Shown here in pieces: positions 1 to 64,000 of a DNA stretch of 64,000 nucleotides. Origin of the DNA: Abditibacteriota bacterium (GTDB lineage: Bacteria; Armatimonadota; UBA5829); assembly GCA_017552965.1 (NCBI GenBank), contig JAFZNQ010000039.1:1-64000 (forward strand), given 5' to 3'. The notes beneath the pieces are model-generated. The model was not told where the DNA came from. It saw only the letters and a list, made by a program, of their open reading frames with translations, and did no database searches. The position numbers and the translations under genes were made by a program. Numbering within the stretch: the stretch's first letter is position 1; each line of letters starts with the position of its first letter.

Positions 1-2
1 AC

Positions 3-104
3 AGACAACAATATACTCAGATGGTCAACGACGCCATTGAGGCCGAAATAAGGCGGTATCCTGCCGGCTGGCTGTGGATACATGACCGCTGGAAGCAGGA
101 TTGA
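3..104 (+). CDS. C-terminal end of a lipid A-type acyltransferase (LpxL/HtrB family), partial
   Basis: Only the last 33 codons are present; the gene enters from the left edge and stops at 102-104. The translated tail includes AIEAEIRRYP followed by GWLWIHDRWK. Members of the LpxL/LpxM/HtrB family (PF03279) typically end with a tyrosine-proline, then W-x-W-x-H-x-R-W-K, which this tail matches closely. Such enzymes acylate the lipid A precursor at the inner membrane. If the call is right, the organism makes LPS and is diderm. A rho-independent terminator follows at once, so this is the last gene of its transcript. The short length keeps confidence moderate. Confidence 0.6.
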   Translation, partial: RQQYTQMVNDAIEAEIRRYPAGWLWIHDRWKQD

Positions 105-112
105 TCCCGAGA

Positions 113-134
113 CCCGTACGAAAGTACGGGTTTT
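113..134 (+). terminator. Rho-independent terminator after the acyltransferase tail
   Basis: A 7-bp perfect stem (CCCGTAC with GTACGGG), a GAAA tetraloop and TTTT. It separates the upstream transcript from the acidic-protein gene. Confidence 0.75.
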
Positions 135-204
135 GCGTTTTTTGCGGGCGTTGGTCCCGTTTTTGGTGTATAATAATACTGTAATACTTTTTCGGAGGAT
201 AGCC

Positions 205-492
205 ATGAAAAAAGCCAAGAGATTGAAGAGGATCGAGAAAAGACTGGTCAAGCTGCACAGAAAGCTGAGCGACATAGATGCGAGACTGAAGGATATCCTT
301 AGCCTGATGGATGGCGGCGAGTGCACCTGTCACGGCTGCTATGACGAAGACGATTATGACTATGACGACGCCGATGAGATCATTCTGGACGACGAAGAAG
401 ATGACGAGCTCTTAGACGACATCGACGACGAAGAAGAAGAGGAAGAAGAGGATGACGAGGACGACGACGAGGAGTCCGGAGAAGACCTGTAG
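205..492 (+). CDS. Small basic-helix/acidic-tail protein with a CxCHxC motif
   Basis: 95 residues; ATG at 205 follows a strong GGAGGA Shine-Dalgarno and a TATAAT -10 at 169-174. Three parts are visible. Residues 1-36 are strongly basic and amphipathic with Leu/Lys/Arg spacing typical of a helix or coiled coil. A short Cys/His motif, C40-x-C42-H43-x-C45, could bind a metal. Residues 46-95 are almost entirely Asp and Glu. There is no signal peptide, so it is probably cytoplasmic. I do not recognise a family. The opposite charges at the two ends could drive self-association or binding to basic partners; that is inference. The tail is low complexity, but the good ribosome site, codon-periodic GAC/GAA choice and intact frame support a real gene. 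Confidence 0.7.
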   Translation: MKKAKRLKRIEKRLVKLHRKLSDIDARLKDILSLMDGGECTCHGCYDEDDYDYDDADEIILDDEEDDELLDDIDDEEEEEEEDDEDDDEESGEDL

Positions 493-525
493 GCCCGCTG
501 CCCGGCGCATATACTGCGGAGACAC

Positions 526-1533
526 ATGACAGAGAGAGAACGATTTCAGCAAGCCCTGCATTTTCGCAGGCCCGACAGGCTGCCGGTGGTCGAGTGGGCC
601 ACCTGGTGGGATCTGACCATAAAACGCTGGGAAAAGGAAGGACTGCCCGAGGGCCTTCCTTATCCCGACGGCATCAGCGACTATCTGGGGCTGGACAGGC
701 TGCGGCAGGTGTGGATAAACGCCACCTCGGCGGCCACCCCCCTGCATCCCGAGAGCAGAGGCGTCTATCCCTTTGTCATCAGGGACGAAGCCGATTATGA
801 GGCAGTGCTGCCCACCCTGTATTCGGACGAGGTCCTGACCCGGGAGACTCTCGAAAGGATGAAAAAAGAGCAGTCCGAAGGCGCTGCCACCTGGATCACC
901 CTGGAGGGCTTTTTCTGGTTCCCCCGGAGGCTGCTGGGAGTAGAAGCCCATATGTATGCCTTTTATGATCAGCCCGAGCTGATCCGGCGCATCAACGGGG
1001 ATCTGCTGGCATACAACAAAAGGGTGCTGGAACGGGTGTACGACTATTTTACTCCGGATTTTATGACTGTGGCCGAGGATATGAGCTACAATCACGGAGT
1101 CATGTGCAGCAAGAAGCTCTTTGACAGCTTCATCGGGCCCTATTACCGCCGGCTGACGCCCCTGATCAGGGAGCGCGGCACGGTCCCCTTTGTGGACAGC
1201 GACGGCGATATCACCGACCTGGTGGGCTGGATGGAAGAAGTGGGCGTGGAAGGCTTCTTGCCCCTGGAGCGCATGGCCGGAGTGGACGTGGCGTCCCTCA
1301 GAAAACAGCACCCCCGGCTGCGTCTGCTGGGAGCCTTTGACAAGACCGTCATGGAAAAGGGCGAGGAGGCTATGAGGGCAGAGTTTGAGAGACTGCTGCC
1401 GGTGATGCGGCAGGGCGGCTTTGTCCCTGCGGTGGACCATCAGACTCCGCCTCAGTGCAGCCTGGAGAATTATATGATATACAAAAAGCTGCTTTGTGAA
1501 TATGCCCTCAGAGCGGTGGAGCAGAGCGTGTAG
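526..1533 (+). CDS. Uroporphyrinogen decarboxylase (URO-D) family protein, probably not HemE
   Basis: 335 residues, ATG at 526 with GGAG upstream. The opening TERERFQQALHFRRPDRLPV matches the usual N-terminus of URO-D/MtaA-like proteins (PF01208), and the C-terminal part contains VDSDGDITDLVGWMEEVGVEG and a VDHQTPPQ segment typical of the TIM-barrel URO-D fold. True HemE enzymes sit with heme genes and carry a different N-terminal substrate loop; neither is seen here. Relatives in gut and soil bacteria are corrinoid-dependent methyltransferases or uncharacterised enzymes beside sugar-degradation genes. It lies 16 bp before a lipoprotein gene and probably shares its transcript. Substrate unknown. 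Confidence 0.8.
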   Translation: MTERERFQQALHFRRPDRLPVVEWATWWDLTIKRWEKEGLPEGLPYPDGISDYLGLDRLRQVWINATSAATPLHPESRGVYPFVIRDEADYEAVLPTLYSDEVLTRETLERMKKEQSEGAATWITLEGFFWFPRRLLGVEAHMYAFYDQPELIRRINGDLLAYNKRVLERVYDYFTPDFMTVAEDMSYNHGVMCSKKLFDSFIGPYYRRLTPLIRERGTVPFVDSDGDITDLVGWMEEVGVEGFLPLERMAGVDVASLRKQHPRLRLLGAFDKTVMEKGEEAMRAEFERLLPVMRQGGFVPAVDHQTPPQCSLENYMIYKKLLCEYALRAVEQSV

Positions 1534-1549
1534 TATGGAGACACACAGT

Positions 1550-3721
1550 ATGAGACATTTGATATGCCTGCTGGCGCTGGCTGTTGTTTTGGGCGGCTGC
1601 GCCTGGGCAGTGGACAGACACGATCCCAACCAGAAAAACGAGACTACCACTTTTCAGGAAGCGTCGCCTTACAGCGACAGGATCGACATCAAGACCGACG
1701 CCGTGATGGTGTACGGCATCGGAGGCTGCGAGGAAAGGCTGGCCAAGTGGAAGGAAAGGGGATACATCACCCACCTGATGACCGGAGTGGCCTGGGGCGA
1801 CTATCAGGATTTTTTGTTCGGCAAGTGGGACGGAGTCAATCACGAGGATGCCGGACAGAAGGACAGGAACGGCAATGAGATCAACCACGGTCCCACGGTG
1901 CCCTATATGGTGCCCGTCAGGTCCTACGGCAAATATCTCTGCGAAGGAGTCAAAAAAGCCATAGACGCCGGCGCCGAAGCCATATTTCTGGAGGAGCCCG
2001 AGTTCTGGACCCGGGCCGGCTACAGCGAGGCCTTCAAGCGGGAGTGGCAGGACTATTACGATGAGCCCTGGCAGGCCCAGCATACCTCGCCGGACGCCAT
2101 GTACCGGTCCAGCAAGCTGAAGTATTATCTGTATCGCAGAGAGCTGAACGAGGTATTCAGCTTTATCCGCGAATACTCCAGGTCCATCAATAGGGACGTC
2201 AAGTGCTACGTGGCCACCCACTCCATGATCAACTATGCCTGGTGGGGCATCATCTCCCCCGAAGCCTCTCTGGTGCAGATAGAGGGCTGCGACGGCTATA
2301 TAGGGCAGGTGTGGACCGGGACCAGCCGGACTGCCAACGTGTATAACGGGGTGCAAAAGGAGCGCACCTTTGAAAGCGCCTTTTGCGAATACGGCGTGCT
2401 GGACAATCTCATCAGATCCACCGGCAAGCGGATGTATTATCTGAACGACCCTGTGGAGGACAACCCCAATTATTGCTGGGAGGACTACAAGCAAAACTAC
2501 GAGTCCACCCTGGTGGCGTCGCTGTTGTGGACCGACGTATATCACTATGAGGTCATGCCCTGGGCCAGCCGCGTGTTTACCGGCTCTTATCCCGCCAGGA
2601 ACCTGAACAGCCTGGGCCCCGGCGAGAACGCGGCGGACATCCCCAAAGAGACTATTCCCGAGACCTACGCCGCGGAGCTGATGGCTATCAGCATGGAGCT
2701 CAACAAGATGAACCAAAAGTCCATCGAGTGGGACTGCGGCACCCTGCAGCTGGGCATCCTGGTCAGCGACACCATGATGTTTCAGCGTATGGACCCCAAT
2801 CCCTCCGACAGCGCCTTCGGCAGCTTTTTCGGCATGGCCATGCCCCTTATCAAGAGAGGTATGCCCGTAGCTCCGGTGCAGCTGGAAAACGTGAACATCA
2901 AGGACTACCTCAAGCCTTACAAGGTGCTGTTCGTCACCTATGAGGGCATGAAGCCGCCCAGAGAGGACATACACACGGCTCTGGCGGACTGGGTAAAGGA
3001 CGGCGGAGTATTGGTGTTTGTGGATGACGACCGGGATCCCTACAACAAGGTCAAGGAATGGTGGAACTCTGACGGCAAGAGCTACTCCTGTCCCCGCAAG
3101 CATCTCTTTGAGGTGTTGGGAGCCAATGATACAAAGGGCGCTCAGAAGATAGGCAAGGGCACCCTGATATATTCAAAGGAAAGTCCCGCCGCCCTGAGCC
3201 ATGACAAGAACGGCGGCGAGACCTTTGCGAAGATCGCCAGGGAGGCCGTGCTGGCTGCGGATATGGACTGGAACGAGACCAACTATTTCCTCCTCCACAG
3301 AGGCCCCTACGTCATAGCGGCAGGACTGGATGAGACCGAGCTGACGGGAGTCAGGACCCTGACCGGCAGGTTCGTCAACATATTTGACCCCTTGCTCACC
3401 GTCATGAATTCGGTGCAGCTGACCCCGGGCTCCAGATATCTGCTGAAGGACCTGGGCAAGCTGGACAAGACCAAGGCCTGCGTGTTGGCCTCCTCTTCCA
3501 AAATAGCCAGAGAGAGGGGTATGACAGACAGGATCACCTTCACCACCGAAGGCCCGGCGGGCACCACCTGCGCCACCCGTCTGCTGCTGCCGAAAAAGCC
3601 TGTCAGGCTGGAAGCGGAAGGCGTGGAGGTGCTGAGGGCGGAATGGGACGCCATAAACAGCACCTATCTCCTGGTGTATCCCAACGAAGTCGATCCGAGG
3701 ACTATCAGCGTGTTTTGGTAG
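1550..3721 (+). CDS. Lipoprotein with glycoside-hydrolase-like barrel and C-terminal amidotransferase-like domain
   Basis: 723 residues. ATG 1550 is preferred over 1535 because GGAG lies 9 bp before it; it gives a lipoprotein signal with lipobox LGGC near residue 15. The first ~390 residues resemble a TIM-barrel glycosidase: an LEEPEFW segment near residue 148 could supply an acid residue, and aromatic-rich strands follow. Residues ~410-540 (LGILVSDTMM, then VLFVTYEGMKPP and DWVKDGGVLVFVDDD) resemble the beta-galactosidase trimerisation/glutamine-amidotransferase-like fold found in GH42 and related enzymes. A beta-rich tail ends the protein. It is likely anchored in the envelope and acts on a carbohydrate; I cannot assign a GH family. 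A strong terminator follows. Confidence 0.65.
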   Translation: MRHLICLLALAVVLGGCAWAVDRHDPNQKNETTTFQEASPYSDRIDIKTDAVMVYGIGGCEERLAKWKERGYITHLMTGVAWGDYQDFLFGKWDGVNHEDAGQKDRNGNEINHGPTVPYMVPVRSYGKYLCEGVKKAIDAGAEAIFLEEPEFWTRAGYSEAFKREWQDYYDEPWQAQHTSPDAMYRSSKLKYYLYRRELNEVFSFIREYSRSINRDVKCYVATHSMINYAWWGIISPEASLVQIEGCDGYIGQVWTGTSRTANVYNGVQKERTFESAFCEYGVLDNLIRSTGKRMYYLNDPVEDNPNYCWEDYKQNYESTLVASLLWTDVYHYEVMPWASRVFTGSYPARNLNSLGPGENAADIPKETIPETYAAELMAISMELNKMNQKSIEWDCGTLQLGILVSDTMMFQRMDPNPSDSAFGSFFGMAMPLIKRGMPVAPVQLENVNIKDYLKPYKVLFVTYEGMKPPREDIHTALADWVKDGGVLVFVDDDRDPYNKVKEWWNSDGKSYSCPRKHLFEVLGANDTKGAQKIGKGTLIYSKESPAALSHDKNGGETFAKIAREAVLAADMDWNETNYFLLHRGPYVIAAGLDETELTGVRTLTGRFVNIFDPLLTVMNSVQLTPGSRYLLKDLGKLDKTKACVLASSSKIARERGMTDRITFTTEGPAGTTCATRLLLPKKPVRLEAEGVEVLRAEWDAINSTYLLVYPNEVDPRTISVFW

Positions 3722-3735
3722 GATGAACGCGGACC

Positions 3736-3760
3736 GGGGCCCCTGCGGGCCCCGTTTTTT
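3736..3760 (+). terminator. Rho-independent terminator of the URO-D/lipoprotein transcript
   Basis: A 7-bp all-GC stem (GGGGCCC with GGGCCCC), a CTGC loop and a GTTTTTT tail, 15 bp after the lipoprotein stop. Confidence 0.85.
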
Positions 3761-3773
3761 GCGCGCGGTCTCT

Positions 3774-3916
3774 TTGTCCCGCGCAATATAATGTCATTTC
3801 GCCGCCAAGCCGTAAGGCTTGGGGGTAAGAAATCTCCCTTGTGAAAGAAATGCGAGCCTCCGTTAAAGACAAGCCCAATGGAACAAGAAGGCTCACCGGT
3901 AGCGGAGATTTCCGTG
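3774..3916. repeat. Dispersed intergenic repeat, copy 1 (variable-palindrome element)
   Basis: This stretch shares blocks with 6338-6480, 7921-8500 and 12160-12215: an ATGTCATTTCGCCG left flank, a palindrome, and a GGGTAAGAAATCTCCC right flank followed by TTGTGAAAGAAATG. The palindrome here is a 7-bp stem (CCAAGCC, 3805-3811; GGCTTGG, 3816-3822) with a GTAA tetraloop. No coding potential is evident. Confidence 0.75.
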
Positions 3917-3938
3917 ATTCTTTTTTTGGGGGGACTTC

Positions 3939-4021
3939 TTGACATATGGTTTTACTTATGGTATGATTAAAGTAATTATAAGAATACTTCGCAGAACGAT
4001 TTCTGCGTAATAAATTAGGAG
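3939..4021 (+). promoter_or_regulatory. Promoter, leader hairpin and RBS of cassette 1
   Basis: TTGACA (3939-3944), 17-bp spacer, TATGAT (3962-3967). The leader contains a hairpin at 3990-4007 (CGCAGAA paired with TTCTGCG), then AGGAG at 4017-4021. The same order and related sequence recur before cassettes 2 and 3. Confidence 0.8.
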
Positions 4022-4028
4022 AATGGCT

Positions 4029-4912
4029 ATGAAACATTCCTGCGAAATGGTGTCCGCCGTGTCAAACGCACGCGCCCAATGGAAGTATGCGTATTGCTTG
4101 CTGGCAGTATTCCTGTTGCTGGGCTGCTCCTCTTTGTGTGTCTCCGACACGCTCTATGTGCCCAACTATGATCCCGATGTCAGCAACCTCTCTCTGGCCC
4201 TCAACGGAGGTTATCCCTTCACTCTGTTTGCCAACAACCGCTATGTGAATTCCTCCGACGGCAATATCAACTTTGTCGTGCCCGTAACCGGTTCTATTGC
4301 TACTCCATTAAGGCAGCAAAAGGGGCTGCGACCAAAGCCGAGACGTTTTCATTGATGTGGAAGAAGATACAGACATGCCATTTAGAGTTGTTGGATGGTC
4401 GTGTGCTGACCTATTGGGGAGACGGAAACGACACGCCGGATATTCACTGGACTACCGATGAGTTTTTGACTTCCAGGCACGGCCGATGTCATCATTGGAT
4501 GTTGTTCTTTGTGGATCTTCTGAGAAGCCAGGGGATAGACGCAAACTATAATGACAATGAGCCTTTTAGTATATTTCCGAACCCCAATAGACAGTATGAG
4601 TATATACACGGTCATGGTGTTGTTTTCTCTGACAGCGGCATAGTGCGCTCTGTAAAACTGGAGCAGAAAGCTTCACGTTATCAGGGAGGCGGTCATCCAG
4701 ATCTGGCAGATTTTCAAGACCATGTGATCAATATCTATGACGGCAACTATTACGACGCGACTTGCGGCGCAGGGCCTTATGAAGAAAGCCAATCCGGCTT
4801 TTTGCAATATCTGCGGGAAAACGTCCGTATCACGTCCGGAGACTTGGTGTGCCAGGGCGATAATCTGGTCATAGAAGACTTTTATTCTTCATATTACCCA
4901 ATAAATGAATAA
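4029..4912 (+). pseudogene. Secreted transglutaminase-like protein, copy 1, internally deleted and frame-disrupted
   Basis: Compared with the intact copy at 8620-10782, this locus keeps the signal peptide and first ~85 residues (4029 to about 4308) and the C-terminal catalytic region (about 4309-4912). It lacks about 1.27 kb between them. The two parts are in different frames: the first frame stops at 4353-4355, and this TGA overlaps an ATG (4355) that opens the C-terminal frame as TGATG. The retained C-terminal part still holds the putative triad: Cys in GRCHHW, His in FQDHVIN and Asp in YYDATCG. ATG 4029 is favoured over 4023 by AGGAG spacing. It is probably a pseudogene, although coupled restart at TGATG could still yield a C-terminal domain without a signal peptide. 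Confidence 0.8.
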
Positions 4913-4925
4913 CAGGAGTGCAGAA

Positions 4926-6284
4926 ATGAAAAAAGGCTTGATATACAGCGTTATTATTCTTGTTTTGCTTTGCAGCGTGAGCTATTGCCTGGAGCCGCCT
5001 CAATGGCAAACAGCGAGACTGAGAGATATTGACCCCGAGAGCGTAAAAACCATAAGGGATATCGTCGGAGAAGGGGCATACGCTAAGTATATGGATCTAC
5101 AGGATCCTTTTGCCAACGAAGGCTGGTCAATAAGAAAATATCTTTTGGGGGATGTGCAAAGCGAGATAACTTTTGCCCATCCCGAGATATTGGACAGACT
5201 GGAGCCAGTTTACCTTATGGCGGTGCCCGACGAAGTCGGCAAAAGGATCACCGCCGGCAGGAAAAGCGTACATGTCTCTGATATATATACGGGTATCCCC
5301 GACTATTTGATGGGCTTGTACAGAAACGATGAATACTACAGGTCCCAAATCTATTCGTATAATATGGATATCGACAGATCGCGGCTGGTGGAAGTGAGTC
5401 AGACCTACGAAACGAAAGACGACGGACTCCTGTATTACAGATACAAGGGCTCAAACTATATTTGCGAGATCGACAAAGAAATTGAAAAAGTGGTCCGGAA
5501 GCTTCCTGTTATCCAGAAGGCCGTCCTTCACGGGCGTTTTGAATGTATATTGTATGACGCTTCACGATACGGAGCCAGATATTATCAGCCCTGTTTTCTG
5601 ACGGTGGTAAAGGATAACGGCAGGATCATATGGTATGACAGCAGTTCGGAACTGGGCGACGTTGCCATCACGGATGACGGCAGATATATGATCTCTACGG
5701 TAGAAGGTGAGTTTTACGTAACGGTGACCGGGGACAGGATCATTGCCGAGAGCTATACTCCGTTCAGCAGAGGCTACATGAACAGTTTGCAGGTGGGAAA
5801 ATGGCATCTTATGCCCGTAAGCTGCAGGATCCTGACGGACAACATCGTCCGGTTGGAATATGAGGATGGTTATATTCAGCATTGGCGTGTGCGTCTTTCC
5901 GATGAAGATATGGAAAAGAACACTGTTAAGAGAAATAAGATCTATGAATCAAAAGGGCAAGAGCCCCCCAAGTCGAATGCTGCGCAGATGCATACTATAT
6001 GGTCCAACGGAAAAGGAAACGAAGACGGCTTCGCCCGCTCCTACAAAGGATTGCGTATAATGAAGGCGTGGGATTATCATGAGAGCGAAGTCGAGCCGGT
6101 TTACGAAGACATGATAGACATGAGCAAGATGAAGGATGCCGAGGTCTCCGACGTGATCCCTGTTGCCCTTGTTGCCGACCCGGTTGTTGCGTCATCAGGC
6201 GATAAGACAGGAAAAGGTGATCCGGGGCTCTTAGCCCGGCTGATTGCCAGGGTAAAGGGTTTCTTCGCCGGGCTGTTGGCGTAA
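4926..6284 (+). CDS. Secreted companion protein of cassette 1, unknown function
   Basis: 452 residues; ATG 4926 sits 7 bp after AGGAG. An N-terminal signal peptide (MKKGLIYSVIILVLLCSVSYC) precedes a DPFANEGWS motif shared with the cassette 3 companion. The middle (residues ~190-340) has conserved segments AVLHGRFECILYDASRYGA, KDNGRIIWYD and CRILTDNIVRLEY, which look like repeated beta hairpins. A low-complexity linker leads to the C-terminal tail LLARLIARVKGFFAGLLA, an amphipathic helix conserved in all three companions. It starts 13 bp after the truncated transglutaminase-like gene. No family recognised. The signal peptide, pairing and conserved tail suggest an exported partner or substrate of the transglutaminase-like protein. 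Confidence 0.8.
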   Translation: MKKGLIYSVIILVLLCSVSYCLEPPQWQTARLRDIDPESVKTIRDIVGEGAYAKYMDLQDPFANEGWSIRKYLLGDVQSEITFAHPEILDRLEPVYLMAVPDEVGKRITAGRKSVHVSDIYTGIPDYLMGLYRNDEYYRSQIYSYNMDIDRSRLVEVSQTYETKDDGLLYYRYKGSNYICEIDKEIEKVVRKLPVIQKAVLHGRFECILYDASRYGARYYQPCFLTVVKDNGRIIWYDSSSELGDVAITDDGRYMISTVEGEFYVTVTGDRIIAESYTPFSRGYMNSLQVGKWHLMPVSCRILTDNIVRLEYEDGYIQHWRVRLSDEDMEKNTVKRNKIYESKGQEPPKSNAAQMHTIWSNGKGNEDGFARSYKGLRIMKAWDYHESEVEPVYEDMIDMSKMKDAEVSDVIPVALVADPVVASSGDKTGKGDPGLLARLIARVKGFFAGLLA

Positions 6285-6306
6285 GACTGCAGAATAAATG
6301 AAGCAA

Positions 6307-6336
6307 AGCGGGTCTCCGGCGAGACCTGCTTTTTTT
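6307..6336 (+). terminator. Terminator of cassette 1
   Basis: 10-bp stem with one G-T pair (AGCGGGTCTC with GAGACCTGCT), CGGC loop, then seven T. It is homologous to the terminators at 7891 and 12063. Confidence 0.85.
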
Positions 6337-6337
6337 G

Positions 6338-6480
6338 TCCCGTTCATTTTAACGTCATATCGGCGACAAGCCGTAAGGCTTGGGGGTAAGAAATCTCCCT
6401 TGTGAAAGAAATGCCGGCTTCCGCACACGGACAGCCAGAGCGGGACAAAGAGGCAAACCTGTGACGGAGATTATCGGTAG
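6338..6480. repeat. Dispersed intergenic repeat, copy 2 (variable-palindrome element)
   Basis: It begins GTCCCGTTCATTTTAACGTC directly after the cassette 1 terminator. The palindrome is at 6367-6382 (CAAGCC, GTAA, GGCTTG), with the same flanks as copy 1. The 3' part (6421-6465, CGCACACGGACAGCCAGAGC onward) is nearly identical to 8448-8492. Confidence 0.8.
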
Positions 6481-6497
6481 ATTTTTTACGGGACTGC

Positions 6498-6563
6498 TTA
6501 ACATATGGTTTTGAATACTGTAATATAAAAATGTGGATATTAACAAGCCACAGCGATTTCTGC
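6498..6563 (+). promoter_or_regulatory. Promoter and decayed leader hairpin of cassette 2
   Basis: TTAACA (6498-6503), 17 bp, TAATAT (6521-6526). The bases ACATATGGTTTT match cassette 1. The leader retains CGATTTCTGC, but the left arm has decayed, so the hairpin is weak. Confidence 0.6.
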
Positions 6564-6572
6564 ACGACTAAA

Positions 6573-6744
6573 AAATGATGCATTATACGACGCAACATGT
6601 GGTTCCGGGCCATACCCCAATACATATTTGGGATTTCGCCAATACTTGCGTGAAAACTGTGAAAAACACGTTGGCTCGTTAGTGATCCCGGGGAGTCAAC
6701 TGGAAGTTGAGGACTTTATAATATTACCATATATGGGAGTTTGA
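6573..6744 (+). pseudogene. C-terminal remnant of a second transglutaminase-like gene
   Basis: Reading the frame that stops at 6742-6744 gives LYDATCGSGPYP, then GFRQYLRENC and LEVEDFIILPYM. This aligns with the last ~55 residues of copies 1 and 3 (YYDATCGAGPY, QYLRENV, IEDFYSSYYP). Everything upstream, including the putative catalytic Cys and His, is missing; the homology begins just after the leader. There is no suitable start codon in this frame. It ends 2 bp before the next gene, which keeps the cassette gene order. Confidence 0.85.
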
Positions 6745-6746
6745 CG

Positions 6747-7868
6747 ATGAAAAAGATCTGCAGTATTGTTTTTGCTGTTCTCGTTACAGTAATCGGATCG
6801 ACCTCTTTGTTTGCCGATTGCAGAACCGATCTGGATTTATATATTTCAAAAGGGTTGGATAAACAGATCGCTCGTTATGATATGAATGCGCTTCCGGATT
6901 ACTTGCTGAATGTTTACGAAGATGATTTTTATCACTCCGTGATCACTGTTCACACTAAGGATATCGATAAAGCCAGGCTGATATTGGTGACTAAAAAGAT
7001 AAACTACCCCAAAGCAGAAAAGCTGACTTACACATATCGCCCCGACACCTTGCTTGGCGTGATCGGAGACAAGATCGACAGCGTGGTCAAGGAATTAACG
7101 GCAGTCAAAGAATGCGATCTCGATAATGATTTTCACTACACGAGATACGATGCAGAAAAATATGCCCGGGAGGTATATGACGATTCGTTCCTTGCGGTCA
7201 TCACATACAAAGGGAGAATAATATGGTATTGGAACGAGGAAAACATTCCCGACGCAAAATTGCTTCCCGACGGGAGATTTATGATCGTGACCTCCGATAG
7301 CGCCTTTTATATCACCGAGATGAAAGACAGACTGGTAGCAGAGGTATATTCCGGTACCAGAATAATTTGGAGGGGAAGCAAGCATACCGGATATTCAGGT
7401 ATTCAGCATCCAAAGGTGGAGATCCTGACCGATAACGTATTGCGTCAGTCCTACTCTGATCCCGATGGTATTTGCGTTGAGCACTGGAAGATCAGGCTTA
7501 CAGAGGAAGATGTGACCAAAAATATCGACGCCTTCTATGAGGATGAGCACGATAAATATGGCGTAAGAACACCTCTTGGCAGTGGCATCAGGGCTCTGTT
7601 ATGGTGCAATGACGGTAAGCTGGAAGGAACACCGACCCGAAATTGGCTGAAAACAAAAACACGGCAAAATATGTGGTGCTACCATGAAGGCGGAAAAGAG
7701 CCTGCTGCCGACAGTTATGATGGGATAAGTATGGAAAAGACACTCATGGTTTCCGGAAAAGCTCCTTCCCGACTGCCCGGGGCTTCGAATCCTGTTTCGG
7801 ATCGCCGGACATCCCTTGCCCGGCTGATAGCGAAGGTGAAGGACTTCTTTGCCGGGCTGTTGGCGTAA
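6747..7868 (+). CDS. Secreted companion protein of cassette 2, unknown function
   Basis: 373 residues; ATG 6747 is preferred because GGGAG lies 7 bp upstream and it opens a clean signal peptide (MKKICSIVFAVLVTVIGSTS). It is paralogous to 4926-6284 and 10792-12042 through LPDYLLNVYEDDFYHS, YKGRIIWYW, ILTDNVLRQSY and the tail SLARLIAKVKDFFAGLLA. About 65 residues found near the N-terminus of the other two companions are absent, including the DPYANEGWS region. The gene remains open although its transglutaminase-like partner has been reduced to a remnant, so its role may not depend on a local partner. Function unknown. Confidence 0.8.
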   Translation: MKKICSIVFAVLVTVIGSTSLFADCRTDLDLYISKGLDKQIARYDMNALPDYLLNVYEDDFYHSVITVHTKDIDKARLILVTKKINYPKAEKLTYTYRPDTLLGVIGDKIDSVVKELTAVKECDLDNDFHYTRYDAEKYAREVYDDSFLAVITYKGRIIWYWNEENIPDAKLLPDGRFMIVTSDSAFYITEMKDRLVAEVYSGTRIIWRGSKHTGYSGIQHPKVEILTDNVLRQSYSDPDGICVEHWKIRLTEEDVTKNIDAFYEDEHDKYGVRTPLGSGIRALLWCNDGKLEGTPTRNWLKTKTRQNMWCYHEGGKEPAADSYDGISMEKTLMVSGKAPSRLPGASNPVSDRRTSLARLIAKVKDFFAGLLA

Positions 7869-7890
7869 GACTGCCGAAAAACGAACCAAA

Positions 7891-7921
7891 GCAGGTCTCG
7901 ATGGGGACCTGCTATTTTTTG
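7891..7921 (+). terminator. Terminator of cassette 2
   Basis: AGCAGGTC paired with GACCTGCT, followed by ATTTTTT. Homologous to the cassette 1 and 3 terminators. Confidence 0.8.
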
Positions 7922-8078
7922 TCCCGTTCATTTTAACGTCATAATGCCCCACAAAATCTCACGATTTTGCGGGGACCCCGCGATTCGGCGGTGAGGACGC
8001 TCGTCCTCACCGGTAAGATATCCCGAACAATAGAGCCGCCGGCCTTCGGTCACGGACAAGCCAGAGCGGGACAAAAGC

Positions 8079-8115
8079 ATGCCATTCGCGGGCGCGAAGC
8101 GCCCGCGAATGGCAT
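8079..8115. repeat. Perfect 17-bp hairpin (module hairpin A, locus 1)
   Basis: The left arm ATGCCATTCGCGGGCGC pairs perfectly with 8099-8115; loop GAA. The apical half GCGGGCGC is shared with the hairpin at 45632-45670. Confidence 0.9.
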
Positions 8116-8125
8116 ATTAAAAAAT

Positions 8126-8160
8126 GTGCTTCGGCAGGCGCAGCGCGCCTGCCGAAGCAC
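8126..8160. repeat. Perfect 16-bp hairpin (module hairpin B, locus 1)
   Basis: The left arm GTGCTTCGGCAGGCGC pairs perfectly with 8145-8160; loop AGC. The apical half GGCAGGCGC is shared with 45677-45711. It lies 10 bp after hairpin A. Confidence 0.9.
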
Positions 8161-8335
8161 TCCTTCCGGAGCAGTGGTATTTTCATTCCCCGGCGGTGAG
8201 CCGGCGTCGTTCCGGGGCTGTTCGGCTCGTTTGTTCGAGATTTCTTACCCCCTGTGCCCTGCGGCACAGGCGGCGAAATGACGTGATAATGACCGCCGGA
8301 GATCACAAACCCGGCCTGCTCCGGTCGGGCGGTCC

Positions 8336-8374
8336 GTTTTCCTCTGCAAAGCCGCAGGCTTTGCAGAGGAAAAC
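8336..8374. repeat. Perfect 18-bp hairpin
   Basis: The left arm GTTTTCCTCTGCAAAGCC pairs perfectly with 8357-8374; loop GCA. No T-tract follows, so it is not an obvious terminator. Confidence 0.9.
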
Positions 8375-8384
8375 CCTTATCGTC

Positions 8385-8421
8385 ATCCCGTCCCCGGGCC
8401 CGCAGGGCCCGGGGACGGGAT
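8385..8421. repeat. Perfect 17-bp hairpin
   Basis: The left arm ATCCCGTCCCCGGGCCC pairs perfectly with 8405-8421; loop GCA, as in the neighbouring hairpin. Confidence 0.9.
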
Positions 8422-8526
8422 CCCCTTTGAAAGAAATGCCGGCTTCCGCACACGGACAGCCAGAGCGGGACAAAAAGGCAAACCTGTGACACAGATTTCC
8501 GAAAAATATAGTATTTTTTGGATCGC

Positions 8527-8612
8527 TTGACTTGCTGGTTTTTATACTGTATAATATAATTGTAATTTGATTCAACGACGCAGAGAAATTGCTCTGCGTA
8601 ATATTAAGGAGG
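8527..8612 (+). promoter_or_regulatory. Promoter, leader hairpin and RBS of cassette 3
   Basis: TTGACT (8527-8532), 17 bp, TATAAT (8550-8555). The leader hairpin at 8578-8599 has an 8-bp stem (ACGCAGAG with CTCTGCGT), then AGGAGG at 8607-8612. This is the strongest of the three cassette promoters, and it drives the only intact transglutaminase-like gene. Confidence 0.85.
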
Positions 8613-8619
8613 ATGTGTT

Positions 8620-10782
8620 ATGATACTTAGAATTATCGCGCCGGGTTCGACGATGGTCAAAGTAACAAGCAGATGGAAAGCATGGCGTATATTGGCAATG
8701 TGCCTGTTGCTGCTCTGTTGCGCGTCTGTGTGTATGTCCGATGTTGTCTATGTGCCCACAAATGATTCAACTGGTTGCAACCTTGCGATGTCCCTCTATG
8801 GAGGCTCGCCTTTTACTCTGTTTGCCAACAACCTTTATGTGAATTCCTCAGACAACAATAACAATGTTGTCCTTCCTTTGAACGGCTCTGTTTCCACTCC
8901 CTATGCCTTCAATGATATAGACTATCTGCTATTCACGGATCCTATGACCGGATTGGTCTCATACACCCCATCTTCCAACGGAATTATCTATAATTATTAT
9001 TTGAATATCATTGGTCATCCCCGGATATCCCGGACTAACGCTTATTCCAGCCCCGGTATAACTCCGGGTCTGTCAGGCAACTTCCAGTATGTTCCTGCCG
9101 GGAAGTATGATCTGATATACAAAGTGACCGATGAGAGCACCCTTTCCTCCGGATATGAGGGCGATGTGAAGGACGCGCCTTTTGAAGCGCCGGTAAAAGT
9201 GTATGTCGTGGATCTCAAAGAGCAAAGCAAATCTGTGTATATGAGGCAGGATGACGTATATCGCATAGACCTGTCCACTGTTCCTGCTGCTTTTCCTCAT
9301 GAGAATATCTGCTATATATCTGTGACCTGGTCCGGTATGACTTTGCCCGGGCAGCCCTCAGTGTCGGATCTCTATACCGACGCGGCTTGCCTTACGCCCA
9401 TCCAGTCTGATGCCCCGTATGGAATGAGTAAGACCTGGCAGGTGGACAGCGTTCCGCAATATATATATTTTAAAATGCCTTCCGCCGGATACAAGGATAT
9501 TTGGATCGATTTTAACGTATATGATTCCGTTCAGACGATAAATCTTGCCCACAGGTATCTTTACTTCACGAATACCGTCCTTTATTGCCACTCAGCCGAG
9601 AAATATATTCCGCTCAGTGATTATGTTATGGGATATTACAGCTCTTTTTCCGGCGGTATCTGGAATGACAGAGAGGCTGTTGGCGGCAATATTTTAGACG
9701 GCTTTGCTTATGAAGAGTATCCTTATCAAAATATACTCGGCATTAATGACAAAAACGTTCCTTTTGTGGTAAAGATGGGGGACACGCTCAAGTTTACAAC
9801 TCTGGAGCTGGCGGATACGGGAGCGAATATCTATAACGGAGATACTGATTATATCACCGGCGCGGGAAATGAATATACCTTTAATTCCAGTCATTTTGAT
9901 ACCACGGCTTATAACGGCTACAATATTCTCAGCTGCCGGAGCAATATGGAGAGCATACAGGCCGTTTCAAATACGGTGGATGTAAAGTATCTGTCTCTGC
10001 CCTGGAAGGTGACCACCTCCGGAGGCTCCAATATAGCGGCAGGTTCCTGCGATATCAAAGTATATGTACCCTTTAACACTCCCTTAGAGAGTAATAGTCC
10101 TTGCTTAAAATATAATTGTTTAACAACCCATCCTACGGGCATATTTGAATCTCTGCTGAATATCTCATGCAAGGCTGCCTCTGGCGCTTCCATCCAATCT
10201 GAGGTCTTTGACTTGTTGTGGAAAAAGGTCCAAACAAACAATATAGAACTGTTGGATGGCAGGACCTTGACTTATTGGGGAGCCGGCAACAATACTCCGG
10301 GCGAACATTTTACTACCGATAAGTTATTGGAGAAAGGGGATGGACGCTGTGGTCATTGGAAGAATCTTTTTGTGGATCTTTTGAGAAGCCAGGGTTTGAA
10401 TGTGGGTTATAGTGACTGTGAGGAGTTCCAAATCGGACCGAATCCAGACCGGAGTTTTGTTTATGATGATGTTGAAGGAAAGGTGATGTGGCATTTCGGT
10501 ACTGACTGGGATATAGTTAGACTGAAGCAGACTGCTTCCCGCTTTCAGGGTGGTGGTCATCCCAACAGCGGTGACTTTCAGGATCATGTAATAAACATAT
10601 ATGACGACAACTATTATGACGCCACCTGCGGCGCCGGACCATATACAGAAAACATGAGCGGCTTTACAAACTACCTGCTGGACAATGTTGCCATAAAAGT
10701 TGGGCAGAATACTTACAGCGGCGATGATCTTCAAATCATCGATTTTGACTCGTCATATTATAGTTACCCGATAATGCATTAG
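8620..10782 (+). CDS. Secreted transglutaminase-like protein, intact copy
   Basis: 720 residues; ATG 8620 lies 7 bp after AGGAGG. A signal peptide with a hydrophobic core near residues 25-40 (ILAMCLLLLCCASVCMSDV) is followed by about 450 residues rich in Tyr, Ser, Asn and predicted beta strands with no family I can name. The C-terminal ~200 residues resemble the transglutaminase-like/papain-fold superfamily: Cys577 in GDGRCGHW, His656 in DFQDHVIN and Asp667 in YYDATCG are in the order and spacing expected of a Cys-His-Asp triad. Such domains act as proteases, amidases or cross-linkers. A companion gene starts 9 bp downstream. I infer an exported cysteine enzyme acting on an envelope or external substrate; the family call rests on motif order only. 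Confidence 0.75.
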   Translation: MILRIIAPGSTMVKVTSRWKAWRILAMCLLLLCCASVCMSDVVYVPTNDSTGCNLAMSLYGGSPFTLFANNLYVNSSDNNNNVVLPLNGSVSTPYAFNDIDYLLFTDPMTGLVSYTPSSNGIIYNYYLNIIGHPRISRTNAYSSPGITPGLSGNFQYVPAGKYDLIYKVTDESTLSSGYEGDVKDAPFEAPVKVYVVDLKEQSKSVYMRQDDVYRIDLSTVPAAFPHENICYISVTWSGMTLPGQPSVSDLYTDAACLTPIQSDAPYGMSKTWQVDSVPQYIYFKMPSAGYKDIWIDFNVYDSVQTINLAHRYLYFTNTVLYCHSAEKYIPLSDYVMGYYSSFSGGIWNDREAVGGNILDGFAYEEYPYQNILGINDKNVPFVVKMGDTLKFTTLELADTGANIYNGDTDYITGAGNEYTFNSSHFDTTAYNGYNILSCRSNMESIQAVSNTVDVKYLSLPWKVTTSGGSNIAAGSCDIKVYVPFNTPLESNSPCLKYNCLTTHPTGIFESLLNISCKAASGASIQSEVFDLLWKKVQTNNIELLDGRTLTYWGAGNNTPGEHFTTDKLLEKGDGRCGHWKNLFVDLLRSQGLNVGYSDCEEFQIGPNPDRSFVYDDVEGKVMWHFGTDWDIVRLKQTASRFQGGGHPNSGDFQDHVINIYDDNYYDATCGAGPYTENMSGFTNYLLDNVAIKVGQNTYSGDDLQIIDFDSSYYSYPIMH

Positions 10783-10791
10783 GAGAGAAAA

Positions 10792-12042
10792 ATGAAACGA
10801 TGTCTGATCATATATATCTTATTGGTTCTTGTTGCGGCAGGTGCAGGCTTTTGTCAGACGTACAGTGTATTTGATGACCACAAAAAACCACGTTCATTAA
10901 AGGAATACTATGGGGAAGATCAGTATAATAAAATGCTTACTGCAGACGATCCTTATGCAAATGAGGGGTGGTCTATGTTGATTTACGGGATGGATCCCGG
11001 CCTTTATGAGCCCATTCCTCCTGAAATAATCAGAAAAAGAAAGATCGTTCCTCTGCTTCGTGTGCCGGATTATCTGGAAGGTGTTTTCAAATATGAAGGC
11101 GAAGGCTTGTATACTTCTATAGTTTATTCCTACAACCCTATTCTGAAAAACAGCAATTTTGTGCAGGTGTATCAAAACACTACCATACATACGAACGGCA
11201 AACTGTTTTATGAATATTGTGGAGACAGTTTTGTAAATGAAATAGATTCCGACATCGACAACGTTATCAAGACGTTGCCCGTTGTGCAGAGGGCTATCTT
11301 GCACGGCCGTTTTGAATGCACGCTATATGATGCCAGCCGTTATGGCGCCAAATATCATCATTGTTGCCTTTTGACTGTGGTAAAAGACAACGGTAAAATA
11401 ATATGGTATGACCGTGGCCATGAGCTGGGTGACGTGGCGATAACGGAAGACGGCAGATACTTTGTCTCTACTGCCGGAAGCGACTATTACGTTACTGTGA
11501 CTGACGAAAGGATCATTGCCGAGGTGTATGGGGGAATAAGAAGGTTTGGCCATCAAGTCAACGCGCCAATCCAAAGGCCTGTCTCCTGCCGTATCCTGAC
11601 AGACAATATAGTGCGTCTGGAATACAAAGACGGTTGTGTGGAGCACTGGCGGACGCACATAGGCGAGGATGCCGTTCTGAAGAACAAGGAGAAATGGGAT
11701 ACGTATTACGAAAAATACGGAATAAAGGACGGTCGCATAGGCGGAAGCAAACACCTTATCTGGTGTAACGGTGTGGGCAAAGGTTATGCATACAAAGGAA
11801 GTGAGGAGTCCTGGGAATACAGTGAAAACGGAGAAGAGCCGGTATATGAAGGAATGAAAGACATGAGTACTATGAAGTATGCCAATGCCTCCCACAGTCT
11901 CCCGTCGGCAAAGAGCGCCGGCGTTCCTGCAGGGCAGACGGCCAAGGCGACGGCGAACAAAGACAGTGACGCGGCAGCGCCGGGCCTTTTTGCCCGCCTG
12001 TTCGCCAGGATAAAGGGCTTCTTTGCCGGGCTGTTTGCGTAA
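10792..12042 (+). CDS. Secreted companion protein of cassette 3, unknown function
   Basis: 416 residues, ATG 10792 after AGGAG. Signal peptide KRCLIIYILLVLVAAGAGFC. It shares with the cassette 1 companion the DPYANEGWSM motif, LPVVQRAILHGRFECTLYD, VVKDNGKIIWYD, ELGDVAITEDGRYFVST and CRILTDNIVRLEY. The C-terminus is LFARLFARIKGFFAGLFA after an Ala/Lys/Thr-rich linker. Change between the copies keeps the hydrophobic pattern of the tail (Leu to Phe, Val to Ile), which suggests selection on an amphipathic helix. It is the only companion next to an intact transglutaminase-like gene. Possible roles, all inferred: substrate, inhibitor or membrane tether of that enzyme. Confidence 0.8.
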   Translation: MKRCLIIYILLVLVAAGAGFCQTYSVFDDHKKPRSLKEYYGEDQYNKMLTADDPYANEGWSMLIYGMDPGLYEPIPPEIIRKRKIVPLLRVPDYLEGVFKYEGEGLYTSIVYSYNPILKNSNFVQVYQNTTIHTNGKLFYEYCGDSFVNEIDSDIDNVIKTLPVVQRAILHGRFECTLYDASRYGAKYHHCCLLTVVKDNGKIIWYDRGHELGDVAITEDGRYFVSTAGSDYYVTVTDERIIAEVYGGIRRFGHQVNAPIQRPVSCRILTDNIVRLEYKDGCVEHWRTHIGEDAVLKNKEKWDTYYEKYGIKDGRIGGSKHLIWCNGVGKGYAYKGSEESWEYSENGEEPVYEGMKDMSTMKYANASHSLPSAKSAGVPAGQTAKATANKDSDAAAPGLFARLFARIKGFFAGLFA

Positions 12043-12062
12043 GCCGGGTATAAAAAAGCAGC

Positions 12063-12091
12063 GCAGGTCTCGACCGAGACCTGCATTTTTT
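12063..12091 (+). terminator. Terminator of cassette 3
   Basis: 9-bp perfect stem (GCAGGTCTC with GAGACCTGC), GACC loop, then ATTTTTT. Confidence 0.85.
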
Positions 12092-12159
12092 GCCCCCAAA
12101 ATCTGCGATCTTGCGGGGATCCCGATGAGAGCCAAGCCTGCCGGCTTGGGCCGACGGTC

Positions 12160-12215
12160 AATTTTCACGTCATCTCGGCGGTGAGGGCTTGAAGGGCCCT
12201 CACCGGTAAGAGATC
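12160..12215. repeat. Variable-palindrome element, copy after cassette 3
   Basis: Flanks CACGTCATCTCGGCG and CGGTAAGAGATCTCC enclose an 8-bp palindrome (GTGAGGGC, 12181-12188; GCCCTCAC, 12196-12203). The flanks match the other copies; the palindrome differs. Confidence 0.75.
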
Positions 12216-12320
12216 TCCTGTAGTGGAAGGACAGACTTCCGGCAGGGCATCATGCTCACCGCCGGGCGAGAGAGAATGAAAACCGCTTTTCCGGGCTATT
12301 CTGACCCCGCTTGTACGGTC

Positions 12321-12375
12321 GTTTCCCTTTGCCGCCTCCGGCAAAGCCGGAGTAAGGAACGCGGCAAAGGGAAAC
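12321..12375. repeat. Nested palindrome, 15-bp outer and 7-bp inner stems
   Basis: The outer arms GTTTCCCTTTGCCGC (12321-12335) and 12361-12375 are perfectly complementary. They enclose an inner stem CTCCGGC/GCCGGAG (12336-12352) and an unpaired TAAGGAAC. It lies in the 520-bp gap before the rhamnosidase genes, which I read as non-coding. Confidence 0.85.
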
Positions 12376-12394
12376 GGCCTGGATCTCAAAGCGC

Positions 12395-12432
12395 AAACGG
12401 CCAAACGCCAAGGCGTTTGACATATGCCGTTT
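12395..12432. repeat. Two-segment palindrome
   Basis: AAACGGC pairs with GCCGTTT at the base and CAAACGCC with GGCGTTTG at the apex, with a one-sided ACATAT bulge. It lies 20 bp after the nested palindrome. Confidence 0.75.
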
Positions 12433-12526
12433 ATGCAGAGATGACGCAGGTGGAGGCCGAAAACTGCCGGGGTGACGCGGGGCTGCCGGATTGCGTCCGG
12501 AGATATACTTTTCCTGCCGGATATGG

Positions 12527-12532
12527 TATAAT
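12527..12532 (+). promoter_or_regulatory. -10 element upstream of the rhamnosidase operon
   Basis: TATAAT 30 bp before the first GH78 gene; no good -35 at 17 bp, so it may need an activator. That would fit a substrate-induced operon. Confidence 0.45.
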
Positions 12533-12562
12533 AAACAAAACCATATGTGAAAAGGATGCATC

Positions 12563-14881
12563 ATGCAAATCAACAAGACGGATGACGGCCTTTTTGTCCG
12601 TGGCCGGTTTTCTCCTGCTGCAAAATGGCTGTGCGCTTCCCGGGAGCCCCGGGTGGATACCCTGCCCAACACCGCGGGCTGGGGCACTGTGGGCTCCTAC
12701 GAACTGGTAAACGAAGACAAGGACGAAGACAGATCGTATATATTTGTCAGGGATTTTGACCTGCAGGACGCTCCCGCGGAGGGTTCCCTCACTATCTGCG
12801 CTCTGGGCTATTATGAAGTGTATCTGAACGGGAAAAAGCTGGGAGACAGAGCGCTCTCCCCGGGCTTTACCGTCTATCACAAGAGAGGCCTTTTCAACAC
12901 CTACGACCTGACGGGGCTGCTGCAGCGGCGCAACCGGCTCACCGTGATGACAGGCAACGGCTTTTACAACCAGAGCACTCCGGACACCTTTGGCTTTCAC
13001 AACGCGCCCTGGAGGGCAAAGGCCAGGTTCATATGCGAGCTCACGGTGACCTGCGCCGGCGGCGAACGGGAGACCATCGTCAGCGACGGTTCTTTTGTCA
13101 TGCATCCCTCCTTTATCGTGTATCAGAATATCCGTTCCGGCGAGACCTTTGACATGAGGCAAAAGCAGTATTGCGGCGAATATATGGGGCCGGTGTCCGG
13201 CTGGGAGCAGGCCGTGGACGTCAACGAATACGATGATTTTGCTCTGGACAACATCACGGAGGAAGCCATGCCCCCCATCCGGAAATGCGGCTTTGTGGAG
13301 CCCTGCGCCATAGGGGGCGACGATCAGAGATGCGTGGTGAAGTTTCCGGTGAATATGACCGGCTGGATCAATATCAGGCTGAAGGGCGAAAAGGGCAGAG
13401 AGGCTGCGCTCTTGTTTGTGGAGAGGGATCCCTTTGAGTGGCACGCTCCCGATCTGAAGCCCGAGCACATCAATCAGTTTCACGTGCGCAAGGAGTTTCA
13501 GACCTGGCGTATCATCCTGTCGGGAGAGGAAGACGTGTGCGAGCCCCATTTCACCTATTACGGCTTTCAGTATGTGGTGATCACCGGCCTGGGCTATGTC
13601 CCCGAGCTGCGGGATATAAGAGGCATATTTGTGCACACGGACCTGCGGCCCGTGTTGGACTTCAGGTGCTCGGAGCCTATACTGAACCGTCTGCACGGCC
13701 TGGTGCCCCGCACCTTTCTCAACAACTATCACTCCATCCCCACGGACTGTCCCCACAGGGAAAAGAACGGCTACACCGGCGACGGCTGGATCACCTGCGA
13801 ATACGCCATGTATAATTTTGACATGAGAGAGGCCTACAAAAAATGGCTGGCGGACATAGCGGACGATCAGCAGCCCGACGGCAATTTGTCGGGCATAGTG
13901 CCCAACTGCGACTGGGAGACCTGCAACAAGAGGGTGTTTGACATTCTCTGGAGCGGCGGCGGCATGATGCTCATGAAGCACTACAACGACTTTTACGGCG
14001 ACAGAGAGCTGCTCTCCTATATGTGGGAGCATCTGGAGCGCTATATGGACTACGTGGACGCCCGGACAAAGGATTGCCTCTCCAACGTGGCTTTTCTGGG
14101 CGACTGGCTGGAGCCGGGAGCGGATTTCGGAGTCCGGAGGACCGATCCGCCCCTGACAAACGGCGTTCTTTATACCGCCTACAACCGCATCATGGCGGAG
14201 TTTGCCAAGGAGCTGGGCCGGGACGCCGGCAAGTGGACCCGGCGGGCGGAGACGGCCCGGGCTGCGGTGTGCGCCAAATACTTCCCCTCGGAGGAGGCTC
14301 TGTGTGACTGCAGCCAGACGGCTCTGGCCATCGCTCTGGAGCTGGACATCCTGCCGCAGAGCCTGCGAAAAAAGGCGGAGGAAGCCCTGCTCATGGCTCT
14401 GGAAAAGGAAAACATGCACATAGCCACGGGCCTGCTGGGCACGAGATATATCTTTGACGCTCTCACCCATATGGGCCGGGGCGATCTGGCTGCGGGTCTG
14501 CTGCGGCAGACAGACTTTCCGTCCTTTGGCTATATGCTGAAAAACGGCGCCACTACCCTCTGGGAAAGCTGGGAGGGGCATATATCTCTGGACCATCCTA
14601 TGATGGGCTCCTTTGACGCCTGGCTCATAAAGACCGTGGGCGGCATAAGATATACCCGGGGGAACACGGTCCTCAGGATCCCGGACGGGAGTCTGGGGTT
14701 AAAATGGGCGGAGACGAGCTATCAGTCTCCGGAGGGACTCATCAGCCTCCGGTGGCAATATGACAAGAGCGCCGTCAGGGTCCGCCTGGAGACCCCTGCC
14801 GGCATGAAATGCCGCCTGGAGTGGCCGACGGGGGCCATGGATACGGAGGGCGGCCTGCAAGAGCTGACGCTGAATATATGA
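12563..14881 (+). CDS. Alpha-L-rhamnosidase, GH78 family
   Basis: 772 residues; ATG 12563 after AAAGGA. GH78 enzymes remove terminal alpha-L-rhamnose from pectin side chains and plant glycosides by inversion. Seen here: a beta-sandwich region with LTICALGYYEVYLNGKKLGD (residues ~75-95) and the signature TDCPHREKNGYTGDGW with Glu400, matching the catalytic loop of the family. Near the C-terminus are YMLKNGATTLWESWEG and DHPMMGSFDAWL, typical of the GH78 (alpha/alpha)6 barrel and its sandwich domain. There is no signal peptide, so it works inside the cell on imported oligosaccharides. A second GH78 gene starts 13 bp downstream and shares high similarity, consistent with tandem duplication. Confidence 0.92.
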   Translation: MQINKTDDGLFVRGRFSPAAKWLCASREPRVDTLPNTAGWGTVGSYELVNEDKDEDRSYIFVRDFDLQDAPAEGSLTICALGYYEVYLNGKKLGDRALSPGFTVYHKRGLFNTYDLTGLLQRRNRLTVMTGNGFYNQSTPDTFGFHNAPWRAKARFICELTVTCAGGERETIVSDGSFVMHPSFIVYQNIRSGETFDMRQKQYCGEYMGPVSGWEQAVDVNEYDDFALDNITEEAMPPIRKCGFVEPCAIGGDDQRCVVKFPVNMTGWINIRLKGEKGREAALLFVERDPFEWHAPDLKPEHINQFHVRKEFQTWRIILSGEEDVCEPHFTYYGFQYVVITGLGYVPELRDIRGIFVHTDLRPVLDFRCSEPILNRLHGLVPRTFLNNYHSIPTDCPHREKNGYTGDGWITCEYAMYNFDMREAYKKWLADIADDQQPDGNLSGIVPNCDWETCNKRVFDILWSGGGMMLMKHYNDFYGDRELLSYMWEHLERYMDYVDARTKDCLSNVAFLGDWLEPGADFGVRRTDPPLTNGVLYTAYNRIMAEFAKELGRDAGKWTRRAETARAAVCAKYFPSEEALCDCSQTALAIALELDILPQSLRKKAEEALLMALEKENMHIATGLLGTRYIFDALTHMGRGDLAAGLLRQTDFPSFGYMLKNGATTLWESWEGHISLDHPMMGSFDAWLIKTVGGIRYTRGNTVLRIPDGSLGLKWAETSYQSPEGLISLRWQYDKSAVRVRLETPAGMKCRLEWPTGAMDTEGGLQELTLNI

Positions 14882-14894
14882 TCGGGAGAATAAT

Positions 14895-17453
14895 ATGGAC
14901 ATCACACAAATGACTATCAACAGGGGCTTTGATATCGGTATCGATTCCCCCTGCTTTGATCTGGAATGGCGCTGCGACGGCGCTGCCCGGGGCCGCGCCG
15001 CCATAGTTGACCGGCTGACGGGCGAGCAGATATGGGCAGAGTCCTTCAGTCCGGCGGGCTGCGCCCTGCGCTGCGCAGCTCCCCTGAAGGAGCGCAGGCC
15101 CTACCTGGTCATCCTCAGCCTGTATGACGGTGAAGACAGGCTGCTGGCCCGGCGGGAGCTGCCCTTTTCCACCGGCCTCTTTGAGGGACAGCTGTCCTTT
15201 GAATACGCCAAATGGATCAGCGCCTACGAAAAGGATGAGATAGAGGTCTATAAAAACACCTCGGGCTGGGGGACCTGGGGCAAAAACGAGCTGATAGACT
15301 ACGATCCGGATCAGGACAGGAGCTATCTGTATGCAAAGGATATCGCCATAGACAAAAAGGTCGCCTATGCCCAGACAAATATCTGCTCCCTGGGATACCA
15401 CGAGCTGTATATCAACGGCGAAAAGGCGGGCGACGGAGTGCTGGAGCCGGGCTTCACGGGGTTTGACAAGAGAGCTCTGTATCGCTCCTATGATATCACG
15501 GACTGCCTGAAGAAAACGAACAGGCTCATAGTCTGGATGGGCAACGGGCTGTACAACTCTTCGTGCATGGATACCTGGGGCTTTCACAACGCCCGCTGGA
15601 GAGGCAACACCAAGTTTATCATGCTGACGGACATATATTTTGAGGACGGCAGCCATACCGCGGTGGTCAGCGACGACAGCTTTTGCTGCGCTTCAAGCTA
15701 TATAGAATATCAGAACCTGCGGGCCGGGGAAAGGCACGACATGACCCAAAAGGCCTTTTGCGGCGCCTGGGCGGGCAGCCTTGAGGACTGGCGGCCTGTG
15801 TTTGCGCACGCCTTCAATCATCCCTGCATCACAGCCCAGAGGCAGCCTGCCATCAGGGAGCGCGACACGGTGCTGCCCTGCGGCCTGGCGGGCACCGAGG
15901 ATGACCTGTGGGTGAAGTTTCCCGTGAATATGGCCGGCTGGGCCGAGCTCAGGCTGAAGGGTGAAAAGGGAAGGAACGTGACCCTGGAATTCAGGGAAAG
16001 AGGCCCCTATGACTGGCACGGACGGGAGGTGGGCTGCGATGAATCCCATCTGTTGGCGCTGGTCAAGGGAGGCTTTCAGCGCTGGACCGTCAAGCTGTCC
16101 GGCGAAGAAGACCTGTGCAAGCCCAAATTCACCTATTACGGCTTTCAGTACATACATATCACCGGCCTGGGCTATATCCCGGCCCTTTCCGACATCAGAG
16201 GTATTATGGTGCACACGGATCTGCAGGGAGCCGGACGTTTTGACTGCTCCTGGGACAGGGGCAAACAGCTGCACCGGATCGCCTGCCGCACCTTTCTCAA
16301 CAACTACCATTCCGTGCCTACCGATTGTCCCCACAGGGAAAAGAACGGCTGGACCGCCGACGGCTGGATGGCTGCCGAATACGGCATGCTGAACTTTGAC
16401 ATGAAGGAGGCCTACAAAAAGTGGCTCACGGATATGGCGGACGACCAGTATCCCGACGGCAATATGTCGGGCATCGTGCCCAATCCCGACTGGGAGATAT
16501 GTAATATGCGCCTCTTTGATACTCAGTGGACCGGAGCCGTGATCGCTCTCATGAAGTATTATGACAGGTATTACGGGGACACAGAGCTGCTCGGGAAAAT
16601 GTGGCCGTGCATGACCGCCTATATGGATTATGCCGAAAGCAAAATGACGGACTGGCTGTATGAAGAAGGCTCGGTCATGGGCCTTGGGGACTGGGTAGAG
16701 GTGCCCGCCAAGGACGGACCCCGGACCGACGTGCTGTTTTGCAACACCTGCTTCATGTACGTGCTCAACCTGTATATGGCGGAGCTGGCCGGACGGCTGG
16801 GCTATGATCAGACCCGCTATATAGAACACGGACAACTGATAAAGAAGGCTCTGAACGACAGGTATCTCAGAGAAGACGGCACCTATTTTGAGGACAGTCA
16901 GACGGCTCTGGTGATGGGCATACTCTTTGACATCATTCCCTCAGAGCTGCGCCCCCGGGCAGAGGAGGCTCTGGTCCGGTCCCTCAGTCAAAACGGCTTC
17001 AATACAGGCCTCACCGGAGTAAAATACGTATTTGATTGTCTGGCCGGGATGGGCCGCAACGACCTGGTAAAGGCCCTGCTGGACAGGGACGAATATCCCT
17101 CCTATGGCTATATGCTGAAAAACGGGGCCACTACCGTGTGGGAAACCTGGGACGGAGGCGTGTCCCACGATCACCCCATGTTAGGAGCCTATGACGCCTG
17201 GCTCATAAAAAACGTGGGCGGCATTGATTACAGCCGCGGCAGGCTCAAGGTGGCCATTCCGCCCAGGAGCCTGGGCATAGAGTGGGCAGACACGGAATAC
17301 CAGGCCGCCGAAGGCAGGATATGCGTGAAATACCGCTACGGCGCCGACGGCCTGAAGGTGAAGCTCACGGTGCCGGAGGGGATCGCGTGCCGCTTCACTG
17401 CGGCAGGAGAGACCCGCTGCCTCGAAGGCGGGGCGTATGAGATGACCTTCTGA
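14895..17453 (+). CDS. Alpha-L-rhamnosidase, GH78 family, second copy
   Basis: 852 residues; ATG 14895 after GGGAGA. It has about 80 extra N-terminal residues compared with its neighbour (an additional sandwich segment, DSPCFDLEWRCDGAARGRA), which is normal in longer GH78 members. Key segments are SLGYHELYINGEKAGDGVLE, the catalytic TDCPHREKNGWTADGW with Glu482, and YMLKNGATTVWETWDGG. No signal peptide. Two GH78 copies with different N-terminal regions may split the work between different linkages or aglycones; this is inference. It is followed after 29 bp by two small secreted proteins, probably on the same transcript. Confidence 0.92.
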   Translation: MDITQMTINRGFDIGIDSPCFDLEWRCDGAARGRAAIVDRLTGEQIWAESFSPAGCALRCAAPLKERRPYLVILSLYDGEDRLLARRELPFSTGLFEGQLSFEYAKWISAYEKDEIEVYKNTSGWGTWGKNELIDYDPDQDRSYLYAKDIAIDKKVAYAQTNICSLGYHELYINGEKAGDGVLEPGFTGFDKRALYRSYDITDCLKKTNRLIVWMGNGLYNSSCMDTWGFHNARWRGNTKFIMLTDIYFEDGSHTAVVSDDSFCCASSYIEYQNLRAGERHDMTQKAFCGAWAGSLEDWRPVFAHAFNHPCITAQRQPAIRERDTVLPCGLAGTEDDLWVKFPVNMAGWAELRLKGEKGRNVTLEFRERGPYDWHGREVGCDESHLLALVKGGFQRWTVKLSGEEDLCKPKFTYYGFQYIHITGLGYIPALSDIRGIMVHTDLQGAGRFDCSWDRGKQLHRIACRTFLNNYHSVPTDCPHREKNGWTADGWMAAEYGMLNFDMKEAYKKWLTDMADDQYPDGNMSGIVPNPDWEICNMRLFDTQWTGAVIALMKYYDRYYGDTELLGKMWPCMTAYMDYAESKMTDWLYEEGSVMGLGDWVEVPAKDGPRTDVLFCNTCFMYVLNLYMAELAGRLGYDQTRYIEHGQLIKKALNDRYLREDGTYFEDSQTALVMGILFDIIPSELRPRAEEALVRSLSQNGFNTGLTGVKYVFDCLAGMGRNDLVKALLDRDEYPSYGYMLKNGATTVWETWDGGVSHDHPMLGAYDAWLIKNVGGIDYSRGRLKVAIPPRSLGIEWADTEYQAAEGRICVKYRYGADGLKVKLTVPEGIACRFTAAGETRCLEGGAYEMTF

Positions 17454-17482
17454 ATAGAGGACACGGAACAGGGAGGAGAACT

Positions 17483-18541
17483 ATGAAACATATGATCGCG
17501 ATCGTGGCCGTGTTGGCCCTCATCTTCGGAGCTTTGGCTGTCTGCGGGAGCATCAAAGCCGGCGGCAGCGGCGGGACCGCAACTGCCGGCAAGGCTGATC
17601 CCCGGGCCTCAGAGTTTGACAGGGTGGACGTGAAGAGCCTGGCCAAAACCGGCCTGGTGAGTGAGCTGGAGACCACCCGGACACCGGAGGACTGCGCAGA
17701 GGGGACGTCCGAAGAGATCCTGCCTCTGGGCGGCGGCAAACAGGTGGTGTTTCGCACCGTTTGCAGCTTGGGCCCGGGCAAGAGCGAGGGCGACAGTGAA
17801 ACAGCCGTCCGCAGGACCCTCACAGTCCTGCTGAGGGAAAAGACGCCGGACGGAGAAGCAGCGGAAGAGGTCATCAAGGAATACGCCGCTTCCTATCGCA
17901 AAGGCAGCCGGCAAGAGTGCTGTGACTATCCCTATATCATGGATGCCGCGGTCTCCGACGACGGTCGCACCCTGAGATACATCGTGAACAACCAGAGATT
18001 TCGGTACGAAAGCCTTGTCGAGTTGTATCAATACGATCTGACCGAAAAGGACTGGCGGGACAAATACGGCTTCAACAGTTATTGCTTGTCCCGGTTTGTC
18101 ATAGATCCCGATAGCTCCATGTGGAATCAGGACCCCATCAAGCAGGCCTGTCTTCTGGCTCCGGACGTAGTGTATATTGCCACTAAGATCAACGGCGTGG
18201 AGCTGGCGGAGCGGATCCGGCTGGACAACCGGGAGGCCAAACGGAAGATGGACGAGTTTTACCGGTCGCAGGAGTATTTGTCCGGCAAATACAAAGGCAC
18301 GGCAGTGCCCCGGTATTTCTTCCTGACAGGCGTTTACTGGAACAGAGCCGGCGCCGAACAGCTCATAGCGGCCGGCTGGAACATATTCAAAGAACCGGAG
18401 CACAGCGAAACCGGAGAGAATATCATGATAAAGCCCGGGACCCTGATAAACGACCGCAGCCTGCCGGACAAGAAGCCCGTTCCCACCGAAAAGGACTGGG
18501 AGGGCTGGCACAAGCTGGTGAGACACTCAAAGGACAAATGA
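17483..18541 (+). CDS. Exported or membrane-anchored protein of unknown function (paralogue 1)
   Basis: 352 residues; ATG 17483 after GGAGG. Residues 1-24 form a hydrophobic signal or anchor (MIAIVAVLALIFGALAVCG). The mature part shares with the next gene a VDVKSLAKTGLVSELETTR start, a central YPYIMDAAVSDDGRTLRYIV segment, a TGVYWNRAG segment and the C-terminus PVPTEKDWEGWHKLVR followed by Lys/Asp. I do not recognise a family. The alternating DDGRTLRYIV-type strands could belong to a beta-propeller-like or Ig-like fold. Position behind two rhamnosidases suggests co-expression, but gives no direct function. Confidence 0.75.
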   Translation: MKHMIAIVAVLALIFGALAVCGSIKAGGSGGTATAGKADPRASEFDRVDVKSLAKTGLVSELETTRTPEDCAEGTSEEILPLGGGKQVVFRTVCSLGPGKSEGDSETAVRRTLTVLLREKTPDGEAAEEVIKEYAASYRKGSRQECCDYPYIMDAAVSDDGRTLRYIVNNQRFRYESLVELYQYDLTEKDWRDKYGFNSYCLSRFVIDPDSSMWNQDPIKQACLLAPDVVYIATKINGVELAERIRLDNREAKRKMDEFYRSQEYLSGKYKGTAVPRYFFLTGVYWNRAGAEQLIAAGWNIFKEPEHSETGENIMIKPGTLINDRSLPDKKPVPTEKDWEGWHKLVRHSKDK

Positions 18542-18618
18542 GTCCTAATGTATTAGACACGCTTGTAGATTCGGCATTAATTCCGGATATAGGAAATGCC
18601 ATACAATAGGAGGATATG

Positions 18619-19599
18619 ATGAAAAGATCGCTATGCTTGTTTTTTGTGTCGGCGTTATTGCTTGTCGCTGCCGGGGCTGTTTTTGGAGAAACGGATCCTT
18701 CTGTCCAAACGAATAAGAACTTTGGAAAGGTGAAAATACAGGATGTTGATAACACCGGTCTGGTAAAGAACTATCTGACCATCAGGAGCAAAAATGATTT
18801 TCGGCCGGGCGTTGTCGAAGAAGAACTGCCTGTGGACGAAGATACCACGGTGATCTTCAGGTATGTGAGTGAGACAGGGCTTGACGAATCGGAAATACAG
18901 ATCCCGGGCTCCAAACCGCTCCGGTATTCCTGCCGCAAAACGCTGCAGATCCTGCAGAGAGACTGGCAAACCGGCCAGGAAGAAAACTTGCAGAGCAGCG
19001 TGGTAAAAATGTACGAAAATGATTCGCTCAATGAAGACCTGAAGACTCTGCGTTTCAATTATCCGTATGTTCTGGATGCCATACTGTCGGATGACGGAAA
19101 GATACTGCGCTGTATCATGTCTGTTGATCCTTCAGAAACAGAGGTGTGTGAGCTGCATCTTGACGAAAAGAATTGGCGCTATCAGACCCTGATCAAACAC
19201 AGAAGGCAGAAGGTGTTTGGCAAGTATGCAGTTCCGTTTTCCGGCAACATGGTCCAAGCATATTTTGTTTTGCCCGACGTAATAAACGTGTCCTGCGATA
19301 CGGGAATGCTCTATTCGGTGAGGATCTGCGAAAAAGATGCATTGGGCCTCACCGATCCTGATGGTCGGGATCTCGGTGTGCTGAAACGAATGTGCCTGGA
19401 TTGTGTTTATTGGAATGAAGTCGGCAAGCGGGATTATTTGAAACTGCTTTTCAGCAAGGAACTCGTTTTTGATGACGAGACAAATAAATACGTCATGAAA
19501 GGCTGTCTCGATAAGACCCTGACTGTAGAGCCTCCCGTTCCCACCGAAAAGGACTGGGAGGGCTGGCGCAAGCTGCTGAGAGGTCCGAAGGACAAATGA
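18619..19599 (+). CDS. Exported protein of unknown function (paralogue 2)
   Basis: 326 residues. ATG 18619 is favoured over 18616 because AGGAGG ends at 18613. A signal peptide (LCLFFVSALLLVAAGAVFG) ends near residue 25. It is a paralogue of 17483-18541: IQDVDNTGLVKNYLTIRSK, YPYVLDAILSDDGKILRCIM, LDCVYWNEVG, and the same ending PVPTEKDWEGWRKLLRGP. Bases here are more AT-rich than in the neighbour (many AAA, GAT, TTT codons), so the two copies have diverged in composition as well. The 77-bp gap before it has no clear terminator. It ends at a strong terminator. Confidence 0.75.
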   Translation: MKRSLCLFFVSALLLVAAGAVFGETDPSVQTNKNFGKVKIQDVDNTGLVKNYLTIRSKNDFRPGVVEEELPVDEDTTVIFRYVSETGLDESEIQIPGSKPLRYSCRKTLQILQRDWQTGQEENLQSSVVKMYENDSLNEDLKTLRFNYPYVLDAILSDDGKILRCIMSVDPSETEVCELHLDEKNWRYQTLIKHRRQKVFGKYAVPFSGNMVQAYFVLPDVINVSCDTGMLYSVRICEKDALGLTDPDGRDLGVLKRMCLDCVYWNEVGKRDYLKLLFSKELVFDDETNKYVMKGCLDKTLTVEPPVPTEKDWEGWRKLLRGPKDK

Positions 19600-19615
19600 A
19601 TCCGGGTATAAAATG

Positions 19616-19645
19616 CTCCCCGCTCAACGCCAGTTGAGCGGGGAG
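19616..19645. terminator. Bidirectional terminator between convergent operons
   Basis: 12-bp perfect stem (CTCCCCGCTCAA with TTGAGCGGGGAG) and a CGCCAG loop. T-rich flanks on the plus side and AT-rich on the minus side fit use by both converging transcripts. Confidence 0.75.
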
Positions 19646-19659
19646 ATTGTTTGAATGGG

Positions 19660-20733
19660 CTATTTGATGATGACTTCGTGGCCGGTGGCGGCGGATTCAT
19701 ATACCGCGTCGAGTATCTTCATCAGCGCCACGCCGTCCTCCGCCGGGTTGCGGCAGGGGATGCCGTCGGTGATACAGCGCACAAAGTGGGCTATCTCGTT
19801 TTCAAAGAGGCCCGTAAAGCTCAGGGCCGTGCTGCCTGCCATGGTCACGTTGGTCAGATAGTTGTTCTGCTCTGTGTATATGGCCAGCTCGGGGTCCAGC
19901 ACGGCGCCGGACTTGGTGCCGTAGAGCTCGATGATGCCCTTGTCGTGGGGGATGTTCATGCTGAAGGCCGCCTCCACGTGCAGGACCGCTCCGTTGTCAA
20001 AACGGACCAGGGCGGTGGCCAGGTCTTCCACGTCAAACTTGGGCTTTTCCGTCCCCGCGTCGGCGGCGGTGTAGCCCGCCGTCAGGGATTTGATGCCGGG
20101 CCGGTCCTTGAGCTTGTCAAAGGTGGCGCCGTAAACGCTGACCGGCTGGGGGTTGCCTATGAGGTAGCGCACCAGGTCTATGACGTGGACTCCCAGGTCT
20201 ATGAGGGGGCCTCCGCCGGAGCGGGATTTGTCTCCGAACCAGCCTCCGGGGCAGCCGTTTCTGCGGGTGTAGTTGGCCTTGGCATAATAGATCTCGCCAA
20301 AGTCGCCGGAGTCAATGAAGTCCTTCAGTACGGCGCAGTCGTTGCCGAAGCGGCGCACAAAGCCGATCATCAGCAGCTTGCCCGCCTTTTTGGCGGCGGC
20401 TTCCATGGCGGCGGCTTCCTTGGCGTTCATGGCCATAGGCTTTTCGCAGATCACGTGCTTGCCCGCTTCCAGGGCCATGATGGTGCAGGGGGCGTGCTGG
20501 GAGTTCCAGGTGGTCACGCTGACGGCGTCTATCTCCGGAAGGGCCTTCAGCATCTCGGCTTCGTCGGTAAACAGGCGGGTCACGCCGTGGCGGGCGCCCT
20601 TTTCCCTGAGGCGCTCTTCGTTGATGTCGCACAGGGCATACAGCTCCACGTTGTCCAGGGCCTTATAGCCCGCGATATGCACCTCGGAGATGCCGCCGGC
20701 TCCTACGATGGCTACTTTCAGTTTGTTCGTCAT
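19660..20733 (-). CDS. Gfo/Idh/MocA family NAD(P)-dependent oxidoreductase
   Basis: 357 residues; ATG at 20733 after GAGGA. The N-terminal Rossmann fold shows VAIVGAGGISEVHIAGY (GxGxxG) and ALCDINEERL. The family's EKPMAMN motif (lysine-proline of the active site) follows near residue 97, and the C-terminal alpha/beta domain includes GGPLIDLGVHVIDLVRYLIG. These enzymes oxidise or epimerise sugars and cyclitols such as myo-inositol. It is the last gene of a minus-strand operon with three metallophosphoesterases, so it may act on a dephosphorylated sugar or polyol. Substrate not predictable. Confidence 0.88.
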   Translation of the reverse strand: MTNKLKVAIVGAGGISEVHIAGYKALDNVELYALCDINEERLREKGARHGVTRLFTDEAEMLKALPEIDAVSVTTWNSQHAPCTIMALEAGKHVICEKPMAMNAKEAAAMEAAAKKAGKLLMIGFVRRFGNDCAVLKDFIDSGDFGEIYYAKANYTRRNGCPGGWFGDKSRSGGGPLIDLGVHVIDLVRYLIGNPQPVSVYGATFDKLKDRPGIKSLTAGYTAADAGTEKPKFDVEDLATALVRFDNGAVLHVEAAFSMNIPHDKGIIELYGTKSGAVLDPELAIYTEQNNYLTNVTMAGSTALSFTGLFENEIAHFVRCITDGIPCRNPAEDGVALMKILDAVYESAATGHEVIIK

Positions 20734-20745
20734 GATGTCCTCTTT

Positions 20746-21564
20746 TTAATTATTCCAGCAATCCACAGAATGTCTGTCGATATGCATTTTCTGGTCTTTG
20801 TATATGAAATCGCAGGCGCACATCACGTATTCGCTGGAGAGCCTGCTCTTGTCTATATCCAGGAGCCTGTAGCCCCAAAAGCTCGCCTCCGGGCCGCCCG
20901 GGTCGCTGGTGTAGGAGTAATTGCCGGTCTGGAGTATCTTTTTGCCGCCCCAGTCCGGGCCCAGGTCTATGACCGAAGACAGGTGATAGTGTCCCTGAAA
21001 CAGACACTTGATGCGGCTTTCGTTTTTCACCAGCTCTCTGAACTCGTCGGTTTCCCGGGGTATCTCAAAGCCGTGGGTGCAGATAAACACGTGCTCGCAG
21101 TCATGCCTCTTCAGCTGCTCCTTCACCCAGGCGCAGTCCACGGGGACGTAGGTGCCGTCGCTATCCTCCGCGGGACCCAGGTCGCCGGCGTAGGAGTCGG
21201 TCATGATGAACATGGCGTTGCCTTTGGTCACCGTGAGATACCTCTCGGAGCCGGTGATCTCCCGCCATTTTTCCGGAGAATACTGCTCGTGGTTGCCGGG
21301 GATCATATATATGGGCACCTTGGGCAGCAGGGTCACGTAGGTGTCCAGAAAATGCTTCGTCCGGGACTCGCCCCGGCGGACGAAGGACCCGCCGTCAAAC
21401 CAAAAGTCCAGAGCGTAGTCGCCCAGCATGAGTATCATGTCCAGGGGAGCCGCTTCGTGCTCCCTGCAGATGTCGGCGGCCCACTGTCTGAGCCTGGCGT
21501 CCGTGGCCGTGCCATACCAATCCAGATGGCAGTCGTGGATGTCTGAGGTAAGAAGGATCTTCAC
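20746..21564 (-). CDS. Cytoplasmic metallophosphoesterase
   Basis: 272 residues. GTG start at 21564, 7 bp after AAGGA, giving MKILLTSDIHDCH. Calcineurin-like metal ligands are visible: SDIHD (residues 7-11), MLGDYALD (second metal aspartate), PGNHEQ, a THGFE histidine and a final GHYH. There is no signal peptide, unlike most of the other phosphoesterases in this window, and it is shorter. It sits 13 bp after 21578-22579 and 12 bp before the Gfo/Idh gene, in one operon. Likely substrates are phosphomonoesters or phosphodiesters; specificity cannot be read from sequence. Confidence 0.85.
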   Translation of the reverse strand: MKILLTSDIHDCHLDWYGTATDARLRQWAADICREHEAAPLDMILMLGDYALDFWFDGGSFVRRGESRTKHFLDTYVTLLPKVPIYMIPGNHEQYSPEKWREITGSERYLTVTKGNAMFIMTDSYAGDLGPAEDSDGTYVPVDCAWVKEQLKRHDCEHVFICTHGFEIPRETDEFRELVKNESRIKCLFQGHYHLSSVIDLGPDWGGKKILQTGNYSYTSDPGGPEASFWGYRLLDIDKSRLSSEYVMCACDFIYKDQKMHIDRHSVDCWNN

Positions 21565-21577
21565 TGTATCTTCCTTG

Positions 21578-22579
21578 TTAAAAATTCACCGTGTCGGTGT
21601 TGCCTGCGCTGTCTGTCAGCAATATGCGTCTTTCGCTGCGGTTTATCGTCACTCCCGTGAAATCGGGATACCTGCCGAAGGCGCAGCCCTGTATGATGTG
21701 GGCCACTCCCCGGACTGTCTTGATCTGCTTTTTGTGGATGTGGCCGGCAAAGACTCCTATGAGCTCCCGGGAGGGGTAGTCGCCAAAATCCGCCTCCGGA
21801 CCTTCACCCAGGGACACCCTTGAGCCCGCCCTGAAGGCGTCGAGAATGGCGCATGCCGTGTCAAAGCCGCTTTGCTCCGCGGTGGGAGAGACGTGGCTCG
21901 TGTCCACGTGGGTGAGTATCACCGCCGCCCAGCCCTTTTCCAGCCGCAGCGCTTCCAGGGCCAGCCACCGGAGCTGCTCCTGCCCGAAGGCATAGTAGTC
22001 TATGGGATAATGCTCATAGCTCCCGTCCGGCAGCGCCTGTCTGGGCGTGTCCGACGAATTGAGACAGATGACCCGGATCCTGCTTCGGGGGAAGTCGGCG
22101 AAATAGTAGCCTCTCCCATACTGCGGCATGCCCAGAGCGCCGAAAAAATCCTTCTCCGTCAGCATGCTGCCCCGGCGCCCGCCTTTCAGATAATAGGAGC
22201 CATCGTCATGGTTGCCCATAAGGACCAGCGCCGGCGCGCTGCACTCTGCCAGTATGCTCCGTATTTCCCCCAGGTCCCCGGTCAGTCTGTCCGCCGGATC
22301 AAAGCCGTGGACCAGGTCGCCCGTCAGGGCCAGAAAGTCGGCGCCGGACCGGTCGGTCTCCCGGACTATGGCCCTGAGGCCCGCCGGGGTGACGCCGTAG
22401 TTGTACAGGATCCTGCTCCTGTAATGCAGGTCGGAGGCCCACACGAAGGACAGGCTTTCACCGCTGCGGACCAGGCCGAACTCCCTTTGAAAGCGGCCGT
22501 CCGCAAAGGAGGGAAGGGCCAGCGCCAGGGTAAAGAAAATGCCTGCCAACAGGATGCCGCCTTTGTTCGCGCCCGTCAA
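21578..22579 (-). CDS. Secreted metallophosphoesterase
   Basis: 333 residues. It starts with TTG at 22579, overlapping the TGA of the upstream gene by 4 bp (TTGA), so translation is probably coupled. Signal peptide: GGILLAGIFFTLALALPSFAD. Metal ligands: WASDLHYRS, LTGDLVHG, LMGNHDDGS, ILTHVDTS and AGHIHKK. Overall it is related to the four tandem enzymes at 32.7-37.2 kb, but more distant from them than they are from each other. It should act in the periplasm or outside. Substrate unknown. Confidence 0.85.
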   Translation of the reverse strand: MTGANKGGILLAGIFFTLALALPSFADGRFQREFGLVRSGESLSFVWASDLHYRSRILYNYGVTPAGLRAIVRETDRSGADFLALTGDLVHGFDPADRLTGDLGEIRSILAECSAPALVLMGNHDDGSYYLKGGRRGSMLTEKDFFGALGMPQYGRGYYFADFPRSRIRVICLNSSDTPRQALPDGSYEHYPIDYYAFGQEQLRWLALEALRLEKGWAAVILTHVDTSHVSPTAEQSGFDTACAILDAFRAGSRVSLGEGPEADFGDYPSRELIGVFAGHIHKKQIKTVRGVAHIIQGCAFGRYPDFTGVTINRSERRILLTDSAGNTDTVNF

Positions 22580-23622
22580 TACCGTATGAGCCTGTCTCTT
22601 TCGGGCCTGGGCCCATCGTTGTATTTTTTGCAGATGATCTGCCGTCCGCCCCGGTCTATGGTGACTATATCAAAGGCCTTGTGTCCCACCAGATCTTCGG
22701 TGCTCAGAGACAGGATGCCGTTTTCCTCCGACTGCAGGTCGGAGTGGATGTGTCCGTTGAAGGAGGCTATGAACTCGTTTGACGGATTGTTGCCGAAGTC
22801 GCAGGATATCCGGGCGGGAAAATCGGGGTTGGCCCCCTCAAAGCGTCCCCGGGTCCGGCGTTTGAAGCAGTCCAGGAGGCCGCAGACTATCTCCGAGTTG
22901 TAGGGCAGCTTTTCACCCGGTATGGCCAGGGCCAGGGCGGCGTAGCTGACGTGGGTGATGGTGATCACCGCCCAGCCTTCCTCGTCAAACCTCAGGCCCT
23001 TGTCGGCCAGCCACTCCAGCTGCTGCTGCCTGAAGCCGTAGGTCCACTGGCCGTAATACCTCAGGCTCTTGTCCGGGTTCTCTATATAGGGCAGGTCGGT
23101 GGTGGTGAGCACTATGACCCTGATCTTTGACCGCTTGAAATCCTTGTAATACCAGCCGCCCCAGGGGTTGGCCTCGTCATATACAAAATCGTCTATGCTG
23201 CTGCCCAGGGCTATGGAATACCAGCGCTCCTTGCAGAGCACGTGCTCCGTGCCTCCGTAGTCCTTGCGGGAGGCCTCGCCGCTGGAATACCAGGCGTTGT
23301 CGTCATGATTGCCCATGGTGAGCATGAGAGGCGCCTTGCAGCGCTGCCTCATCAGCCGGCACAGCTCAAAGAGATCCCGCTTCTGATGGGTCAGGTCATA
23401 GTAGCCGTTGACCAGGTCGCCGGCCACGGTCACAAAGTCCGTGTCCGTCAGGTTCGCTATGTCGCAGACCTCCTCTATGAGCTCGGGGTCGGCGCCCCAG
23501 ACGTGATTGTCCGTCCTCTGGAAATGAGTGTCTGCGGACCACAAAAAGGACAGTGTGCCCGGTCCCTGCGCTTCTCTGCAGGCGATGGCAAAGTCCAGAA
23601 TGGCATTGGAAAAACGTTTCAT
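22576..23622 (-). CDS. Metallophosphoesterase, first gene of the minus operon
   Basis: 348 residues from ATG 23622, chosen because GGGAG lies 7 bp upstream and the promoter at 23654-23682 would start transcription just before it. ATG 23655 is upstream of the likely transcript start. Metal-site motifs: LWSADTHFQR, VAGDLVNGYYD, MGNHDDNAWY, ITHVSYAA and FNGHIHSDL. The central GGWYYKDFKRSKIRVIVL and YYGQWTYGFRQQQLEWLADK closely match the tandem group at 32.7-37.2 kb, so the two clusters share ancestry. The N-terminus lacks a convincing signal peptide, an exception in this subgroup. Confidence 0.85.
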   Translation of the reverse strand: MKRFSNAILDFAIACREAQGPGTLSFLWSADTHFQRTDNHVWGADPELIEEVCDIANLTDTDFVTVAGDLVNGYYDLTHQKRDLFELCRLMRQRCKAPLMLTMGNHDDNAWYSSGEASRKDYGGTEHVLCKERWYSIALGSSIDDFVYDEANPWGGWYYKDFKRSKIRVIVLTTTDLPYIENPDKSLRYYGQWTYGFRQQQLEWLADKGLRFDEEGWAVITITHVSYAALALAIPGEKLPYNSEIVCGLLDCFKRRTRGRFEGANPDFPARISCDFGNNPSNEFIASFNGHIHSDLQSEENGILSLSTEDLVGHKAFDIVTIDRGGRQIICKKYNDGPRPERDRLIRY

Positions 23623-23653
23623 ATATGCTCCCGACTTGATGCTTGCTATATTC

Positions 23654-23682
23654 ATTATACCCCCGCATATACGGAAATACAA
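23654..23682 (-). promoter_or_regulatory. Promoter of the minus-strand phosphoesterase operon
   Basis: On the minus strand TTGTAT (23682-23677), 17-bp spacer, TATAAT (23659-23654). The -10 overlaps a possible earlier ATG, which argues for the start at 23622. Confidence 0.7.
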
Positions 23683-23704
23683 TATACAGCGGGGGCAAAA
23701 TAAG

Positions 23705-23726
23705 AAAAAGCAGGCTGTCAGCCTGC
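23705..23726 (-). terminator. Terminator after tRNA-Leu
   Basis: Minus-strand stem GCAGGCT/AGCCTGC followed by five T, 6 bp after the tRNA 3' end. Confidence 0.75.
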
Positions 23727-23731
23727 CGGTA

Positions 23732-23814
23732 TGCCGAAGATCGGAGTCGAACCGATACGAGGTCTCCCTCGGTGGTTTTTGAGACCACTGCGTCTGCCAT
23801 TCCGCCACTCCGGC
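23732..23814 (-). tRNA. tRNA-Leu (CAA)
   Basis: 83 nt, type II tRNA with a long variable arm. The acceptor GCCGGAG pairs with CTTCGGC (one G-T pair). The anticodon stem GTGGT/ACCAC encloses loop CTCAAAA, anticodon CAA. T-arm loop TTCGACT. CCA is not encoded. Confidence 0.92.
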
Positions 23815-23826
23815 AAATACACCTTT

Positions 23827-23855
23827 ATTATATATTAGCGGCCGCTGTTTGTCAA
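23827..23855 (-). promoter_or_regulatory. Consensus promoter for tRNA-Leu
   Basis: Minus strand TTGACA (23855-23850), 17 bp, TATAAT (23832-23827). The -35 overlaps the last codons of the upstream nucleosidase gene. Confidence 0.85.
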
Positions 23856-24454
23856 TACGGAAGCCCCCGGAGCCGCCCCTGCAGGGCTTCGTCTATGGCG
23901 GCGGTAATGGCGGGCATATTCGCTTCGATGCAGGCGCTCACGGAGGAGTGAAACTCGTCCCGGTCGCCGGAATCGCTGACTGCCTTCAGCACTCTGAAGG
24001 GCCTGGAGTATGTGATCATCATAGCGGCAAAGGCATAGCCCTCCATGTCCACCAGCTCCGCTCCGGGAATGGGCTCTGTGACGAACCGGTTCACGCTGCA
24101 CAGAGTGGGCGTAAGGCCCGTGAGACCCAGATAACAGGGATCCAGCCTGTTGGCGGGGGTGTCCGTGTTCAGCTCAAAGCCGGGAAAATCGCCCTGCATG
24201 AAGCCCCGGGGCTCCACCAGCTCAAAACGGCCGTATTTCCCGTTGATGCACCCGCAGGAGCCTATGTTGAGGAAAAAGTCATACTCGTCCATATGCGGCG
24301 ACAGCCTGGTGGCTACTCTCAAGAGCCCTACGCCCGTGACCAGCACCGACAGGTCGCCTCCGGAAAACATATCCGGCGCGGTCTGAGTGAGAGCGTAGTG
24401 GTCTATGATCGGCTGTATTTCCGCCTGAAGAGCGGCTGAGATAAGAACTTTCAT
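23852..24454 (-). CDS. Nucleosidase of the PNP/MTAN superfamily (MTA/SAH or futalosine nucleosidase-like)
   Basis: 200 residues from ATG 24454, where the family's N-terminus MKVLISAALQAEI begins; AAGGA lies upstream. The fold is recognised by TGVGLLRVATRL, FFLNIGSCGCING, the substrate-binding ELVDMEGYAFAAM (matches VEMEGAA of MTA/SAH nucleosidase) and KAVSDSGDRD (the catalytic aspartate region). Enzymes of this group cleave the N-glycosidic bond of methylthioadenosine, S-adenosylhomocysteine or futalosine. It is somewhat shorter than typical MTAN (~230). It is transcribed divergently from dnaA. The exact substrate needs comparison with MqnB and MtnN. Confidence 0.8.
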   Translation of the reverse strand: MKVLISAALQAEIQPIIDHYALTQTAPDMFSGGDLSVLVTGVGLLRVATRLSPHMDEYDFFLNIGSCGCINGKYGRFELVEPRGFMQGDFPGFELNTDTPANRLDPCYLGLTGLTPTLCSVNRFVTEPIPGAELVDMEGYAFAAMMITYSRPFRVLKAVSDSGDRDEFHSSVSACIEANMPAITAAIDEALQGRLRGLPY

Positions 24455-24488
24455 GTGCGCCAGTATCCTTTTGGTTGATGTACGTTTC

Positions 24489-24517
24489 ATTATAACACAG
24501 TCCCGGACCTTTGTCAA
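24489..24517 (-). promoter_or_regulatory. Consensus promoter of the nucleosidase gene
   Basis: Minus strand TTGACA (24517-24512), 17 bp, TATAAT (24494-24489). Confidence 0.85.
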
Positions 24518-24530
24518 ACCCCGGGCCCGT

Positions 24531-24560
24531 TTGCCATACGCCGGCATTTTGTGATATAAT
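24531..24560 (+). promoter_or_regulatory. dnaA promoter
   Basis: TTGCCA (24531-24536), 18 bp, TATAAT (24555-24560), 30 bp before the dnaA start. It faces away from the nucleosidase promoter; their -35 boxes are 14 bp apart. I see no TTATNCACA DnaA box in this spacer. Confidence 0.75.
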
Positions 24561-24590
24561 AATAATTACCAATGATGACGGAGACCGATT

Positions 24591-25967
24591 ATGATTCTGG
24601 ATGAAGAGGAAGTACGGGTAAACATGGACAGGGACAAAATAGAAGAGGCCTGGCAGCGGACCCTGGAGCTGCTGGGACACATGGGTCTGGGCGAGATGAT
24701 ATTCTCCGAGATCAAGGCTATGAAGCCTGAGCTGAAGCCCGACGGCAGGATAGGACTGACCCCCCGGAACAGCAGTGTGTTCACGGTGCTGAGGGACAAT
24801 TATTTTGACCAGATCAGAGAAGCCTTTTGCAAGACTCTGGGCTACGACGCCGAGGTGTATCTGGTCCAGTTCATACCCGGCGTGAGCAGGGCGGAAAAGA
24901 CAGTGCAGCGCCCCGCCCCCAAAAAGAAGATATCCTCCTTCAACGACATGAATCTCCCTCTGGTGGACGAGTTTACCTTTGACAGATTCGTGGCGGGGGG
25001 CAACAACAGATTTGCCCTGTCCTGCGCGCAGAACGTGGCCAACGAGCCCAGCGGAAAATACAATCCTCTCTTCATCTACGGCAATTCCGGCCTGGGCAAG
25101 ACCCACCTCATGCACGCCATCGGCCATGAGGTGTACAGAAAGGACCCCGACGCCCGGGTGTTCTTTACCTCCGGGGAGGCCTTTGCGGTGATGTATCTGG
25201 ACTTTTACTCCGCCAACAAGCTCACTGAGTTCAAAAAGAAGATACGCAATATAGACCTGCTGCTGCTGGACGACGTGCAGTTTTTGCTGGGCAAGGAAAA
25301 GACCGTGGAAGAGTTTTTCCTGCTCTTCAACGCTCTCTACGAATCCAAAAAGCAGATCGTGCTCACCTCCGACCGGGCTCCCAAGGATCTGAAGTTTGAC
25401 GAAAGGCTGACCTCCAGATTTGAGTGGGGAGTGATGGCAGACGTGAAGGCTCCGGATCTGGAGACCCGTATGGCCATATTGCAGAACAAGGCCAGCCGGG
25501 AGGGCATGAGCTTCAATCTGGACGTCATCGAATACGTGGCCAGGCTTATCACGGGCAACGTGCGGCTCCTGACCGGCGCCCTGACCACCCTGATAGCCAG
25601 GTCCTCCCTGCTGGGCCAGTCCGTCACCGTGGATTTTGCCAAGAGCGTCCTGGAGGACTATTCGCGCAACGATTCGAAGAAGACGGTGAACGTGGAAGGC
25701 ATCATCAAGCTGGTGGCCGAAGAGTACGGCGTGTCTGAGGAGGACATCATAGGCACCTCCAAGGTCAAGGAGATCATACAGGCCCGGCAGACCGCCATGT
25801 ATATCACCAGAGAGACCACCAACATGAGCCTTCCCCAGATAGGCAGGGCCTTCGGAGGCAAGGACCATACCACCGTGCTGCACAACTACAAAAAGATCGA
25901 AGAACAGCTGGAAGACAAGGAGTTTCGCCGGCGTGTGGACAAGATGCTGGCCAAGCTGCTGAATTAG
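24591..25967 (+). CDS. dnaA: Chromosomal replication initiator DnaA
   Basis: 458 residues; ATG 24591 with GGAG 7 bp upstream. All four DnaA regions are present: an N-terminal interaction domain (1-85), a short linker, and the AAA+ domain with Walker A GNSGLGKT (~164-171), Walker B LLLLDDVQF (~222-230) and sensor motifs. The C-terminal DNA-binding domain carries the signature GKDHTTVLHNYKKI (~423-436). DnaA opens oriC and regulates initiation. Unusually, it is flanked by a nucleosidase and argJ rather than dnaN/recF/gyrB, and no DnaA-box cluster is visible nearby, so the origin is probably elsewhere. Confidence 0.97.
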   Translation: MILDEEEVRVNMDRDKIEEAWQRTLELLGHMGLGEMIFSEIKAMKPELKPDGRIGLTPRNSSVFTVLRDNYFDQIREAFCKTLGYDAEVYLVQFIPGVSRAEKTVQRPAPKKKISSFNDMNLPLVDEFTFDRFVAGGNNRFALSCAQNVANEPSGKYNPLFIYGNSGLGKTHLMHAIGHEVYRKDPDARVFFTSGEAFAVMYLDFYSANKLTEFKKKIRNIDLLLLDDVQFLLGKEKTVEEFFLLFNALYESKKQIVLTSDRAPKDLKFDERLTSRFEWGVMADVKAPDLETRMAILQNKASREGMSFNLDVIEYVARLITGNVRLLTGALTTLIARSSLLGQSVTVDFAKSVLEDYSRNDSKKTVNVEGIIKLVAEEYGVSEEDIIGTSKVKEIIQARQTAMYITRETTNMSLPQIGRAFGGKDHTTVLHNYKKIEEQLEDKEFRRRVDKMLAKLLN

Positions 25968-25977
25968 GATAATTGCC

Positions 25978-27177
25978 ATGAATATCAATCAAAATACCGG
26001 CGTCACCGAAGCAAAGGGATATTCGGCGTCGGGAGTATATTGCGGCCTGAAGCAAAAGGGGCTCGACGTGGCTCTGGTGTTTTCGGACAGGCCTGCCGTC
26101 TGCGCGGGCATCTTTACCACCAACGCCTTCAAGGCCGCCCCGGTGGTATATGACCGGGAGATACTGGCCCTGGGAGGCTCCGTCCGGGCCGTGGTGCTCA
26201 ATGCAGGCAACGCCAACGCCTGCACCGGCATCAGGGGCTCCAGGGACGTGACCGACACCTGCGCGGAGGCGGCGTCGCTGCTCTCTGTGTCCCCACGGGA
26301 GGTGCTGGCGGCCTCCACCGGCATCATAGGCGTGCCCATGCCCATGGACAAGCTGCTCGCAGGCGTCAGAGAGGCTGCCCGGAGTCTGTCGGACAAGGGA
26401 GGCAGCAAGGCCTCCGAGGCCATCATCACCACAGACACCTGCTCCAAGAGGGTCTCGGCGTCCTTTGAACAGGAGGGCGTCACCGTCACCATAGGCGGCA
26501 TGAGCAAGGGGGCCGGCATGATCAATCCCAATATGGCCACTACCCTCACCGTGATCACCACCGACGCCCGTATAGGCCGCCCGGCCCTCCAAAGGGCTCT
26601 GGGCGCTTCGGCAGAGACCTCCTTCAACGCCCTGACGGTGGACGGGGATATGAGTACCAACGACACCTGCCTGGTGCTGGCCAACGGCGCGGCAGGCGCT
26701 CCGGAGATAGAGTATGACACCCCCGCATACTATGCCTTTGAGAAGGCTCTGGGAGAAGTCATGACAGGGCTGGCCAGGCTTCTGGCCGCCGACGGCGAAG
26801 GGGCTACCAAGTATATGGAGATCACAGTCAGGGGCGCCGCCACAGTGGCCGACGCCCGCAGGGCCGCCAAGGCCATAGGCAACTCGCCTCTGGTGAAAAC
26901 GGCTGTGTTCGGAGAAGACCCCAATTGGGGCAGGGTGCTGTGCGCGGCAGGCTATTCCGGCGCCCGGGTCGATCCTTCGGCGGCGAGCCTGTGGTTCGGC
27001 GATATACTCATAGTGCAAAACGGCGAGCCGGTGCCCGGCGCAGACGCCCGTCCCGCGCTTGCCGGCAAAGAGGTGTTCATCACTCTGGATCTGGGGATAG
27101 GCAGGGGAGAGGCCGTGTGCTTTTCCTGCGACTTCAGCTACGACTACGTGAAGATCAACGGCGAATACCACACCTGA
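25978..27177 (+). CDS. argJ: Glutamate N-acetyltransferase / amino-acid acetyltransferase ArgJ
   Basis: 399 residues, starting 10 bp after dnaA with AGGA. ArgJ transfers acetyl from N-acetylornithine to glutamate (cyclic arginine pathway) and matures by self-cleavage before a threonine. The nucleophile motif is clear: KGAGMINPNMATTLTV with Thr188. Other family blocks are FTTNAFKAAPV, LNAGNANACTG, LTVDGDMSTNDT and FGEDPNWGRV. The length is typical. No other arginine genes are in the window, so it may be separated from the rest of the pathway. Overlap with dnaA transcription suggests co-expression. Confidence 0.95.
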   Translation: MNINQNTGVTEAKGYSASGVYCGLKQKGLDVALVFSDRPAVCAGIFTTNAFKAAPVVYDREILALGGSVRAVVLNAGNANACTGIRGSRDVTDTCAEAASLLSVSPREVLAASTGIIGVPMPMDKLLAGVREAARSLSDKGGSKASEAIITTDTCSKRVSASFEQEGVTVTIGGMSKGAGMINPNMATTLTVITTDARIGRPALQRALGASAETSFNALTVDGDMSTNDTCLVLANGAAGAPEIEYDTPAYYAFEKALGEVMTGLARLLAADGEGATKYMEITVRGAATVADARRAAKAIGNSPLVKTAVFGEDPNWGRVLCAAGYSGARVDPSAASLWFGDILIVQNGEPVPGADARPALAGKEVFITLDLGIGRGEAVCFSCDFSYDYVKINGEYHT

Positions 27178-27194
27178 CGACCGCATATGATCAC

Positions 27195-27216
27195 GGGGCT
27201 CCCTCAGGGGAGCCCC
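27195..27216. terminator. Bidirectional terminator between argJ and the glycosyltransferases
   Basis: 9-bp perfect GC-rich stem (GGGGCTCCC/GGGAGCCCC), TCA loop, at a convergent gene boundary. T-tracts are weak on both sides. Confidence 0.55.
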
Positions 27217-27222
27217 GCGCGT

Positions 27223-28158
27223 TTATTCGTCCCGGTCACAGGTGGTCTCTTTGATGATATAGGCCGGACGCCTCTTGGTCTCCATGTAGGTCTTGGCCAG
27301 ATACTGGCCCAGGATGCCGGTGCAGAAGAGCTGGACCCCGGATACGAAGAACACTATGCACACCAGGCTGGGCCAGCCCTGGACCGGGTCCTTCCAGATG
27401 AGGGTCTTGACTATGATGACCAGGATCATCAGGAGGGAGATGACAAAGAACACTATGCCCATGACCGACGCTATCAGCAGAGGCGCTTCGGAAAAGCCCA
27501 CTATGCCGTCCACGCTGTAGGCCAGCAGCTTCCAGAAGGACCATTTGGTCTCTCCCGCCAGCCGCCGGGTGTTTGCATAGTCGAACCATTTGGTCCTGAA
27601 GCCCACCCAGGACATGATGCCCTTGGAAAAACGGTTGTATTCCGTGACGGCTATGATGGCGTCCCGGACCTGCCTCGTCATGACCCGGAAATCCCGGGCC
27701 CCATCCACTATCTCCGTCTTGCTGATCCTGTTGATGCACTTGTAAAACAGACGGGCGAAAAAGCTGCGTATGGGGGGCTCGCCCTCCCGGGTGGTGCGCC
27801 GGGCCGCCGCCACGTCATAGCCCTCTGCGACGGCTTCCAGCATGGGCCCCAGCAGCTCGGGGGGATCCTGCAGGTCCGCGTCCATCACCGCTATGAGGTC
27901 GCCTCCGGCGGCCCTGAGGCCTGCCAGCAGCGCCGACTCCTTGCCGAAGTTGCGGGAAAAGGATATATATCTGACGCTCCGGTCCCGGCCGGCCAGCTCC
28001 CGGATGATGTCCAGGGAGCCGTCGGCGCTGCCGTCGTCAACAAAGATCAGCTCCGAAGCCACGGGCAGCTGCGAGAGAGCGCCGGAGACCTCCCGGTAAA
28101 AGGCGGCCAGACTGTCTTTTTCGTTGAATACGGGCACTACTATGGAAAGGGTCTTCAT
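27223..28158 (-). CDS. GT2 glycosyltransferase, polyprenyl-phosphate sugar transferase type
   Basis: 311 residues; ATG 28158 overlaps the end of the upstream GT gene by 4 bp. The GT-A domain has LSIVVPVFNEKDSL, the DDGSADGS nucleotide-binding loop, DADLQDPPE (DxD motif) and FSRNFGKESALLAGL. Two C-terminal membrane helices (LLIASVMGIVFFVISLLMIL and LVCIVFFVSGVQLFCTGIL) end in an EXKRRP-type tail, the arrangement of GtrB/CsbB/DPM1-like enzymes. These load a sugar onto undecaprenyl phosphate for later transfer outside the membrane. Donor sugar unknown. It forms a two-gene operon with 28155-29096. Confidence 0.88.
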   Translation of the reverse strand: MKTLSIVVPVFNEKDSLAAFYREVSGALSQLPVASELIFVDDGSADGSLDIIRELAGRDRSVRYISFSRNFGKESALLAGLRAAGGDLIAVMDADLQDPPELLGPMLEAVAEGYDVAAARRTTREGEPPIRSFFARLFYKCINRISKTEIVDGARDFRVMTRQVRDAIIAVTEYNRFSKGIMSWVGFRTKWFDYANTRRLAGETKWSFWKLLAYSVDGIVGFSEAPLLIASVMGIVFFVISLLMILVIIVKTLIWKDPVQGWPSLVCIVFFVSGVQLFCTGILGQYLAKTYMETKRRPAYIIKETTCDRDE

Positions 28159-29096
28159 TTGCGGTCCTTTTCGGTGAGTCTCTGGAGCAGGAGATAATTC
28201 TGATCCGAATACTTCTTGATGGTATCCAGTATGATGCCGCACACCAGACTGATGACGGAGGCGGAGCCTATGGCCGCCGATATGATGAGGGTGGGGAACC
28301 GGGGCACCTCGCCCGTGTTCAGAAATTCTATGAAGATGGGCACGAACAGCGCCAGGGCTATGAGCCCCAGGAGGAGGCTGACCGAGGCGAAGAACTGCAT
28401 GGGCCTGTAGCTTTTGAACAGGGCAAACAGGGTGCCGAGCACTCTGGCGCCGTCCCTGAAGGTGTTCAGCTTGCTGGCGCTGCCGGAGGGGCGGTCTCTG
28501 TATTCGATGGGTATCTCCTTGATGAGAAAGTGCTTGTCCAGAGCGTGGACAGTCATCTCGGTCTCTATCTCAAAGCCCCGGCTCAGGACCGGGTAGCCCG
28601 CCACAAAACGCCGGCTGAAGGCCCGCATCCCGGTCATGATGTCCTGGATGCTGCTGTGAAATATACGGTTGATGAGATACCGCATGAGCCGGTTGCCGAA
28701 GCTGTGGAACCGGCGCTTGTTCTCTCTGAAATAGGTGGAGGACAGCCGGTCGCCTATGGCCATGTCCGCCTCGCCGTCCAGCACTGCCCGGACCAGGGCC
28801 ACGGCCTCCCCGGCGGGGTAGGTCATGTCGCTGTCGGCCATGACGTAGCAGTCGGCGTCTATGTCCCGGAACATGCTCTTGATCACAAAGCCCTTGCCCT
28901 GTCTGTATTCCCGCACCACCAGAGCCCCGGCGCTCCGGGCCAGGTCTCCGCTGCCGTCGGTGGAGTTGTTGTCATAGACGTAGACGTCCGCGCCGGGAAA
29001 GACGCTCCTGTAGTCTTCCACGACTCCGACTATGGTCTCTGCCTCGTTGTAGCAGGGCAGCAGCACCGCTATTTTTTTGTCTGTAACAAATGCCAT
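28155..29096 (-). CDS. GT2 glycosyltransferase with C-terminal membrane helices
   Basis: 313 residues, ATG 29096. GT-A domain: IAVLLPCYNEAETIVGVV, VYDNNSTDGSGDLA and a VMADSDMTYP acidic motif. The SIQDIMTGMRAFSRRF and GFEIETEMTVHALD segments are typical of dolichol/polyprenyl-P-mannose synthase-like bacterial enzymes. Two C-terminal transmembrane helices are visible (ASVSLLLGLIALALFVPIFI; TLIISAAIGSASVISLVCGI). It is related to, but distinct from, its coupled neighbour. The pair may act in one surface-glycan route, for example two different polyprenyl-linked sugars. No flippase gene is adjacent. Confidence 0.88.
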   Translation of the reverse strand: MAFVTDKKIAVLLPCYNEAETIVGVVEDYRSVFPGADVYVYDNNSTDGSGDLARSAGALVVREYRQGKGFVIKSMFRDIDADCYVMADSDMTYPAGEAVALVRAVLDGEADMAIGDRLSSTYFRENKRRFHSFGNRLMRYLINRIFHSSIQDIMTGMRAFSRRFVAGYPVLSRGFEIETEMTVHALDKHFLIKEIPIEYRDRPSGSASKLNTFRDGARVLGTLFALFKSYRPMQFFASVSLLLGLIALALFVPIFIEFLNTGEVPRFPTLIISAAIGSASVISLVCGIILDTIKKYSDQNYLLLQRLTEKDRK

Positions 29097-29114
29097 TCTC
29101 TCATACCTAAAATT

Positions 29115-29143
29115 ATGATAGCATATTGCCGGTGTCTTTGCAA
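29115..29143 (-). promoter_or_regulatory. Promoter of the glycosyltransferase operon
   Basis: Minus strand TTGCAA (29143-29138), 17 bp, TATCAT (29120-29115). Confidence 0.65.
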
Positions 29144-29192
29144 GACGGGCCTGCGGCCCAAAATGACCCGGCCCCGGAAAATGCTTTTTCCC

Positions 29193-29221
29193 TTGACAGA
29201 ATGGCTATTGTGGTGTATAAT
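29193..29221 (+). promoter_or_regulatory. Consensus promoter of the 29-38 kb operon
   Basis: TTGACA (29193-29198), 17 bp, TATAAT (29216-29221): a perfect sigma70-type match. The next seven genes are collinear with short gaps. Confidence 0.9.
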
Positions 29222-29288
29222 AAATATATATAATTTCTACCGGAAAGGCTGACCTCTGCATATGGCAGCCTCTGGCAAAGGACTGGCA

Positions 29289-30167
29289 ATGAAGTATTTT
29301 ATCGAGTGTCTTACCATCAGGCGGGCCGACTGCTACAGCAGGGCGTCCAGAAGGGAGTACTGGCTCTTCGTGCTGTTTCTCGTCCTGGTCTGGCTCATCT
29401 GGGGCGCGCTGATATGGGCTCTCATCTACCTGCTGGGACTGCAGGATATCAGGGACGTGCAAAGGATCTTCACCGAACACAGATATCCCAATGCGGATAT
29501 AGCCTTTACGGCCGTGTCCCTTTACGTCATACTGATGGCTACGGCAGTGCCCTCCCTCGCGGTGACTGTCCGCAGGCTCCATGACACGGGCAGGAGCGGC
29601 ATGTGGATACTGCTCAACTGGATCCCCCTGGCGGGCACCGTGGGCCTGCTGATCGCATGTATGCTCCCGGGGGACAAGGGGACCAACCGTTTTGGCGAGG
29701 ATCCCCGGACCAGATATTCCCAGGGGCCTCTGTTCAAGTCGGATTTTGCCTGCATGAAGCAGTGCCTTGCCAAATATGCCGACTTTGCCCGCAAATGCAA
29801 TCTGCAGGAATACTGGAGCTTCGTCATACTGGACTTTTGCCTCCTCCTGCTGGCAGGCGCCCTGGGGGGCCTGCTGGATATATATTTCCGCAGCGGCGGC
29901 GCCGCTTTTTCCAACTCTCTCATCTTCATCGTGTTCGTGGGGACCATAGTGCCCCTGCTGTCCGCTACCGCCAAAAGGCTCAGGAGCGCCGGCTTTGTGC
30001 GCCGGTGGATCTGGGTGGGCCTCGTTCCCTTTTTGATGTGGCTGCCCTTTGCCGGGTCCTACAACCTGAGAGCCAAGCTCTTCGGCCTCGTGGCCATTGC
30101 CGGCTGCAGCTTCCTTTACGTGTTGCTGGTGACTCCCGACAGGGATCCCCAGGAGGGCCTGATATAG
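29289..30167 (+). CDS. Integral membrane protein with two DUF805-like halves
   Basis: 292 residues; ATG 29289 is chosen because AAAGGA lies 7 bp before it. The first half is a DUF805 domain: a three-helix layout with the family's signature RRLHDTGRSGMW and a GDKGTNRFGEDPR ending. The second half (from about residue 160) repeats the pattern with a start LQEYWSFVILDFCLLLLAGA and a degenerate signature AKRLRSAGFVRRWIW. A duplicated DUF805 protein is unusual; most are single-domain (~120-150 residues). Function of the family is unknown; members sit in the inner membrane. Its stop overlaps the next gene's GTG start. Confidence 0.75.
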   Translation: MKYFIECLTIRRADCYSRASRREYWLFVLFLVLVWLIWGALIWALIYLLGLQDIRDVQRIFTEHRYPNADIAFTAVSLYVILMATAVPSLAVTVRRLHDTGRSGMWILLNWIPLAGTVGLLIACMLPGDKGTNRFGEDPRTRYSQGPLFKSDFACMKQCLAKYADFARKCNLQEYWSFVILDFCLLLLAGALGGLLDIYFRSGGAAFSNSLIFIVFVGTIVPLLSATAKRLRSAGFVRRWIWVGLVPFLMWLPFAGSYNLRAKLFGLVAIAGCSFLYVLLVTPDRDPQEGLI

Positions 30168-31657
30168 TGGACAGGATCTGCCTCAGGGCCCGGGACGTCC
30201 GGCGTATGGACCGATACTGCATCGACACGCTGGGGATACCGGCAGCCATACTGATGGAAAACGCCGCCAGAGGCGTGGCCGACGCCATCATAGCCCGCAC
30301 CGCCCCCTGCAGGACCGCCGTGCTGGCGGGCAGGGGCAACAACGGCGGCGACGGGCTGGCTGTGGCCAGACATCTCCTGTCTGCCGGCTATGAGGTGACC
30401 ATATACAACGCCGGCTCCGGCGCCGGCTCCGAAGAGACGGAGCAGAACAGGCGTATGGCCGAGGCCCTCAATATACCCCAAAAGACCATCCCTCTCTCCG
30501 CCCTTCCCCCGGCCCTGACGGAGGAGATCAACAGCGCCCCCCTGCTGGTGGACGCAGTGTTCGGAGCGGGCTTCCGGCTCCCCCTGAGAGCAGAATTCCT
30601 GCCTCTGGCAGAGAGCCTGGCGCCCCGGGGGACCGTGTTTGCCATAGACGTACCCTCCGGCATAGACGGCGACACAGGTCAGGGCCGCCCTCTGTGCAGG
30701 GCTCATTTTACCGTCACCATCCATGCGCCGAAGCCGGGGCTCTGGCTGTATCCCGGCAGGGCCTGGGCCGGAGAAGTGATCACCGCAGACCTGCGGGTCC
30801 CTTATCTGCCGGAGGAGCGCCCCTCGGTCCGGCTGAAGGAGAGCTTTTGCATCCCTCCCAGAGACCCCATGTGCTACAAGGGCTCTTTTCCCCACGTGGG
30901 GATAGTGGGAGGCAGGCTGGGCATGACCGGCGCAGGCATACTGGCAGCCAAAAGCGCTCTCTGCTGCGGCGCCGGCCTGGTGTCCGTGGCCGCTCCCGCG
31001 GCTTACGCCCACATATTTGAGCAGCAGGTCGCGGAGGCCATGACCTGTCCCATACTCGCCTCGGACGCTCTGGGATATCTGGACGCCGCGGAGGAGCTGA
31101 AGGCCTTTGCCCGGGGAAAGACCGCGCTGGTGATAGGTCCCGGCCTGGGCAGGGACCGCAGAGAGATGGTGACCCGTGTCCTGACGGAGACCCCGTGCTC
31201 CATGGTGGTGGATGCGGACGCCCTGTGGTGCATCGGCAAGGACCCGGGCCTGCTGGCGGACATAGGCCCCAGGAGCATATTCACTCCCCACTACGGAGAG
31301 ATGAGCTATCTCACCGGGCTTTCCATAGAGGAGATCAAGGCGGACAAGGTGGGCGTGGCGGCGGACTTTGCCGACAGATACAACACCTGTCTGGTCCTGA
31401 AGGGCCCGGACACGGTGGTGGCCCGCCCGGGCGCCGTGTCTATCAACACCTCCGGCTGCCCCGCCATGGCCGGCCCCGGCTTCGGGGACACTCTGTGCGG
31501 CATGATCGCCGCGGGAGCCTCCTCGCCCGAGGATATGGTGTATCTGCACGGGCTGGCGGGGGAGAGAGCGGCGGCGGACCGCTCGGAGACCTGCGTGACA
31601 GCAGAGGATATCATCAGGTATATACCTGTGTGCATAAAAGAAAGGAGCAATGTATGA
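30167..31657 (+). CDS. nnrD: Bifunctional NAD(P)H-hydrate repair enzyme (epimerase and ADP/ATP-dependent dehydratase)
   Basis: 496 residues. The GTG start at 30167 shares its first base with the TAG of the upstream gene, and AGGAGG lies 10 bp before it. Residues 1-205 form the YjeF_N epimerase domain (VLAGRGNNGGDGLAVARHL; FAIDVPSGIDGDTG). Residues ~220-496 form the YjeF_C/carbohydrate-kinase-like dehydratase (GAGLVSVAAPAAY, FTPHYGEMSYLTG, MAGPGFGDTLCGMIAAG). It repairs damaged NADH/NADPH hydrates. The order and fusion are standard. Ends in an ATGA overlap with the next gene. Confidence 0.93.
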   Translation: MDRICLRARDVRRMDRYCIDTLGIPAAILMENAARGVADAIIARTAPCRTAVLAGRGNNGGDGLAVARHLLSAGYEVTIYNAGSGAGSEETEQNRRMAEALNIPQKTIPLSALPPALTEEINSAPLLVDAVFGAGFRLPLRAEFLPLAESLAPRGTVFAIDVPSGIDGDTGQGRPLCRAHFTVTIHAPKPGLWLYPGRAWAGEVITADLRVPYLPEERPSVRLKESFCIPPRDPMCYKGSFPHVGIVGGRLGMTGAGILAAKSALCCGAGLVSVAAPAAYAHIFEQQVAEAMTCPILASDALGYLDAAEELKAFARGKTALVIGPGLGRDRREMVTRVLTETPCSMVVDADALWCIGKDPGLLADIGPRSIFTPHYGEMSYLTGLSIEEIKADKVGVAADFADRYNTCLVLKGPDTVVARPGAVSINTSGCPAMAGPGFGDTLCGMIAAGASSPEDMVYLHGLAGERAAADRSETCVTAEDIIRYIPVCIKERSNV

Positions 31658-32730
31658 CACTGCGGATATTTGCTGTTTTGATACTGATCGCGGCCTGCAG
31701 CGCCTGCTGCGCCCTGACCGGCAAGGACATCAAGGGCGTCTACGTTACGGGCTGGACCGGCGGAGCCTTTACCAAGGCAGAGGTGGACGCCACCCTGAAC
31801 GGCGTAAAGGAAATGGGGGCGACGGACGTATTTCTGCAGGTGCGGAAATATGACGACGCTATGTATGACACGGCTCTGGTCAAAAAGGTGTCCAACGTGG
31901 CTGCGGGCTTTGACCCTCTCGGCTACGCCCTCAAGAAGGCCCACTCCATGGGGCTCCGGATACACGCCTGGCTGGTCATCTGCCGCATAGACGGCCCGGA
32001 CTACAAGACCACCCTCACCGCCCGCCAGCAGGGCTGGCTGGCCCTGATGGAAAACGGTCAGGCCATGTCCAACGACGCCGTGTATATAGACCCCGCCGTT
32101 CCCGCGGCCAGGGAATATCTGTGCAGCGTGGTCAGGGACGTGCTGACCCGTTATAAGGTGGACGGCATACACTGGGACTACATACGCTACGCGTCCAAGT
32201 CCTACAGCTATTCCGGCTACTCCAGGGCTCTGTTTTACAAGGAATACGGCATGAGAGACGTGACCGCTCCCGAATACAGCGCCTTCCGCCGCCACAATAT
32301 GAATCTGCTGGCCCGGGATCTCCGGGATGCGGTGCGCTCCGTCAACAAGACCGTGCCCATCTCCGCTGCCACCATCACCTGGGGCGGCATGGATTCCTAC
32401 GAGAGCTCCACTCCCTACGTGTCCGTGTTTCAGGACTATCGGGAGTGGCTGAAGCAGGGCTATATAGACATAGCCATGCCCATGCTCTACAAGCGGGAGG
32501 AAAACGCCGAGCAGAAGAGAGACTTTCGCAGATGGCTGGCCTCCTTTGCCGAGCAGGGCAAGGACACCCAGTTCGCCGTCACCGTGTCCGACACCATGAA
32601 CGACCCCGAGGACGCGGTGGAGCAGATAAAGCTCATCAAAAAGGCCGGCTACGGCTGGTGCATCTTTGCCTTTAACGACAACGAATACAGGCAGCCCATC
32701 AAAGAGGCTGTGAAAAAGGCCGGTCTGTAA
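31654..32730 (+). CDS. Exported GHL10-type glycosyl-hydrolase-like protein
   Basis: 358 residues, ATG 31654 overlapping the nnrD stop, with AAAGGAG upstream. A signal sequence ends in LIAACSACC, which may be a lipobox. The body matches the glycosyl hydrolase-like 10 family (PF02638, YngK/FamH type): IKGVYVTGWTGGAF start, ATDVFLQVRKYDDAMY, a GLRIHAWLVICR strand and the hallmark VDGIHWDYIRYAS. A late MPMLYKREEN strand and a final GWCIFAFNDNEYRQP strand complete the barrel. Members are thought to act on peptidoglycan or related glycans. It precedes four secreted phosphoesterases by 1 bp. Confidence 0.85.
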   Translation: MTLRIFAVLILIAACSACCALTGKDIKGVYVTGWTGGAFTKAEVDATLNGVKEMGATDVFLQVRKYDDAMYDTALVKKVSNVAAGFDPLGYALKKAHSMGLRIHAWLVICRIDGPDYKTTLTARQQGWLALMENGQAMSNDAVYIDPAVPAAREYLCSVVRDVLTRYKVDGIHWDYIRYASKSYSYSGYSRALFYKEYGMRDVTAPEYSAFRRHNMNLLARDLRDAVRSVNKTVPISAATITWGGMDSYESSTPYVSVFQDYREWLKQGYIDIAMPMLYKREENAEQKRDFRRWLASFAEQGKDTQFAVTVSDTMNDPEDAVEQIKLIKKAGYGWCIFAFNDNEYRQPIKEAVKKAGL

Positions 32731-32731
32731 A

Positions 32732-33844
32732 ATGGCAGTCAAAAAACTCTGCGCATTGCTGCTGGCGACCCTGTGCGCCGCCGCGCTCTACGGCGCCGAC
32801 TCTGCCTTTGTCACAGCCGGCAGGGCCGCCGCGGAAAAGGCCGACCTGACCTTTTTGTGGGCCAGCGACACACACCATCAGGCCGAGACGGGACACGGCG
32901 CTCAGGAGGAGCTGGTGGGGACCCTGGTCTCCTGCGCCAATGAGATAGGAGTGGACTTTGTGGCCCTTACCGGGGATCTGGTCCACGGGAACAAGGGCAG
33001 GGACAGCCAGCTCAACAACCTGGCCGAGCTCAGGGGGTGGCTGGACGGCTGCCGTATGCCCGTGATGCCCGCCATGGGCAACCATGACGACGGCTCCTGG
33101 TTCATCAGAAGGAGCATGGACAACAGCGAAGGCGTGGGCATCGGAGAGCTGGTGCCCCGGCAGGACTTTTTCGGCGCCATCCTCAAGGGCCACGAGAGCG
33201 AGTTCAGGACGGACCCCCGGGAGCCCCTGGGAGGCTGGTATTACAAGGACTTTACCAAGGCCAAGATCAGGGTCATAGTCCTCAACGTCATAGACATACC
33301 CTACATCCCCTCCGGCAACGGCCTGAAATACTACGGCCAGTGGAATTACGGCTTCGGGGAGGAGCAGCTCAACTGGCTGGCCAACAAGGCCCTCAAATTC
33401 AGCAAAAAGGGCTGGGGGGTCATAGTCATGACCCACATAGACTACGGCTCGGAATATCTGGGCACCATAGCCTCCGAGCCCGGCAATATGCCTGCCAATT
33501 CCCGGATAGTGGAGGGGCTGCTGGAGGCCTTTGTCAAACGGGAGGCCGGCACCTTTTACTCCGACAGGGAGGACTTTGAGGCCAGGGTGAAATACAACTT
33601 CAGGCACAACGCCTCCAACGAATTCATCGCTTCCTTTTCCGGACACCGGCACAAGAATCTCAGCGAATATGTGGCGGGAGTCCCCCACGTCCTCATAAGC
33701 AACATATTCAACGCCGGCGCCGGAGGCTTTGATCTGGTGGCGGTGGACAGAAAACGCCATACCATAAGCGCCAAGCGCTATTTCAAGGGGTATGCCCCCG
33801 AGCTGGACAGAAGCTTCGCCCTTGGCGGAGCCCCGAAAGAATAA
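32732..33844 (+). CDS. Secreted metallophosphoesterase, tandem copy 1
   Basis: 370 residues, ATG 32732 one base after the previous stop. Signal peptide to about residue 21. Calcineurin-type ligands: Asp45 and His47 in WASDTHHQ, Asp81 in LTGDLVHG, Asn116-His117 in MGNHDD, then MTHIDY and GHRHKN near the C-terminus. The subgroup hallmark GGWYYKDFTKAKIRVI and GQWNYGFGEEQLNWLANKAL is present. This copy has a slightly longer C-terminus than the others. The substrate should be outside the cytoplasm; candidates are sugar phosphates, phytate-like compounds, nucleotides or teichoic-type phosphodiesters. Confidence 0.88.
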   Translation: MAVKKLCALLLATLCAAALYGADSAFVTAGRAAAEKADLTFLWASDTHHQAETGHGAQEELVGTLVSCANEIGVDFVALTGDLVHGNKGRDSQLNNLAELRGWLDGCRMPVMPAMGNHDDGSWFIRRSMDNSEGVGIGELVPRQDFFGAILKGHESEFRTDPREPLGGWYYKDFTKAKIRVIVLNVIDIPYIPSGNGLKYYGQWNYGFGEEQLNWLANKALKFSKKGWGVIVMTHIDYGSEYLGTIASEPGNMPANSRIVEGLLEAFVKREAGTFYSDREDFEARVKYNFRHNASNEFIASFSGHRHKNLSEYVAGVPHVLISNIFNAGAGGFDLVAVDRKRHTISAKRYFKGYAPELDRSFALGGAPKE

Positions 33845-33869
33845 AACTATCTGTACAACGGAGAGAAAC

Positions 33870-34955
33870 ATGAAAAAGCTACTTGCAGCCCTGGCATTAT
33901 TGCTGGCCGTATCCGCCGCTCTGTATGCCCAGACCGATTTTACCGAGATAGGCAAAGAGGCCGCCAAAAAGGCCGACCTGGCCTTTATGTGGGGCAGCGA
34001 CACCCACCACCAGGCTGTGGGCAATTACGGCGTGCCCAAAAGCCTGATAGACGAATTCGTCAGGGAGTCCAACGACATAGGCGTGGCCTTTGCCGCCCTG
34101 ACCGGCGACCTGGTGAACGGCTATTATGACAGAGCCAATCAGGAAAAGGACCTGAAGGAGCTCAGGGAGTGGCTGAGCGGGTGCAAAATGCCCTTGATGC
34201 TCACCATGGGCAACCACGACGACAACGCCTGGTTCATATCCGGTCATGCCTCCGTGAAGGAGACAGGCAGCGTGGACGAGCTCTTCCCCAAGGAGGACTT
34301 TTTCAAGGTGGCCTTCGGCGGCTCGGAAAAGGAATTCGTCCGGGACCCCAAGAACCCTTACGGCGGCTGGTACTACAAGGACTTTACCAAGGCCAAGATC
34401 AGAGTCATCATGCTCAACAGCATAGACATACCCTATATCCCCCTGGACAAGGGCCTCAAGTATTACGGCCAGTGGCACTACGGCTTCTGCAACGACCAGC
34501 TCAACTGGCTGGCCAACAAGGCCCTCAGGTTCAGCAAGCCCGGCTGGGGCGTGATAATCATGACTCACAATGACTATGCTCCCGCCACCAGCAAGCTCTT
34601 TGACCAGGTCATGGAGCCCGTGAACTCCGATATCATCAGGGGCATTCTGGACGCCTATCAGAAAAAGGAAATGGGCACCCTGGAATCCAAAGTGGAGGAC
34701 CATGAGGCCAAGGTCAAATACAACTTCCGCAACAACAAGTCCAACGAATTCATAGCCTCCTTCGCAGGCCACAGGCACGGCAATCTGTACGAATACATTG
34801 ACGGTACGCCCCATATCCTCATAGGCAGTATATTCGACAAGAGCAGGGGAGGCTTTGACCTGGTCACCATAGACCGCAAAAAGAAGACCATCTCTTCCCG
34901 CAGATTCCTGAACGGCAAGGCTGCTCCCGAGTTCAACAGGTCCTTCCTGTATTAG
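33870..34955 (+). CDS. Secreted metallophosphoesterase, tandem copy 2
   Basis: 361 residues from ATG 33870 after GGAGAG; an in-frame start at 33792 would lie inside the previous gene and destroy the signal peptide (KKLLAALALLLAVSAALYA). Metal-site motifs: WGSDTHHQ (Asp44), LTGDLVNG, MGNHDDNAW, MTHNDYAP and GHRHGN. The third-site segment reads MTHNDY rather than MTHIDY, a change near a metal-ligand histidine but not of the ligand itself. A hairpin with a short T-run follows (34962-34980), so expression may drop after this copy. Confidence 0.88.
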   Translation: MKKLLAALALLLAVSAALYAQTDFTEIGKEAAKKADLAFMWGSDTHHQAVGNYGVPKSLIDEFVRESNDIGVAFAALTGDLVNGYYDRANQEKDLKELREWLSGCKMPLMLTMGNHDDNAWFISGHASVKETGSVDELFPKEDFFKVAFGGSEKEFVRDPKNPYGGWYYKDFTKAKIRVIMLNSIDIPYIPLDKGLKYYGQWHYGFCNDQLNWLANKALRFSKPGWGVIIMTHNDYAPATSKLFDQVMEPVNSDIIRGILDAYQKKEMGTLESKVEDHEAKVKYNFRNNKSNEFIASFAGHRHGNLYEYIDGTPHILIGSIFDKSRGGFDLVTIDRKKKTISSRRFLNGKAAPEFNRSFLY

Positions 34956-34961
34956 ACCCGG

Positions 34962-34980
34962 AAGGGGCGCTGCGCCCCTT
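34962..34980 (+). terminator. Possible weak terminator inside the phosphoesterase cluster
   Basis: 8-bp GC-rich stem (AAGGGGCG/CGCCCCTT) with CTG loop, but only three T follow. It may attenuate rather than end transcription. Confidence 0.45.
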
Positions 34981-34998
34981 TGAGCATGGAAAAAGCCG

Positions 34999-36075
34999 GT
35001 GAAAAGATCGTTTTTGTTGACCGCGGCGCTGCTGCTGTTGGCCCTGTGCGCCGCGGGCGAGCCCTTTGACCCTGCAGCCCGGGAGGCTGCAGGGCAGGCC
35101 GATCTGGCCTTTTTGTGGGGCAGCGACACCCATCACCAGAGATCCACGGGCAAAGGGGCTCAGTATGAGCTCATCAGCCGGTTTGTCCGGTCCGCCGAAG
35201 CGGTCGGCGCGGACTTTGCCGCCATCACCGGCGATCTGGTCCACGGCGGCTATAACAAGGCGGCGCAGACAGAGGATCTGGAGGAGCTGTGCGGCTGGCT
35301 CGCCGGGTGCCGGGTGCCCGTACTGCTGGGTATGGGCAACCACGATGACAACAGCTGGTTCGTGTCCGGCAGGGCCACCGTAAAGGAGATAGGCTCTCCC
35401 GAGGAGCTGATGCCCAAGGAGGACCTGTATGCCCTGGTGTTCGGCGCGCTGCGCAGCGACTTTGTCCGGGACCCCGCGAACCCCTATGGCGGCTGGTATT
35501 ACAAGGACTTTTCGCGGGCAAAGGTGAGGGTCATCATGCTGAACTCCTCCGACGTGCCCTATATCCCCGCGGCCGAAGGGCTGAAATACTACGGCCAGTG
35601 GACCTACGCCTTCCGTCAGGAGCAGCTGGAGTGGCTGGCCAACAAGGCTCTCAGATTCGGCAAAAGGGGCTGGGGGGTCATCATCATGTCCCACGTGACC
35701 TTTGTGCCCGCGCCTGCCAGGCCCGACAGGACCATGCCCATCAATCACGAGCTGGTGAGCGAGCTGGTGGAGGCCTTCAGGACCGGAGGCCGGGGGACTC
35801 TCAGGTCCGACAGGGAGGACTACACTGTCAGGGTGAACTACAACTTCGGCCACAACCTGTCCCGGGACTATATAGCCTCCTTTGCCGGCCACACCCACAA
35901 CAATGAATGCGACTATCAGGACGGCTCTCCCAGGCTGATCGTGGGGAATATGTTCAACAAAAAACATGGGGGCTACGACCTGGTGACCATAGACCGCAAA
36001 AGGCGGAGGATCGGCCTCATGAAGTGTCTCGACGGCGAGACTGCTCCCGAGTGGACCAGAGCCTGCGCCTATTGA
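34999..36075 (+). CDS. Secreted metallophosphoesterase, tandem copy 3
   Basis: 358 residues. A GTG start at 34999 gives a good signal peptide (KRSFLLTAALLLLALCAAG); an ATG 13 bp earlier is out of frame. The ribosome site is weak (GGAAAAAG). Motifs: WGSDTHHQR, ITGDLVHGGY, MGNHDDNSW, MSHVTFVP and GHTHNN. This copy is the most divergent at the C-terminal metal site (GHTHNNECDY rather than GHRHKN) and lacks the FIASF spacing residues of copies 1 and 2 (DYIASF here). It may therefore have a different substrate. Confidence 0.87.
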   Translation: MKRSFLLTAALLLLALCAAGEPFDPAAREAAGQADLAFLWGSDTHHQRSTGKGAQYELISRFVRSAEAVGADFAAITGDLVHGGYNKAAQTEDLEELCGWLAGCRVPVLLGMGNHDDNSWFVSGRATVKEIGSPEELMPKEDLYALVFGALRSDFVRDPANPYGGWYYKDFSRAKVRVIMLNSSDVPYIPAAEGLKYYGQWTYAFRQEQLEWLANKALRFGKRGWGVIIMSHVTFVPAPARPDRTMPINHELVSELVEAFRTGGRGTLRSDREDYTVRVNYNFGHNLSRDYIASFAGHTHNNECDYQDGSPRLIVGNMFNKKHGGYDLVTIDRKRRRIGLMKCLDGETAPEWTRACAY

Positions 36076-36104
36076 CGGAAAAATAAAAAAAGAAGAGGAG
36101 TGTC

Positions 36105-37178
36105 ATGAAAAAACTGTTTGCGCTGCTGGCAGCGGTCCTGGCGCTGTCTGTCGCAGCTTTCTCTGCCGACGCAGCCTTTACGGAAGCTGCCAAAAAAGCT
36201 TCTGCCGGAGCGGATCTGGTGTTCGTATGGGGCAGCGACGTCCACTACCAGCCTCAGGACAATCACGGTGTGTCCCGGGAAATGATGGAAGAATTTGTCT
36301 CCGCGGCCCATGAGACCGGCGCGGCCTTTGCCGCCATCACCGGAGACCTGTTCCACGGCCATTTTGACAAGGACACGGGCCTCGGAAACCTGGCTGAGCT
36401 GTGCACCTTCTTTGAGGACTGCCGGGTGCCCGTCATGTTCACCCAGGGCAACCACGACGACAACAGGTATTACGTATATAAGACCCGCAACCCCGACGAC
36501 ACCTTTGACATGGGGCAGGTGATAAACAAGGAAGATATATACCGGATAGTCCTGAAGGGCCGGGAAAAGGACTTCGTCACGGACCCCAAAAACCCTTACG
36601 GCGGATGGTATTACAAGGACTTTACCAAGGCCAAGATCAGAGTCATCATGCTCAACTGCATAGATATGCCCCATATACCCGATTATCCGGTGAACAGGTT
36701 CAAATACTACGGCGGCTACAGCAGCGACCAGCTCAACTGGCTGGCGGGTAAGGCCCTCAGGTTCAGCAAAAAGGGTTGGGGCGTCATAGTCATGACCCAC
36801 ATAGATTATGCTTCCCAGGCAATAGGCAACTGGGCCATGCCCATCAATTCGGAGATAGTGGAGGGGCTGCTGCAGGCCTTTGCCAAACAGGAGGCGGGCA
36901 CCTTTTATTCCTTTGAGGAAGGCATGGAAGCCAAGGTAAAATACAATTTCCGGCACAACAGCTCCCACGAATACATCGCCGCCTTTGCCGGACACAAGCA
37001 CAAGAATCTCAGCGAATCCGTGAACGGAGTGCCCCACGTCCTGATCAGCAACTTTTTCAGGGATCAGGAAGGAGGCTTTGACCTGGTGGCCATCGACCGC
37101 AAAAAACGCCTGGTCACCACCGTCCGGTGCCAGCGTGGCGCAGCCGCCCCCGGGCTGGACAGGGTGTTTGCCTATTAG
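36105..37178 (+). CDS. Secreted metallophosphoesterase, tandem copy 4
   Basis: 357 residues, ATG 36105 after AGAGGAG. Signal peptide KKLFALLAAVLALSVAAFSA. Motifs: WGSDVHYQP (His-Tyr instead of His-His), ITGDLFHGHF, QGNHDDNRYY (Gln instead of Met before the Gly-Asn-His), MTHIDYAS and GHKHKN. The GGWYYKDFTKAKIRVIML block is identical in pattern to copy 2. These first- and second-site changes, both adjacent to ligands, again suggest substrate diversification after tandem duplication. A glycerate kinase starts 8 bp after its stop. Confidence 0.88.
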   Translation: MKKLFALLAAVLALSVAAFSADAAFTEAAKKASAGADLVFVWGSDVHYQPQDNHGVSREMMEEFVSAAHETGAAFAAITGDLFHGHFDKDTGLGNLAELCTFFEDCRVPVMFTQGNHDDNRYYVYKTRNPDDTFDMGQVINKEDIYRIVLKGREKDFVTDPKNPYGGWYYKDFTKAKIRVIMLNCIDMPHIPDYPVNRFKYYGGYSSDQLNWLAGKALRFSKKGWGVIVMTHIDYASQAIGNWAMPINSEIVEGLLQAFAKQEAGTFYSFEEGMEAKVKYNFRHNSSHEYIAAFAGHKHKNLSESVNGVPHVLISNFFRDQEGGFDLVAIDRKKRLVTTVRCQRGAAAPGLDRVFAY

Positions 37179-37186
37179 CCGGCTCT

Positions 37187-38308
37187 ATGAAGATAGTCGT
37201 TGCGCCGGACAGCTTTAAGGGGAGCCTCTCAGCCCGGGAGGCTGCCTTTTATATAGGGGAAGGGATCAAAAAGATCATTCCCGACGCAGAGACGGCGCTT
37301 ATCCCGGTCGCCGACGGCGGAGAGGGGACCCTGGAGTGCCTGACGGAGGAGTCCGCCCGGCGACGGGTCCGGGTGACGGGCCCCATGGGCGGCCCGGTGG
37401 AAGCGGAATACGCCGCCGCCGACGGCATGGGCATAGTGGAAATGGCCCGGGCCGCAGGCCTCCTGCTGGCCCCGGACAGCCGCGCCGCCCTGGCTACCAC
37501 CTACGGAGTGGGGGAGCTCATCAAAGAATGCCTCGTGAGGGGCTGCCGCCGGATACTGCTGACGGTGGGAGGCAGCGCCACCAATGACGGAGGCTGCGGC
37601 ATGCTGTGCGCTCTGGGAGCCCGCTTTCTCCGGAAGGACGGCTCCTCCTTTGTGCCCGCGGGAGGGACCCTCGGGGAGATAGAGACCATAGACACGAGCG
37701 AGCTCTCCGGGGCCTTTTTGGCCTGTGAGTTCACTGTGGCCGCGGACGTGAGGAACCCCCTGCTGGGAGAGTCGGGAGCCACCATGACCTACGCCCGGCA
37801 GAAGGGCGCTTCCGACGAAGAGCTGCGGCTCATGGAGCAGGGCATGGCTCACTACGCTGCGATCCTGGAAAGGATGACCGGAAAAAAGGTCTCGCAGCTG
37901 CCCTCCTCCGGGGCTGCGGGAGGCGTCGCAGTCCCCATCATGGCATTTGGCAAATGCACGGTGCGCTCCGGGGCCCGGGCCGTCCTCTCCGCCTCCGGCT
38001 TTTACGATGCCGCCGCAGACGCCGACCTGGTGATATGCGGCGAGGGGCGGATAGACAGCCAGAGCCTGTGGGGCAAAGCGGCCGGCGAGATAGCCGGCTT
38101 TTGCAGAGAGCGCAGGATACCTCTCTATTGCATCTGCGGAGCTTCCGCCTGCGCCGAGAGGCCGGAGGGGATAGCCAAAATACTCACGGCGGAGTCCCTG
38201 GCGGACAGCCCTGCAGACTCTATGGCCCGGGCTCCCCGGTATCTCACGGTCCTGGGCAGCCTGGCCGCCATCGACCTGGCAGGCGGCGCAGTGAGGCGCG
38301 GCTATTGA
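37187..38308 (+). CDS. glxK: Glycerate kinase (GarK/GlxK family)
   Basis: 373 residues from ATG 37187, where the family N-terminus MKIVVAPDSFKGSLSAREAA begins. It phosphorylates glycerate using ATP, to 2- or 3-phosphoglycerate. Further family blocks: ALIPVADGGEGTLECL, GIVEMARAAGLLL, LTVGGSATNDGGCGML, VAADVRNPLLGESGA and VICGEGRIDSQSLWGKA. Length is typical. As the last gene in the phosphoesterase cluster it raises the possibility that one phosphoesterase product (for example glycerate from a phosphoglycerate or glycerol-phosphate derivative) feeds it; this link is inference. Confidence 0.92.
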   Translation: MKIVVAPDSFKGSLSAREAAFYIGEGIKKIIPDAETALIPVADGGEGTLECLTEESARRRVRVTGPMGGPVEAEYAAADGMGIVEMARAAGLLLAPDSRAALATTYGVGELIKECLVRGCRRILLTVGGSATNDGGCGMLCALGARFLRKDGSSFVPAGGTLGEIETIDTSELSGAFLACEFTVAADVRNPLLGESGATMTYARQKGASDEELRLMEQGMAHYAAILERMTGKKVSQLPSSGAAGGVAVPIMAFGKCTVRSGARAVLSASGFYDAAADADLVICGEGRIDSQSLWGKAAGEIAGFCRERRIPLYCICGASACAERPEGIAKILTAESLADSPADSMARAPRYLTVLGSLAAIDLAGGAVRRGY

Positions 38309-38334
38309 CTGACTGCCGGGCTGTGTGATAGAAT
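38305..38334 (+). promoter_or_regulatory. Promoter of alr
   Basis: TTGACT (38305-38310), 18 bp, TAGAAT (38329-38334). The -35 overlaps the glycerate kinase stop. It leaves a ~85-nt leader before alr. Confidence 0.6.
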
Positions 38335-38425
38335 AAATAAGGTTTTTGATAGTATGATCTTGTATTCGGCCTTGCGCGGGCAGAGGTCTTGCCGACCGGT
38401 CCGGGGCCGACAGTCAGTGTGATAA

Positions 38426-39613
38426 ATGGTAATAAAGAACAAACAAAAGCGTGTGTGGGCGGAGATAGACCTGAATGCTGCGGAGGACAACTTTCAGTAT
38501 ATACGCGGCAGGATACGCCCCGAGACCCGGCTGTGCTGCGTCATCAAGGCAAACGCCTACGGACACGGCTCCCTGCAGCTGGCAAGGCTGTATGAGCGGC
38601 TGGGGGCGGACTGCTTTGGCGTCTCAAACATAGAAGAGGGCATCCAGCTCAGGGACGCCGGAGTCACCAAGCCTGTGCTGATACTGGGCTATACTCCCGT
38701 CCTGTGCGCCGCGGATCTGGCCAACTACCGCCTTTCCCAGTGTGTGTATTCCCAGGACTACGGCAAGGCTCTGTCGGTGAGCGCCACCGAAGAAGGCGTG
38801 AAGGTGTCGGTCCATATCAAGATAGACACGGGTATGGGCAGGATAGGCTTTCAGTTCAGGGAGCCCGGCAGACACTATGAGGAGCTGGACCGGGCGGCCG
38901 CCGTATGCAGCCTGCCGGGGCTGGAGCATGACGGCATCTTTACCCATTTTGCGGCGGCGGACGAAGGCAAGGACGGCGCGGCCTTTACCCTGGCCCAGTA
39001 CGACTGCTTCAGGGAAGCCTGCCGGTATCTGGAAAGTAAGGGCATCACCTTTGGCATCAGGCATTGCTCCAATTCTGCCGCCATACTGGACTGGAACGAT
39101 TGCCAGATGGATATGGTCAGAGCAGGCATCATCCTCTACGGCCTCAGGCCTTCGGCCAAGGTGCAGCAGACGGAGGCCCTGAAGCCGGTGATGACTCTGA
39201 AATCGGTGATAAGCCACATCAAGACCGTGTCCCCGGGAGACACGGTGAGCTACGGCGGGACCTTCAAGGCCCGGAAGCCCATGACAGTGGCCACCGTGCC
39301 CATAGGCTACGCCGACGGCTTTTTGAGAGGCAACGCCGACAAGTCGTCCATATTGGTAAAGGGCGTCCTTGCCCGGGTGATAGGACGGGTGTGCATGGAC
39401 CAGCTGATGCTGGACGTCAGCGGCATAGACGGCCTGCGCGCAGGCGACGAAGCCGTCATATTCGGCCCCCGGCCGGCTCTCTCTGCCGACGAGATAGCGG
39501 CAAACTGCAACTCCATCGGCTATGAGACCATATGCCTCATAGGCGAGCGGGTGCCCCGGGTGTATATATACAACGGCGAGATAGTCCATATACAGGACAA
39601 TATCCTCAATTAG
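38426..39613 (+). CDS. alr: Alanine racemase
   Basis: 395 residues, ATG 38426. Alanine racemase is PLP-dependent and makes D-alanine for peptidoglycan. The PLP lysine is Lys41 in VIKANAYGHG. The second catalytic region shows CMDQLMLDVS, with Arg/Tyr residues in the usual GRVCMDQ and SYGGTFKA contexts. GMGRIGFQF and GIFTHFAAADEG are typical of the N-terminal barrel. No convincing Shine-Dalgarno is visible, although the start gives the conserved WAEIDLNAAEDNF near residue 11. It lies 43 bp before alanine dehydrogenase, giving a local alanine-metabolism pair. Confidence 0.95.
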   Translation: MVIKNKQKRVWAEIDLNAAEDNFQYIRGRIRPETRLCCVIKANAYGHGSLQLARLYERLGADCFGVSNIEEGIQLRDAGVTKPVLILGYTPVLCAADLANYRLSQCVYSQDYGKALSVSATEEGVKVSVHIKIDTGMGRIGFQFREPGRHYEELDRAAAVCSLPGLEHDGIFTHFAAADEGKDGAAFTLAQYDCFREACRYLESKGITFGIRHCSNSAAILDWNDCQMDMVRAGIILYGLRPSAKVQQTEALKPVMTLKSVISHIKTVSPGDTVSYGGTFKARKPMTVATVPIGYADGFLRGNADKSSILVKGVLARVIGRVCMDQLMLDVSGIDGLRAGDEAVIFGPRPALSADEIAANCNSIGYETICLIGERVPRVYIYNGEIVHIQDNILN

Positions 39614-39656
39614 CCATTACTGCTGCTGCGGCAGCCTGAAATACGAGGAAACGAGC

Positions 39657-40772
39657 ATGATCATCGGAACTACCAGAGAGCTGAAAAATCACGAATACCG
39701 CGTAGGGCTTACCCCCGACAACGTGGTCGCATACACTGCCGCCGGGCACAGGGTCTTCGTGGAGACCAAGGCCGGCGAGGGAGCCGGCTTTGCCGATGCT
39801 GATTACGTATCCGCGGGCGCGGAAATACTGGGGACGCCGGCAGAGGTGTTTGATAAATGCGAAATGATAGTCAAGGTCAAGGAACCGGAGCCCTGCGAAT
39901 ACAACTATCTGCGGGAAGGGCAGATACTCTACACCTATCTGCACCTGGCTCCCAATCCGGGGCTGGCAAAAGCCCTTCTGGACAGAGGAGTAAAGGCGGT
40001 GGCCTTTGAGACCATCAGGGACAATATGGGCAACCTGCCCTGTCTGAGGCCCATGAGCCAGATAGCCGGCCGCCTGTCCGTGCAGGAAGGGGCCAAGTAT
40101 CTGGAGCGGGAATTCGGCGGCAGAGGCGTGCTGCTGGGCGGCGTGCCGGGAGTGGAAAGAGGCAAGATAGTCATCATAGGCGGCGGCATCGCCGGCACCT
40201 ACGCGGCCAAGGCGGCCGTGGGCATCGACGCTCAGGTGACCCTGCTGGAGGTCAACCCCAACAGGCTGGCCTATCTGGAGGATATATTCGGCGCTTCCGT
40301 GACCACTCTTTACAGCACCGAGGCCAACATCACCCGGGCTCTGGCCGAGGCGGATCTGGTGATAGGCTCCGTGCTGATACCCGGAGGCTCCACCCCCAAG
40401 CTCATACGCAGGGAGCATCTGGATATTATGAAGAAGGGGGCCGTGATAGTGGATATAGCCATAGATCAGGGCGGCTGCTGCGAGACCAGCCGCGTGACCA
40501 CCCACGACAATCCCGTGTTCATCGAAAAAGGCATAGTGCACTACTGCGTGGGCAATATGCCCGGGGCGGTGCCCTACACCTCTACCGTGGCCCTGGCCAA
40601 TACCACCTTCCGCTACGGCAAGCTCATCGCGGACAACGGCCTGGAAAAGGCGTTGGCTATGGATCCCGACTTTGCCTATGGCCTCAACACCTATGACCAC
40701 CTGTGCACCAATGTCAACGTGGCCGAGAGTCTGGGGCTGGAGTTCACCGAGCCTGCGGCTGCTGTCAAATAA
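39657..40772 (+). CDS. ald: Alanine dehydrogenase
   Basis: 371 residues; ATG 39657 after GAGGA. It interconverts L-alanine and pyruvate with NAD. Seen: an N-terminal substrate domain with KNHEYRVGLTPD, KVKEPEPCEYNYL and HLAPNPGLAKALLDRGV, then a Rossmann fold with VIIGGGIAGTYAAKAA and LEVNPNRLAYLEDIFG. The C-terminal part has VDIAIDQGGCCETSR and GNMPGAVPYTSTVALAN, all classic for Ald. Length is normal. With alr it could balance L- and D-alanine pools. Confidence 0.96.
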   Translation: MIIGTTRELKNHEYRVGLTPDNVVAYTAAGHRVFVETKAGEGAGFADADYVSAGAEILGTPAEVFDKCEMIVKVKEPEPCEYNYLREGQILYTYLHLAPNPGLAKALLDRGVKAVAFETIRDNMGNLPCLRPMSQIAGRLSVQEGAKYLEREFGGRGVLLGGVPGVERGKIVIIGGGIAGTYAAKAAVGIDAQVTLLEVNPNRLAYLEDIFGASVTTLYSTEANITRALAEADLVIGSVLIPGGSTPKLIRREHLDIMKKGAVIVDIAIDQGGCCETSRVTTHDNPVFIEKGIVHYCVGNMPGAVPYTSTVALANTTFRYGKLIADNGLEKALAMDPDFAYGLNTYDHLCTNVNVAESLGLEFTEPAAAVK

Positions 40773-40902
40773 ACCGGCTTCTGTTCCCGGCGCAGCGCGG
40801 ACCTAATGGCCGGCTGCAGGATAAAAGCAATTCTCGCCGGGAAAAGGGGGCGCGCAGGTGATGCGCCGACGAGACCCGGCTGCCGCAATACCCGCTGTAA
40901 CA

Positions 40903-40969
40903 CACACCCGCCCGACCTGAGTCGGGCGGGTGTGATCGTCATCGGGGGCCGCTCCTTCGGGAGCGGCCC
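40903..40969. terminator. Two terminator-like hairpins between ald and leuS
   Basis: A 14-bp perfect stem (40903-40916 with 40921-40934, loop CTGA), then a 10-bp stem (40946-40955 with 40960-40969) capped by a TTCG tetraloop. Neither has a strong T-tract, but their place between convergent genes fits transcription or mRNA-end functions. Confidence 0.5.
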
Positions 40970-40975
40970 GCCGTG

Positions 40976-43879
40976 TTATTTGGCCACTATGTTCACCAGC
41001 TTGCCGGGGACTGCGACTACCTTGATCACGGTCTTGCCCTCCAGCTCCTTTTGGATCTTGTCGTTGGAGAGCGCCAGCTCTTCCATGCGGGCCTTGTCCG
41101 CGTCTGCGGGGACCAGGATCTTGGCCCTGACCTTGCCCATGAGCTGAACGGCTATCTCCACCGTGTCGTCCCTGGCTATCTCCGGATCGTGCTCCGGGAA
41201 GCTCACGTCGATGGTAAAGCCCTCATAGCCCAGATCCTGCCAGATCTGGTCTGCCATATGGGGGGTGATGGGGGCCAGCATCAGTATGAGCTTGTATATA
41301 CACTCGCTGAACACGGCGCTCTTCTCTTCGCCCAGCTTGCCGTAAAAGGCCTGCATGTCGTTGCAGAGCTCCATGATGGCTGCGATGGCCGTGTTGAACT
41401 TGAAGTCGTTGATATCCCCGTTTACCTTGGCGATGGTCTTGTGCAGCTTGCGCCGCAGGTCCGCCTCCGCCGGGGTGGTCCCGGACATCCTGGCCTCAAA
41501 GTCAGGATCGTAGCGCTCCATGTAGCCGTACACCATGCGCCACACCCTGTTCAGGAAGCGGCTGGCGCCGATCATGCCTTCGTTGGACCACTGTATGGCG
41601 TCGTCAAAGGGAGCCACGAACAGCTCGTAGATCCTCAGGCTGTCCGCTCCGAACTCCTCGGCCATGGCGTCGGGGGACACCACGTTCCTCTTGGACTTGC
41701 TCATCTTCACCCACTTGTAGGTCACCTCGTCCTCGGGCAGGGCTGCCGCCTCCTCGGGGAAGATGGACACCAGCTCCCTGGTCTTGGAGCCGTCCTCCAT
41801 GGTGAGGGCCTTGTGGGGAGTGTAGGACAGCACCATGCCCTGATTTTTGAGGCACTGGAAGGGCTCCTTGAAGGGCACCAGCCCCGCGTCGTAGAGGACC
41901 TTGGTCCAGAAACGGGCGTAGAGCAGATGCATCACGGCGTGCTCGGCGCCGCCCACGTAGAGGTCCACCGGCAGCCAGTAGGCCGCCAGGTCCTTGTCAA
42001 AGGGCACGTCGTCCCGATGAGGGGAGACGTATCTCAGGAAATACCAGCTGGAGCAGGCAAAGCCGCCCATGGTGTCGGTCTCTCTCTTGGCGTCCGCGCC
42101 GCAGACCGGGCACTTGACGTTGACCCAGTCGTCTATGTTGGCCAGAGGGCTCTCGCCGCTGCCGGAGGGCTCGTAGTTTTCCACGTCCGGCAGCTCTACG
42201 GGCAGCTCCTCTTCCGGTACGGGCACTATGCCGCAGTGGGGACAGTGCACCACGGGAATGGGGCAGCCCCAGTAGCGCTGGCGGCTGATGAGCCAGTCCC
42301 GCAGCTTGAAGTTCTTGGCCCGCTTGCCCAGACCCTTCTCCTCCAGCCAGTCTATGACTTTGTCCTTGGCCTCGCTGCCTTCAAAGGCCTCCACCTCGGG
42401 GGCGGAGTTGAAGATGGCGTTCTTCTCCACGTGGAGCAGCACGTCTCTCAGGAACTCTATGCCGCTGTAAAACTCCATCACAGTGCGGGCTTTTATGCCG
42501 GGATGCTGCCGGAGCATATCCATTATACGGCCGCCGGCTTCAAAGCTGTCCCAGGCGAGAAAGCCTTCGGGTCCCGCAAAGCCCCACACGGTGCCGGCTA
42601 CGGGGACGCGGGAGCCGCCTGTGAGATATTCGCCTGCGAGAGCGATATATTTGTCCGTATTTTTGCCCGTGAGGGTGATGAGATACATGCCGTCTTTGAG
42701 GTCATACTCTATCCCGGCGGCGGCCAGGGCTTCCGCGAAGCCCTCTCTGACCTGCTCCCGGTGCGCCACAGATTTGCTGACGCCGTCGGAGCGTCTGATG
42801 ACCGGCAGCATCTCTATGCCGAACTTCAGGGCGAACTCAAAGTCCCTTTCGTCATGGGCGGGAACGGCCATGATGGCTCCCGTGCCGTAGCCCATCATGA
42901 CGTAGTCGGAGATCCAAATGGGTATCTTTCTGCCGCTGACCGGGTTGACGGCATAGGCGCCTATGAAGATGCCGGTCTTTTCCTTCTCGGTGTTCTGCCG
43001 GTCAATGGCGCTCTGCCGCTCTACCTGCCGCCTGTATTCGGCGATGGCCGCCTTTTTGTCGGGAGAGGCCAGCTTTTCCACCAGGGGATGCTCCGGGGCC
43101 AGCACCATGAAGGAGGCTCCCCACAGAGTGTCGGGGCGGGTGGTGTAGATGACTATGTCGTCGCCCTGCTCCGACTTGAACACCACCTCGGCGCCGTCGC
43201 TGCGGCCGATCCAGTTTTTCTGCATCAGCTTGATGGAGTTGGGCCAGTCTATGGTGTCCAGATCGTCTATGAGCCTCTCGGCGTAGTCGGTGATCTTGAA
43301 GAACCACTGCGGCAGGTCTTTTTTCTCAATGGGGGTGTCGCAGCGCCAGCAGAGGCCGTCCACCACCTCTTCGTTGGCCAGCACCGTCTTGCAGGAGGGG
43401 CACCAGTTGGCGGGAGACATGCTCCGGTAGGCCAGACCTCTCTTCAGCAGCAGCTGGAATATCCACTGGGTCCACTTGTAATACTCCGGCGAGGACGAAT
43501 TGATCTCTCTGGACCAGTCGTAGCCTATGCCTATCATGTTCATCTGCCTTTTGTAGGTCTCGATGTATTCGGGCACGGTCTTCTTGGGGTGGCTCTTTTT
43601 CTTGATGGCCTCGTTTTCCGCCGGCAGGCCGAAGGCGTCCCAGCCCATAGGGTGCAGGACGTTGAAGCCCTTCATGCGCTTGTAGCGGCAAAGCACGTCC
43701 GTGGGGATGTAGTTGCGGCAGTGTCCCACCGACAGCCCGGCTCCGGAGGGGTAGGGGAAAAAGTCCATGCCGTAAAACTTGGGCTTGTCCGCGGCTTCCT
43801 CCGTGCGGAATACTCCGGCTTCCTGCCATTTGGCCTGCATTTCCTTTTCTATGGATCTGAAATCATAGGGTCTTTCCAT
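40976..43879 (-). CDS. leuS: Leucyl-tRNA synthetase
   Basis: 967 residues from ATG 43879 (MERPYDFRSIEKEMQAKWQ). Class I aminoacyl-tRNA synthetase charging tRNA-Leu. The catalytic domain contains FPYPSGAGLSVGHCRNY, MGWDAFGLPAENEAIKK, a zinc-like cluster CPSCKTVLANEEV, the editing (CP1) domain with YTTRPDTLWGASFM and GTGAIMAVPAHDERDFEFA, then KWVKMSKSKRNVVSPD and an anticodon-binding C-terminal domain. The first His of the usual H-x-G-H motif is Ser here (SVGH), while KMSKS is intact. A few longer in-frame starts are less likely because family homology begins here. Confidence 0.96.
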   Translation of the reverse strand: MERPYDFRSIEKEMQAKWQEAGVFRTEEAADKPKFYGMDFFPYPSGAGLSVGHCRNYIPTDVLCRYKRMKGFNVLHPMGWDAFGLPAENEAIKKKSHPKKTVPEYIETYKRQMNMIGIGYDWSREINSSSPEYYKWTQWIFQLLLKRGLAYRSMSPANWCPSCKTVLANEEVVDGLCWRCDTPIEKKDLPQWFFKITDYAERLIDDLDTIDWPNSIKLMQKNWIGRSDGAEVVFKSEQGDDIVIYTTRPDTLWGASFMVLAPEHPLVEKLASPDKKAAIAEYRRQVERQSAIDRQNTEKEKTGIFIGAYAVNPVSGRKIPIWISDYVMMGYGTGAIMAVPAHDERDFEFALKFGIEMLPVIRRSDGVSKSVAHREQVREGFAEALAAAGIEYDLKDGMYLITLTGKNTDKYIALAGEYLTGGSRVPVAGTVWGFAGPEGFLAWDSFEAGGRIMDMLRQHPGIKARTVMEFYSGIEFLRDVLLHVEKNAIFNSAPEVEAFEGSEAKDKVIDWLEEKGLGKRAKNFKLRDWLISRQRYWGCPIPVVHCPHCGIVPVPEEELPVELPDVENYEPSGSGESPLANIDDWVNVKCPVCGADAKRETDTMGGFACSSWYFLRYVSPHRDDVPFDKDLAAYWLPVDLYVGGAEHAVMHLLYARFWTKVLYDAGLVPFKEPFQCLKNQGMVLSYTPHKALTMEDGSKTRELVSIFPEEAAALPEDEVTYKWVKMSKSKRNVVSPDAMAEEFGADSLRIYELFVAPFDDAIQWSNEGMIGASRFLNRVWRMVYGYMERYDPDFEARMSGTTPAEADLRRKLHKTIAKVNGDINDFKFNTAIAAIMELCNDMQAFYGKLGEEKSAVFSECIYKLILMLAPITPHMADQIWQDLGYEGFTIDVSFPEHDPEIARDDTVEIAVQLMGKVRAKILVPADADKARMEELALSNDKIQKELEGKTVIKVVAVPGKLVNIVAK

Positions 43880-43919
43880 TAAACGCTCCTGTAAAGGTTG
43901 TGGCAATGTATCAATATAT

Positions 43920-43948
43920 ATTATACCACAAAGACGCCCGGGTATAAA
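43920..43948 (-). promoter_or_regulatory. Probable leuS promoter
   Basis: Minus strand TATAAT (43925-43920) with a weak TTTATA -35 17 bp upstream. It leaves a ~35-nt leader; no T-box is visible. Confidence 0.5.
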
Positions 43949-44044
43949 GCGTTTCACACCCGCCGGGAGAGGCGGAAAACCGGCCCGCTCCGCCCCGGGC
44001 CGGCCCGGGGAACAATTATTTCGGGATATTCGTCACAAAAACAG

Positions 44045-44073
44045 TTGACATATTAAACGCAGGCTGGTATAAT
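44045..44073 (+). promoter_or_regulatory. Perfect consensus promoter of the small-peptide array
   Basis: TTGACA (44045-44050), 17-bp spacer, TATAAT (44068-44073). GAGGTG at 44095-44100 provides the first ribosome site. Confidence 0.9.
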
Positions 44074-44106
44074 CTATTATGCACATTAACAAGCGAGGTG
44101 TTTATA

Positions 44107-44199
44107 ATGTACGAAGAACCGAAGATCGAAATAGAAGACCTGGAAGTAGCCGACGTGATCAGCGACTACGAGTCCGACTTTGACGGCGAGTGGGCATAG
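44107..44199 (+). CDS. Array peptide 1 (30 residues), leader-like acidic peptide
   Basis: The peptide begins MYEEPKIEIEDLEVADVIS and ends DYESDFDGEWA. GAGGTG lies 6 bp before ATG. The first 19 residues are identical to peptides 4 and 5 (apart from the start codon), although the codons differ: peptides 1 and 4 have six synonymous and no amino acid differences over these 19 codons. This is strong evidence for translation and selection on the protein. The C-terminal 11 residues are acidic and aromatic with no Cys, Lys or Arg. The leader/variable-core layout resembles RiPP precursors, but no modifying enzyme is adjacent. Function unknown. Confidence 0.85.
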   Translation: MYEEPKIEIEDLEVADVISDYESDFDGEWA

Positions 44200-44234
44200 T
44201 TCCGAAAACTGTATTGGAAAAAGGGAGAAGTCTC

Positions 44235-44330
44235 ATGTACGAAGAGCCGAAGATCGAGACAGAAGAGCTGGAACTGACCGACGAGATCGGTACGGACCAC
44301 CCGTCCGATTTTGAAACGCCCATCGCGTAA
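44235..44330 (+). CDS. Array peptide 2 (31 residues)
   Basis: GGGAG precedes ATG 44235. The leader is MYEEPKIETEELELTDEIG, the most divergent of the six: Val17 becomes Glu and Ser19 becomes Gly, while Tyr2, Glu3, Glu4, Pro5, Ile7, Glu8, Glu13, Asp16 and Ile18 are kept. The C-terminal part is TDHPSDFETPIA, sharing SDF and TP with peptide 4 (NSDFDTPMF). It is the only member with a histidine. Confidence 0.83.
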   Translation: MYEEPKIETEELELTDEIGTDHPSDFETPIA

Positions 44331-44365
44331 GATAAGGGAAGCGTTTGGTCAGAAGGAATAGTGCT

Positions 44366-44470
44366 ATGTACGAAGAACCCAGGATCGAGACAGACGAACT
44401 GGAAGTAGCCGACGTGATCAGCACGGAAGGCCCCGGCGACCCCTCCGAGTGGGGGGACGACGGCTGGTGA
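44366..44470 (+). CDS. Array peptide 3 (34 residues)
   Basis: AAGGA lies 10 bp before ATG 44366. The leader is MYEEPRIETDELEVADVIS (Arg at position 6). The C-terminal segment TEGPGDPSEWGDDGW is Gly/Pro/Trp rich and ends on Trp. The upstream spacer (GCGTTTGGTCAGAAGGAATA) is related to the spacer before peptide 5, so the duplicated unit includes the ribosome site. Confidence 0.84.
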   Translation: MYEEPRIETDELEVADVISTEGPGDPSEWGDDGW

Positions 44471-44514
44471 CGGCGGGCGGGCCCGGCCCGCAAAGCCGTG
44501 AAAGGATTTATTTG

Positions 44515-44619
44515 ATGTACGAAGAGCCGAAGATAGAGATAGAAGATCTGGAAGTCGCCGACGTCATCAGCTTCGGCGATGACGATGAGAATTCCGATTT
44601 TGACACTCCGATGTTCTGA
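44515..44619 (+). CDS. Array peptide 4 (34 residues)
   Basis: AAAGGA precedes ATG 44515. The leader protein sequence is identical to peptide 1. C-terminal segment FGDDDENSDFDTPMF. The spacer before it contains a GC-rich imperfect hairpin (44471-44496) that could slow or partly stop transcription within the array. Confidence 0.85.
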   Translation: MYEEPKIEIEDLEVADVISFGDDDENSDFDTPMF

Positions 44620-44654
44620 GGCTCCGGAAGCGTTTGACCAGGAGTAATGCCGCT

Positions 44655-44753
44655 GTGTACGAAGAGCCGAAGATAGAGATAGAAGACCTGGAAGTCGCCG
44701 ACGTGATCAGCCTTGGCGACGACTGGGAGTCCTACAACGGCGAGCTGGGCTGA
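44655..44753 (+). CDS. Array peptide 5 (32 residues, GTG start)
   Basis: The start is GTG 44655, ten bases after AGGAG. The homologous codon in peptide 3 is ATG, so the start changed without loss of the frame. An ATG at 44646 is out of frame. The leader is otherwise identical to peptide 1 and the C-terminal segment is LGDDWESYNGELG. Confidence 0.82.
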   Translation: MYEEPKIEIEDLEVADVISLGDDWESYNGELG

Positions 44754-44797
44754 CCTGCCGAAAAAAGTTATAATTTTGCGCAGAATACCGCTCTGTA

Positions 44798-44826
44798 TTG
44801 ACAAAGCGCGGTGTTTGTGCTATTAT
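44798..44826 (+). promoter_or_regulatory. Internal promoter before array peptide 6
   Basis: TTGACA (44798-44803), 17 bp, TATTAT (44821-44826); an overlapping TATAAT sits at 20 bp. Peptide 6 can therefore be expressed separately. Confidence 0.8.
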
Positions 44827-44863
44827 AATATATGTAATGCATTACACATCAAGGAGTACGACC

Positions 44864-44965
44864 ATGTACGAAGAACCCATCATTGAGATCGAGGAGATCG
44901 AGGTCTCTGACGTGATCAGCACAGATCCTCCCGGAAGCGACCCCGCTAACGAGGACGATTATTAG
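44864..44965 (+). CDS. Array peptide 6 (33 residues), separately promoted
   Basis: AAGGAG at 44851-44856 lies 7 bp before ATG 44864. The leader is MYEEPIIEIEEIEVSDVIS: Lys6 is replaced by Ile and Leu12 by Ile, the second most divergent leader. The C-terminal segment TDPPGSDPANEDDY resembles the Gly-Pro-Asp-Pro type of peptide 3. It has its own promoter and a terminator 7 bp after its stop. Confidence 0.85.
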   Translation: MYEEPIIEIEEIEVSDVISTDPPGSDPANEDDY

Positions 44966-44972
44966 AAAAATT

Positions 44973-45001
44973 GGCAATGCTCATGCATTGCCGTTTTTTT
45001 T
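44973..45001 (+). terminator. Terminator of the peptide array, abutting the next start codon
   Basis: GGCAATG pairs with CATTGCC (loop CTCATG), followed by eight T. The T-tract ends at the ATG of the phosphatase gene (45002). Confidence 0.85.
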
Positions 45002-45571
45002 ATGACCATATATCTCATCAGACACGGCGCCACCGAGGCCAATCTGCGCCGCTGTTTCCTGGGGAGCACAGACCAGTCCCTGACGCCGGAAAGTATCCGC
45101 GAGCTGAAGGGGCGCTCCTATCCGCCCGCGGGCGCCGTGGCCGTGTCGCCCATGACAAGATGCCGGGAGACCGCGGACATAATATACGGCAGCAATTACA
45201 AAGTGTATCCCGATCTGCGTGAGATAGATTTCGGCGAGTTTGACAACAAAAATCACGAGGAGCTTCTTCGGGAGCACCACTTTTATCAGACCTGGCTGGA
45301 CTCGGGGGGCGCTCTGACTCCGCCGGGAGGCGAGCCGGCCGGAGACTTCCGCCGCAGGACCTGCCGCTGCTTTTTGCAGATCATAGCCGAGACGCGGCAG
45401 TTCCCCCTGGCCATAGTGGCCCACGGCGGCACCATAAAGGCCCTTACGGACGAGTACCTTGACAACGATGCCGGAAAGGAGTTTTACTTCTGGTCGGTGA
45501 AAAACGGCGGAGGCATCGTGTGCGAGTGGGACGGAGAGAGGCTGAGGATGGTGGGCAGATTGTTTGACTGA
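45002..45571 (+). CDS. Histidine phosphatase (phosphoglycerate mutase-like) family protein
   Basis: 189 residues. The phosphohistidine motif Arg7-His8-Gly9 in YLIRHGATEAN confirms the start. Further family features: VSPMTRCRETADII, REIDFGEFDNK and the second active-site histidine in VAHGGTIKAL. Members of this size include CobC (alpha-ribazole phosphatase), broad phosphatases and PGM-like enzymes; nothing here selects among them, and no cobalamin genes are nearby. Unusually, the ATG directly follows a terminator T-tract and no Shine-Dalgarno is present, so it depends on readthrough or on an unusual initiation mode. Confidence 0.88.
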   Translation: MTIYLIRHGATEANLRRCFLGSTDQSLTPESIRELKGRSYPPAGAVAVSPMTRCRETADIIYGSNYKVYPDLREIDFGEFDNKNHEELLREHHFYQTWLDSGGALTPPGGEPAGDFRRRTCRCFLQIIAETRQFPLAIVAHGGTIKALTDEYLDNDAGKEFYFWSVKNGGGIVCEWDGERLRMVGRLFD

Positions 45572-45578
45572 AGCGTTT

Positions 45579-45609
45579 AAGGGCGGCAGGCGCGAGCCTG
45601 CCGCCCTTT
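45579..45609 (+). terminator. Terminator after the histidine phosphatase
   Basis: 13-bp perfect stem (AAGGGCGGCAGGC and its complement), GCGA loop and a short T-run, 7 bp after the stop. Confidence 0.7.
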
Positions 45610-45631
45610 GCCGCGGTCCTGTCGGAGAGAG

Positions 45632-45670
45632 TTTGCCTTTTGCGGGCGCGGGGCGCCCGCAAAAGGCAAA
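45632..45670. repeat. Perfect 18-bp hairpin (module hairpin A, locus 2)
   Basis: The left arm TTTGCCTTTTGCGGGCGC pairs perfectly with 45653-45670; loop GGG. The apical GCGGGCGC equals that of 8079-8115, but the basal half is different. Confidence 0.9.
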
Positions 45671-45676
45671 AAAAGA

Positions 45677-45711
45677 GCGCATGGGCAGGCGCTCCGCGCC
45701 TGCCCATGCGC
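45677..45711. repeat. Perfect 16-bp hairpin (module hairpin B, locus 2)
   Basis: The left arm GCGCATGGGCAGGCGC pairs perfectly with 45696-45711; loop TCC. The apical GGCAGGCGC equals that of 8126-8160. It lies 6 bp after hairpin A. Confidence 0.9.
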
Positions 45712-45739
45712 GTATTATCAGGTCCCCGGCTGCGCCGGG

Positions 45740-46768
45740 TCATTTTTCCGCGTGGGTCAGCACCTCGCAGCCGTCCTCGGTCACCAGTATGTCGTCCTCT
45801 GTCCTGATGCCTCCCCAGCCGGGGATATAGATGCCCGGCTCCACCGTGGCGATGATGCCCGGCTCCAGAGTGACGGGGGAGGAGGGGGCAAAGGCGGCGC
45901 TGTCATGGACCGACAGTCCCAGCCCGTGGCCCAGGCTGTGGCCAAAGCGGTCGCCGTAGCCGGCGGCGGCTATGACGTCTCTGGCCGTCTTGTCTATTTC
46001 CCGGCCCGTCTTTCCGGGCCGGATGGCCTCTATGGCCCTCAGCTGGGCTTCCAGAACTATGTCGTATATCCGCCGGAATTCCGGGTCGGGCTCGCCCACA
46101 AAGAAGGTGCGGGTGATGTCCGAGTTGTAGTGGTCCAGCCGGCAGCCGAAGTCGCATTTCACCATCTGCCCTTCTTCTATCACCGCATCCGTGGGAGCGT
46201 GGTGTGGATAGGCTGCGTTGGGCCCGGCGGCTATGATGGAGGGAAACGCCGTCTCCGAGGCTCCCCGCTTTTTCATGTAGTATTCCAGGTCCAGAGCCAC
46301 CTCTCTCTCCGTCATGCCCGGCCGTATGTATTCCCGCAGCCACTCTGCCGCCCTGTCCGCCAGACGGCAGGCCTTCCGGACGGCCTCTGTCTCCGAGGGG
46401 TCCTTGATGAGCCGCAGGGCTTCCGTCAGGCCGTGGGTCTCCACCGGGTCCTCTATCCGCTCGCATATATCCCTGTAGGTCCTGAGGCTCACGGAATCCG
46501 CCTCAAAGCCGCAGGGGGCGCTGCCCACTATGTCCGCGGCCGGGGACAGCATGTGCCCGCCGGCATAGTCTCTGATCTCAAAGCCGGGGCACTCCTTTTC
46601 CGCCTGTCCCGTGTAGCGGGAATCGGTGATCAGGACCTGCCGGTCCCTCCCCAGCACCAGGACTCCGTTGTCTCCGGTGAAGCCGGAGAGATAATACATG
46701 TTGTCAATATCGCTGATCAGCATGTATTCAGGGGCCTTTGACAGCAGCTTGTCTATCCTTGTGTTCAT
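45740..46768 (-). CDS. M24-family aminopeptidase (Xaa-Pro aminopeptidase-like)
   Basis: 342 residues from ATG 46768. It cleaves N-terminal residues, often before proline, with two metal ions. The N-terminal creatinase-like domain starts NTRIDKLLSKAPEYMLISDI. The catalytic pita-bread domain shows the five ligands: KCDFGCRLDHYNSDITRTF (two Asp), GHSLGHGLGLSVHD (His), and late EPGIYIPGWGGIRTEDDI (two Glu). No signal peptide; cytoplasmic. It begins 2 bp after the glycosidase gene in a coupled operon. It is shorter than E. coli PepP and resembles the PepQ/YpdF-type enzymes. Confidence 0.92.
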   Translation of the reverse strand: MNTRIDKLLSKAPEYMLISDIDNMYYLSGFTGDNGVLVLGRDRQVLITDSRYTGQAEKECPGFEIRDYAGGHMLSPAADIVGSAPCGFEADSVSLRTYRDICERIEDPVETHGLTEALRLIKDPSETEAVRKACRLADRAAEWLREYIRPGMTEREVALDLEYYMKKRGASETAFPSIIAAGPNAAYPHHAPTDAVIEEGQMVKCDFGCRLDHYNSDITRTFFVGEPDPEFRRIYDIVLEAQLRAIEAIRPGKTGREIDKTARDVIAAAGYGDRFGHSLGHGLGLSVHDSAAFAPSSPVTLEPGIIATVEPGIYIPGWGGIRTEDDILVTEDGCEVLTHAEK

Positions 46769-46770
46769 GG

Positions 46771-48798
46771 CTAAAATATCACGTACACGGGACTGGTGGT
46801 GACCTGCAGCGTCAGCTTGCCGCCCACGGGCAGCTTCGTGGTCTCCCCTCCCATAATGTCTATGATCTTCACGGGCCTGTCGGCGGCCAGCTCTATGGAG
46901 CCGTAGGAATCCTTGTTCCAGCACACCAGTCCCTTTTTGCCGAAGCGGGTGACAAAGCCGTACGCATAGCAGGGAGCGTATTCGGTCCGGCGGCCCGTCC
47001 AGCGGCAGTTGTCGCAGATGTTGATCAGATTGGCGTAGGCCACTCCCGAGGGCTTCGGATCCAGATTTTCGAACACCAGGCCGAAGTTGTGCTCCTGATT
47101 GAAGGGGGAGGTGCCGTCGTTGTGCAGATCGTAATAAAAGATCCGGTCCACTCCCTCGTTCAGGTGCAGCACGCACATGCGCACCAGCCAGTCCGCCTGA
47201 GTGTTCAGGTCGCAGGGGGCGTACCAGTGGTTGGTGTCGGGGCCCTCCCGGAAGGAGGAAAAGCCCACCTCGCCGATGTTCAGCTTCCACCGGGCGCCCT
47301 TTTCCTTCATCTTCTTCTTCAGGGCGTCGTAGCCCAGCAGAGTGCTCTGGTCCTCTGGGAGAGGCACGTCCCTGCGGAGGTTGTAGGCGTGGGGGGACAG
47401 GTAGTCCGGCTCGTTGACGATCCCCCGTTCCAGATACAGGTCAGCCCAGTTGAGACCGTCCAGATCCTCCCAGACTATGAGAGCGTCCTTCTGGTGGTCC
47501 CTGATGACCTTGGACACCTGCTTGGCCCACTGCCAGTACACCTCAAACCAGGGGCCTCCGTCCCAGCTGCCTCCCAGCCTCCGGGACCAGCCGAAATTGT
47601 GGGGCTCGTTGACTATGTCGTAGAGCCGGGTCATATAGCCGTACTTGTCGGCGTATTCGCCGTAGTTCTGTATATATGGGGTGAAGTCCCATTCGCTGTC
47701 CGGGGCCTTGCCGGCCTTTACTTCCTTTTCGGCGTAGGCCAGAGAGTCCTCGCACATGGCTCCTGTGAAGCAGGGCATGTATCTCAGACCGTATTCCTCA
47801 GCCGCCAGATGGGCCCTGTCCTCCAGAGTGGCCTCGCCGTCCCGGAGCCAGGTGATGCCCAGACGGCTGATGACCTCCCCCTGAGACAGGGGCCAGCCCT
47901 GATTGAAGTGTCCGTTGACTCCGAAATAGGAGCTGTCCTTGTCTATCCCCCGGGGCCGGTTCACTATGGCGTAGGTGCAAAAGCCCTCCTTGGTGAGGCC
48001 GGCGGTGGTGACTCGGTAATTCACGAAATATATGCCCGGCTTCTTCTCGGCTCTGAGGGGCGCGGAGGCGGCGCTGCCCGAAAAGCTGCAGCTCACGGGC
48101 TCACCCAGCTGCTTGCCCCGGGCGTCGGCGACCGTGTATTCGCATCTTCCCTCTGCAAAGCCCGAGGAGACCAGGGAGAGAGCCGGCTTTTCGTCGGCGT
48201 AATATATGTTCAGGGCCCCGGGCCCTTTGACTGACAGGGTGATCTCTTTCAGCATATTGTCCGCGAGCTCCTTTTTCAGGCGGTCCGGGTCGGACACGTC
48301 CGCGTATATTTCATAGATTTTTATGGAGGCGCGGTCTGCGTCTCCCTGCTTTTCCACTCCCAGCAGGAGCTGGGCCGGCAGGTCTATCCTGCGGTTTTTG
48401 TCTTCGGGAAAGGAAAAGCCCTTTTCCAGGTCTTCGGCGGTGACCGAGTATTCCCGCTTCGTTTCGTCCCGCGGGGTCAAAAGAGTCTGAAAGGTCTCGC
48501 CTTCGCTGTCTGTCAGCCGGACGAGGATGAGCCCCCGGGCTTCCGCCGTAAAGCGCAGAGAGGACAGGCTCAGCTTTTCGGGGAAGAACAGCTGCGCGTA
48601 GGCTCCGCCCTCCGACAGGTCGCACTCTATCACGGCGGCGCCGCCTTCGGTCCGGCACTCGTATTTGCCTCCCGGGACTTCGTTGCCCGGGCGCAGGATG
48701 AGCTTTTGGTCATAGGAAAAGTCTCTCAGACACACTTCCTCCGCTCCCAGAGGCCCCAGGACCGCCAGGAGGAGCAGTATCGGCAGTAACAGTTTCAT
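46771..48798 (-). CDS. Secreted clan GH-A glycoside hydrolase-like protein
   Basis: 675 residues, ATG 48798 inside an ATGA overlap with the ABC ATPase gene. Signal peptide KLLLPILLLLAVLGPLGAEE. Residues 20-330 are beta-rich and may bind carbohydrate. The catalytic barrel follows: YFGVNGHFNQGW, GITWLRDGEATLED, a DIVNEPHNFGW strand whose Asn-Glu would be the acid/base of clan GH-A, and LNIGEVGFSSFREG with a likely nucleophile Glu. The layout is like GH39/GH5-type enzymes; I cannot fix the family. Its place behind a polysaccharide exporter suggests trimming or turnover of the exported glycan. Confidence 0.78.
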   Translation of the reverse strand: MKLLLPILLLLAVLGPLGAEEVCLRDFSYDQKLILRPGNEVPGGKYECRTEGGAAVIECDLSEGGAYAQLFFPEKLSLSSLRFTAEARGLILVRLTDSEGETFQTLLTPRDETKREYSVTAEDLEKGFSFPEDKNRRIDLPAQLLLGVEKQGDADRASIKIYEIYADVSDPDRLKKELADNMLKEITLSVKGPGALNIYYADEKPALSLVSSGFAEGRCEYTVADARGKQLGEPVSCSFSGSAASAPLRAEKKPGIYFVNYRVTTAGLTKEGFCTYAIVNRPRGIDKDSSYFGVNGHFNQGWPLSQGEVISRLGITWLRDGEATLEDRAHLAAEEYGLRYMPCFTGAMCEDSLAYAEKEVKAGKAPDSEWDFTPYIQNYGEYADKYGYMTRLYDIVNEPHNFGWSRRLGGSWDGGPWFEVYWQWAKQVSKVIRDHQKDALIVWEDLDGLNWADLYLERGIVNEPDYLSPHAYNLRRDVPLPEDQSTLLGYDALKKKMKEKGARWKLNIGEVGFSSFREGPDTNHWYAPCDLNTQADWLVRMCVLHLNEGVDRIFYYDLHNDGTSPFNQEHNFGLVFENLDPKPSGVAYANLINICDNCRWTGRRTEYAPCYAYGFVTRFGKKGLVCWNKDSYGSIELAADRPVKIIDIMGGETTKLPVGGKLTLQVTTSPVYVIF

Positions 48799-49571
48799 AA
48801 ATGAGTCTCCCTTATTCTGAATTCCGGCAGGTTGTCCGCGGATGCGTCCAGCTCCCGCAGGTATTGTTTGACGACTTCGCCGCTGGGGCCGTCCATATAC
48901 ACCCGGCCCTCCTTTATCCACACGGTCCTGTCGGCAAAGCCCGTGGCTGCGTGCATGTCATGGGTGACGAACACGATGGTCTTGCGGCCTTCTTCCCTGA
49001 TGCGGGCCATGCGGGCGTAGCATTTTTCCTGAAAGGCCGCGTCGCCCACCGCCAGCACCTCGTCTATGAGCAGGATGTCCGGGTCCGTCTCCGTGGCTAT
49101 GGCGAAGCCCAGCCGCATGAGCATGCCGGCGGAGTAGGTGCGTATGGGCTGGTCGATGTAGCTCCCCAGGTCGCAGAAGGAAATGATGCTGTCGATGCGG
49201 GCTTCGATCTCGGCCTTGCTCATGCCCAGCACCGCCCCGTTGAAATAGATGTTTTCCATGCCCGTCAGGTCCGGGTGAAAGCCGCTGCCCAGGTCCAGCA
49301 TGGTGTAGAGCCGCCCCTCTGTCCGGACCTGGCCGGAGGTGGGCTTGTACACCCCGCAGATGATGCGCAGCAGGGTGCTCTTGCCGGAGCCGTTGGTGCC
49401 CACTATGGACACTGCCTCGCCCTTGCCGATGGTGATGCTCACGTCCCGCAGGGCTTCCTTATATTGCTTCTTGTATCTGCCCAGGGTGAGGATGAGCTTT
49501 TTGATGGTGGGAGCCGTGCCCTGGAGCACGAAGCTCTTTGACACCCGGTCTATGACTATGGCTTCGTTCAT
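48795..49571 (-). CDS. ABC transporter ATPase of polysaccharide export type (Wzt/TagH-like)
   Basis: 258 residues; its ATG shares one base with the permease stop (TAATG). Walker A GTNGSGKSTLL, a signature YSAGMLMRLGFA (variant of LSGGQ typical for Wzt/TagH), Walker B ILLIDEVLAVGD, and a VTHDMHAA H-loop. It lacks the C-terminal carbohydrate-binding domain of O-antigen Wzt proteins, so export is probably not controlled by a capped chain end. With the permease it forms an exporter for a surface polysaccharide or teichoic-type polymer. Confidence 0.92.
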   Translation of the reverse strand: MNEAIVIDRVSKSFVLQGTAPTIKKLILTLGRYKKQYKEALRDVSITIGKGEAVSIVGTNGSGKSTLLRIICGVYKPTSGQVRTEGRLYTMLDLGSGFHPDLTGMENIYFNGAVLGMSKAEIEARIDSIISFCDLGSYIDQPIRTYSAGMLMRLGFAIATETDPDILLIDEVLAVGDAAFQEKCYARMARIREEGRKTIVFVTHDMHAATGFADRTVWIKEGRVYMDGPSGEVVKQYLRELDASADNLPEFRIRETHL

Positions 49572-50422
49572 TACAGCTTCTCCGCAAACAGGTGTTTTCG
49601 CCGGTTGAAGAAGGACATGCCCGCCAGCAATACGGCGACGCAGATGACGGCGCACACGGCAAACATGCCCCAGTCCATGGGCAGGCTGGCCACCGTGTTG
49701 CCCGCCACCCGGCCCTCAAAGGGGGGCATGAGCAGCTTTTTGTAGGCGTCCATCAGGGTGTTGAAGGGGGACAGCATATACAGCTTGAACAGCAGGTCCC
49801 GGTGGGCCTCCGGCAGCTTGGTATATACCAGCTCCACGGGATACATGACGGGAGTGAGATAAAAGCCTATGTTGAGCAGGGCGTTCAGGATGAACTTGGT
49901 GTCATCGTAGAAGGCGTTGATGGCGCAGATCACAAAAGCGATGCCCATGATGAGGCAGGTCTGCAGCAGGACGAGGACCGGCAGCCACAAAAAGCTGAGC
50001 CTCAGGGCAGAGCCGTGGAGAAACAGCCAGAATACCAGCAGATACACCACCAGTATGCAGAGAGCCAGCAAAAAGTGTATCAGGTTGGAGAGCACGTTGG
50101 AGATGGGCAGCACCTCCCGGGGAAAGGGCACCTTTTTGATCAGGTCCCGGTGGTGCAGCAGCACCTCGGAGGAGTCCGCCAAGCCGTTGAGGACGTACTG
50201 CCAGGGCAAAAAGGCCGCCAGCAGGTAGGCCGAGTAGTTGGGGATGTCCACCCGCATGATATACTTGACCACCACCGTGATGGTGGCCACCTGGATGAGG
50301 GGGTTCGCCAGAGACCAGAAAAAGCCCAATACGGAATTCTTGTATCTGACCTTGATGTCCCTCAGCACAAGCTGGTAGATGAGGTATCTGTACGCGATGA
50401 TGCTCTTGAAATCTATGTTCAC
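49571..50422 (-). CDS. ABC-2 type polysaccharide export permease (Wzm/TagG-like)
   Basis: 283 residues. GTG 50422 is chosen: AGGA precedes it and the family N-terminus (YRYLIYQLVLRDIKVRYKNS) then starts near residue 11; further upstream codons are poor. About six membrane helices with the typical VLGFFWSLANPLIQV, HFLLALCILVVYLLVFW and FYLTPVMYPVELVY segments. It would move lipid-linked glycan across the inner membrane. It is the first gene of a four-gene coupled operon (permease, ATPase, glycosidase, peptidase). No glycosyltransferases are adjacent. Confidence 0.92.
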   Translation of the reverse strand: MNIDFKSIIAYRYLIYQLVLRDIKVRYKNSVLGFFWSLANPLIQVATITVVVKYIMRVDIPNYSAYLLAAFLPWQYVLNGLADSSEVLLHHRDLIKKVPFPREVLPISNVLSNLIHFLLALCILVVYLLVFWLFLHGSALRLSFLWLPVLVLLQTCLIMGIAFVICAINAFYDDTKFILNALLNIGFYLTPVMYPVELVYTKLPEAHRDLLFKLYMLSPFNTLMDAYKKLLMPPFEGRVAGNTVASLPMDWGMFAVCAVICVAVLLAGMSFFNRRKHLFAEKL

Positions 50423-50522
50423 TGCTCGTTCCTGTCTGTTCTTATTTTCATTATATTTACTTTGGACCGGTTTGTCAAGGCGCCCGGTTTGACCGCCGGG
50501 AAAAATATTTTGGATGAGAGGC

Positions 50523-50551
50523 TTGCATTTTGCCGGCGTTTCGTGTATAAT
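50523..50551 (+). promoter_or_regulatory. Promoter of the tRNA-Glu/tRNA-Met pair
   Basis: TTGCAT (50523-50528), 17 bp, TATAAT (50546-50551), 10 bp before the tRNA. Confidence 0.75.
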
Positions 50552-50561
50552 TAGTTTGTAT

Positions 50562-50636
50562 GGCCCTATAGTGCAGCGGTTAACACACATCCCTTTCACG
50601 GATGAGGCAGGAGTTCGATTCTCCTTGGGGCTGCCA
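50562..50636 (+). tRNA. tRNA-Glu (TTC)
   Basis: 75 nt including an encoded CCA. The anticodon stem CATCC/GGATG encloses CTTTCAC, anticodon TTC. T-arm GGAGTTCGATTCTCC. The acceptor has two wobble pairs (positions 1 and 6). Confidence 0.92.
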
Positions 50637-50639
50637 CAA

Positions 50640-50713
50640 GGCGAGATACCTCAGCTGGTCAGAGGACCCGGCTCATACCCGGGGCGTCGTCAGTTCGATC
50701 CTGACTCTCGCTA
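50640..50713 (+). tRNA. tRNA-Met (CAT)
   Basis: 74 nt, CCA not encoded. The anticodon stem CCCGG/CCGGG encloses CTCATAC. The acceptor GGCGAGA pairs with TCTCGCT (first pair G-T), so it is not an initiator; elongator Met is likely, while a lysidine-modified Ile tRNA cannot be excluded. Confidence 0.88.
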
Positions 50714-50718
50714 CTTTC

Positions 50719-50746
50719 GGAACACTCGGGGAGTGTTCCTTTTTTT
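50719..50746 (+). terminator. Terminator of the tRNA pair
   Basis: 9-bp perfect stem (GGAACACTC/GAGTGTTCC), GGG loop, seven T. Confidence 0.88.
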
Positions 50747-50811
50747 GTCACGGCCTGCCGGGCCCGTCCCCCGGAGGCCCCAAGACCATATCATAGAGCG
50801 GGTGAGAGGGT

Positions 50812-51762
50812 ATGTCCGGTGAACTGACAGGCTATTTGCTGGCCGTAGCGTCCATGTGCATATACGGAGTGTATATGTCGCCCAAAAAGCTGTCCGGGCT
50901 GGAGGACAGCCGCTTTACCTTCTGGATGGCCTGCGGCATCATCGCGTCCGCCTCGGTCCTCTTTGTTCTGTGCCCCCGGGGCGCCGTGACGCCGGCCATG
51001 GCAGGCATGTCGGTGGCCGCCGGGCTGGTGTGGGCCACGGGCAACTTTGCCTATACTCTCAGCATCTCCCGCATAGAGCTCACCCGTTCCACTCCCATCA
51101 AAAACCTGTCCGCCCTGCTGGGGCTGCTGTTCGGCATGGCCTTTCTGTCGGAGGGGGACGGCCGGAGCGTCTTCAAAATATGCTGCATCTGCCTGTCGGG
51201 GGCGCTCATAGTGGCGGGAGCCTGGCTCCTGTCCCGGGTGGGAGTGTCCTCCGGCCCCAAAAAGCTCCCTCTCCGGGACTATGTCACCGGCTGCGCCCTG
51301 GCTCTCTGGGCTGCCGTGGCCTTCAGCATATACACGGTGCCCATGAAGCTGGCCTTCCGGGCAGGCATGTCTCCCTCGGACTATCTGTTTTTTATGTCCG
51401 TGGGCATCTTTTGCGGCATGACCCTGCTGGCCCTCTGGGCCGGCTGGCGGCCCCATATAGCCGTGTTTACCGAGCACACCTTTTCCGCGGGAGGCCCGAA
51501 AAGGGGAGACGGCTTTTTCAGGAGCAGGCTCATGGCAGCGGCCAGCGGACTGGGGCTGACTCTGGGGCAGCTGATGGCAAACTACGCCGTGGGGCTGGCG
51601 GGAGTGGCGGTGGTCTGGCCCATCACCAAGAACTCGGTGGCTGCTGTGATGTTCAGCGTATTTGTGCTGAAGGACGTGGACCGCAGCTCCTCCGGCGGCT
51701 TTTTGTGGTGGGGGATGGCCCTGTGTCTGGCCGGTATCATAATAATGGGAATGGGTGTCTGA
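50812..51762 (+). CDS. DMT-superfamily transporter (EamA or glucose/ribose-uptake type)
   Basis: 316 residues, ATG 50812. About ten membrane helices in two five-helix halves. The first half starts GYLLAVASMCIYGVYMSPKK and includes GLVWATGNFAYTLSISRIEL, which recalls GRP/RhaT-like sugar carriers; the second half ends WPITKNSVAAVMFSVFVL and ALCLAGIIIMGMGV. Proteins of this type import sugars such as glucose, ribose or rhamnose, or export metabolites. Given the GH78 genes in the window, a rhamnose or sugar role is possible but not shown. It starts a plus-strand run with RluD and helicase. Confidence 0.78.
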   Translation: MSGELTGYLLAVASMCIYGVYMSPKKLSGLEDSRFTFWMACGIIASASVLFVLCPRGAVTPAMAGMSVAAGLVWATGNFAYTLSISRIELTRSTPIKNLSALLGLLFGMAFLSEGDGRSVFKICCICLSGALIVAGAWLLSRVGVSSGPKKLPLRDYVTGCALALWAAVAFSIYTVPMKLAFRAGMSPSDYLFFMSVGIFCGMTLLALWAGWRPHIAVFTEHTFSAGGPKRGDGFFRSRLMAAASGLGLTLGQLMANYAVGLAGVAVVWPITKNSVAAVMFSVFVLKDVDRSSSGGFLWWGMALCLAGIIIMGMGV

Positions 51763-51764
51763 AC

Positions 51765-52754
51765 ATGGAAAAAGAACGGCTCGTATATGAGGGCGAGAGA
51801 GGCCTGAGGGCGGACGTATATCTGGCTCAGGCTTTTCCCGGCTATTCCAGAAGCCGGATGCAAAAGCTGATCCGGAGCGGCAGGATACTGGTGAACGGAC
51901 AGCCGGTCCGGGCCGGCGCCCGGCTGGAGCCGGGAGACGTGATAGAGGCGGAATTTGAGCTGCCCGCCGATACGTCGGTCAAGGCCGTGAGCATGCCTCT
52001 GGACATAGTGTATGAGGACGAGGATCTCATAGTGATCAACAAGCCCTCGGGGCTGACGGTGCACCCCGCCGCCGGCCACCGGGACGACACTCTGGTCAAC
52101 GGCCTGCTGGCCTACACCGGGGATATCGCCGGCATAGGCGACGAGGAAAGGCCCGGCATAGTCCACCGGCTGGACAAGGATACCTCCGGGCTCATGTGCG
52201 TGGCCCGGAGCCCTGTGGCCTATCAGTCTCTCCAGCAGCAGATACAGACCAGAAGGATGCACCGCCGGTATCTGGCCATAGTCCTGGGGGACCCGGACTT
52301 CGAAGAGGCGGTCATAGACGCTCCCATAGGCAGGAGCCCCGCCGACAGACAAAAGCAGGCTGTGATCACAGACACGGACAAATATACCGCCAGGGAAGCC
52401 CTGACCCGGGTGACCGTCAGGGAGCGCTTTGGCAGCTTTTCTCTGGTGGAGTGCGCGCTGGACACGGGCCGGACCCATCAGATACGGGTGCATATGGCCT
52501 ACATCAGGCATCCGGTCCTGGGGGACCCCCTCTACGGGGGAGTGAAAAAACACGTTCCTTTTCGGGCCACCAAGCAGCAGGAGCAGACCTACGCCGCTCT
52601 GTGCTCCTCCCTCAGGGGACAGCTGCTCCACGCATACAGCCTCAGCCTGCTGCATCCGGTCACGGGTGAAGAGCTGACCTTTGAAGCGCCCCTCCCCGAG
52701 GAATTCCGGGCCATGCTGGATTTCCTGCGCAGGGAGCTGGGCTGCAGCCGCTGA
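51765..52754 (+). CDS. rluD: Pseudouridine synthase, RluD family
   Basis: 329 residues, ATG 51765, 2 bp after the transporter. N-terminal S4 RNA-binding domain (RSRMQKLIRSGRILVNGQPV), then the catalytic RsuA/RluA domain with the key aspartate in HRLDKDTSGLMCVA, preceded by INKPSGLTVHPAAGH and followed by ALDTGRTHQIRVHMAYI. The RluD group modifies helix 69 of 23S rRNA. Size and S4 presence favour RluD over RluA. Its stop overlaps the helicase ATG (TGATG). Confidence 0.92.
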   Translation: MEKERLVYEGERGLRADVYLAQAFPGYSRSRMQKLIRSGRILVNGQPVRAGARLEPGDVIEAEFELPADTSVKAVSMPLDIVYEDEDLIVINKPSGLTVHPAAGHRDDTLVNGLLAYTGDIAGIGDEERPGIVHRLDKDTSGLMCVARSPVAYQSLQQQIQTRRMHRRYLAIVLGDPDFEEAVIDAPIGRSPADRQKQAVITDTDKYTAREALTRVTVRERFGSFSLVECALDTGRTHQIRVHMAYIRHPVLGDPLYGGVKKHVPFRATKQQEQTYAALCSSLRGQLLHAYSLSLLHPVTGEELTFEAPLPEEFRAMLDFLRRELGCSR

Positions 52755-55030
52755 TGGACTACCGGGCTCTTCTGCGCCGGCTGGAGCACGACCGGCAGCT
52801 GGCCTGCGTCAACACCCGGGAAGCTCAGGCAGCCGTCTTTGCGGACCTGCCTCCCGGTCTGTCGCCCAGGGTGGCGGAGGACCTGAGGTGGAACTTCGGC
52901 ATCAAGAGACTGTTTTCCCACCAGAGGCAGGCCTGGGACCTGCTGCAGGAGGGCAGGGATATCATCATCACCACTCCCACCTCTTCCGGCAAGAGCCTGT
53001 GCTACAATCTGCCGGTGGCCCACGCCGTGTGCTCCGACGCCCCTGCCTCCGCTCTGTATATCTACCCCACCAAGGCTCTGGCCGCCGACCAGCTGAAAAA
53101 GCTCTCGGAATTCGAGTGTCTGAAGGGCAGGGTGTTCACCTATGACGGTGACACCCCCCGGGAGTCCCGGGAATACGTCAGAAAGCAGGCGAGCATAGTG
53201 CTTACCAATCCGGACATGCTCCATATGGGCATACTGCCCTATCACACGAACTGGTCCTCCTTTTTGCATCGCCTGAGATATATCGTCACCGACGAGGTGC
53301 ACACCTACACGGGCCTTTTTGCCTCCCACATGGCCTTTGTGCTCCGCCGGCTGCTGGCCCTGTGCTCCGAATACGGCTCCCGGCCCTCCCTCATATTTAC
53401 CTCCGGCACGGTGTCCGACCCCGCCGAGCTGGCGGAAAAGCTGTCCGGCAGGCCCTTCGTGACGGTGGACAGGTCCGGGGCTCCCTCCGGCAGCAGGACC
53501 ATAGCCTTCTGGAACCCGCCTGTGGCGGGAGCCGACGGGGAGCTGCGGCGCAGCGCCGCCGACGAGACCTCCCGGCTGATGACCGAAGCCCTGACAAGGG
53601 GCTGCAGGACCATTGCCTTCGGCAAATCCCGGCTGTCGGTGGAGCTGATGACCAGAAAGGTGAAGGAGGCGCTGAAGGACCGCGCCGGGGACCTGTCCGA
53701 CAAGGTGGTGTCCTACAGGGCGGGCTATACTCCCGAAAGACGGCGCCATCTGGAGCAGCTGATATTTTCCGGCAAGGTGCGGGGCATCCTGTCCACCAGC
53801 GCTCTGGAGCTGGGCATAGACATAGGCAGCCTGGACGTCTGCCTGTCCGCCGGCTATCCCCGCCGCCTGTCCGCCCTGTGGCAGCAGTTCGGCCGGGTGG
53901 GCAGAGGCGAAAACGACAGCCTGTGCGTCTTCGTGGCCCAGAACAGCCCCATCGACCAATACTACATGCAGAACCCCGGAGAGTTCTTTGACGGCAAGGT
54001 GGAGGCCTGCGTGGTGGACCTCTGCAACCCCTACGTGGTCACGGACCAGCTGGCCTGCTCCCTGAGAGAGCTGCCCCGGACCGCCCGGGAGATATTCGAA
54101 ATGTTCGGGGAGACCGGGCTGGAGATGCTCTCCGGGCTGTACGAAGAGGGGCTGGCGGGATATATGGGAGGCCGGTTCGTCTGGCTGGGGACCCGGGAGC
54201 CCTCCGGCGAGGTGAATATCCGGGGCGCTCTGGGAGAGCCCTGCAGCATCATGTCCATGGAGGAGACGGGAGTCCGGCTCCTGGGGACCTGCGACGCCGC
54301 CAGGACCCTGTGGACCCTGTACGAGGGCGCCGTGTATATCCACGAGGGAGACAGCTATATAGTCCGCCGGCTGGACCGGGAGGAAAACTGCGCCTGGGTG
54401 GAGCCCACCCGGGTGAACTACTACACGGTCACCAACGAGAGCTACTCGGTCAGCGAAAAAAGGGCCCTGGCCCGGGGGCAGACCCGCTGCGGCTTTATCC
54501 GCTACGGCTATTCCTCCGTGACCGTGTCCGTGCCCTCCTACACCAAAAAGGCCCTGCAGGGCGGCAGGATACTGGGCAAGACCCCTCTGGACCTGCCGGA
54601 CACGGAGCTCTATACCCAGAGCGTGTGCTTTGACGTCCCCCGGGAGGCGGCGGACAGGCTGAAGGGCCGGGGCATGGACCCCGCCGGAGCCATACACGCT
54701 CTGGAGCACGCCCTTATAGCCGTGGCCCCCATACTGGTGAGCTGCGACAGGAACGATCTGGGAGGGGTGTCCTTCCTGACCCACCCGGCGTCCGAGGGGC
54801 GGCCCTGCATATTCATATACGACGGGGTCCAGGGAGGCTGCGGCATCTGCGGCAAGCTCTTTGCCGACTATGAGGCCTGGTTCGAAAAGGCATATCAGGC
54901 CGTCACCGCCTGTCCCTGCCGGGACGGCTGCCCCGCCTGCGTCCAGTCGCCCAAGTGCGGCAACAACAACTCGCCTCTGGACAAGCAGGGAGCGGTGTAT
55001 CTGCTGGAGGAGCTGCTGAAGGGCCGGTAG
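52754..55030 (+). CDS. DEAD/DEAH-box helicase with C-terminal zinc-binding DUF1998 region (MrfA/Hrq1-like)
   Basis: 758 residues, translationally coupled to rluD. Superfamily 2 motifs: SHQRQAWDLL (Q-like), TPTSSGKSLCY (motif I), YPTKALAADQLKKL (Ia), TDEVHTY (II, DEVH), FTSGTVSDP (III), TSALELGIDIGSLDVCLSAG (V) and QFGRVGRGENDSL (VI). The C-terminus has four clustered cysteines, CPCRDGCPACVQSPKCG, the metal-binding DUF1998 mark of MrfA-type DNA repair helicases. These translocate 3' to 5' and help remove mitomycin-type DNA damage. A partner MrfB nuclease is not seen next door. Confidence 0.92.
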   Translation: MDYRALLRRLEHDRQLACVNTREAQAAVFADLPPGLSPRVAEDLRWNFGIKRLFSHQRQAWDLLQEGRDIIITTPTSSGKSLCYNLPVAHAVCSDAPASALYIYPTKALAADQLKKLSEFECLKGRVFTYDGDTPRESREYVRKQASIVLTNPDMLHMGILPYHTNWSSFLHRLRYIVTDEVHTYTGLFASHMAFVLRRLLALCSEYGSRPSLIFTSGTVSDPAELAEKLSGRPFVTVDRSGAPSGSRTIAFWNPPVAGADGELRRSAADETSRLMTEALTRGCRTIAFGKSRLSVELMTRKVKEALKDRAGDLSDKVVSYRAGYTPERRRHLEQLIFSGKVRGILSTSALELGIDIGSLDVCLSAGYPRRLSALWQQFGRVGRGENDSLCVFVAQNSPIDQYYMQNPGEFFDGKVEACVVDLCNPYVVTDQLACSLRELPRTAREIFEMFGETGLEMLSGLYEEGLAGYMGGRFVWLGTREPSGEVNIRGALGEPCSIMSMEETGVRLLGTCDAARTLWTLYEGAVYIHEGDSYIVRRLDREENCAWVEPTRVNYYTVTNESYSVSEKRALARGQTRCGFIRYGYSSVTVSVPSYTKKALQGGRILGKTPLDLPDTELYTQSVCFDVPREAADRLKGRGMDPAGAIHALEHALIAVAPILVSCDRNDLGGVSFLTHPASEGRPCIFIYDGVQGGCGICGKLFADYEAWFEKAYQAVTACPCRDGCPACVQSPKCGNNNSPLDKQGAVYLLEELLKGR

Positions 55031-55037
55031 GCCGGGT

Positions 55038-55066
55038 TTTGCTTTTTGCCGTAATTATGGTATAAT
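55038..55066 (+). promoter_or_regulatory. Promoter of the SGNH hydrolase/putP operon
   Basis: TTTGCT (55038-55043, weak), 17 bp, TATAAT (55061-55066), 34 bp before the gene. Confidence 0.55.
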
Positions 55067-55100
55067 ATTAATTAGTGTTTTTAGATATTCCGGAGCGTTT

Positions 55101-56201
55101 ATGAGATATCTGACTCTGGCGCTGCTCCTGTGGCTTCTGGGGGCAGTCCCTTTGCTGGCGGCGGAATACAGATCCGAGACCCTGAAGGAGCAGGACATCA
55201 GGTGGTTCGACGCCGCCGGAGAGCCCTTCCGGGTGTACGGTCTGTTTGCGCCGGACAGGGAGCATCCCTGTTATTACAGAGTGCCCGGCCGGGTGGCAGA
55301 GACCGTGAGCCCTGTCTTTGCCATGCTTTCCCGGCATACGGCGGGAGGCAGAGTGCGCTTTGCCACCGACAGTCCCTACGTGGCCGTTCACGTGACGGAG
55401 GCAGACGGCATCCCCCGGACCAATCTGACTCTGACCTTCAGCAACGGGCTGGACCTCTACGTGGGGAAAAAGCAGAGATACGCGGGCACCTATATGCCGC
55501 CCGAGGTCTCCTACGAGGGCTTTGACGGCATATTGTATCCGGAAGGCGGCTTTCGCACCGTCACCCTGAATATGCCCCGATACGCGGGAGTAAAGGAGCT
55601 CTGGATAGGCCTGAAGGAGGGCTCCCGCCTGGAGAGGGCGGAGGACTACCGCATGGAGAAGCCCGTGGTGTTCTACGGCTCTTCCATCACCCAGGGCGAA
55701 TGCGCTTCCCGGCCCGGCAACACCTATGAGGATATCATTTCCAGAGAGCTGGACGTCAATTACGTCAATCTCGGCTTCAGCGGCAACGCTCTGGGAGAGC
55801 AGGCCGTCTGCGACTATATAGCCGGTCTGGATATGTCCTGCTTTGTCATGGACTACGACCACAACGCCCCGTCGGCAGAGCATCTGGACAAGACCCATTA
55901 CAATATGTACCGCACGGTGCGCCGCGCCCACAGAGACCTGCCCGTCATACTGGTCTCCCGGCCCAATCCGGTGCTCAACGAGGACCGCCGGCGCAGGCTG
56001 GACGTCATCAGGGCTACCTATGACAGAGCAAAAAGAGAAGGGGACAAACACGTGTATCTGGTCCCCGGAAACGAATTTATGAGAGGCTATTCCGCCGACG
56101 CCTGGACCGTGGACGACACCCATCCCAACGATTTTGGGATGGTGCTCATGGCAAAACGGCTCCAAACAGTGCTGAAGCCTCTATTGAAAGGAGACAAATA
56201 A
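55101..56201 (+). CDS. Secreted SGNH-hydrolase-fold esterase
   Basis: 366 residues, ATG 55101 after GGAG, signal peptide LTLALLLWLLGAVPLLAAE. The N-terminal half (25-185) is a beta domain (SDE-like SGNH_hydro N-terminal type). The C-terminal half has the SGNH blocks: block I VFYGSSITQGECASRPG (nucleophile Ser), block II NLGFSGNALGE, block III DYDHNAPS, block V DDTHPNDFG (Asp-x-x-His). Such two-domain proteins de-acetylate or de-esterify plant polysaccharides and glycans. Its last base pair region overlaps the putP start (TAATG), so the two are coupled. Confidence 0.85.
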   Translation: MRYLTLALLLWLLGAVPLLAAEYRSETLKEQDIRWFDAAGEPFRVYGLFAPDREHPCYYRVPGRVAETVSPVFAMLSRHTAGGRVRFATDSPYVAVHVTEADGIPRTNLTLTFSNGLDLYVGKKQRYAGTYMPPEVSYEGFDGILYPEGGFRTVTLNMPRYAGVKELWIGLKEGSRLERAEDYRMEKPVVFYGSSITQGECASRPGNTYEDIISRELDVNYVNLGFSGNALGEQAVCDYIAGLDMSCFVMDYDHNAPSAEHLDKTHYNMYRTVRRAHRDLPVILVSRPNPVLNEDRRRRLDVIRATYDRAKREGDKHVYLVPGNEFMRGYSADAWTVDDTHPNDFGMVLMAKRLQTVLKPLLKGDK

Positions 56202-57667
56202 TGAATGCTTCCCTGAACCCTACAGAAATGGCAGTATTTATCCTGTACCTGCTCTTTATGGTCGGTATAGGTATATACTTCTTCTTCAAGAGCAAGGCAG
56301 GCGGAGAAAAGACCTATTTCCTGGGCGGCAGAGCCATGTCCCCCTGGGTAGCGGGCCTCTCCGCCGGCGCGTCGGATATGAGCGCCTGGGTGCTCATGGG
56401 CCTGCCTACCTCCATATACGCCCTGGGTATGGGGCAGATGTGGATCCCCATCGGCCTGGCAGTGGGCTACGCCCTGTCCTGGCTGCTGGAGGCTCCCAGG
56501 CTCCGGAGCTTTTCCATCGTGGCCAATGACTCCGTGACCATCCCCCAGTATCTGACCAACAGGTTCCTGTCCAAGTCCAACGGGCTCCAGGTGCTGTGCG
56601 CCATAGTGTTTCTCATAGCCTACACGGTGTATGCCGCTTCCAGCATGAAGGCCTGCGGCACCCTGTTCCACACCGTGACCGGCATGAACGAGATCACCGC
56701 CATGTACGTGGCCGCCCTCATCATAGTGGGCTACACCTTCATGGGCGGCTTCTCCGCCGTGTGCTGGACCGACTTCTTCCAGGCTCTGCTGATACTGGCC
56801 GCCATGATGTTCGTGCCCATCGCCGCCATGTCCATGGTAGATTTTTCCGCCTCCCAGTCCATAGCAGGCGAAGACTACTGGAACATGTTTGCCAGCTGGA
56901 AGGACATAGTCTCCGGTCTGGCCTGGGGCCTGGGCTACTTTGGCATGCCTCACATCATCATCAGATTTATGTCCCTGAAGAGCCAGAAGGGTATGAAAAA
57001 GGCTGCCGCCGTGGGTATATCCTGGACCACCCTCATAGTGATATTTGCCGCCGTCATAGGCATCTGCGGCCGCCTGTATCTGGGCTACGATGAGCAGATA
57101 GAGAGCAACTCGGTGGTCTTCATAGTCATGGTCCGCAGGATGTTCCCGGCCATCATCTCCGGCATACTCCTGTCCGCCGTGCTGGCGGCCTCCATGTCCA
57201 CCGCCGACAGCCAGCTGCTGTCCGCCGCCTCCGCCGTGGCCAGCGACGTGTACAAGCCCGTCATTCGCAAGAACAAGATAAGCGACACGGAGATGCTGTG
57301 GGTGGGCAGAGCCCTGGTGCTGCTGGTCTCCCTGGCCGCCATCTACATCGCCGCCAACCCCGAGAGCGGCTCCATCATGTCTCTGGTGTCCAACGCCTGG
57401 GCCGTGTTCGGCTCCGCCTTCGGCCCCGTGATCCTGCTGAGCCTCTTCTGGAAGAGACTCACCTTCGCCGGCGCCTTTGCGGGCATATTCTGCGGCGCTC
57501 TGGCGGACATCTGCTGGATGGTGTTCCTGAACGGGACCGGCATATACGAGCTGATGCCCGGCTTCATAGCCGGACTGGCGGCCTCCGTCATCGCTTCGCT
57601 GGTGAGCCCCAGACCCGACGCTCAGGTGGAGGAGCTGTTTGACAAATCGGTCAATTATCAGGACTGA
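56201..57667 (+). CDS. putP: Sodium/solute symporter, PutP (sodium/proline) type
   Basis: 488 residues, about 13 membrane helices. Hallmarks of the PutP branch of the SSS family: TYFLGGRAMSPWVAGLSAGA followed by SDMSAWVLMGLP (sodium and proline site), SWLLEAPRLRSFS, TIPQYLTNRF and a MSTADSQLLSAASAVASDVY segment in helix 8 (sodium ligand region). It should import proline or a related solute with sodium. The length matches E. coli PutP (~500). Co-expression with an SGNH hydrolase is unusual for putP, so another substrate is possible. Confidence 0.88.
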   Translation: MNASLNPTEMAVFILYLLFMVGIGIYFFFKSKAGGEKTYFLGGRAMSPWVAGLSAGASDMSAWVLMGLPTSIYALGMGQMWIPIGLAVGYALSWLLEAPRLRSFSIVANDSVTIPQYLTNRFLSKSNGLQVLCAIVFLIAYTVYAASSMKACGTLFHTVTGMNEITAMYVAALIIVGYTFMGGFSAVCWTDFFQALLILAAMMFVPIAAMSMVDFSASQSIAGEDYWNMFASWKDIVSGLAWGLGYFGMPHIIIRFMSLKSQKGMKKAAAVGISWTTLIVIFAAVIGICGRLYLGYDEQIESNSVVFIVMVRRMFPAIISGILLSAVLAASMSTADSQLLSAASAVASDVYKPVIRKNKISDTEMLWVGRALVLLVSLAAIYIAANPESGSIMSLVSNAWAVFGSAFGPVILLSLFWKRLTFAGAFAGIFCGALADICWMVFLNGTGIYELMPGFIAGLAASVIASLVSPRPDAQVEELFDKSVNYQD

Positions 57668-57679
57668 GGCCTCCCCGGC

Positions 57680-57748
57680 CGCGGCCCCGCGCGTGAAACA
57701 AACGCCTGCCAAAATATGTATTATAAATGTAGGCTGCGCGGGGCCGCG
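57680..57748. repeat. 13-bp inverted repeat around an AT-rich loop, between putP and aroC
   Basis: Arm CGCGGCCCCGCGC (57680-57692) is perfectly complementary to 57736-57748. The 43-nt loop contains TATTATAAATG. It could be a terminator for putP, an operator, or fold around a promoter for aroC. Confidence 0.6.
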
Positions 57749-57792
57749 TGCTGCGGGCCCTGCGCTGTGACTGTGCAGCGGAGGCATATCCA

Positions 57793-58794
57793 TTGAGCTC
57801 AAATTACGGTAAAAATCTGAAGATCACCCTTTTCGGAGAGGCGAAAGGGCGCGCCGTGGGCGTGGTGATCGACGGTCTTCAGCCGGGCGTCAGGATAGAC
57901 TTTAACGCCATCGACCTGGAGCTGAAGCGCCGAAAGGGAGGCAACCCCCTGACCAGCCCCGCCGACGAGACCGACGTCCCCATGGTGCTGTCCGGCCTCG
58001 AGGACGGCGTCACCTGCGGCACCCCCTTCTGCGCGGCCCTGAGGACCCGGGAGGACTGCGCTCCCGACCCGGAGGGCGGCATACCCCGGGAACACGACAT
58101 ATACAAGGGCTTCAACGGCCTGGTGTCCGGAGGACATCTGTCCGCCAGAGCCGCCGCGGGCATAGTGTTTGCCGGTGCCCTGTGCAAGCAGATACTCAAG
58201 ACCCGGGGCATAGGCATAGGCGCTCACGTGCTGTCCGTGGGCAAGGTCAGGGGAGAGTCCTTTGACAAGACAGACATCAATCCCGGCATGCTCCAGTGCC
58301 TGACCACCGAGAGGATACCTCTCCTGGATCCCTACGTGAGAGAGGCCATGGAGGAAGCCGTGGCGGATGCGGCCCGGCGCAGGACCAGTCTGGGAGGCGT
58401 CATAGAGGCCGCAGTCATAGGTCTTCCCGCCGGTCTTGGGGAGCCCTTTTTTGACAACACCGAGAGCGTGCTGAGCCATCTGCTGTTTGCCATCCCCTCC
58501 GTCAAGGGAGTGGACTTCGGCGGCGGCTTCGGCCTGGCGGAAATGGACGCCCACGAGATAGGGGGCGCCGCCTCCAATCTGTCCGGCGGAGTGGAGGGAG
58601 GCATATCCAACGGCATGCCCCTGATCTGCAGGGCTGCCTTTGCGCCGTCGCTGCCGGACCCGGGAGACCCGGACGCGGACCTGAGCTACGACCCCTGCGC
58701 CGTGCTGAGGGCCTGCCCGGTGGTGGAGGCCATGCTGGCCATCGGCGTGCTGGATATACTCTACAGCAAGCAGGCCAAGACCCCGGCGGGATAG
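57793..58794 (+). CDS. aroC: Chorismate synthase, shortened form
   Basis: 333 residues. TTG start at 57793, 8 bp after GGAGG, gives SSNYGKNLKITLFGEAKGRA, matching the family start (G-x-x-x-x-T-x-F-G-E). The enzyme removes phosphate from EPSP using reduced FMN. Family blocks: LKRRKGGNPLTSPADETD, VLSGLEDGVTCGTPFC, SGGHLSARAAAGIVFAGALCKQ and VDFGGGFGLAEM. The usual RP-x-HAD-x-T stretch between the TxGTP and SxR blocks is absent or replaced by IPREHDIYKGFNGLV, and the protein is ~20-40 residues shorter than common AroC. The rest is intact, so it is probably a divergent functional form. Confidence 0.88.
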   Translation: MSSNYGKNLKITLFGEAKGRAVGVVIDGLQPGVRIDFNAIDLELKRRKGGNPLTSPADETDVPMVLSGLEDGVTCGTPFCAALRTREDCAPDPEGGIPREHDIYKGFNGLVSGGHLSARAAAGIVFAGALCKQILKTRGIGIGAHVLSVGKVRGESFDKTDINPGMLQCLTTERIPLLDPYVREAMEEAVADAARRRTSLGGVIEAAVIGLPAGLGEPFFDNTESVLSHLLFAIPSVKGVDFGGGFGLAEMDAHEIGGAASNLSGGVEGGISNGMPLICRAAFAPSLPDPGDPDADLSYDPCAVLRACPVVEAMLAIGVLDILYSKQAKTPAG

Positions 58795-58831
58795 GCTCCG
58801 GGGGCGTTTTGGCGATTTTTTCGCAAAAGGC

Positions 58832-58860
58832 TTGATTATTTTTTCCTGTAGTGGTATCAT
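58832..58860 (+). promoter_or_regulatory. Promoter of tRNA-Pro
   Basis: TTGATT (58832-58837), 17 bp, TATCAT (58855-58860), 18 bp before the tRNA. Confidence 0.65.
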
Positions 58861-58878
58861 AATATATGCAGGACCAAT

Positions 58879-58955
58879 CGGGAAGTAGCGCAGTTTGGTA
58901 GCGCACTTGAATGGGGTTCAAGGGGCCGCAGGTTCAAATCCTGTCTTCCCGACCA
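58879..58955 (+). tRNA. tRNA-Pro (GGG)
   Basis: 77 nt with encoded CCA. The acceptor CGGGAAG pairs with CTTCCCG; the anticodon stem CTTGA/TCAAG encloses ATGGGGT, anticodon GGG. T-arm GCAGGTTCAAATCCTGT. Confidence 0.92.
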
Positions 58956-58965
58956 GCTTTTATAT

Positions 58966-58994
58966 TGCATTCCGTCAGGGAATGCATATTTTTT
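58966..58994 (+). terminator. Terminator of tRNA-Pro
   Basis: 8-bp perfect stem (TGCATTCC/GGAATGCA), GTCAG loop, then TATTTTTT. It ends 16 bp before the next gene. Confidence 0.75.
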
Positions 58995-59009
58995 ATCTGC
59001 AGGTATGCT

Positions 59010-59591
59010 ATGCTTTTCTTAGACAGCGAGGCCATGCTCCGCAAGGCCCGGGCTCTGTACCTGAGCGGCTGCACCCATACGGCCGTGGGGCTCCTGGGCA
59101 GGATATTGCAGTATGACAGGGAGGACCCGGAGGTCTATTTTCTCCGGGGCTGCTGCTACAGTCAGATGGCCGATTTCCCCTCGGCCCTGGAGGACTTTGA
59201 CAGCTGTCTCCGGCTGGACCCCTCCGACCCGGAGGCCCATCTGGAGAAGGGCAACGTCCACCAGTATATGGGGGACAGGGACAAGGCCATAGAGTGCTAC
59301 GAGACCGCCCAGGCTCTGGACCCCTTTTGCTCCAACGCCGTGTACAATCTGGGCAGCATGTATCTGGACGCCGGCGACCTGCCGGAGGCGGCGGACTGTT
59401 TTCTGCGGGTGGCCCAGCTCAGGCCCTGGGACGTGGACTCCCTCAACAATCTGGCCGTCTGCTACGCCTCCATGGGGCGGGAGGAGGAGGCCAGGAGCAT
59501 TCTGGAGCGGGCCGTGACCATCGATCAGGATCACGAGGACGCGCCGGTGAACCTGCATATCCTGGAGCGCCGCGGCGCCGGCAGGCCCTGA
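59010..59591 (+). CDS. Tetratricopeptide-repeat protein
   Basis: 193 residues from ATG 59010 (AGG 7 bp upstream); earlier in-frame codons lie inside the tRNA-Pro region. About five TPR units are visible: [80 protein letters not shown] and [19 protein letters not shown]. They follow the W/L/G/Y/A/F/A/P pattern. No signal peptide or catalytic domain, so it is likely a cytoplasmic scaffold. No gene-specific role can be read. Confidence 0.88.
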
Positions 59592-59676
59592 TGAATACTT
59601 TTTGGATTTGTGATATAATAGTATATGTATATCTTCTTATATAGGACAGAGTTTACAGAACAACCGGAGTAAGAAT

Positions 59677-62334
59677 ATGTTGACAAGCAATGACGTGCGT
59701 TCCGCCTATCTGAAGTTCTTTGAGAGCAAGGGCAGCCTTATCCTGCCCAGCGACAGCCTGGTGCCGGATGATTCCTCCCTGCTGTTTACTTCGGCGGGCA
59801 TGGTGCAGTTCAAGCCCTATTTCATGGGCGAAAAAAAGCCTCCCTGCGGAAGGGTGACCACTTCCCAGAAGTGCATGCGCACCGACGATATCGAAGAGGT
59901 GGGCGACGCCGTACATCACACCTTTTTTGAGATGCTGGGCAATTTCAGCTTCGGCGATTATTTCAAGAGAGAAGCCATCAGCTGGGCCTGGGAGTTCCTG
60001 ACCGAGGTGCTCAACGTGGATCCGGACCGCCTGTGGACCACCGTGTATAAGGATGACAACGAAGCCTATGACATGTGGCACAAGGGCATAGGCTTTCCCG
60101 CCGACAAGATAGTCAGGGCCGGCGCCCACACCAACTACTGGCCTGCCGACGCTCCGGCCAAGGGCCCCAACGGCGTGTGCGGCCCCTGCAACGAAATATA
60201 TCTGGACGTCAACCCGGAGCAGGGCAGACCCGAGGACCCCGCCTGGTCCATAGCCCACGATTCCAACCGCTTTGTGGAGATCTGGAATCTGGTGTTCACC
60301 CAGTTTGACCGGCAGGACGGCGGCGAGCTGGTGCCGCTGCCCTTCAGAAACATAGACACGGGCATGGGCCTGGAACGGGCCACCGCCGTGCTGAACGGCT
60401 TTACCTCCAACTATGACACGGACCTCTTCGTGCCCATCATCAGGCAGATCGAGCTCCTGTGCGGCAGAAAATACAAGAACGGCGATCCTCAGGACGACAG
60501 GTGCTTCCGGGTCATCAGCGACCACATCAGGAGCGCCGTGTTTGCCATGTCCGACGGCGTCATGCCCTCCAATGCGGGACGGGGCTACGTGCTCCGCCGG
60601 CTCATACGCAACGCCGTCCTCAAGGGCCGCAGGCTGGGCCTCAACGAAAACTTTATGACAGGCATGATATCCTGCGTGGTGGACAAGATGGGCTCCGTGT
60701 ATCCCGAGCTGGTGGAGCGCTCCTCCTTCGCAGAGAGCGTCATGAGCGCCGAGGAAGAAAAATTCCGCTCTACCCTGGAGTCCGGCATGCAGAAGCTGGA
60801 GGACGCCCTTCGGGACGTGAAGGCTCAGGGCGGCGACGTCATCAGCGGCCAGACTGCCTTCAGCCTCTACGACACCTACGGCTTCCCTCTGGAGATCACC
60901 ATCGACGTGTGCCGGGAGGAAGGCATACGGGTGGATACGGACGGCTTTGACGAAGCCATGAACGAGCAGAAGACCAGAGGCAAGGACAGCGGCAACTTCT
61001 CCGAGGTCATGGGAGCCCAGACCGAAAAATACATCCGGGACCTGGAAGGCCAGGGCGTGGGCAAGACCGTGTTTACGGGCTATGACACCCTCCATGACGA
61101 CTCCATCGTCACAGGCATCGTCAGGGACGGCGTGTGCGTGGAGGAGGCTGTGGCCGGCGACGAGGTCCTCATAGTCTGCGCCAAGACTCCCTTCTACGGC
61201 GAGATGGGCGGACAGGTGGGCGACAAGGGTGTCATGAAGACGGACACCGCTTCCGTGGAGGTCTATGACACCAAGAGAGACTCCGGCTATTTTCTCCACT
61301 ACTGCAGGATCACCAAGGGAGCCATCCCTCTGGGCAGCAAGGTGAGCCTGTCCGTGTCCGCCAGATTCAGGATGGACATAGAGCGCAACCACTCGGCCAC
61401 CCATATCCTCCATTCGGCCATACAGTCCGTGTTCGGCGAGCACGCAGTGCAGGCGGGCTCCTACGTGTCCGATTCGCGGCTGCGCTTTGACTACTCCCAT
61501 TTTGCCGCTCCCACTCCCGCCGAGCTCATCAAGATCGAAAACATAGTGAACGAGGCCATCCTGTCCGACATGAAGGTGTCCACGGTGGAGACCTCCATTT
61601 CCAAGGCCAGAGAGCTGGGAGCCAAGGCTCTCTTCGGAGAGAAATACGGCGACACGGTCAGAGTGGTGGATATATTCGGCATGTCCAAGGAGTTCTGCGG
61701 CGGGACCCACGTCAAGCATTCCGCTCAGATCGGCCTCTTCAAGATAGTGTCCGAGAGCTCCGTGGGCGCCGGAGTGCGCAGAGTGGAGGCTGTCACAGGC
61801 CGCTACGTGCTGGATTATCTCAGGGAAGCCGACGCCAGGCTGCAGGAAATAGCCTCCGTCACCAACAGCCAGCTCCAGGACGTGGTCAACTCGGTCAGGA
61901 GGCTCTCCGACGCCAACAAAGAGCTCACCGACCAGCTGGAGGCCACCAAGGAAAAGGCTGTCATAGGCAAGATACAGGATCTCATAGTCAGGACCGAGGT
62001 GGTGGGAGATACCAGATATCTGGGCGCCTACATAGAGACCCAGGACGTCTCCGCCGTGAAGATGATGGCCGACTCCGTCATAGAGCGTATGAAGAGCGGC
62101 TGCGTCCTGATAGGCGGCTACACCGAGGGCAAGATAGTATTTGTGGCCAAGGCCACCGACGACCTGGTGGCCAGAGGCATCCACTGCGGCAAGCTCATCA
62201 GGGTGGCTGCCACAGCCACCGGCGGCAAGGGCGGCGGCAAGCCCGATTTTGCCCAGGGCGGCGGCAAGGATACCTCCAAACTGGAGGAAGCCTTTGCCAA
62301 GGCCAGAGAAGCCTTCGGAGAGCAGCTGAAATAA
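59677..62334 (+). CDS. alaS: Alanyl-tRNA synthetase
   Basis: 885 residues, ATG 59677 after GGAG. Class II synthetase: the catalytic core starts RSAYLKFFESKGS and has FTSAGMVQFKPYFMG, TSQKCMRTDDIEEVG, THHTFFEMLGNFSFG-type and GMGLERATAVLNG motifs. The editing domain has NHSATHILHSA (His572, His576) and CGGTHVKHSAQIG (Cys674, His678), the zinc site. The C-terminal coiled and DHHA1-like domain ends GGGKPDFAQGGGKDTSKLEE, the usual glycine-rich C-Ala motif. Length is normal. A TATAAT at 59614-59619 may be its promoter. Confidence 0.97.
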   Translation: MLTSNDVRSAYLKFFESKGSLILPSDSLVPDDSSLLFTSAGMVQFKPYFMGEKKPPCGRVTTSQKCMRTDDIEEVGDAVHHTFFEMLGNFSFGDYFKREAISWAWEFLTEVLNVDPDRLWTTVYKDDNEAYDMWHKGIGFPADKIVRAGAHTNYWPADAPAKGPNGVCGPCNEIYLDVNPEQGRPEDPAWSIAHDSNRFVEIWNLVFTQFDRQDGGELVPLPFRNIDTGMGLERATAVLNGFTSNYDTDLFVPIIRQIELLCGRKYKNGDPQDDRCFRVISDHIRSAVFAMSDGVMPSNAGRGYVLRRLIRNAVLKGRRLGLNENFMTGMISCVVDKMGSVYPELVERSSFAESVMSAEEEKFRSTLESGMQKLEDALRDVKAQGGDVISGQTAFSLYDTYGFPLEITIDVCREEGIRVDTDGFDEAMNEQKTRGKDSGNFSEVMGAQTEKYIRDLEGQGVGKTVFTGYDTLHDDSIVTGIVRDGVCVEEAVAGDEVLIVCAKTPFYGEMGGQVGDKGVMKTDTASVEVYDTKRDSGYFLHYCRITKGAIPLGSKVSLSVSARFRMDIERNHSATHILHSAIQSVFGEHAVQAGSYVSDSRLRFDYSHFAAPTPAELIKIENIVNEAILSDMKVSTVETSISKARELGAKALFGEKYGDTVRVVDIFGMSKEFCGGTHVKHSAQIGLFKIVSESSVGAGVRRVEAVTGRYVLDYLREADARLQEIASVTNSQLQDVVNSVRRLSDANKELTDQLEATKEKAVIGKIQDLIVRTEVVGDTRYLGAYIETQDVSAVKMMADSVIERMKSGCVLIGGYTEGKIVFVAKATDDLVARGIHCGKLIRVAATATGGKGGGKPDFAQGGGKDTSKLEEAFAKAREAFGEQLK

Positions 62335-62347
62335 ATACCTCCGGCCT

Positions 62348-62761
62348 ATGAAAAGACTGCTGGCTCTGGATATAGGAGACGCCCGGGTGGGCGTCGCCGT
62401 GTGCCTCAATCCTCTGGGGATAGTGTCGCCTCACTCCGTGCTCGAGAGGACCAGGAGCATCAAGGCCGACGTGAGGCAGATAGAGGCCATCGTCCGGGAA
62501 AACCGCATAGACAAGGTGATCATAGGCCTGCCGTCGGGGCCGGATTCGGAGCAGGCAGTGAAAAACAGCGAGCTGGCCGACAGGCTCATGCGCCGCAGCG
62601 ATTTTCCGCCCTGCCAGTACTGGAACGAGGACTTTAGCTCGGCGGACGCCGAGGAAGAGCTGAAGGCCATGGGCAGGAGCAGGCAGAAGAGGCGGCAGGT
62701 GATAGACCGGTCGGCAGCGGTGCTGATACTGGAAAGCTATATAAGGTGTGAAGAACTATAA
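62348..62761 (+). CDS. ruvX: RuvX/YqgF family resolvase-fold nuclease
   Basis: 137 residues, ATG 62348, 13 bp after alaS. RNase H-like fold with the start RLLALDIGDARVGVAV (first catalytic Asp), central DKVIIGLPSGPDSEQA and FPPCQYWNEDFSSADAEEEL (second acid residue region), and RSAAVLILESYI (third Asp is replaced by the ID-x-x-AA context VIDRSAAVLIL). This family processes rRNA 5' ends and may resolve junctions. The alaS-ruvX-mltG order is a widespread bacterial cluster. Confidence 0.93.
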   Translation: MKRLLALDIGDARVGVAVCLNPLGIVSPHSVLERTRSIKADVRQIEAIVRENRIDKVIIGLPSGPDSEQAVKNSELADRLMRRSDFPPCQYWNEDFSSADAEEELKAMGRSRQKRRQVIDRSAAVLILESYIRCEEL

Positions 62762-63774
62762 TGTGGGGTCAAAAGCACGTGCGGACCGTGATGGTCATCC
62801 TGGTGGCCGTGGTCGGATACCTGTGGTATCAGTGTCTCCCTCCCTCGCTGTCCGATGAGGTGGTGTTTATCACCATTCCCAAGGGGTCCACTCTGTCTCA
62901 GGCTGCCTCGCAGCTGAAGTCGGCGGGCATCATACGCAGCGATACGGCTCTGAAGCTCTATATGAGGCTGAAGGGCCTCGCGGACGATGTCAAGCCCGGG
63001 ACCCACAGGTTTTACCGGCGGCTGCCCGTGGCGGGCATATCGGCGGAGCTGGTGAGGAGCACCCGGGACAGCTCGGTGATCACGGTGCCCGAGGGCTTTA
63101 CCATCGCCCAGATCCAGAACAGATACAACCTGCTCAAGGAAAAGACGGGGGACAGGTTCTGCTATCTCACCCTGAACGTGCCCGTGGGCTCCGTGTCCTT
63201 TATCCCTTCGGATTCCATGGAGGGCTATCTGTTCCCGGACACCTATCCCATAGCGGAAGAGGACGAGATGGGGCTCATCAGGCAGATGACCTCCAACTTC
63301 GAGCGCAAGGTCATCCTGAACTACCGGGAGGAGATAGCCGCGGCTGGAGAAAAGTATTTTCACGAGTCCGACTTCTATGAGGCCCTCTACAAGATAGTGA
63401 CCGTGGCGTCCCTCATAGAGAGGGAGGCCAAAGTCCCGTCGGAAAGGCCCATCATCGCGTCGGTCATATACAACAGGCTGGAAAAGGGCATGCGTCTCCA
63501 GATAGACGCCACCGTGAGCTACGTGCCCGGCAGGAGCACGAACAACAAAGAAAAGACCACCCTGAGCGACACGAAAAAGAAGACCGAATACAACACCTAC
63601 CGGATAGACGGGCTGCCGGCGGGCCCCATCTGCAACCCGGGGCTGGAGTGCATCAGGGCCGCCTTTGAGCCTGCCCGGACCGATTATCTCTACTACGTGG
63701 CCCGCAAGGACGGGTCCCACGTCTTTACCCGCTCCTTCGCCGAGCACAAGAAGGAAAAGGCCCGGGTCAAATGA
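62761..63774 (+). CDS. mltG: Endolytic murein transglycosylase MltG
   Basis: 337 residues. Its ATG overlaps the RuvX stop (TAATG). One N-terminal membrane helix (VMVILVAVVGYLWYQC) precedes a LysM-like segment (ITIPKGSTLSQAASQLKSAG). The YceG/MltG catalytic domain contains VPEGFTIAQIQNRY, GYLFPDTYPIAEED, the catalytic Glu in VASLIEREAKVPSERP, IYNRLEKGMRLQIDATVSY and NTYRIDGLPAGPICNPG. It cuts nascent glycan strands, setting their length. The usual S-P-Y-N-T-Y motif is T-E-Y-N-T-Y here. Confidence 0.94.
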   Translation: MWGQKHVRTVMVILVAVVGYLWYQCLPPSLSDEVVFITIPKGSTLSQAASQLKSAGIIRSDTALKLYMRLKGLADDVKPGTHRFYRRLPVAGISAELVRSTRDSSVITVPEGFTIAQIQNRYNLLKEKTGDRFCYLTLNVPVGSVSFIPSDSMEGYLFPDTYPIAEEDEMGLIRQMTSNFERKVILNYREEIAAAGEKYFHESDFYEALYKIVTVASLIEREAKVPSERPIIASVIYNRLEKGMRLQIDATVSYVPGRSTNNKEKTTLSDTKKKTEYNTYRIDGLPAGPICNPGLECIRAAFEPARTDYLYYVARKDGSHVFTRSFAEHKKEKARVK

Positions 63775-64000
63775 AGGGTCCTCTCAAAGCCTTTGCGCAG
63801 TGGCTCAGGCCCGATATGTGGGCGGAGCGGGTGTCCGACCTGACGCCCGGCCTGCTGGAAGAGCGGGGGATAAAGGCGATCATACTGGATCTGGACAACA
63901 CCCTGCTGCCCTGGAAGAGCGACCGGGTCCCGGAGGAAAACCTGCGTTGGGCCGAGGGTCTCCGGCGGGAGGGCATCAAAATATTCGTGCTGTCCAACAC
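63771..64000 (+). CDS. HAD-superfamily phosphatase of the YqeG type, 5' part
   Basis: 76 codons are present; the gene runs off the right edge. ATG 63771 overlaps the mltG stop (ATGA). The motif AIILDLDNTLLPWKS is the YqeG/HAD-IIIA nucleophile loop (Asp nucleophile, DxDNT), and IKIFVLSN is motif II. YqeG-type phosphatases are near mltG-ruvX in many genomes; some dephosphorylate phosphatidylglycerophosphate. Confidence 0.85.
   Translation, partial: MKGPLKAFAQWLRPDMWAERVSDLTPGLLEERGIKAIILDLDNTLLPWKSDRVPEENLRWAEGLRREGIKIFVLSN

Follow-up and report, generated by a model that had tools for sequence, protein, structure and literature searches.

Linear polyphosphorylated peptides (LPPs) have been described from the lpp cluster of Paenibacillus alginolyticus (Popov et al. 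2026; PMC13381572), in which a YxxP precursor held by LppB is phosphorylated by LppK and cleaved by LppS; the family is reported as restricted to Bacillota (PMC13381572). The discrete RREs of lasso and LPP systems bind a leader motif of the form [Y/W]xxPx[L/V/I/A/F/Y] (PMC13381572), and discrete lasso-type RREs recognise a YxxPxI-type motif (PMC12710340). The leader tyrosine of BsfA, a phosphorylated lasso peptide, is at position -17 (PMC10368454), and core Ser3 is the phosphosite of both LppA (PMC13381572) and BsfA (PMC10368454). Changes to the Y, P and L of the BsfA motif did not stop phosphorylation.

Six tandem genes for short acidic peptides

The genome of a rumen bacterium of the Abditibacteriota (G000) contains a tandem array of six short genes within a 64-kb stretch of DNA that was analysed as a whole and is referred to here as the window. 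All six are on the plus strand, flanked by leuS (on the minus strand, extending leftward from 43882) and by a plus-strand histidine-phosphatase gene (45002..45571) whose product is an alpha-ribazole phosphatase-like branch-1 protein. Written as leader followed by core, peptide 1 (44107..44199) is MYEEPKIEIEDLEVADVI and SDYESDFDGEWA, peptide 2 (44235..44330) is MYEEPKIETEELELTDEI and GTDHPSDFETPIA, and peptide 3 (44366..44470) is MYEEPRIETDELEVADVI and STEGPGDPSEWGDDGW; peptide 4 (44515..44619) has the same leader as peptide 1, MYEEPKIEIEDLEVADVI, with the core SFGDDDENSDFDTPMF, peptide 5 (44655..44753; GTG start) is MYEEPKIEIEDLEVADVI and SLGDDWESYNGELG, and peptide 6 (44864..44965) is MYEEPIIEIEEIEVSDVI and STDPPGSDPANEDDY. 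The products are 30, 31, 34, 34, 32 and 33 aa long in that order, and the frames, starts and size range (30-34 residues) are as described in the initial annotation, as is the separate ribosome site that it ascribed to each gene, a purine-rich one being present shortly upstream in 6/6.

A sigma-70 promoter with 12/12 consensus positions (TTGACA-17-TATAAT, with a TG preceding the -10) is located upstream of peptide 1 (44045..44073, plus strand), and a second (TTGACA-17-TATTAT, 11/12) upstream of peptide 6 (44798..44826, plus strand). Just 3' of the second promoter is a 14-bp perfect palindrome, TGTAATGCATTACA (44833..44846), the core of which (TAATGCATTA) is also found 5' of the orthologous gene of a related genome (see below); this is a possible operator. 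An intrinsic terminator follows peptide 6 (44972..44993, plus strand), with a 9-bp stem and then T8.

All six peptides fit the leader pattern MYEEP-x-IE-x4-E-x2-D-x-I, and within it Tyr2-x-x-Pro5-x-Ile7 corresponds to the recognition-element motif [Y/W]xxPx[I/V/L]. The leader had initially been placed at residues 1-19; the motif stands, but its probable end, from the spacing to relatives, is Ile18. The motif has six matches across the six frames of the window, every one in the array, and the matching DNA pattern is found at only the six array sites in the 2.78 Mb genome, with zero in the reversed control. The array leader is under purifying selection. Codons 2-18 have pS = 0.51 and pN = 0.11 (pN/pS = 0.22) over all pairs of seven sequences, including the orthologue noted above, which bears out the selection first proposed from the identity of leaders 1 and 4 despite six synonymous differences; over the same codons all 6 differences between these two are synonymous. 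Whole peptides have a net charge of -10 to -12. Pfam and NCBIfam searches with them return nothing significant, and matches to thiopeptide leaders were dismissed as weak (E 0.23-0.25). A search of viral contigs for a viral origin of the array gave no match.

The acidic C-termini (net charge -3 to -6) contain no Cys, Lys or Arg beyond residue 18, as was first observed, but they are not arbitrary in the way that their description as simply different might suggest. A serine is present 7-9 residues from the C-terminus in 7/7 peptides (the six of the array and the orthologue), and is directly followed by Asp or Glu in 6/7; within-core shuffles give p of about 1e-4 for the Ser and 1e-5 for the Ser-Asp/Glu pair, values that are inflated by the relatedness of the sequences and are not true probabilities. 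Residue 19 is also Ser in 6/7. None of the array peptides has Ser at core position 3.

A degenerate DNA pattern applied to 101 relatives finds the peptide only in G000 and in G002, a genome of the same genus from yak rumen, and an HMM search of 61 genomes recovers the six array members and the G002 copy, the rest being chance-level matches. The suggestion that the leader motif be sought in related genomes yields one orthologue, and no other genome of the family has one (12 remaining genomes). G002 encodes a single peptide gene in the same place, in the order leuS, peptide, phosphatase. It is most similar to peptide 6, and because of this closeness peptide 6 is probably the ancestral copy from which the array grew. 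The adjoining histidine phosphatases of G000 and G002 are 57% identical, and no close orthologue is present in G001, the third genome of the genus in the comparison, or in the other relatives searched; the phosphatase is a possible but unproven functional partner that might act on phosphopeptides. G001 is also without the peptide and without a PqqD protein, and its frame L016, considered as a family member, is unrelated. Frames beginning MKDYENP in G000 (C25) and G002 (C18) adjoin a queG-like gene and look like the starts of longer proteins rather than genes for short peptides.

Candidate modification enzymes on a second contig

G000 contig C62, which is not the contig of the array, holds two RiPP-type loci, cassettes A and B. 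Cassette A (about 27.57-29.17 kb, minus strand) consists of overlapping genes for an HprK-like kinase (P0005), a PqqD-type RRE immediately 3' of it, and an adjacent S26 SipW-like peptidase, and is orthologous and syntenic in G002. The kinase is found in 2/14 family genomes, G000 and G002, the same two that encode the peptides; the chance of such a match is 1/91 if the two are independent, but the genomes are related and the profile reflects a single evolutionary event or a few. The assemblies are draft MAGs in which the array and cassette A contigs are joined by binning only, and a binning artefact is disfavoured because G002 shows the same pairing. The annotated neighbours of cassette A include ETF, isocitrate dehydrogenase, FtsE, FtsX and a PcsB-like protein; homologues of an MsbA-like transporter, an NTP transferase, LppD and LppN are absent among these annotated neighbours (16 kb, part of the ORFs).

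The RRE matches PF05402 and is closest to the lasso B1 proteins TfuB1 (1.9e-7) and TbiB1. A four-sequence RRE profile matches LppB (9x8z) at 9e-7 and PbaB1 (9x90) less well (0.0028), and N35, D72 and F76 of the cassette A protein are spaced like N33, D70 and F74 of LppB, which are in contact with the leader around its Tyr and Pro. The peptidase has a match below cut-off to TIGR02228, and its Ser, His and Asp correspond to S29, H68 and D93 of LppS and are conserved in 5/5 sequences compared. The kinase has a weak match to TIGR04352 and an invariant P-loop; its structural model (pLDDT 94) has an HPrK/PEPCK fold, ranking PEPCK entries first and then HPr kinases at probability 1.00 (1knx, 1kkl and 3tqf).

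Cassette B (about 39.6-43.7 kb of C62; L069:3575-7653) is found in G000 only and encodes an HprK-like protein, a precursor of the YEEP type with one Cys (MEKYEEPIMEVEEVAEDVQTVFPGGHGGNDDQSACYDASAVMDSNG), a radical SAM/SPASM protein, a formyltransferase-like protein, a PqqD protein and an S24/S26 peptidase. The radical SAM/SPASM maturase has no NCBIfam match above a model's cut-off. The presence of a formyltransferase in such a cassette looks unusual. Radical SAM, ATP-grasp, C39 and ABC exporter proteins had been put forward as candidate partners of the array, and none of these is the best fit; the radical SAM protein sits in cassette B with a precursor of its own.

Elsewhere in the phylum, in other families, the kinase is often found beside an S26 peptidase. 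Four loci in these families (L096, L106, L112 and L114) have small peptides whose [Y/W]xxP leaders end close to a Cys and whose cores contain Cys, encoded near HprK-like kinase and S26 peptidase genes, and these may form a second, Cys-type branch. Within the family itself, at locus L055 (G009:C19), genes for a radical SAM protein and a PqqD protein accompany a small gene with a poly-Tyr end (MEINEESKTVKKKYVSPETVKHEPLDIVRGSGSYSSLYYTYYYYYYY), a YxxP precursor candidate.

Related peptides in gut Clostridia

When 84,980 species are scanned with a stringent pattern, seven contigs are recovered, including three from Clostridia encoding YE-x-P...DVI peptides, and a kinase/RRE/peptidase cassette is present in two of these three Clostridia genomes. 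Among 197 genomes of the Clostridia order to which one of the three belongs, the pattern occurs in five, and the kinase is present in 5/5 of these versus 46/192 of the others (0.001 under independence and 0.004 without the seed genome, counting the kinase only). The co-occurrence is less strong than these counts suggest: in 4/5 pattern-positive genomes (L159, L164, L165 and L166) the kinase is solitary, located beside larC and not beside an RRE. In 13 of the best 30 kinase loci of the order, an RRE and an S26 peptidase are both encoded no more than about 1.5 kb from the kinase.

In the gut Clostridia genome G311 a YEEP acidic precursor (MKELYEEPVIEIVHFQPEDIITNDSVPGGDDIETGGDEW) lies 5' of a kinase-RRE-peptidase set, and an acidic lipoprotein-like frame separates the two. 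A search with a strict YxxP pattern around 20 Clostridia kinase loci (within about 7 kb) gives 3 matches versus 4 in reversed sequence. Precursor and kinase are thus rarely linked in Clostridia, and the search by itself does not reach significance. Two of the three matches are plausible precursors from their likeness to the peptides described here.

Like the array, the gut Clostridia peptides (YE-x-P...DVI[TR][TA]S) have the same 17-residue Tyr-to-Ile spacing, kept when they are aligned on the Tyr, are sometimes several per genome, and are mostly not close to enzymes; two with acidic Trp-bearing cores are near kinase/RRE genes. They differ from it in having less acidic leaders, cores that are often rich in Gly and Thr, and, in most cases, Ser at core position 3. 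Those tested against Pfam and NCBIfam have no match.

Proposed maturation and relationship to known systems

We consider it likely that the six genes encode LPP-like RiPP precursors and that the kinase-RRE-peptidase set on the other contig acts on them in trans. This reading is favoured because of the YxxPxI motif, the co-occurrence in two genomes, the fold and active-site signatures of the enzymes, and the YEEP precursors at such cassettes elsewhere. It agrees with the earlier proposal of RiPP-type precursors whose processing enzymes are encoded at another place, a proposal that the leader motif and the candidate enzymes support, and with the expectation of a chemistry not needing Cys or Lys, since the Ser phosphorylation and leader cleavage predicted by analogy would need neither.

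The array peptides could instead be unmodified acidic proteins or signals that act as made, such as nucleic-acid mimics or secreted signals, with the RRE-leader likeness arising by convergence. Their strong charge and strong promoters, and the lack of any such enzyme gene next to the array, are compatible with this, but the division of each peptide into a leader that is conserved and a core that varies, the YxxPxI motif, the match in distribution between peptides and cassette, and the occurrence of YEEP peptides beside such cassettes in other genomes make it unlikely. A different RiPP chemistry, with modification by the radical-SAM cassette B in place of cassette A, is in our view quite unlikely. 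The YEEP precursor of cassette B, together with its HprK-like, radical SAM/SPASM, formyltransferase-like, PqqD and peptidase genes, makes cross-recognition of YEEP leaders plausible; against this, cassette B is already supplied with a Cys-containing precursor whereas the array cores have no Cys, and G002, which has an orthologue of the array, encodes a single small stand-alone PqqD, the one in cassette A. The other PqqD of G002 (C207, corresponding to C99 in G000) adjoins ABC-transporter genes and was set aside.

A lasso structure, in which the cores would be cyclised onto Asp or Glu 7-9 by a lasso cyclase, is suggested by the YxxPxI leader at lasso spacing, by an RRE that is closest to lasso B1 proteins, and by Asp or Glu at core positions 7-9 in several array peptides. 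It is nonetheless largely refuted, and very improbable, by the enzyme content of the genomes: the B2 domain (Transglut_core3) has no match in G000, G001 or G002, and its matches in other family members are mostly in long frames; the Asn-synthase (cyclase) search finds nothing in G002 and only two marginal, partial matches in G000, each scoring about 21 bits and located on contigs other than that of the cassette, and no cyclase gene lies beside the cassette. Most improbable of all, the frames could be regulatory, with their translation acting through the hairpin at 44972-44993 to control the phosphatase encoded downstream. That hairpin does lie between peptide 6 and the phosphatase gene, in an order maintained in G002, but its sequence differs there, as a plain terminator would, and six copies with separate ribosome sites, selection at the amino acid level and the absence of a regulatory codon run all argue against such a function.

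In the LPP-like reading, residues 1-18 would form the leader, with Tyr2-x-x-Pro5-x-Ile7 gripped by the stand-alone PqqD-type RRE, which would present the core to the HPr-kinase-like enzyme for phosphorylation of a core Ser. The RRE would then present the precursor to the SipW-like Ser/His/Asp peptidase for cleavage near Ile18/residue 19, and the predicted product is an acidic phosphopeptide, linear and about 12-16 residues long. One cassette A set could serve all six precursors and so generate six related products. Because Ser3 is missing, the candidate target residues are Ser19 (core position 1) and the internal Ser, and the internal Ser is favoured because it is present in 7/7 peptides.

These comparisons suggest that the LPP-type family, reported from Bacillota only, may extend to a very different phylum in a form with several products, an Abditibacteriota rumen lineage appearing to use the same three-enzyme logic with precursors that are unlinked and amplified six-fold. 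More tentatively, and with somewhat less than even confidence, we propose that one dispersed kinase-RRE-peptidase set and a tandem library of six precursors yield a mixture of linear acidic peptides, (poly)phosphorylated but lacking the Ser3 phosphosite, outside Bacillota, with related orphan precursors through gut Clostridia. Unlinked precursors of this kind would be missed by neighbourhood-based mining. The proposal provides a first biochemical hypothesis for the unnamed YE-x-P...DVI peptides found in gut Clostridia, and the natural core variants on one leader offer a test set for serine choice by an RRE-dependent HprK-like kinase.

The phosphorylated lasso peptides (paeninodin with PadeK, and BsfA with BsfK of Bradymonas sediminis; PMC10368454) resemble the array in their [Y/W]xxPx[L/I] leader, and in having a discrete B1 recognition protein and an HprK-like kinase that acts on a core Ser (PMC10368454), and the Tyr-to-core spacing of the array matches the BsfA Tyr at -17 (PMC10368454). 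They differ in encoding a B2 transglutaminase-like peptidase and an Asn-synthetase-like cyclase, the former absent from G000 and the latter not convincing there.

The LPPs have 1-3 linked precursors of 35-200 aa (PMC13381572), whereas the array has six unlinked precursors of 30-34 aa in another phylum. The LPP leader is YxxPxVLxHQxIxFETxxS (PMC13381572) and that of the array YEEPxIEx4Ex2DxI, so that only YxxPx[I/V] is shared; the LxHQxIxFET part is not present in the array peptides. The LPP phosphosite is Ser3, while the array peptides have Ser1 (6/7) and the internal Ser (7/7) in acidic cores of 12-16 aa, and the NTP transferase and MsbA-like transporter of the LPP cluster are not seen at cassette A. 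The array departs from the Bacilli leader consensus and from the linkage to a transporter and NTP transferase, and for this reason we do not file it as an LPP. It nonetheless shares with the LPPs a YxxP leader with variable C-termini, a discrete lasso-type RRE, an HprK-like kinase and a SipW-like Ser/His/Asp peptidase in the gene order K-B-S, and a core pathway without a lasso B2 protein or cyclase; it is an LPP-like RiPP system, but not a strict LPP.
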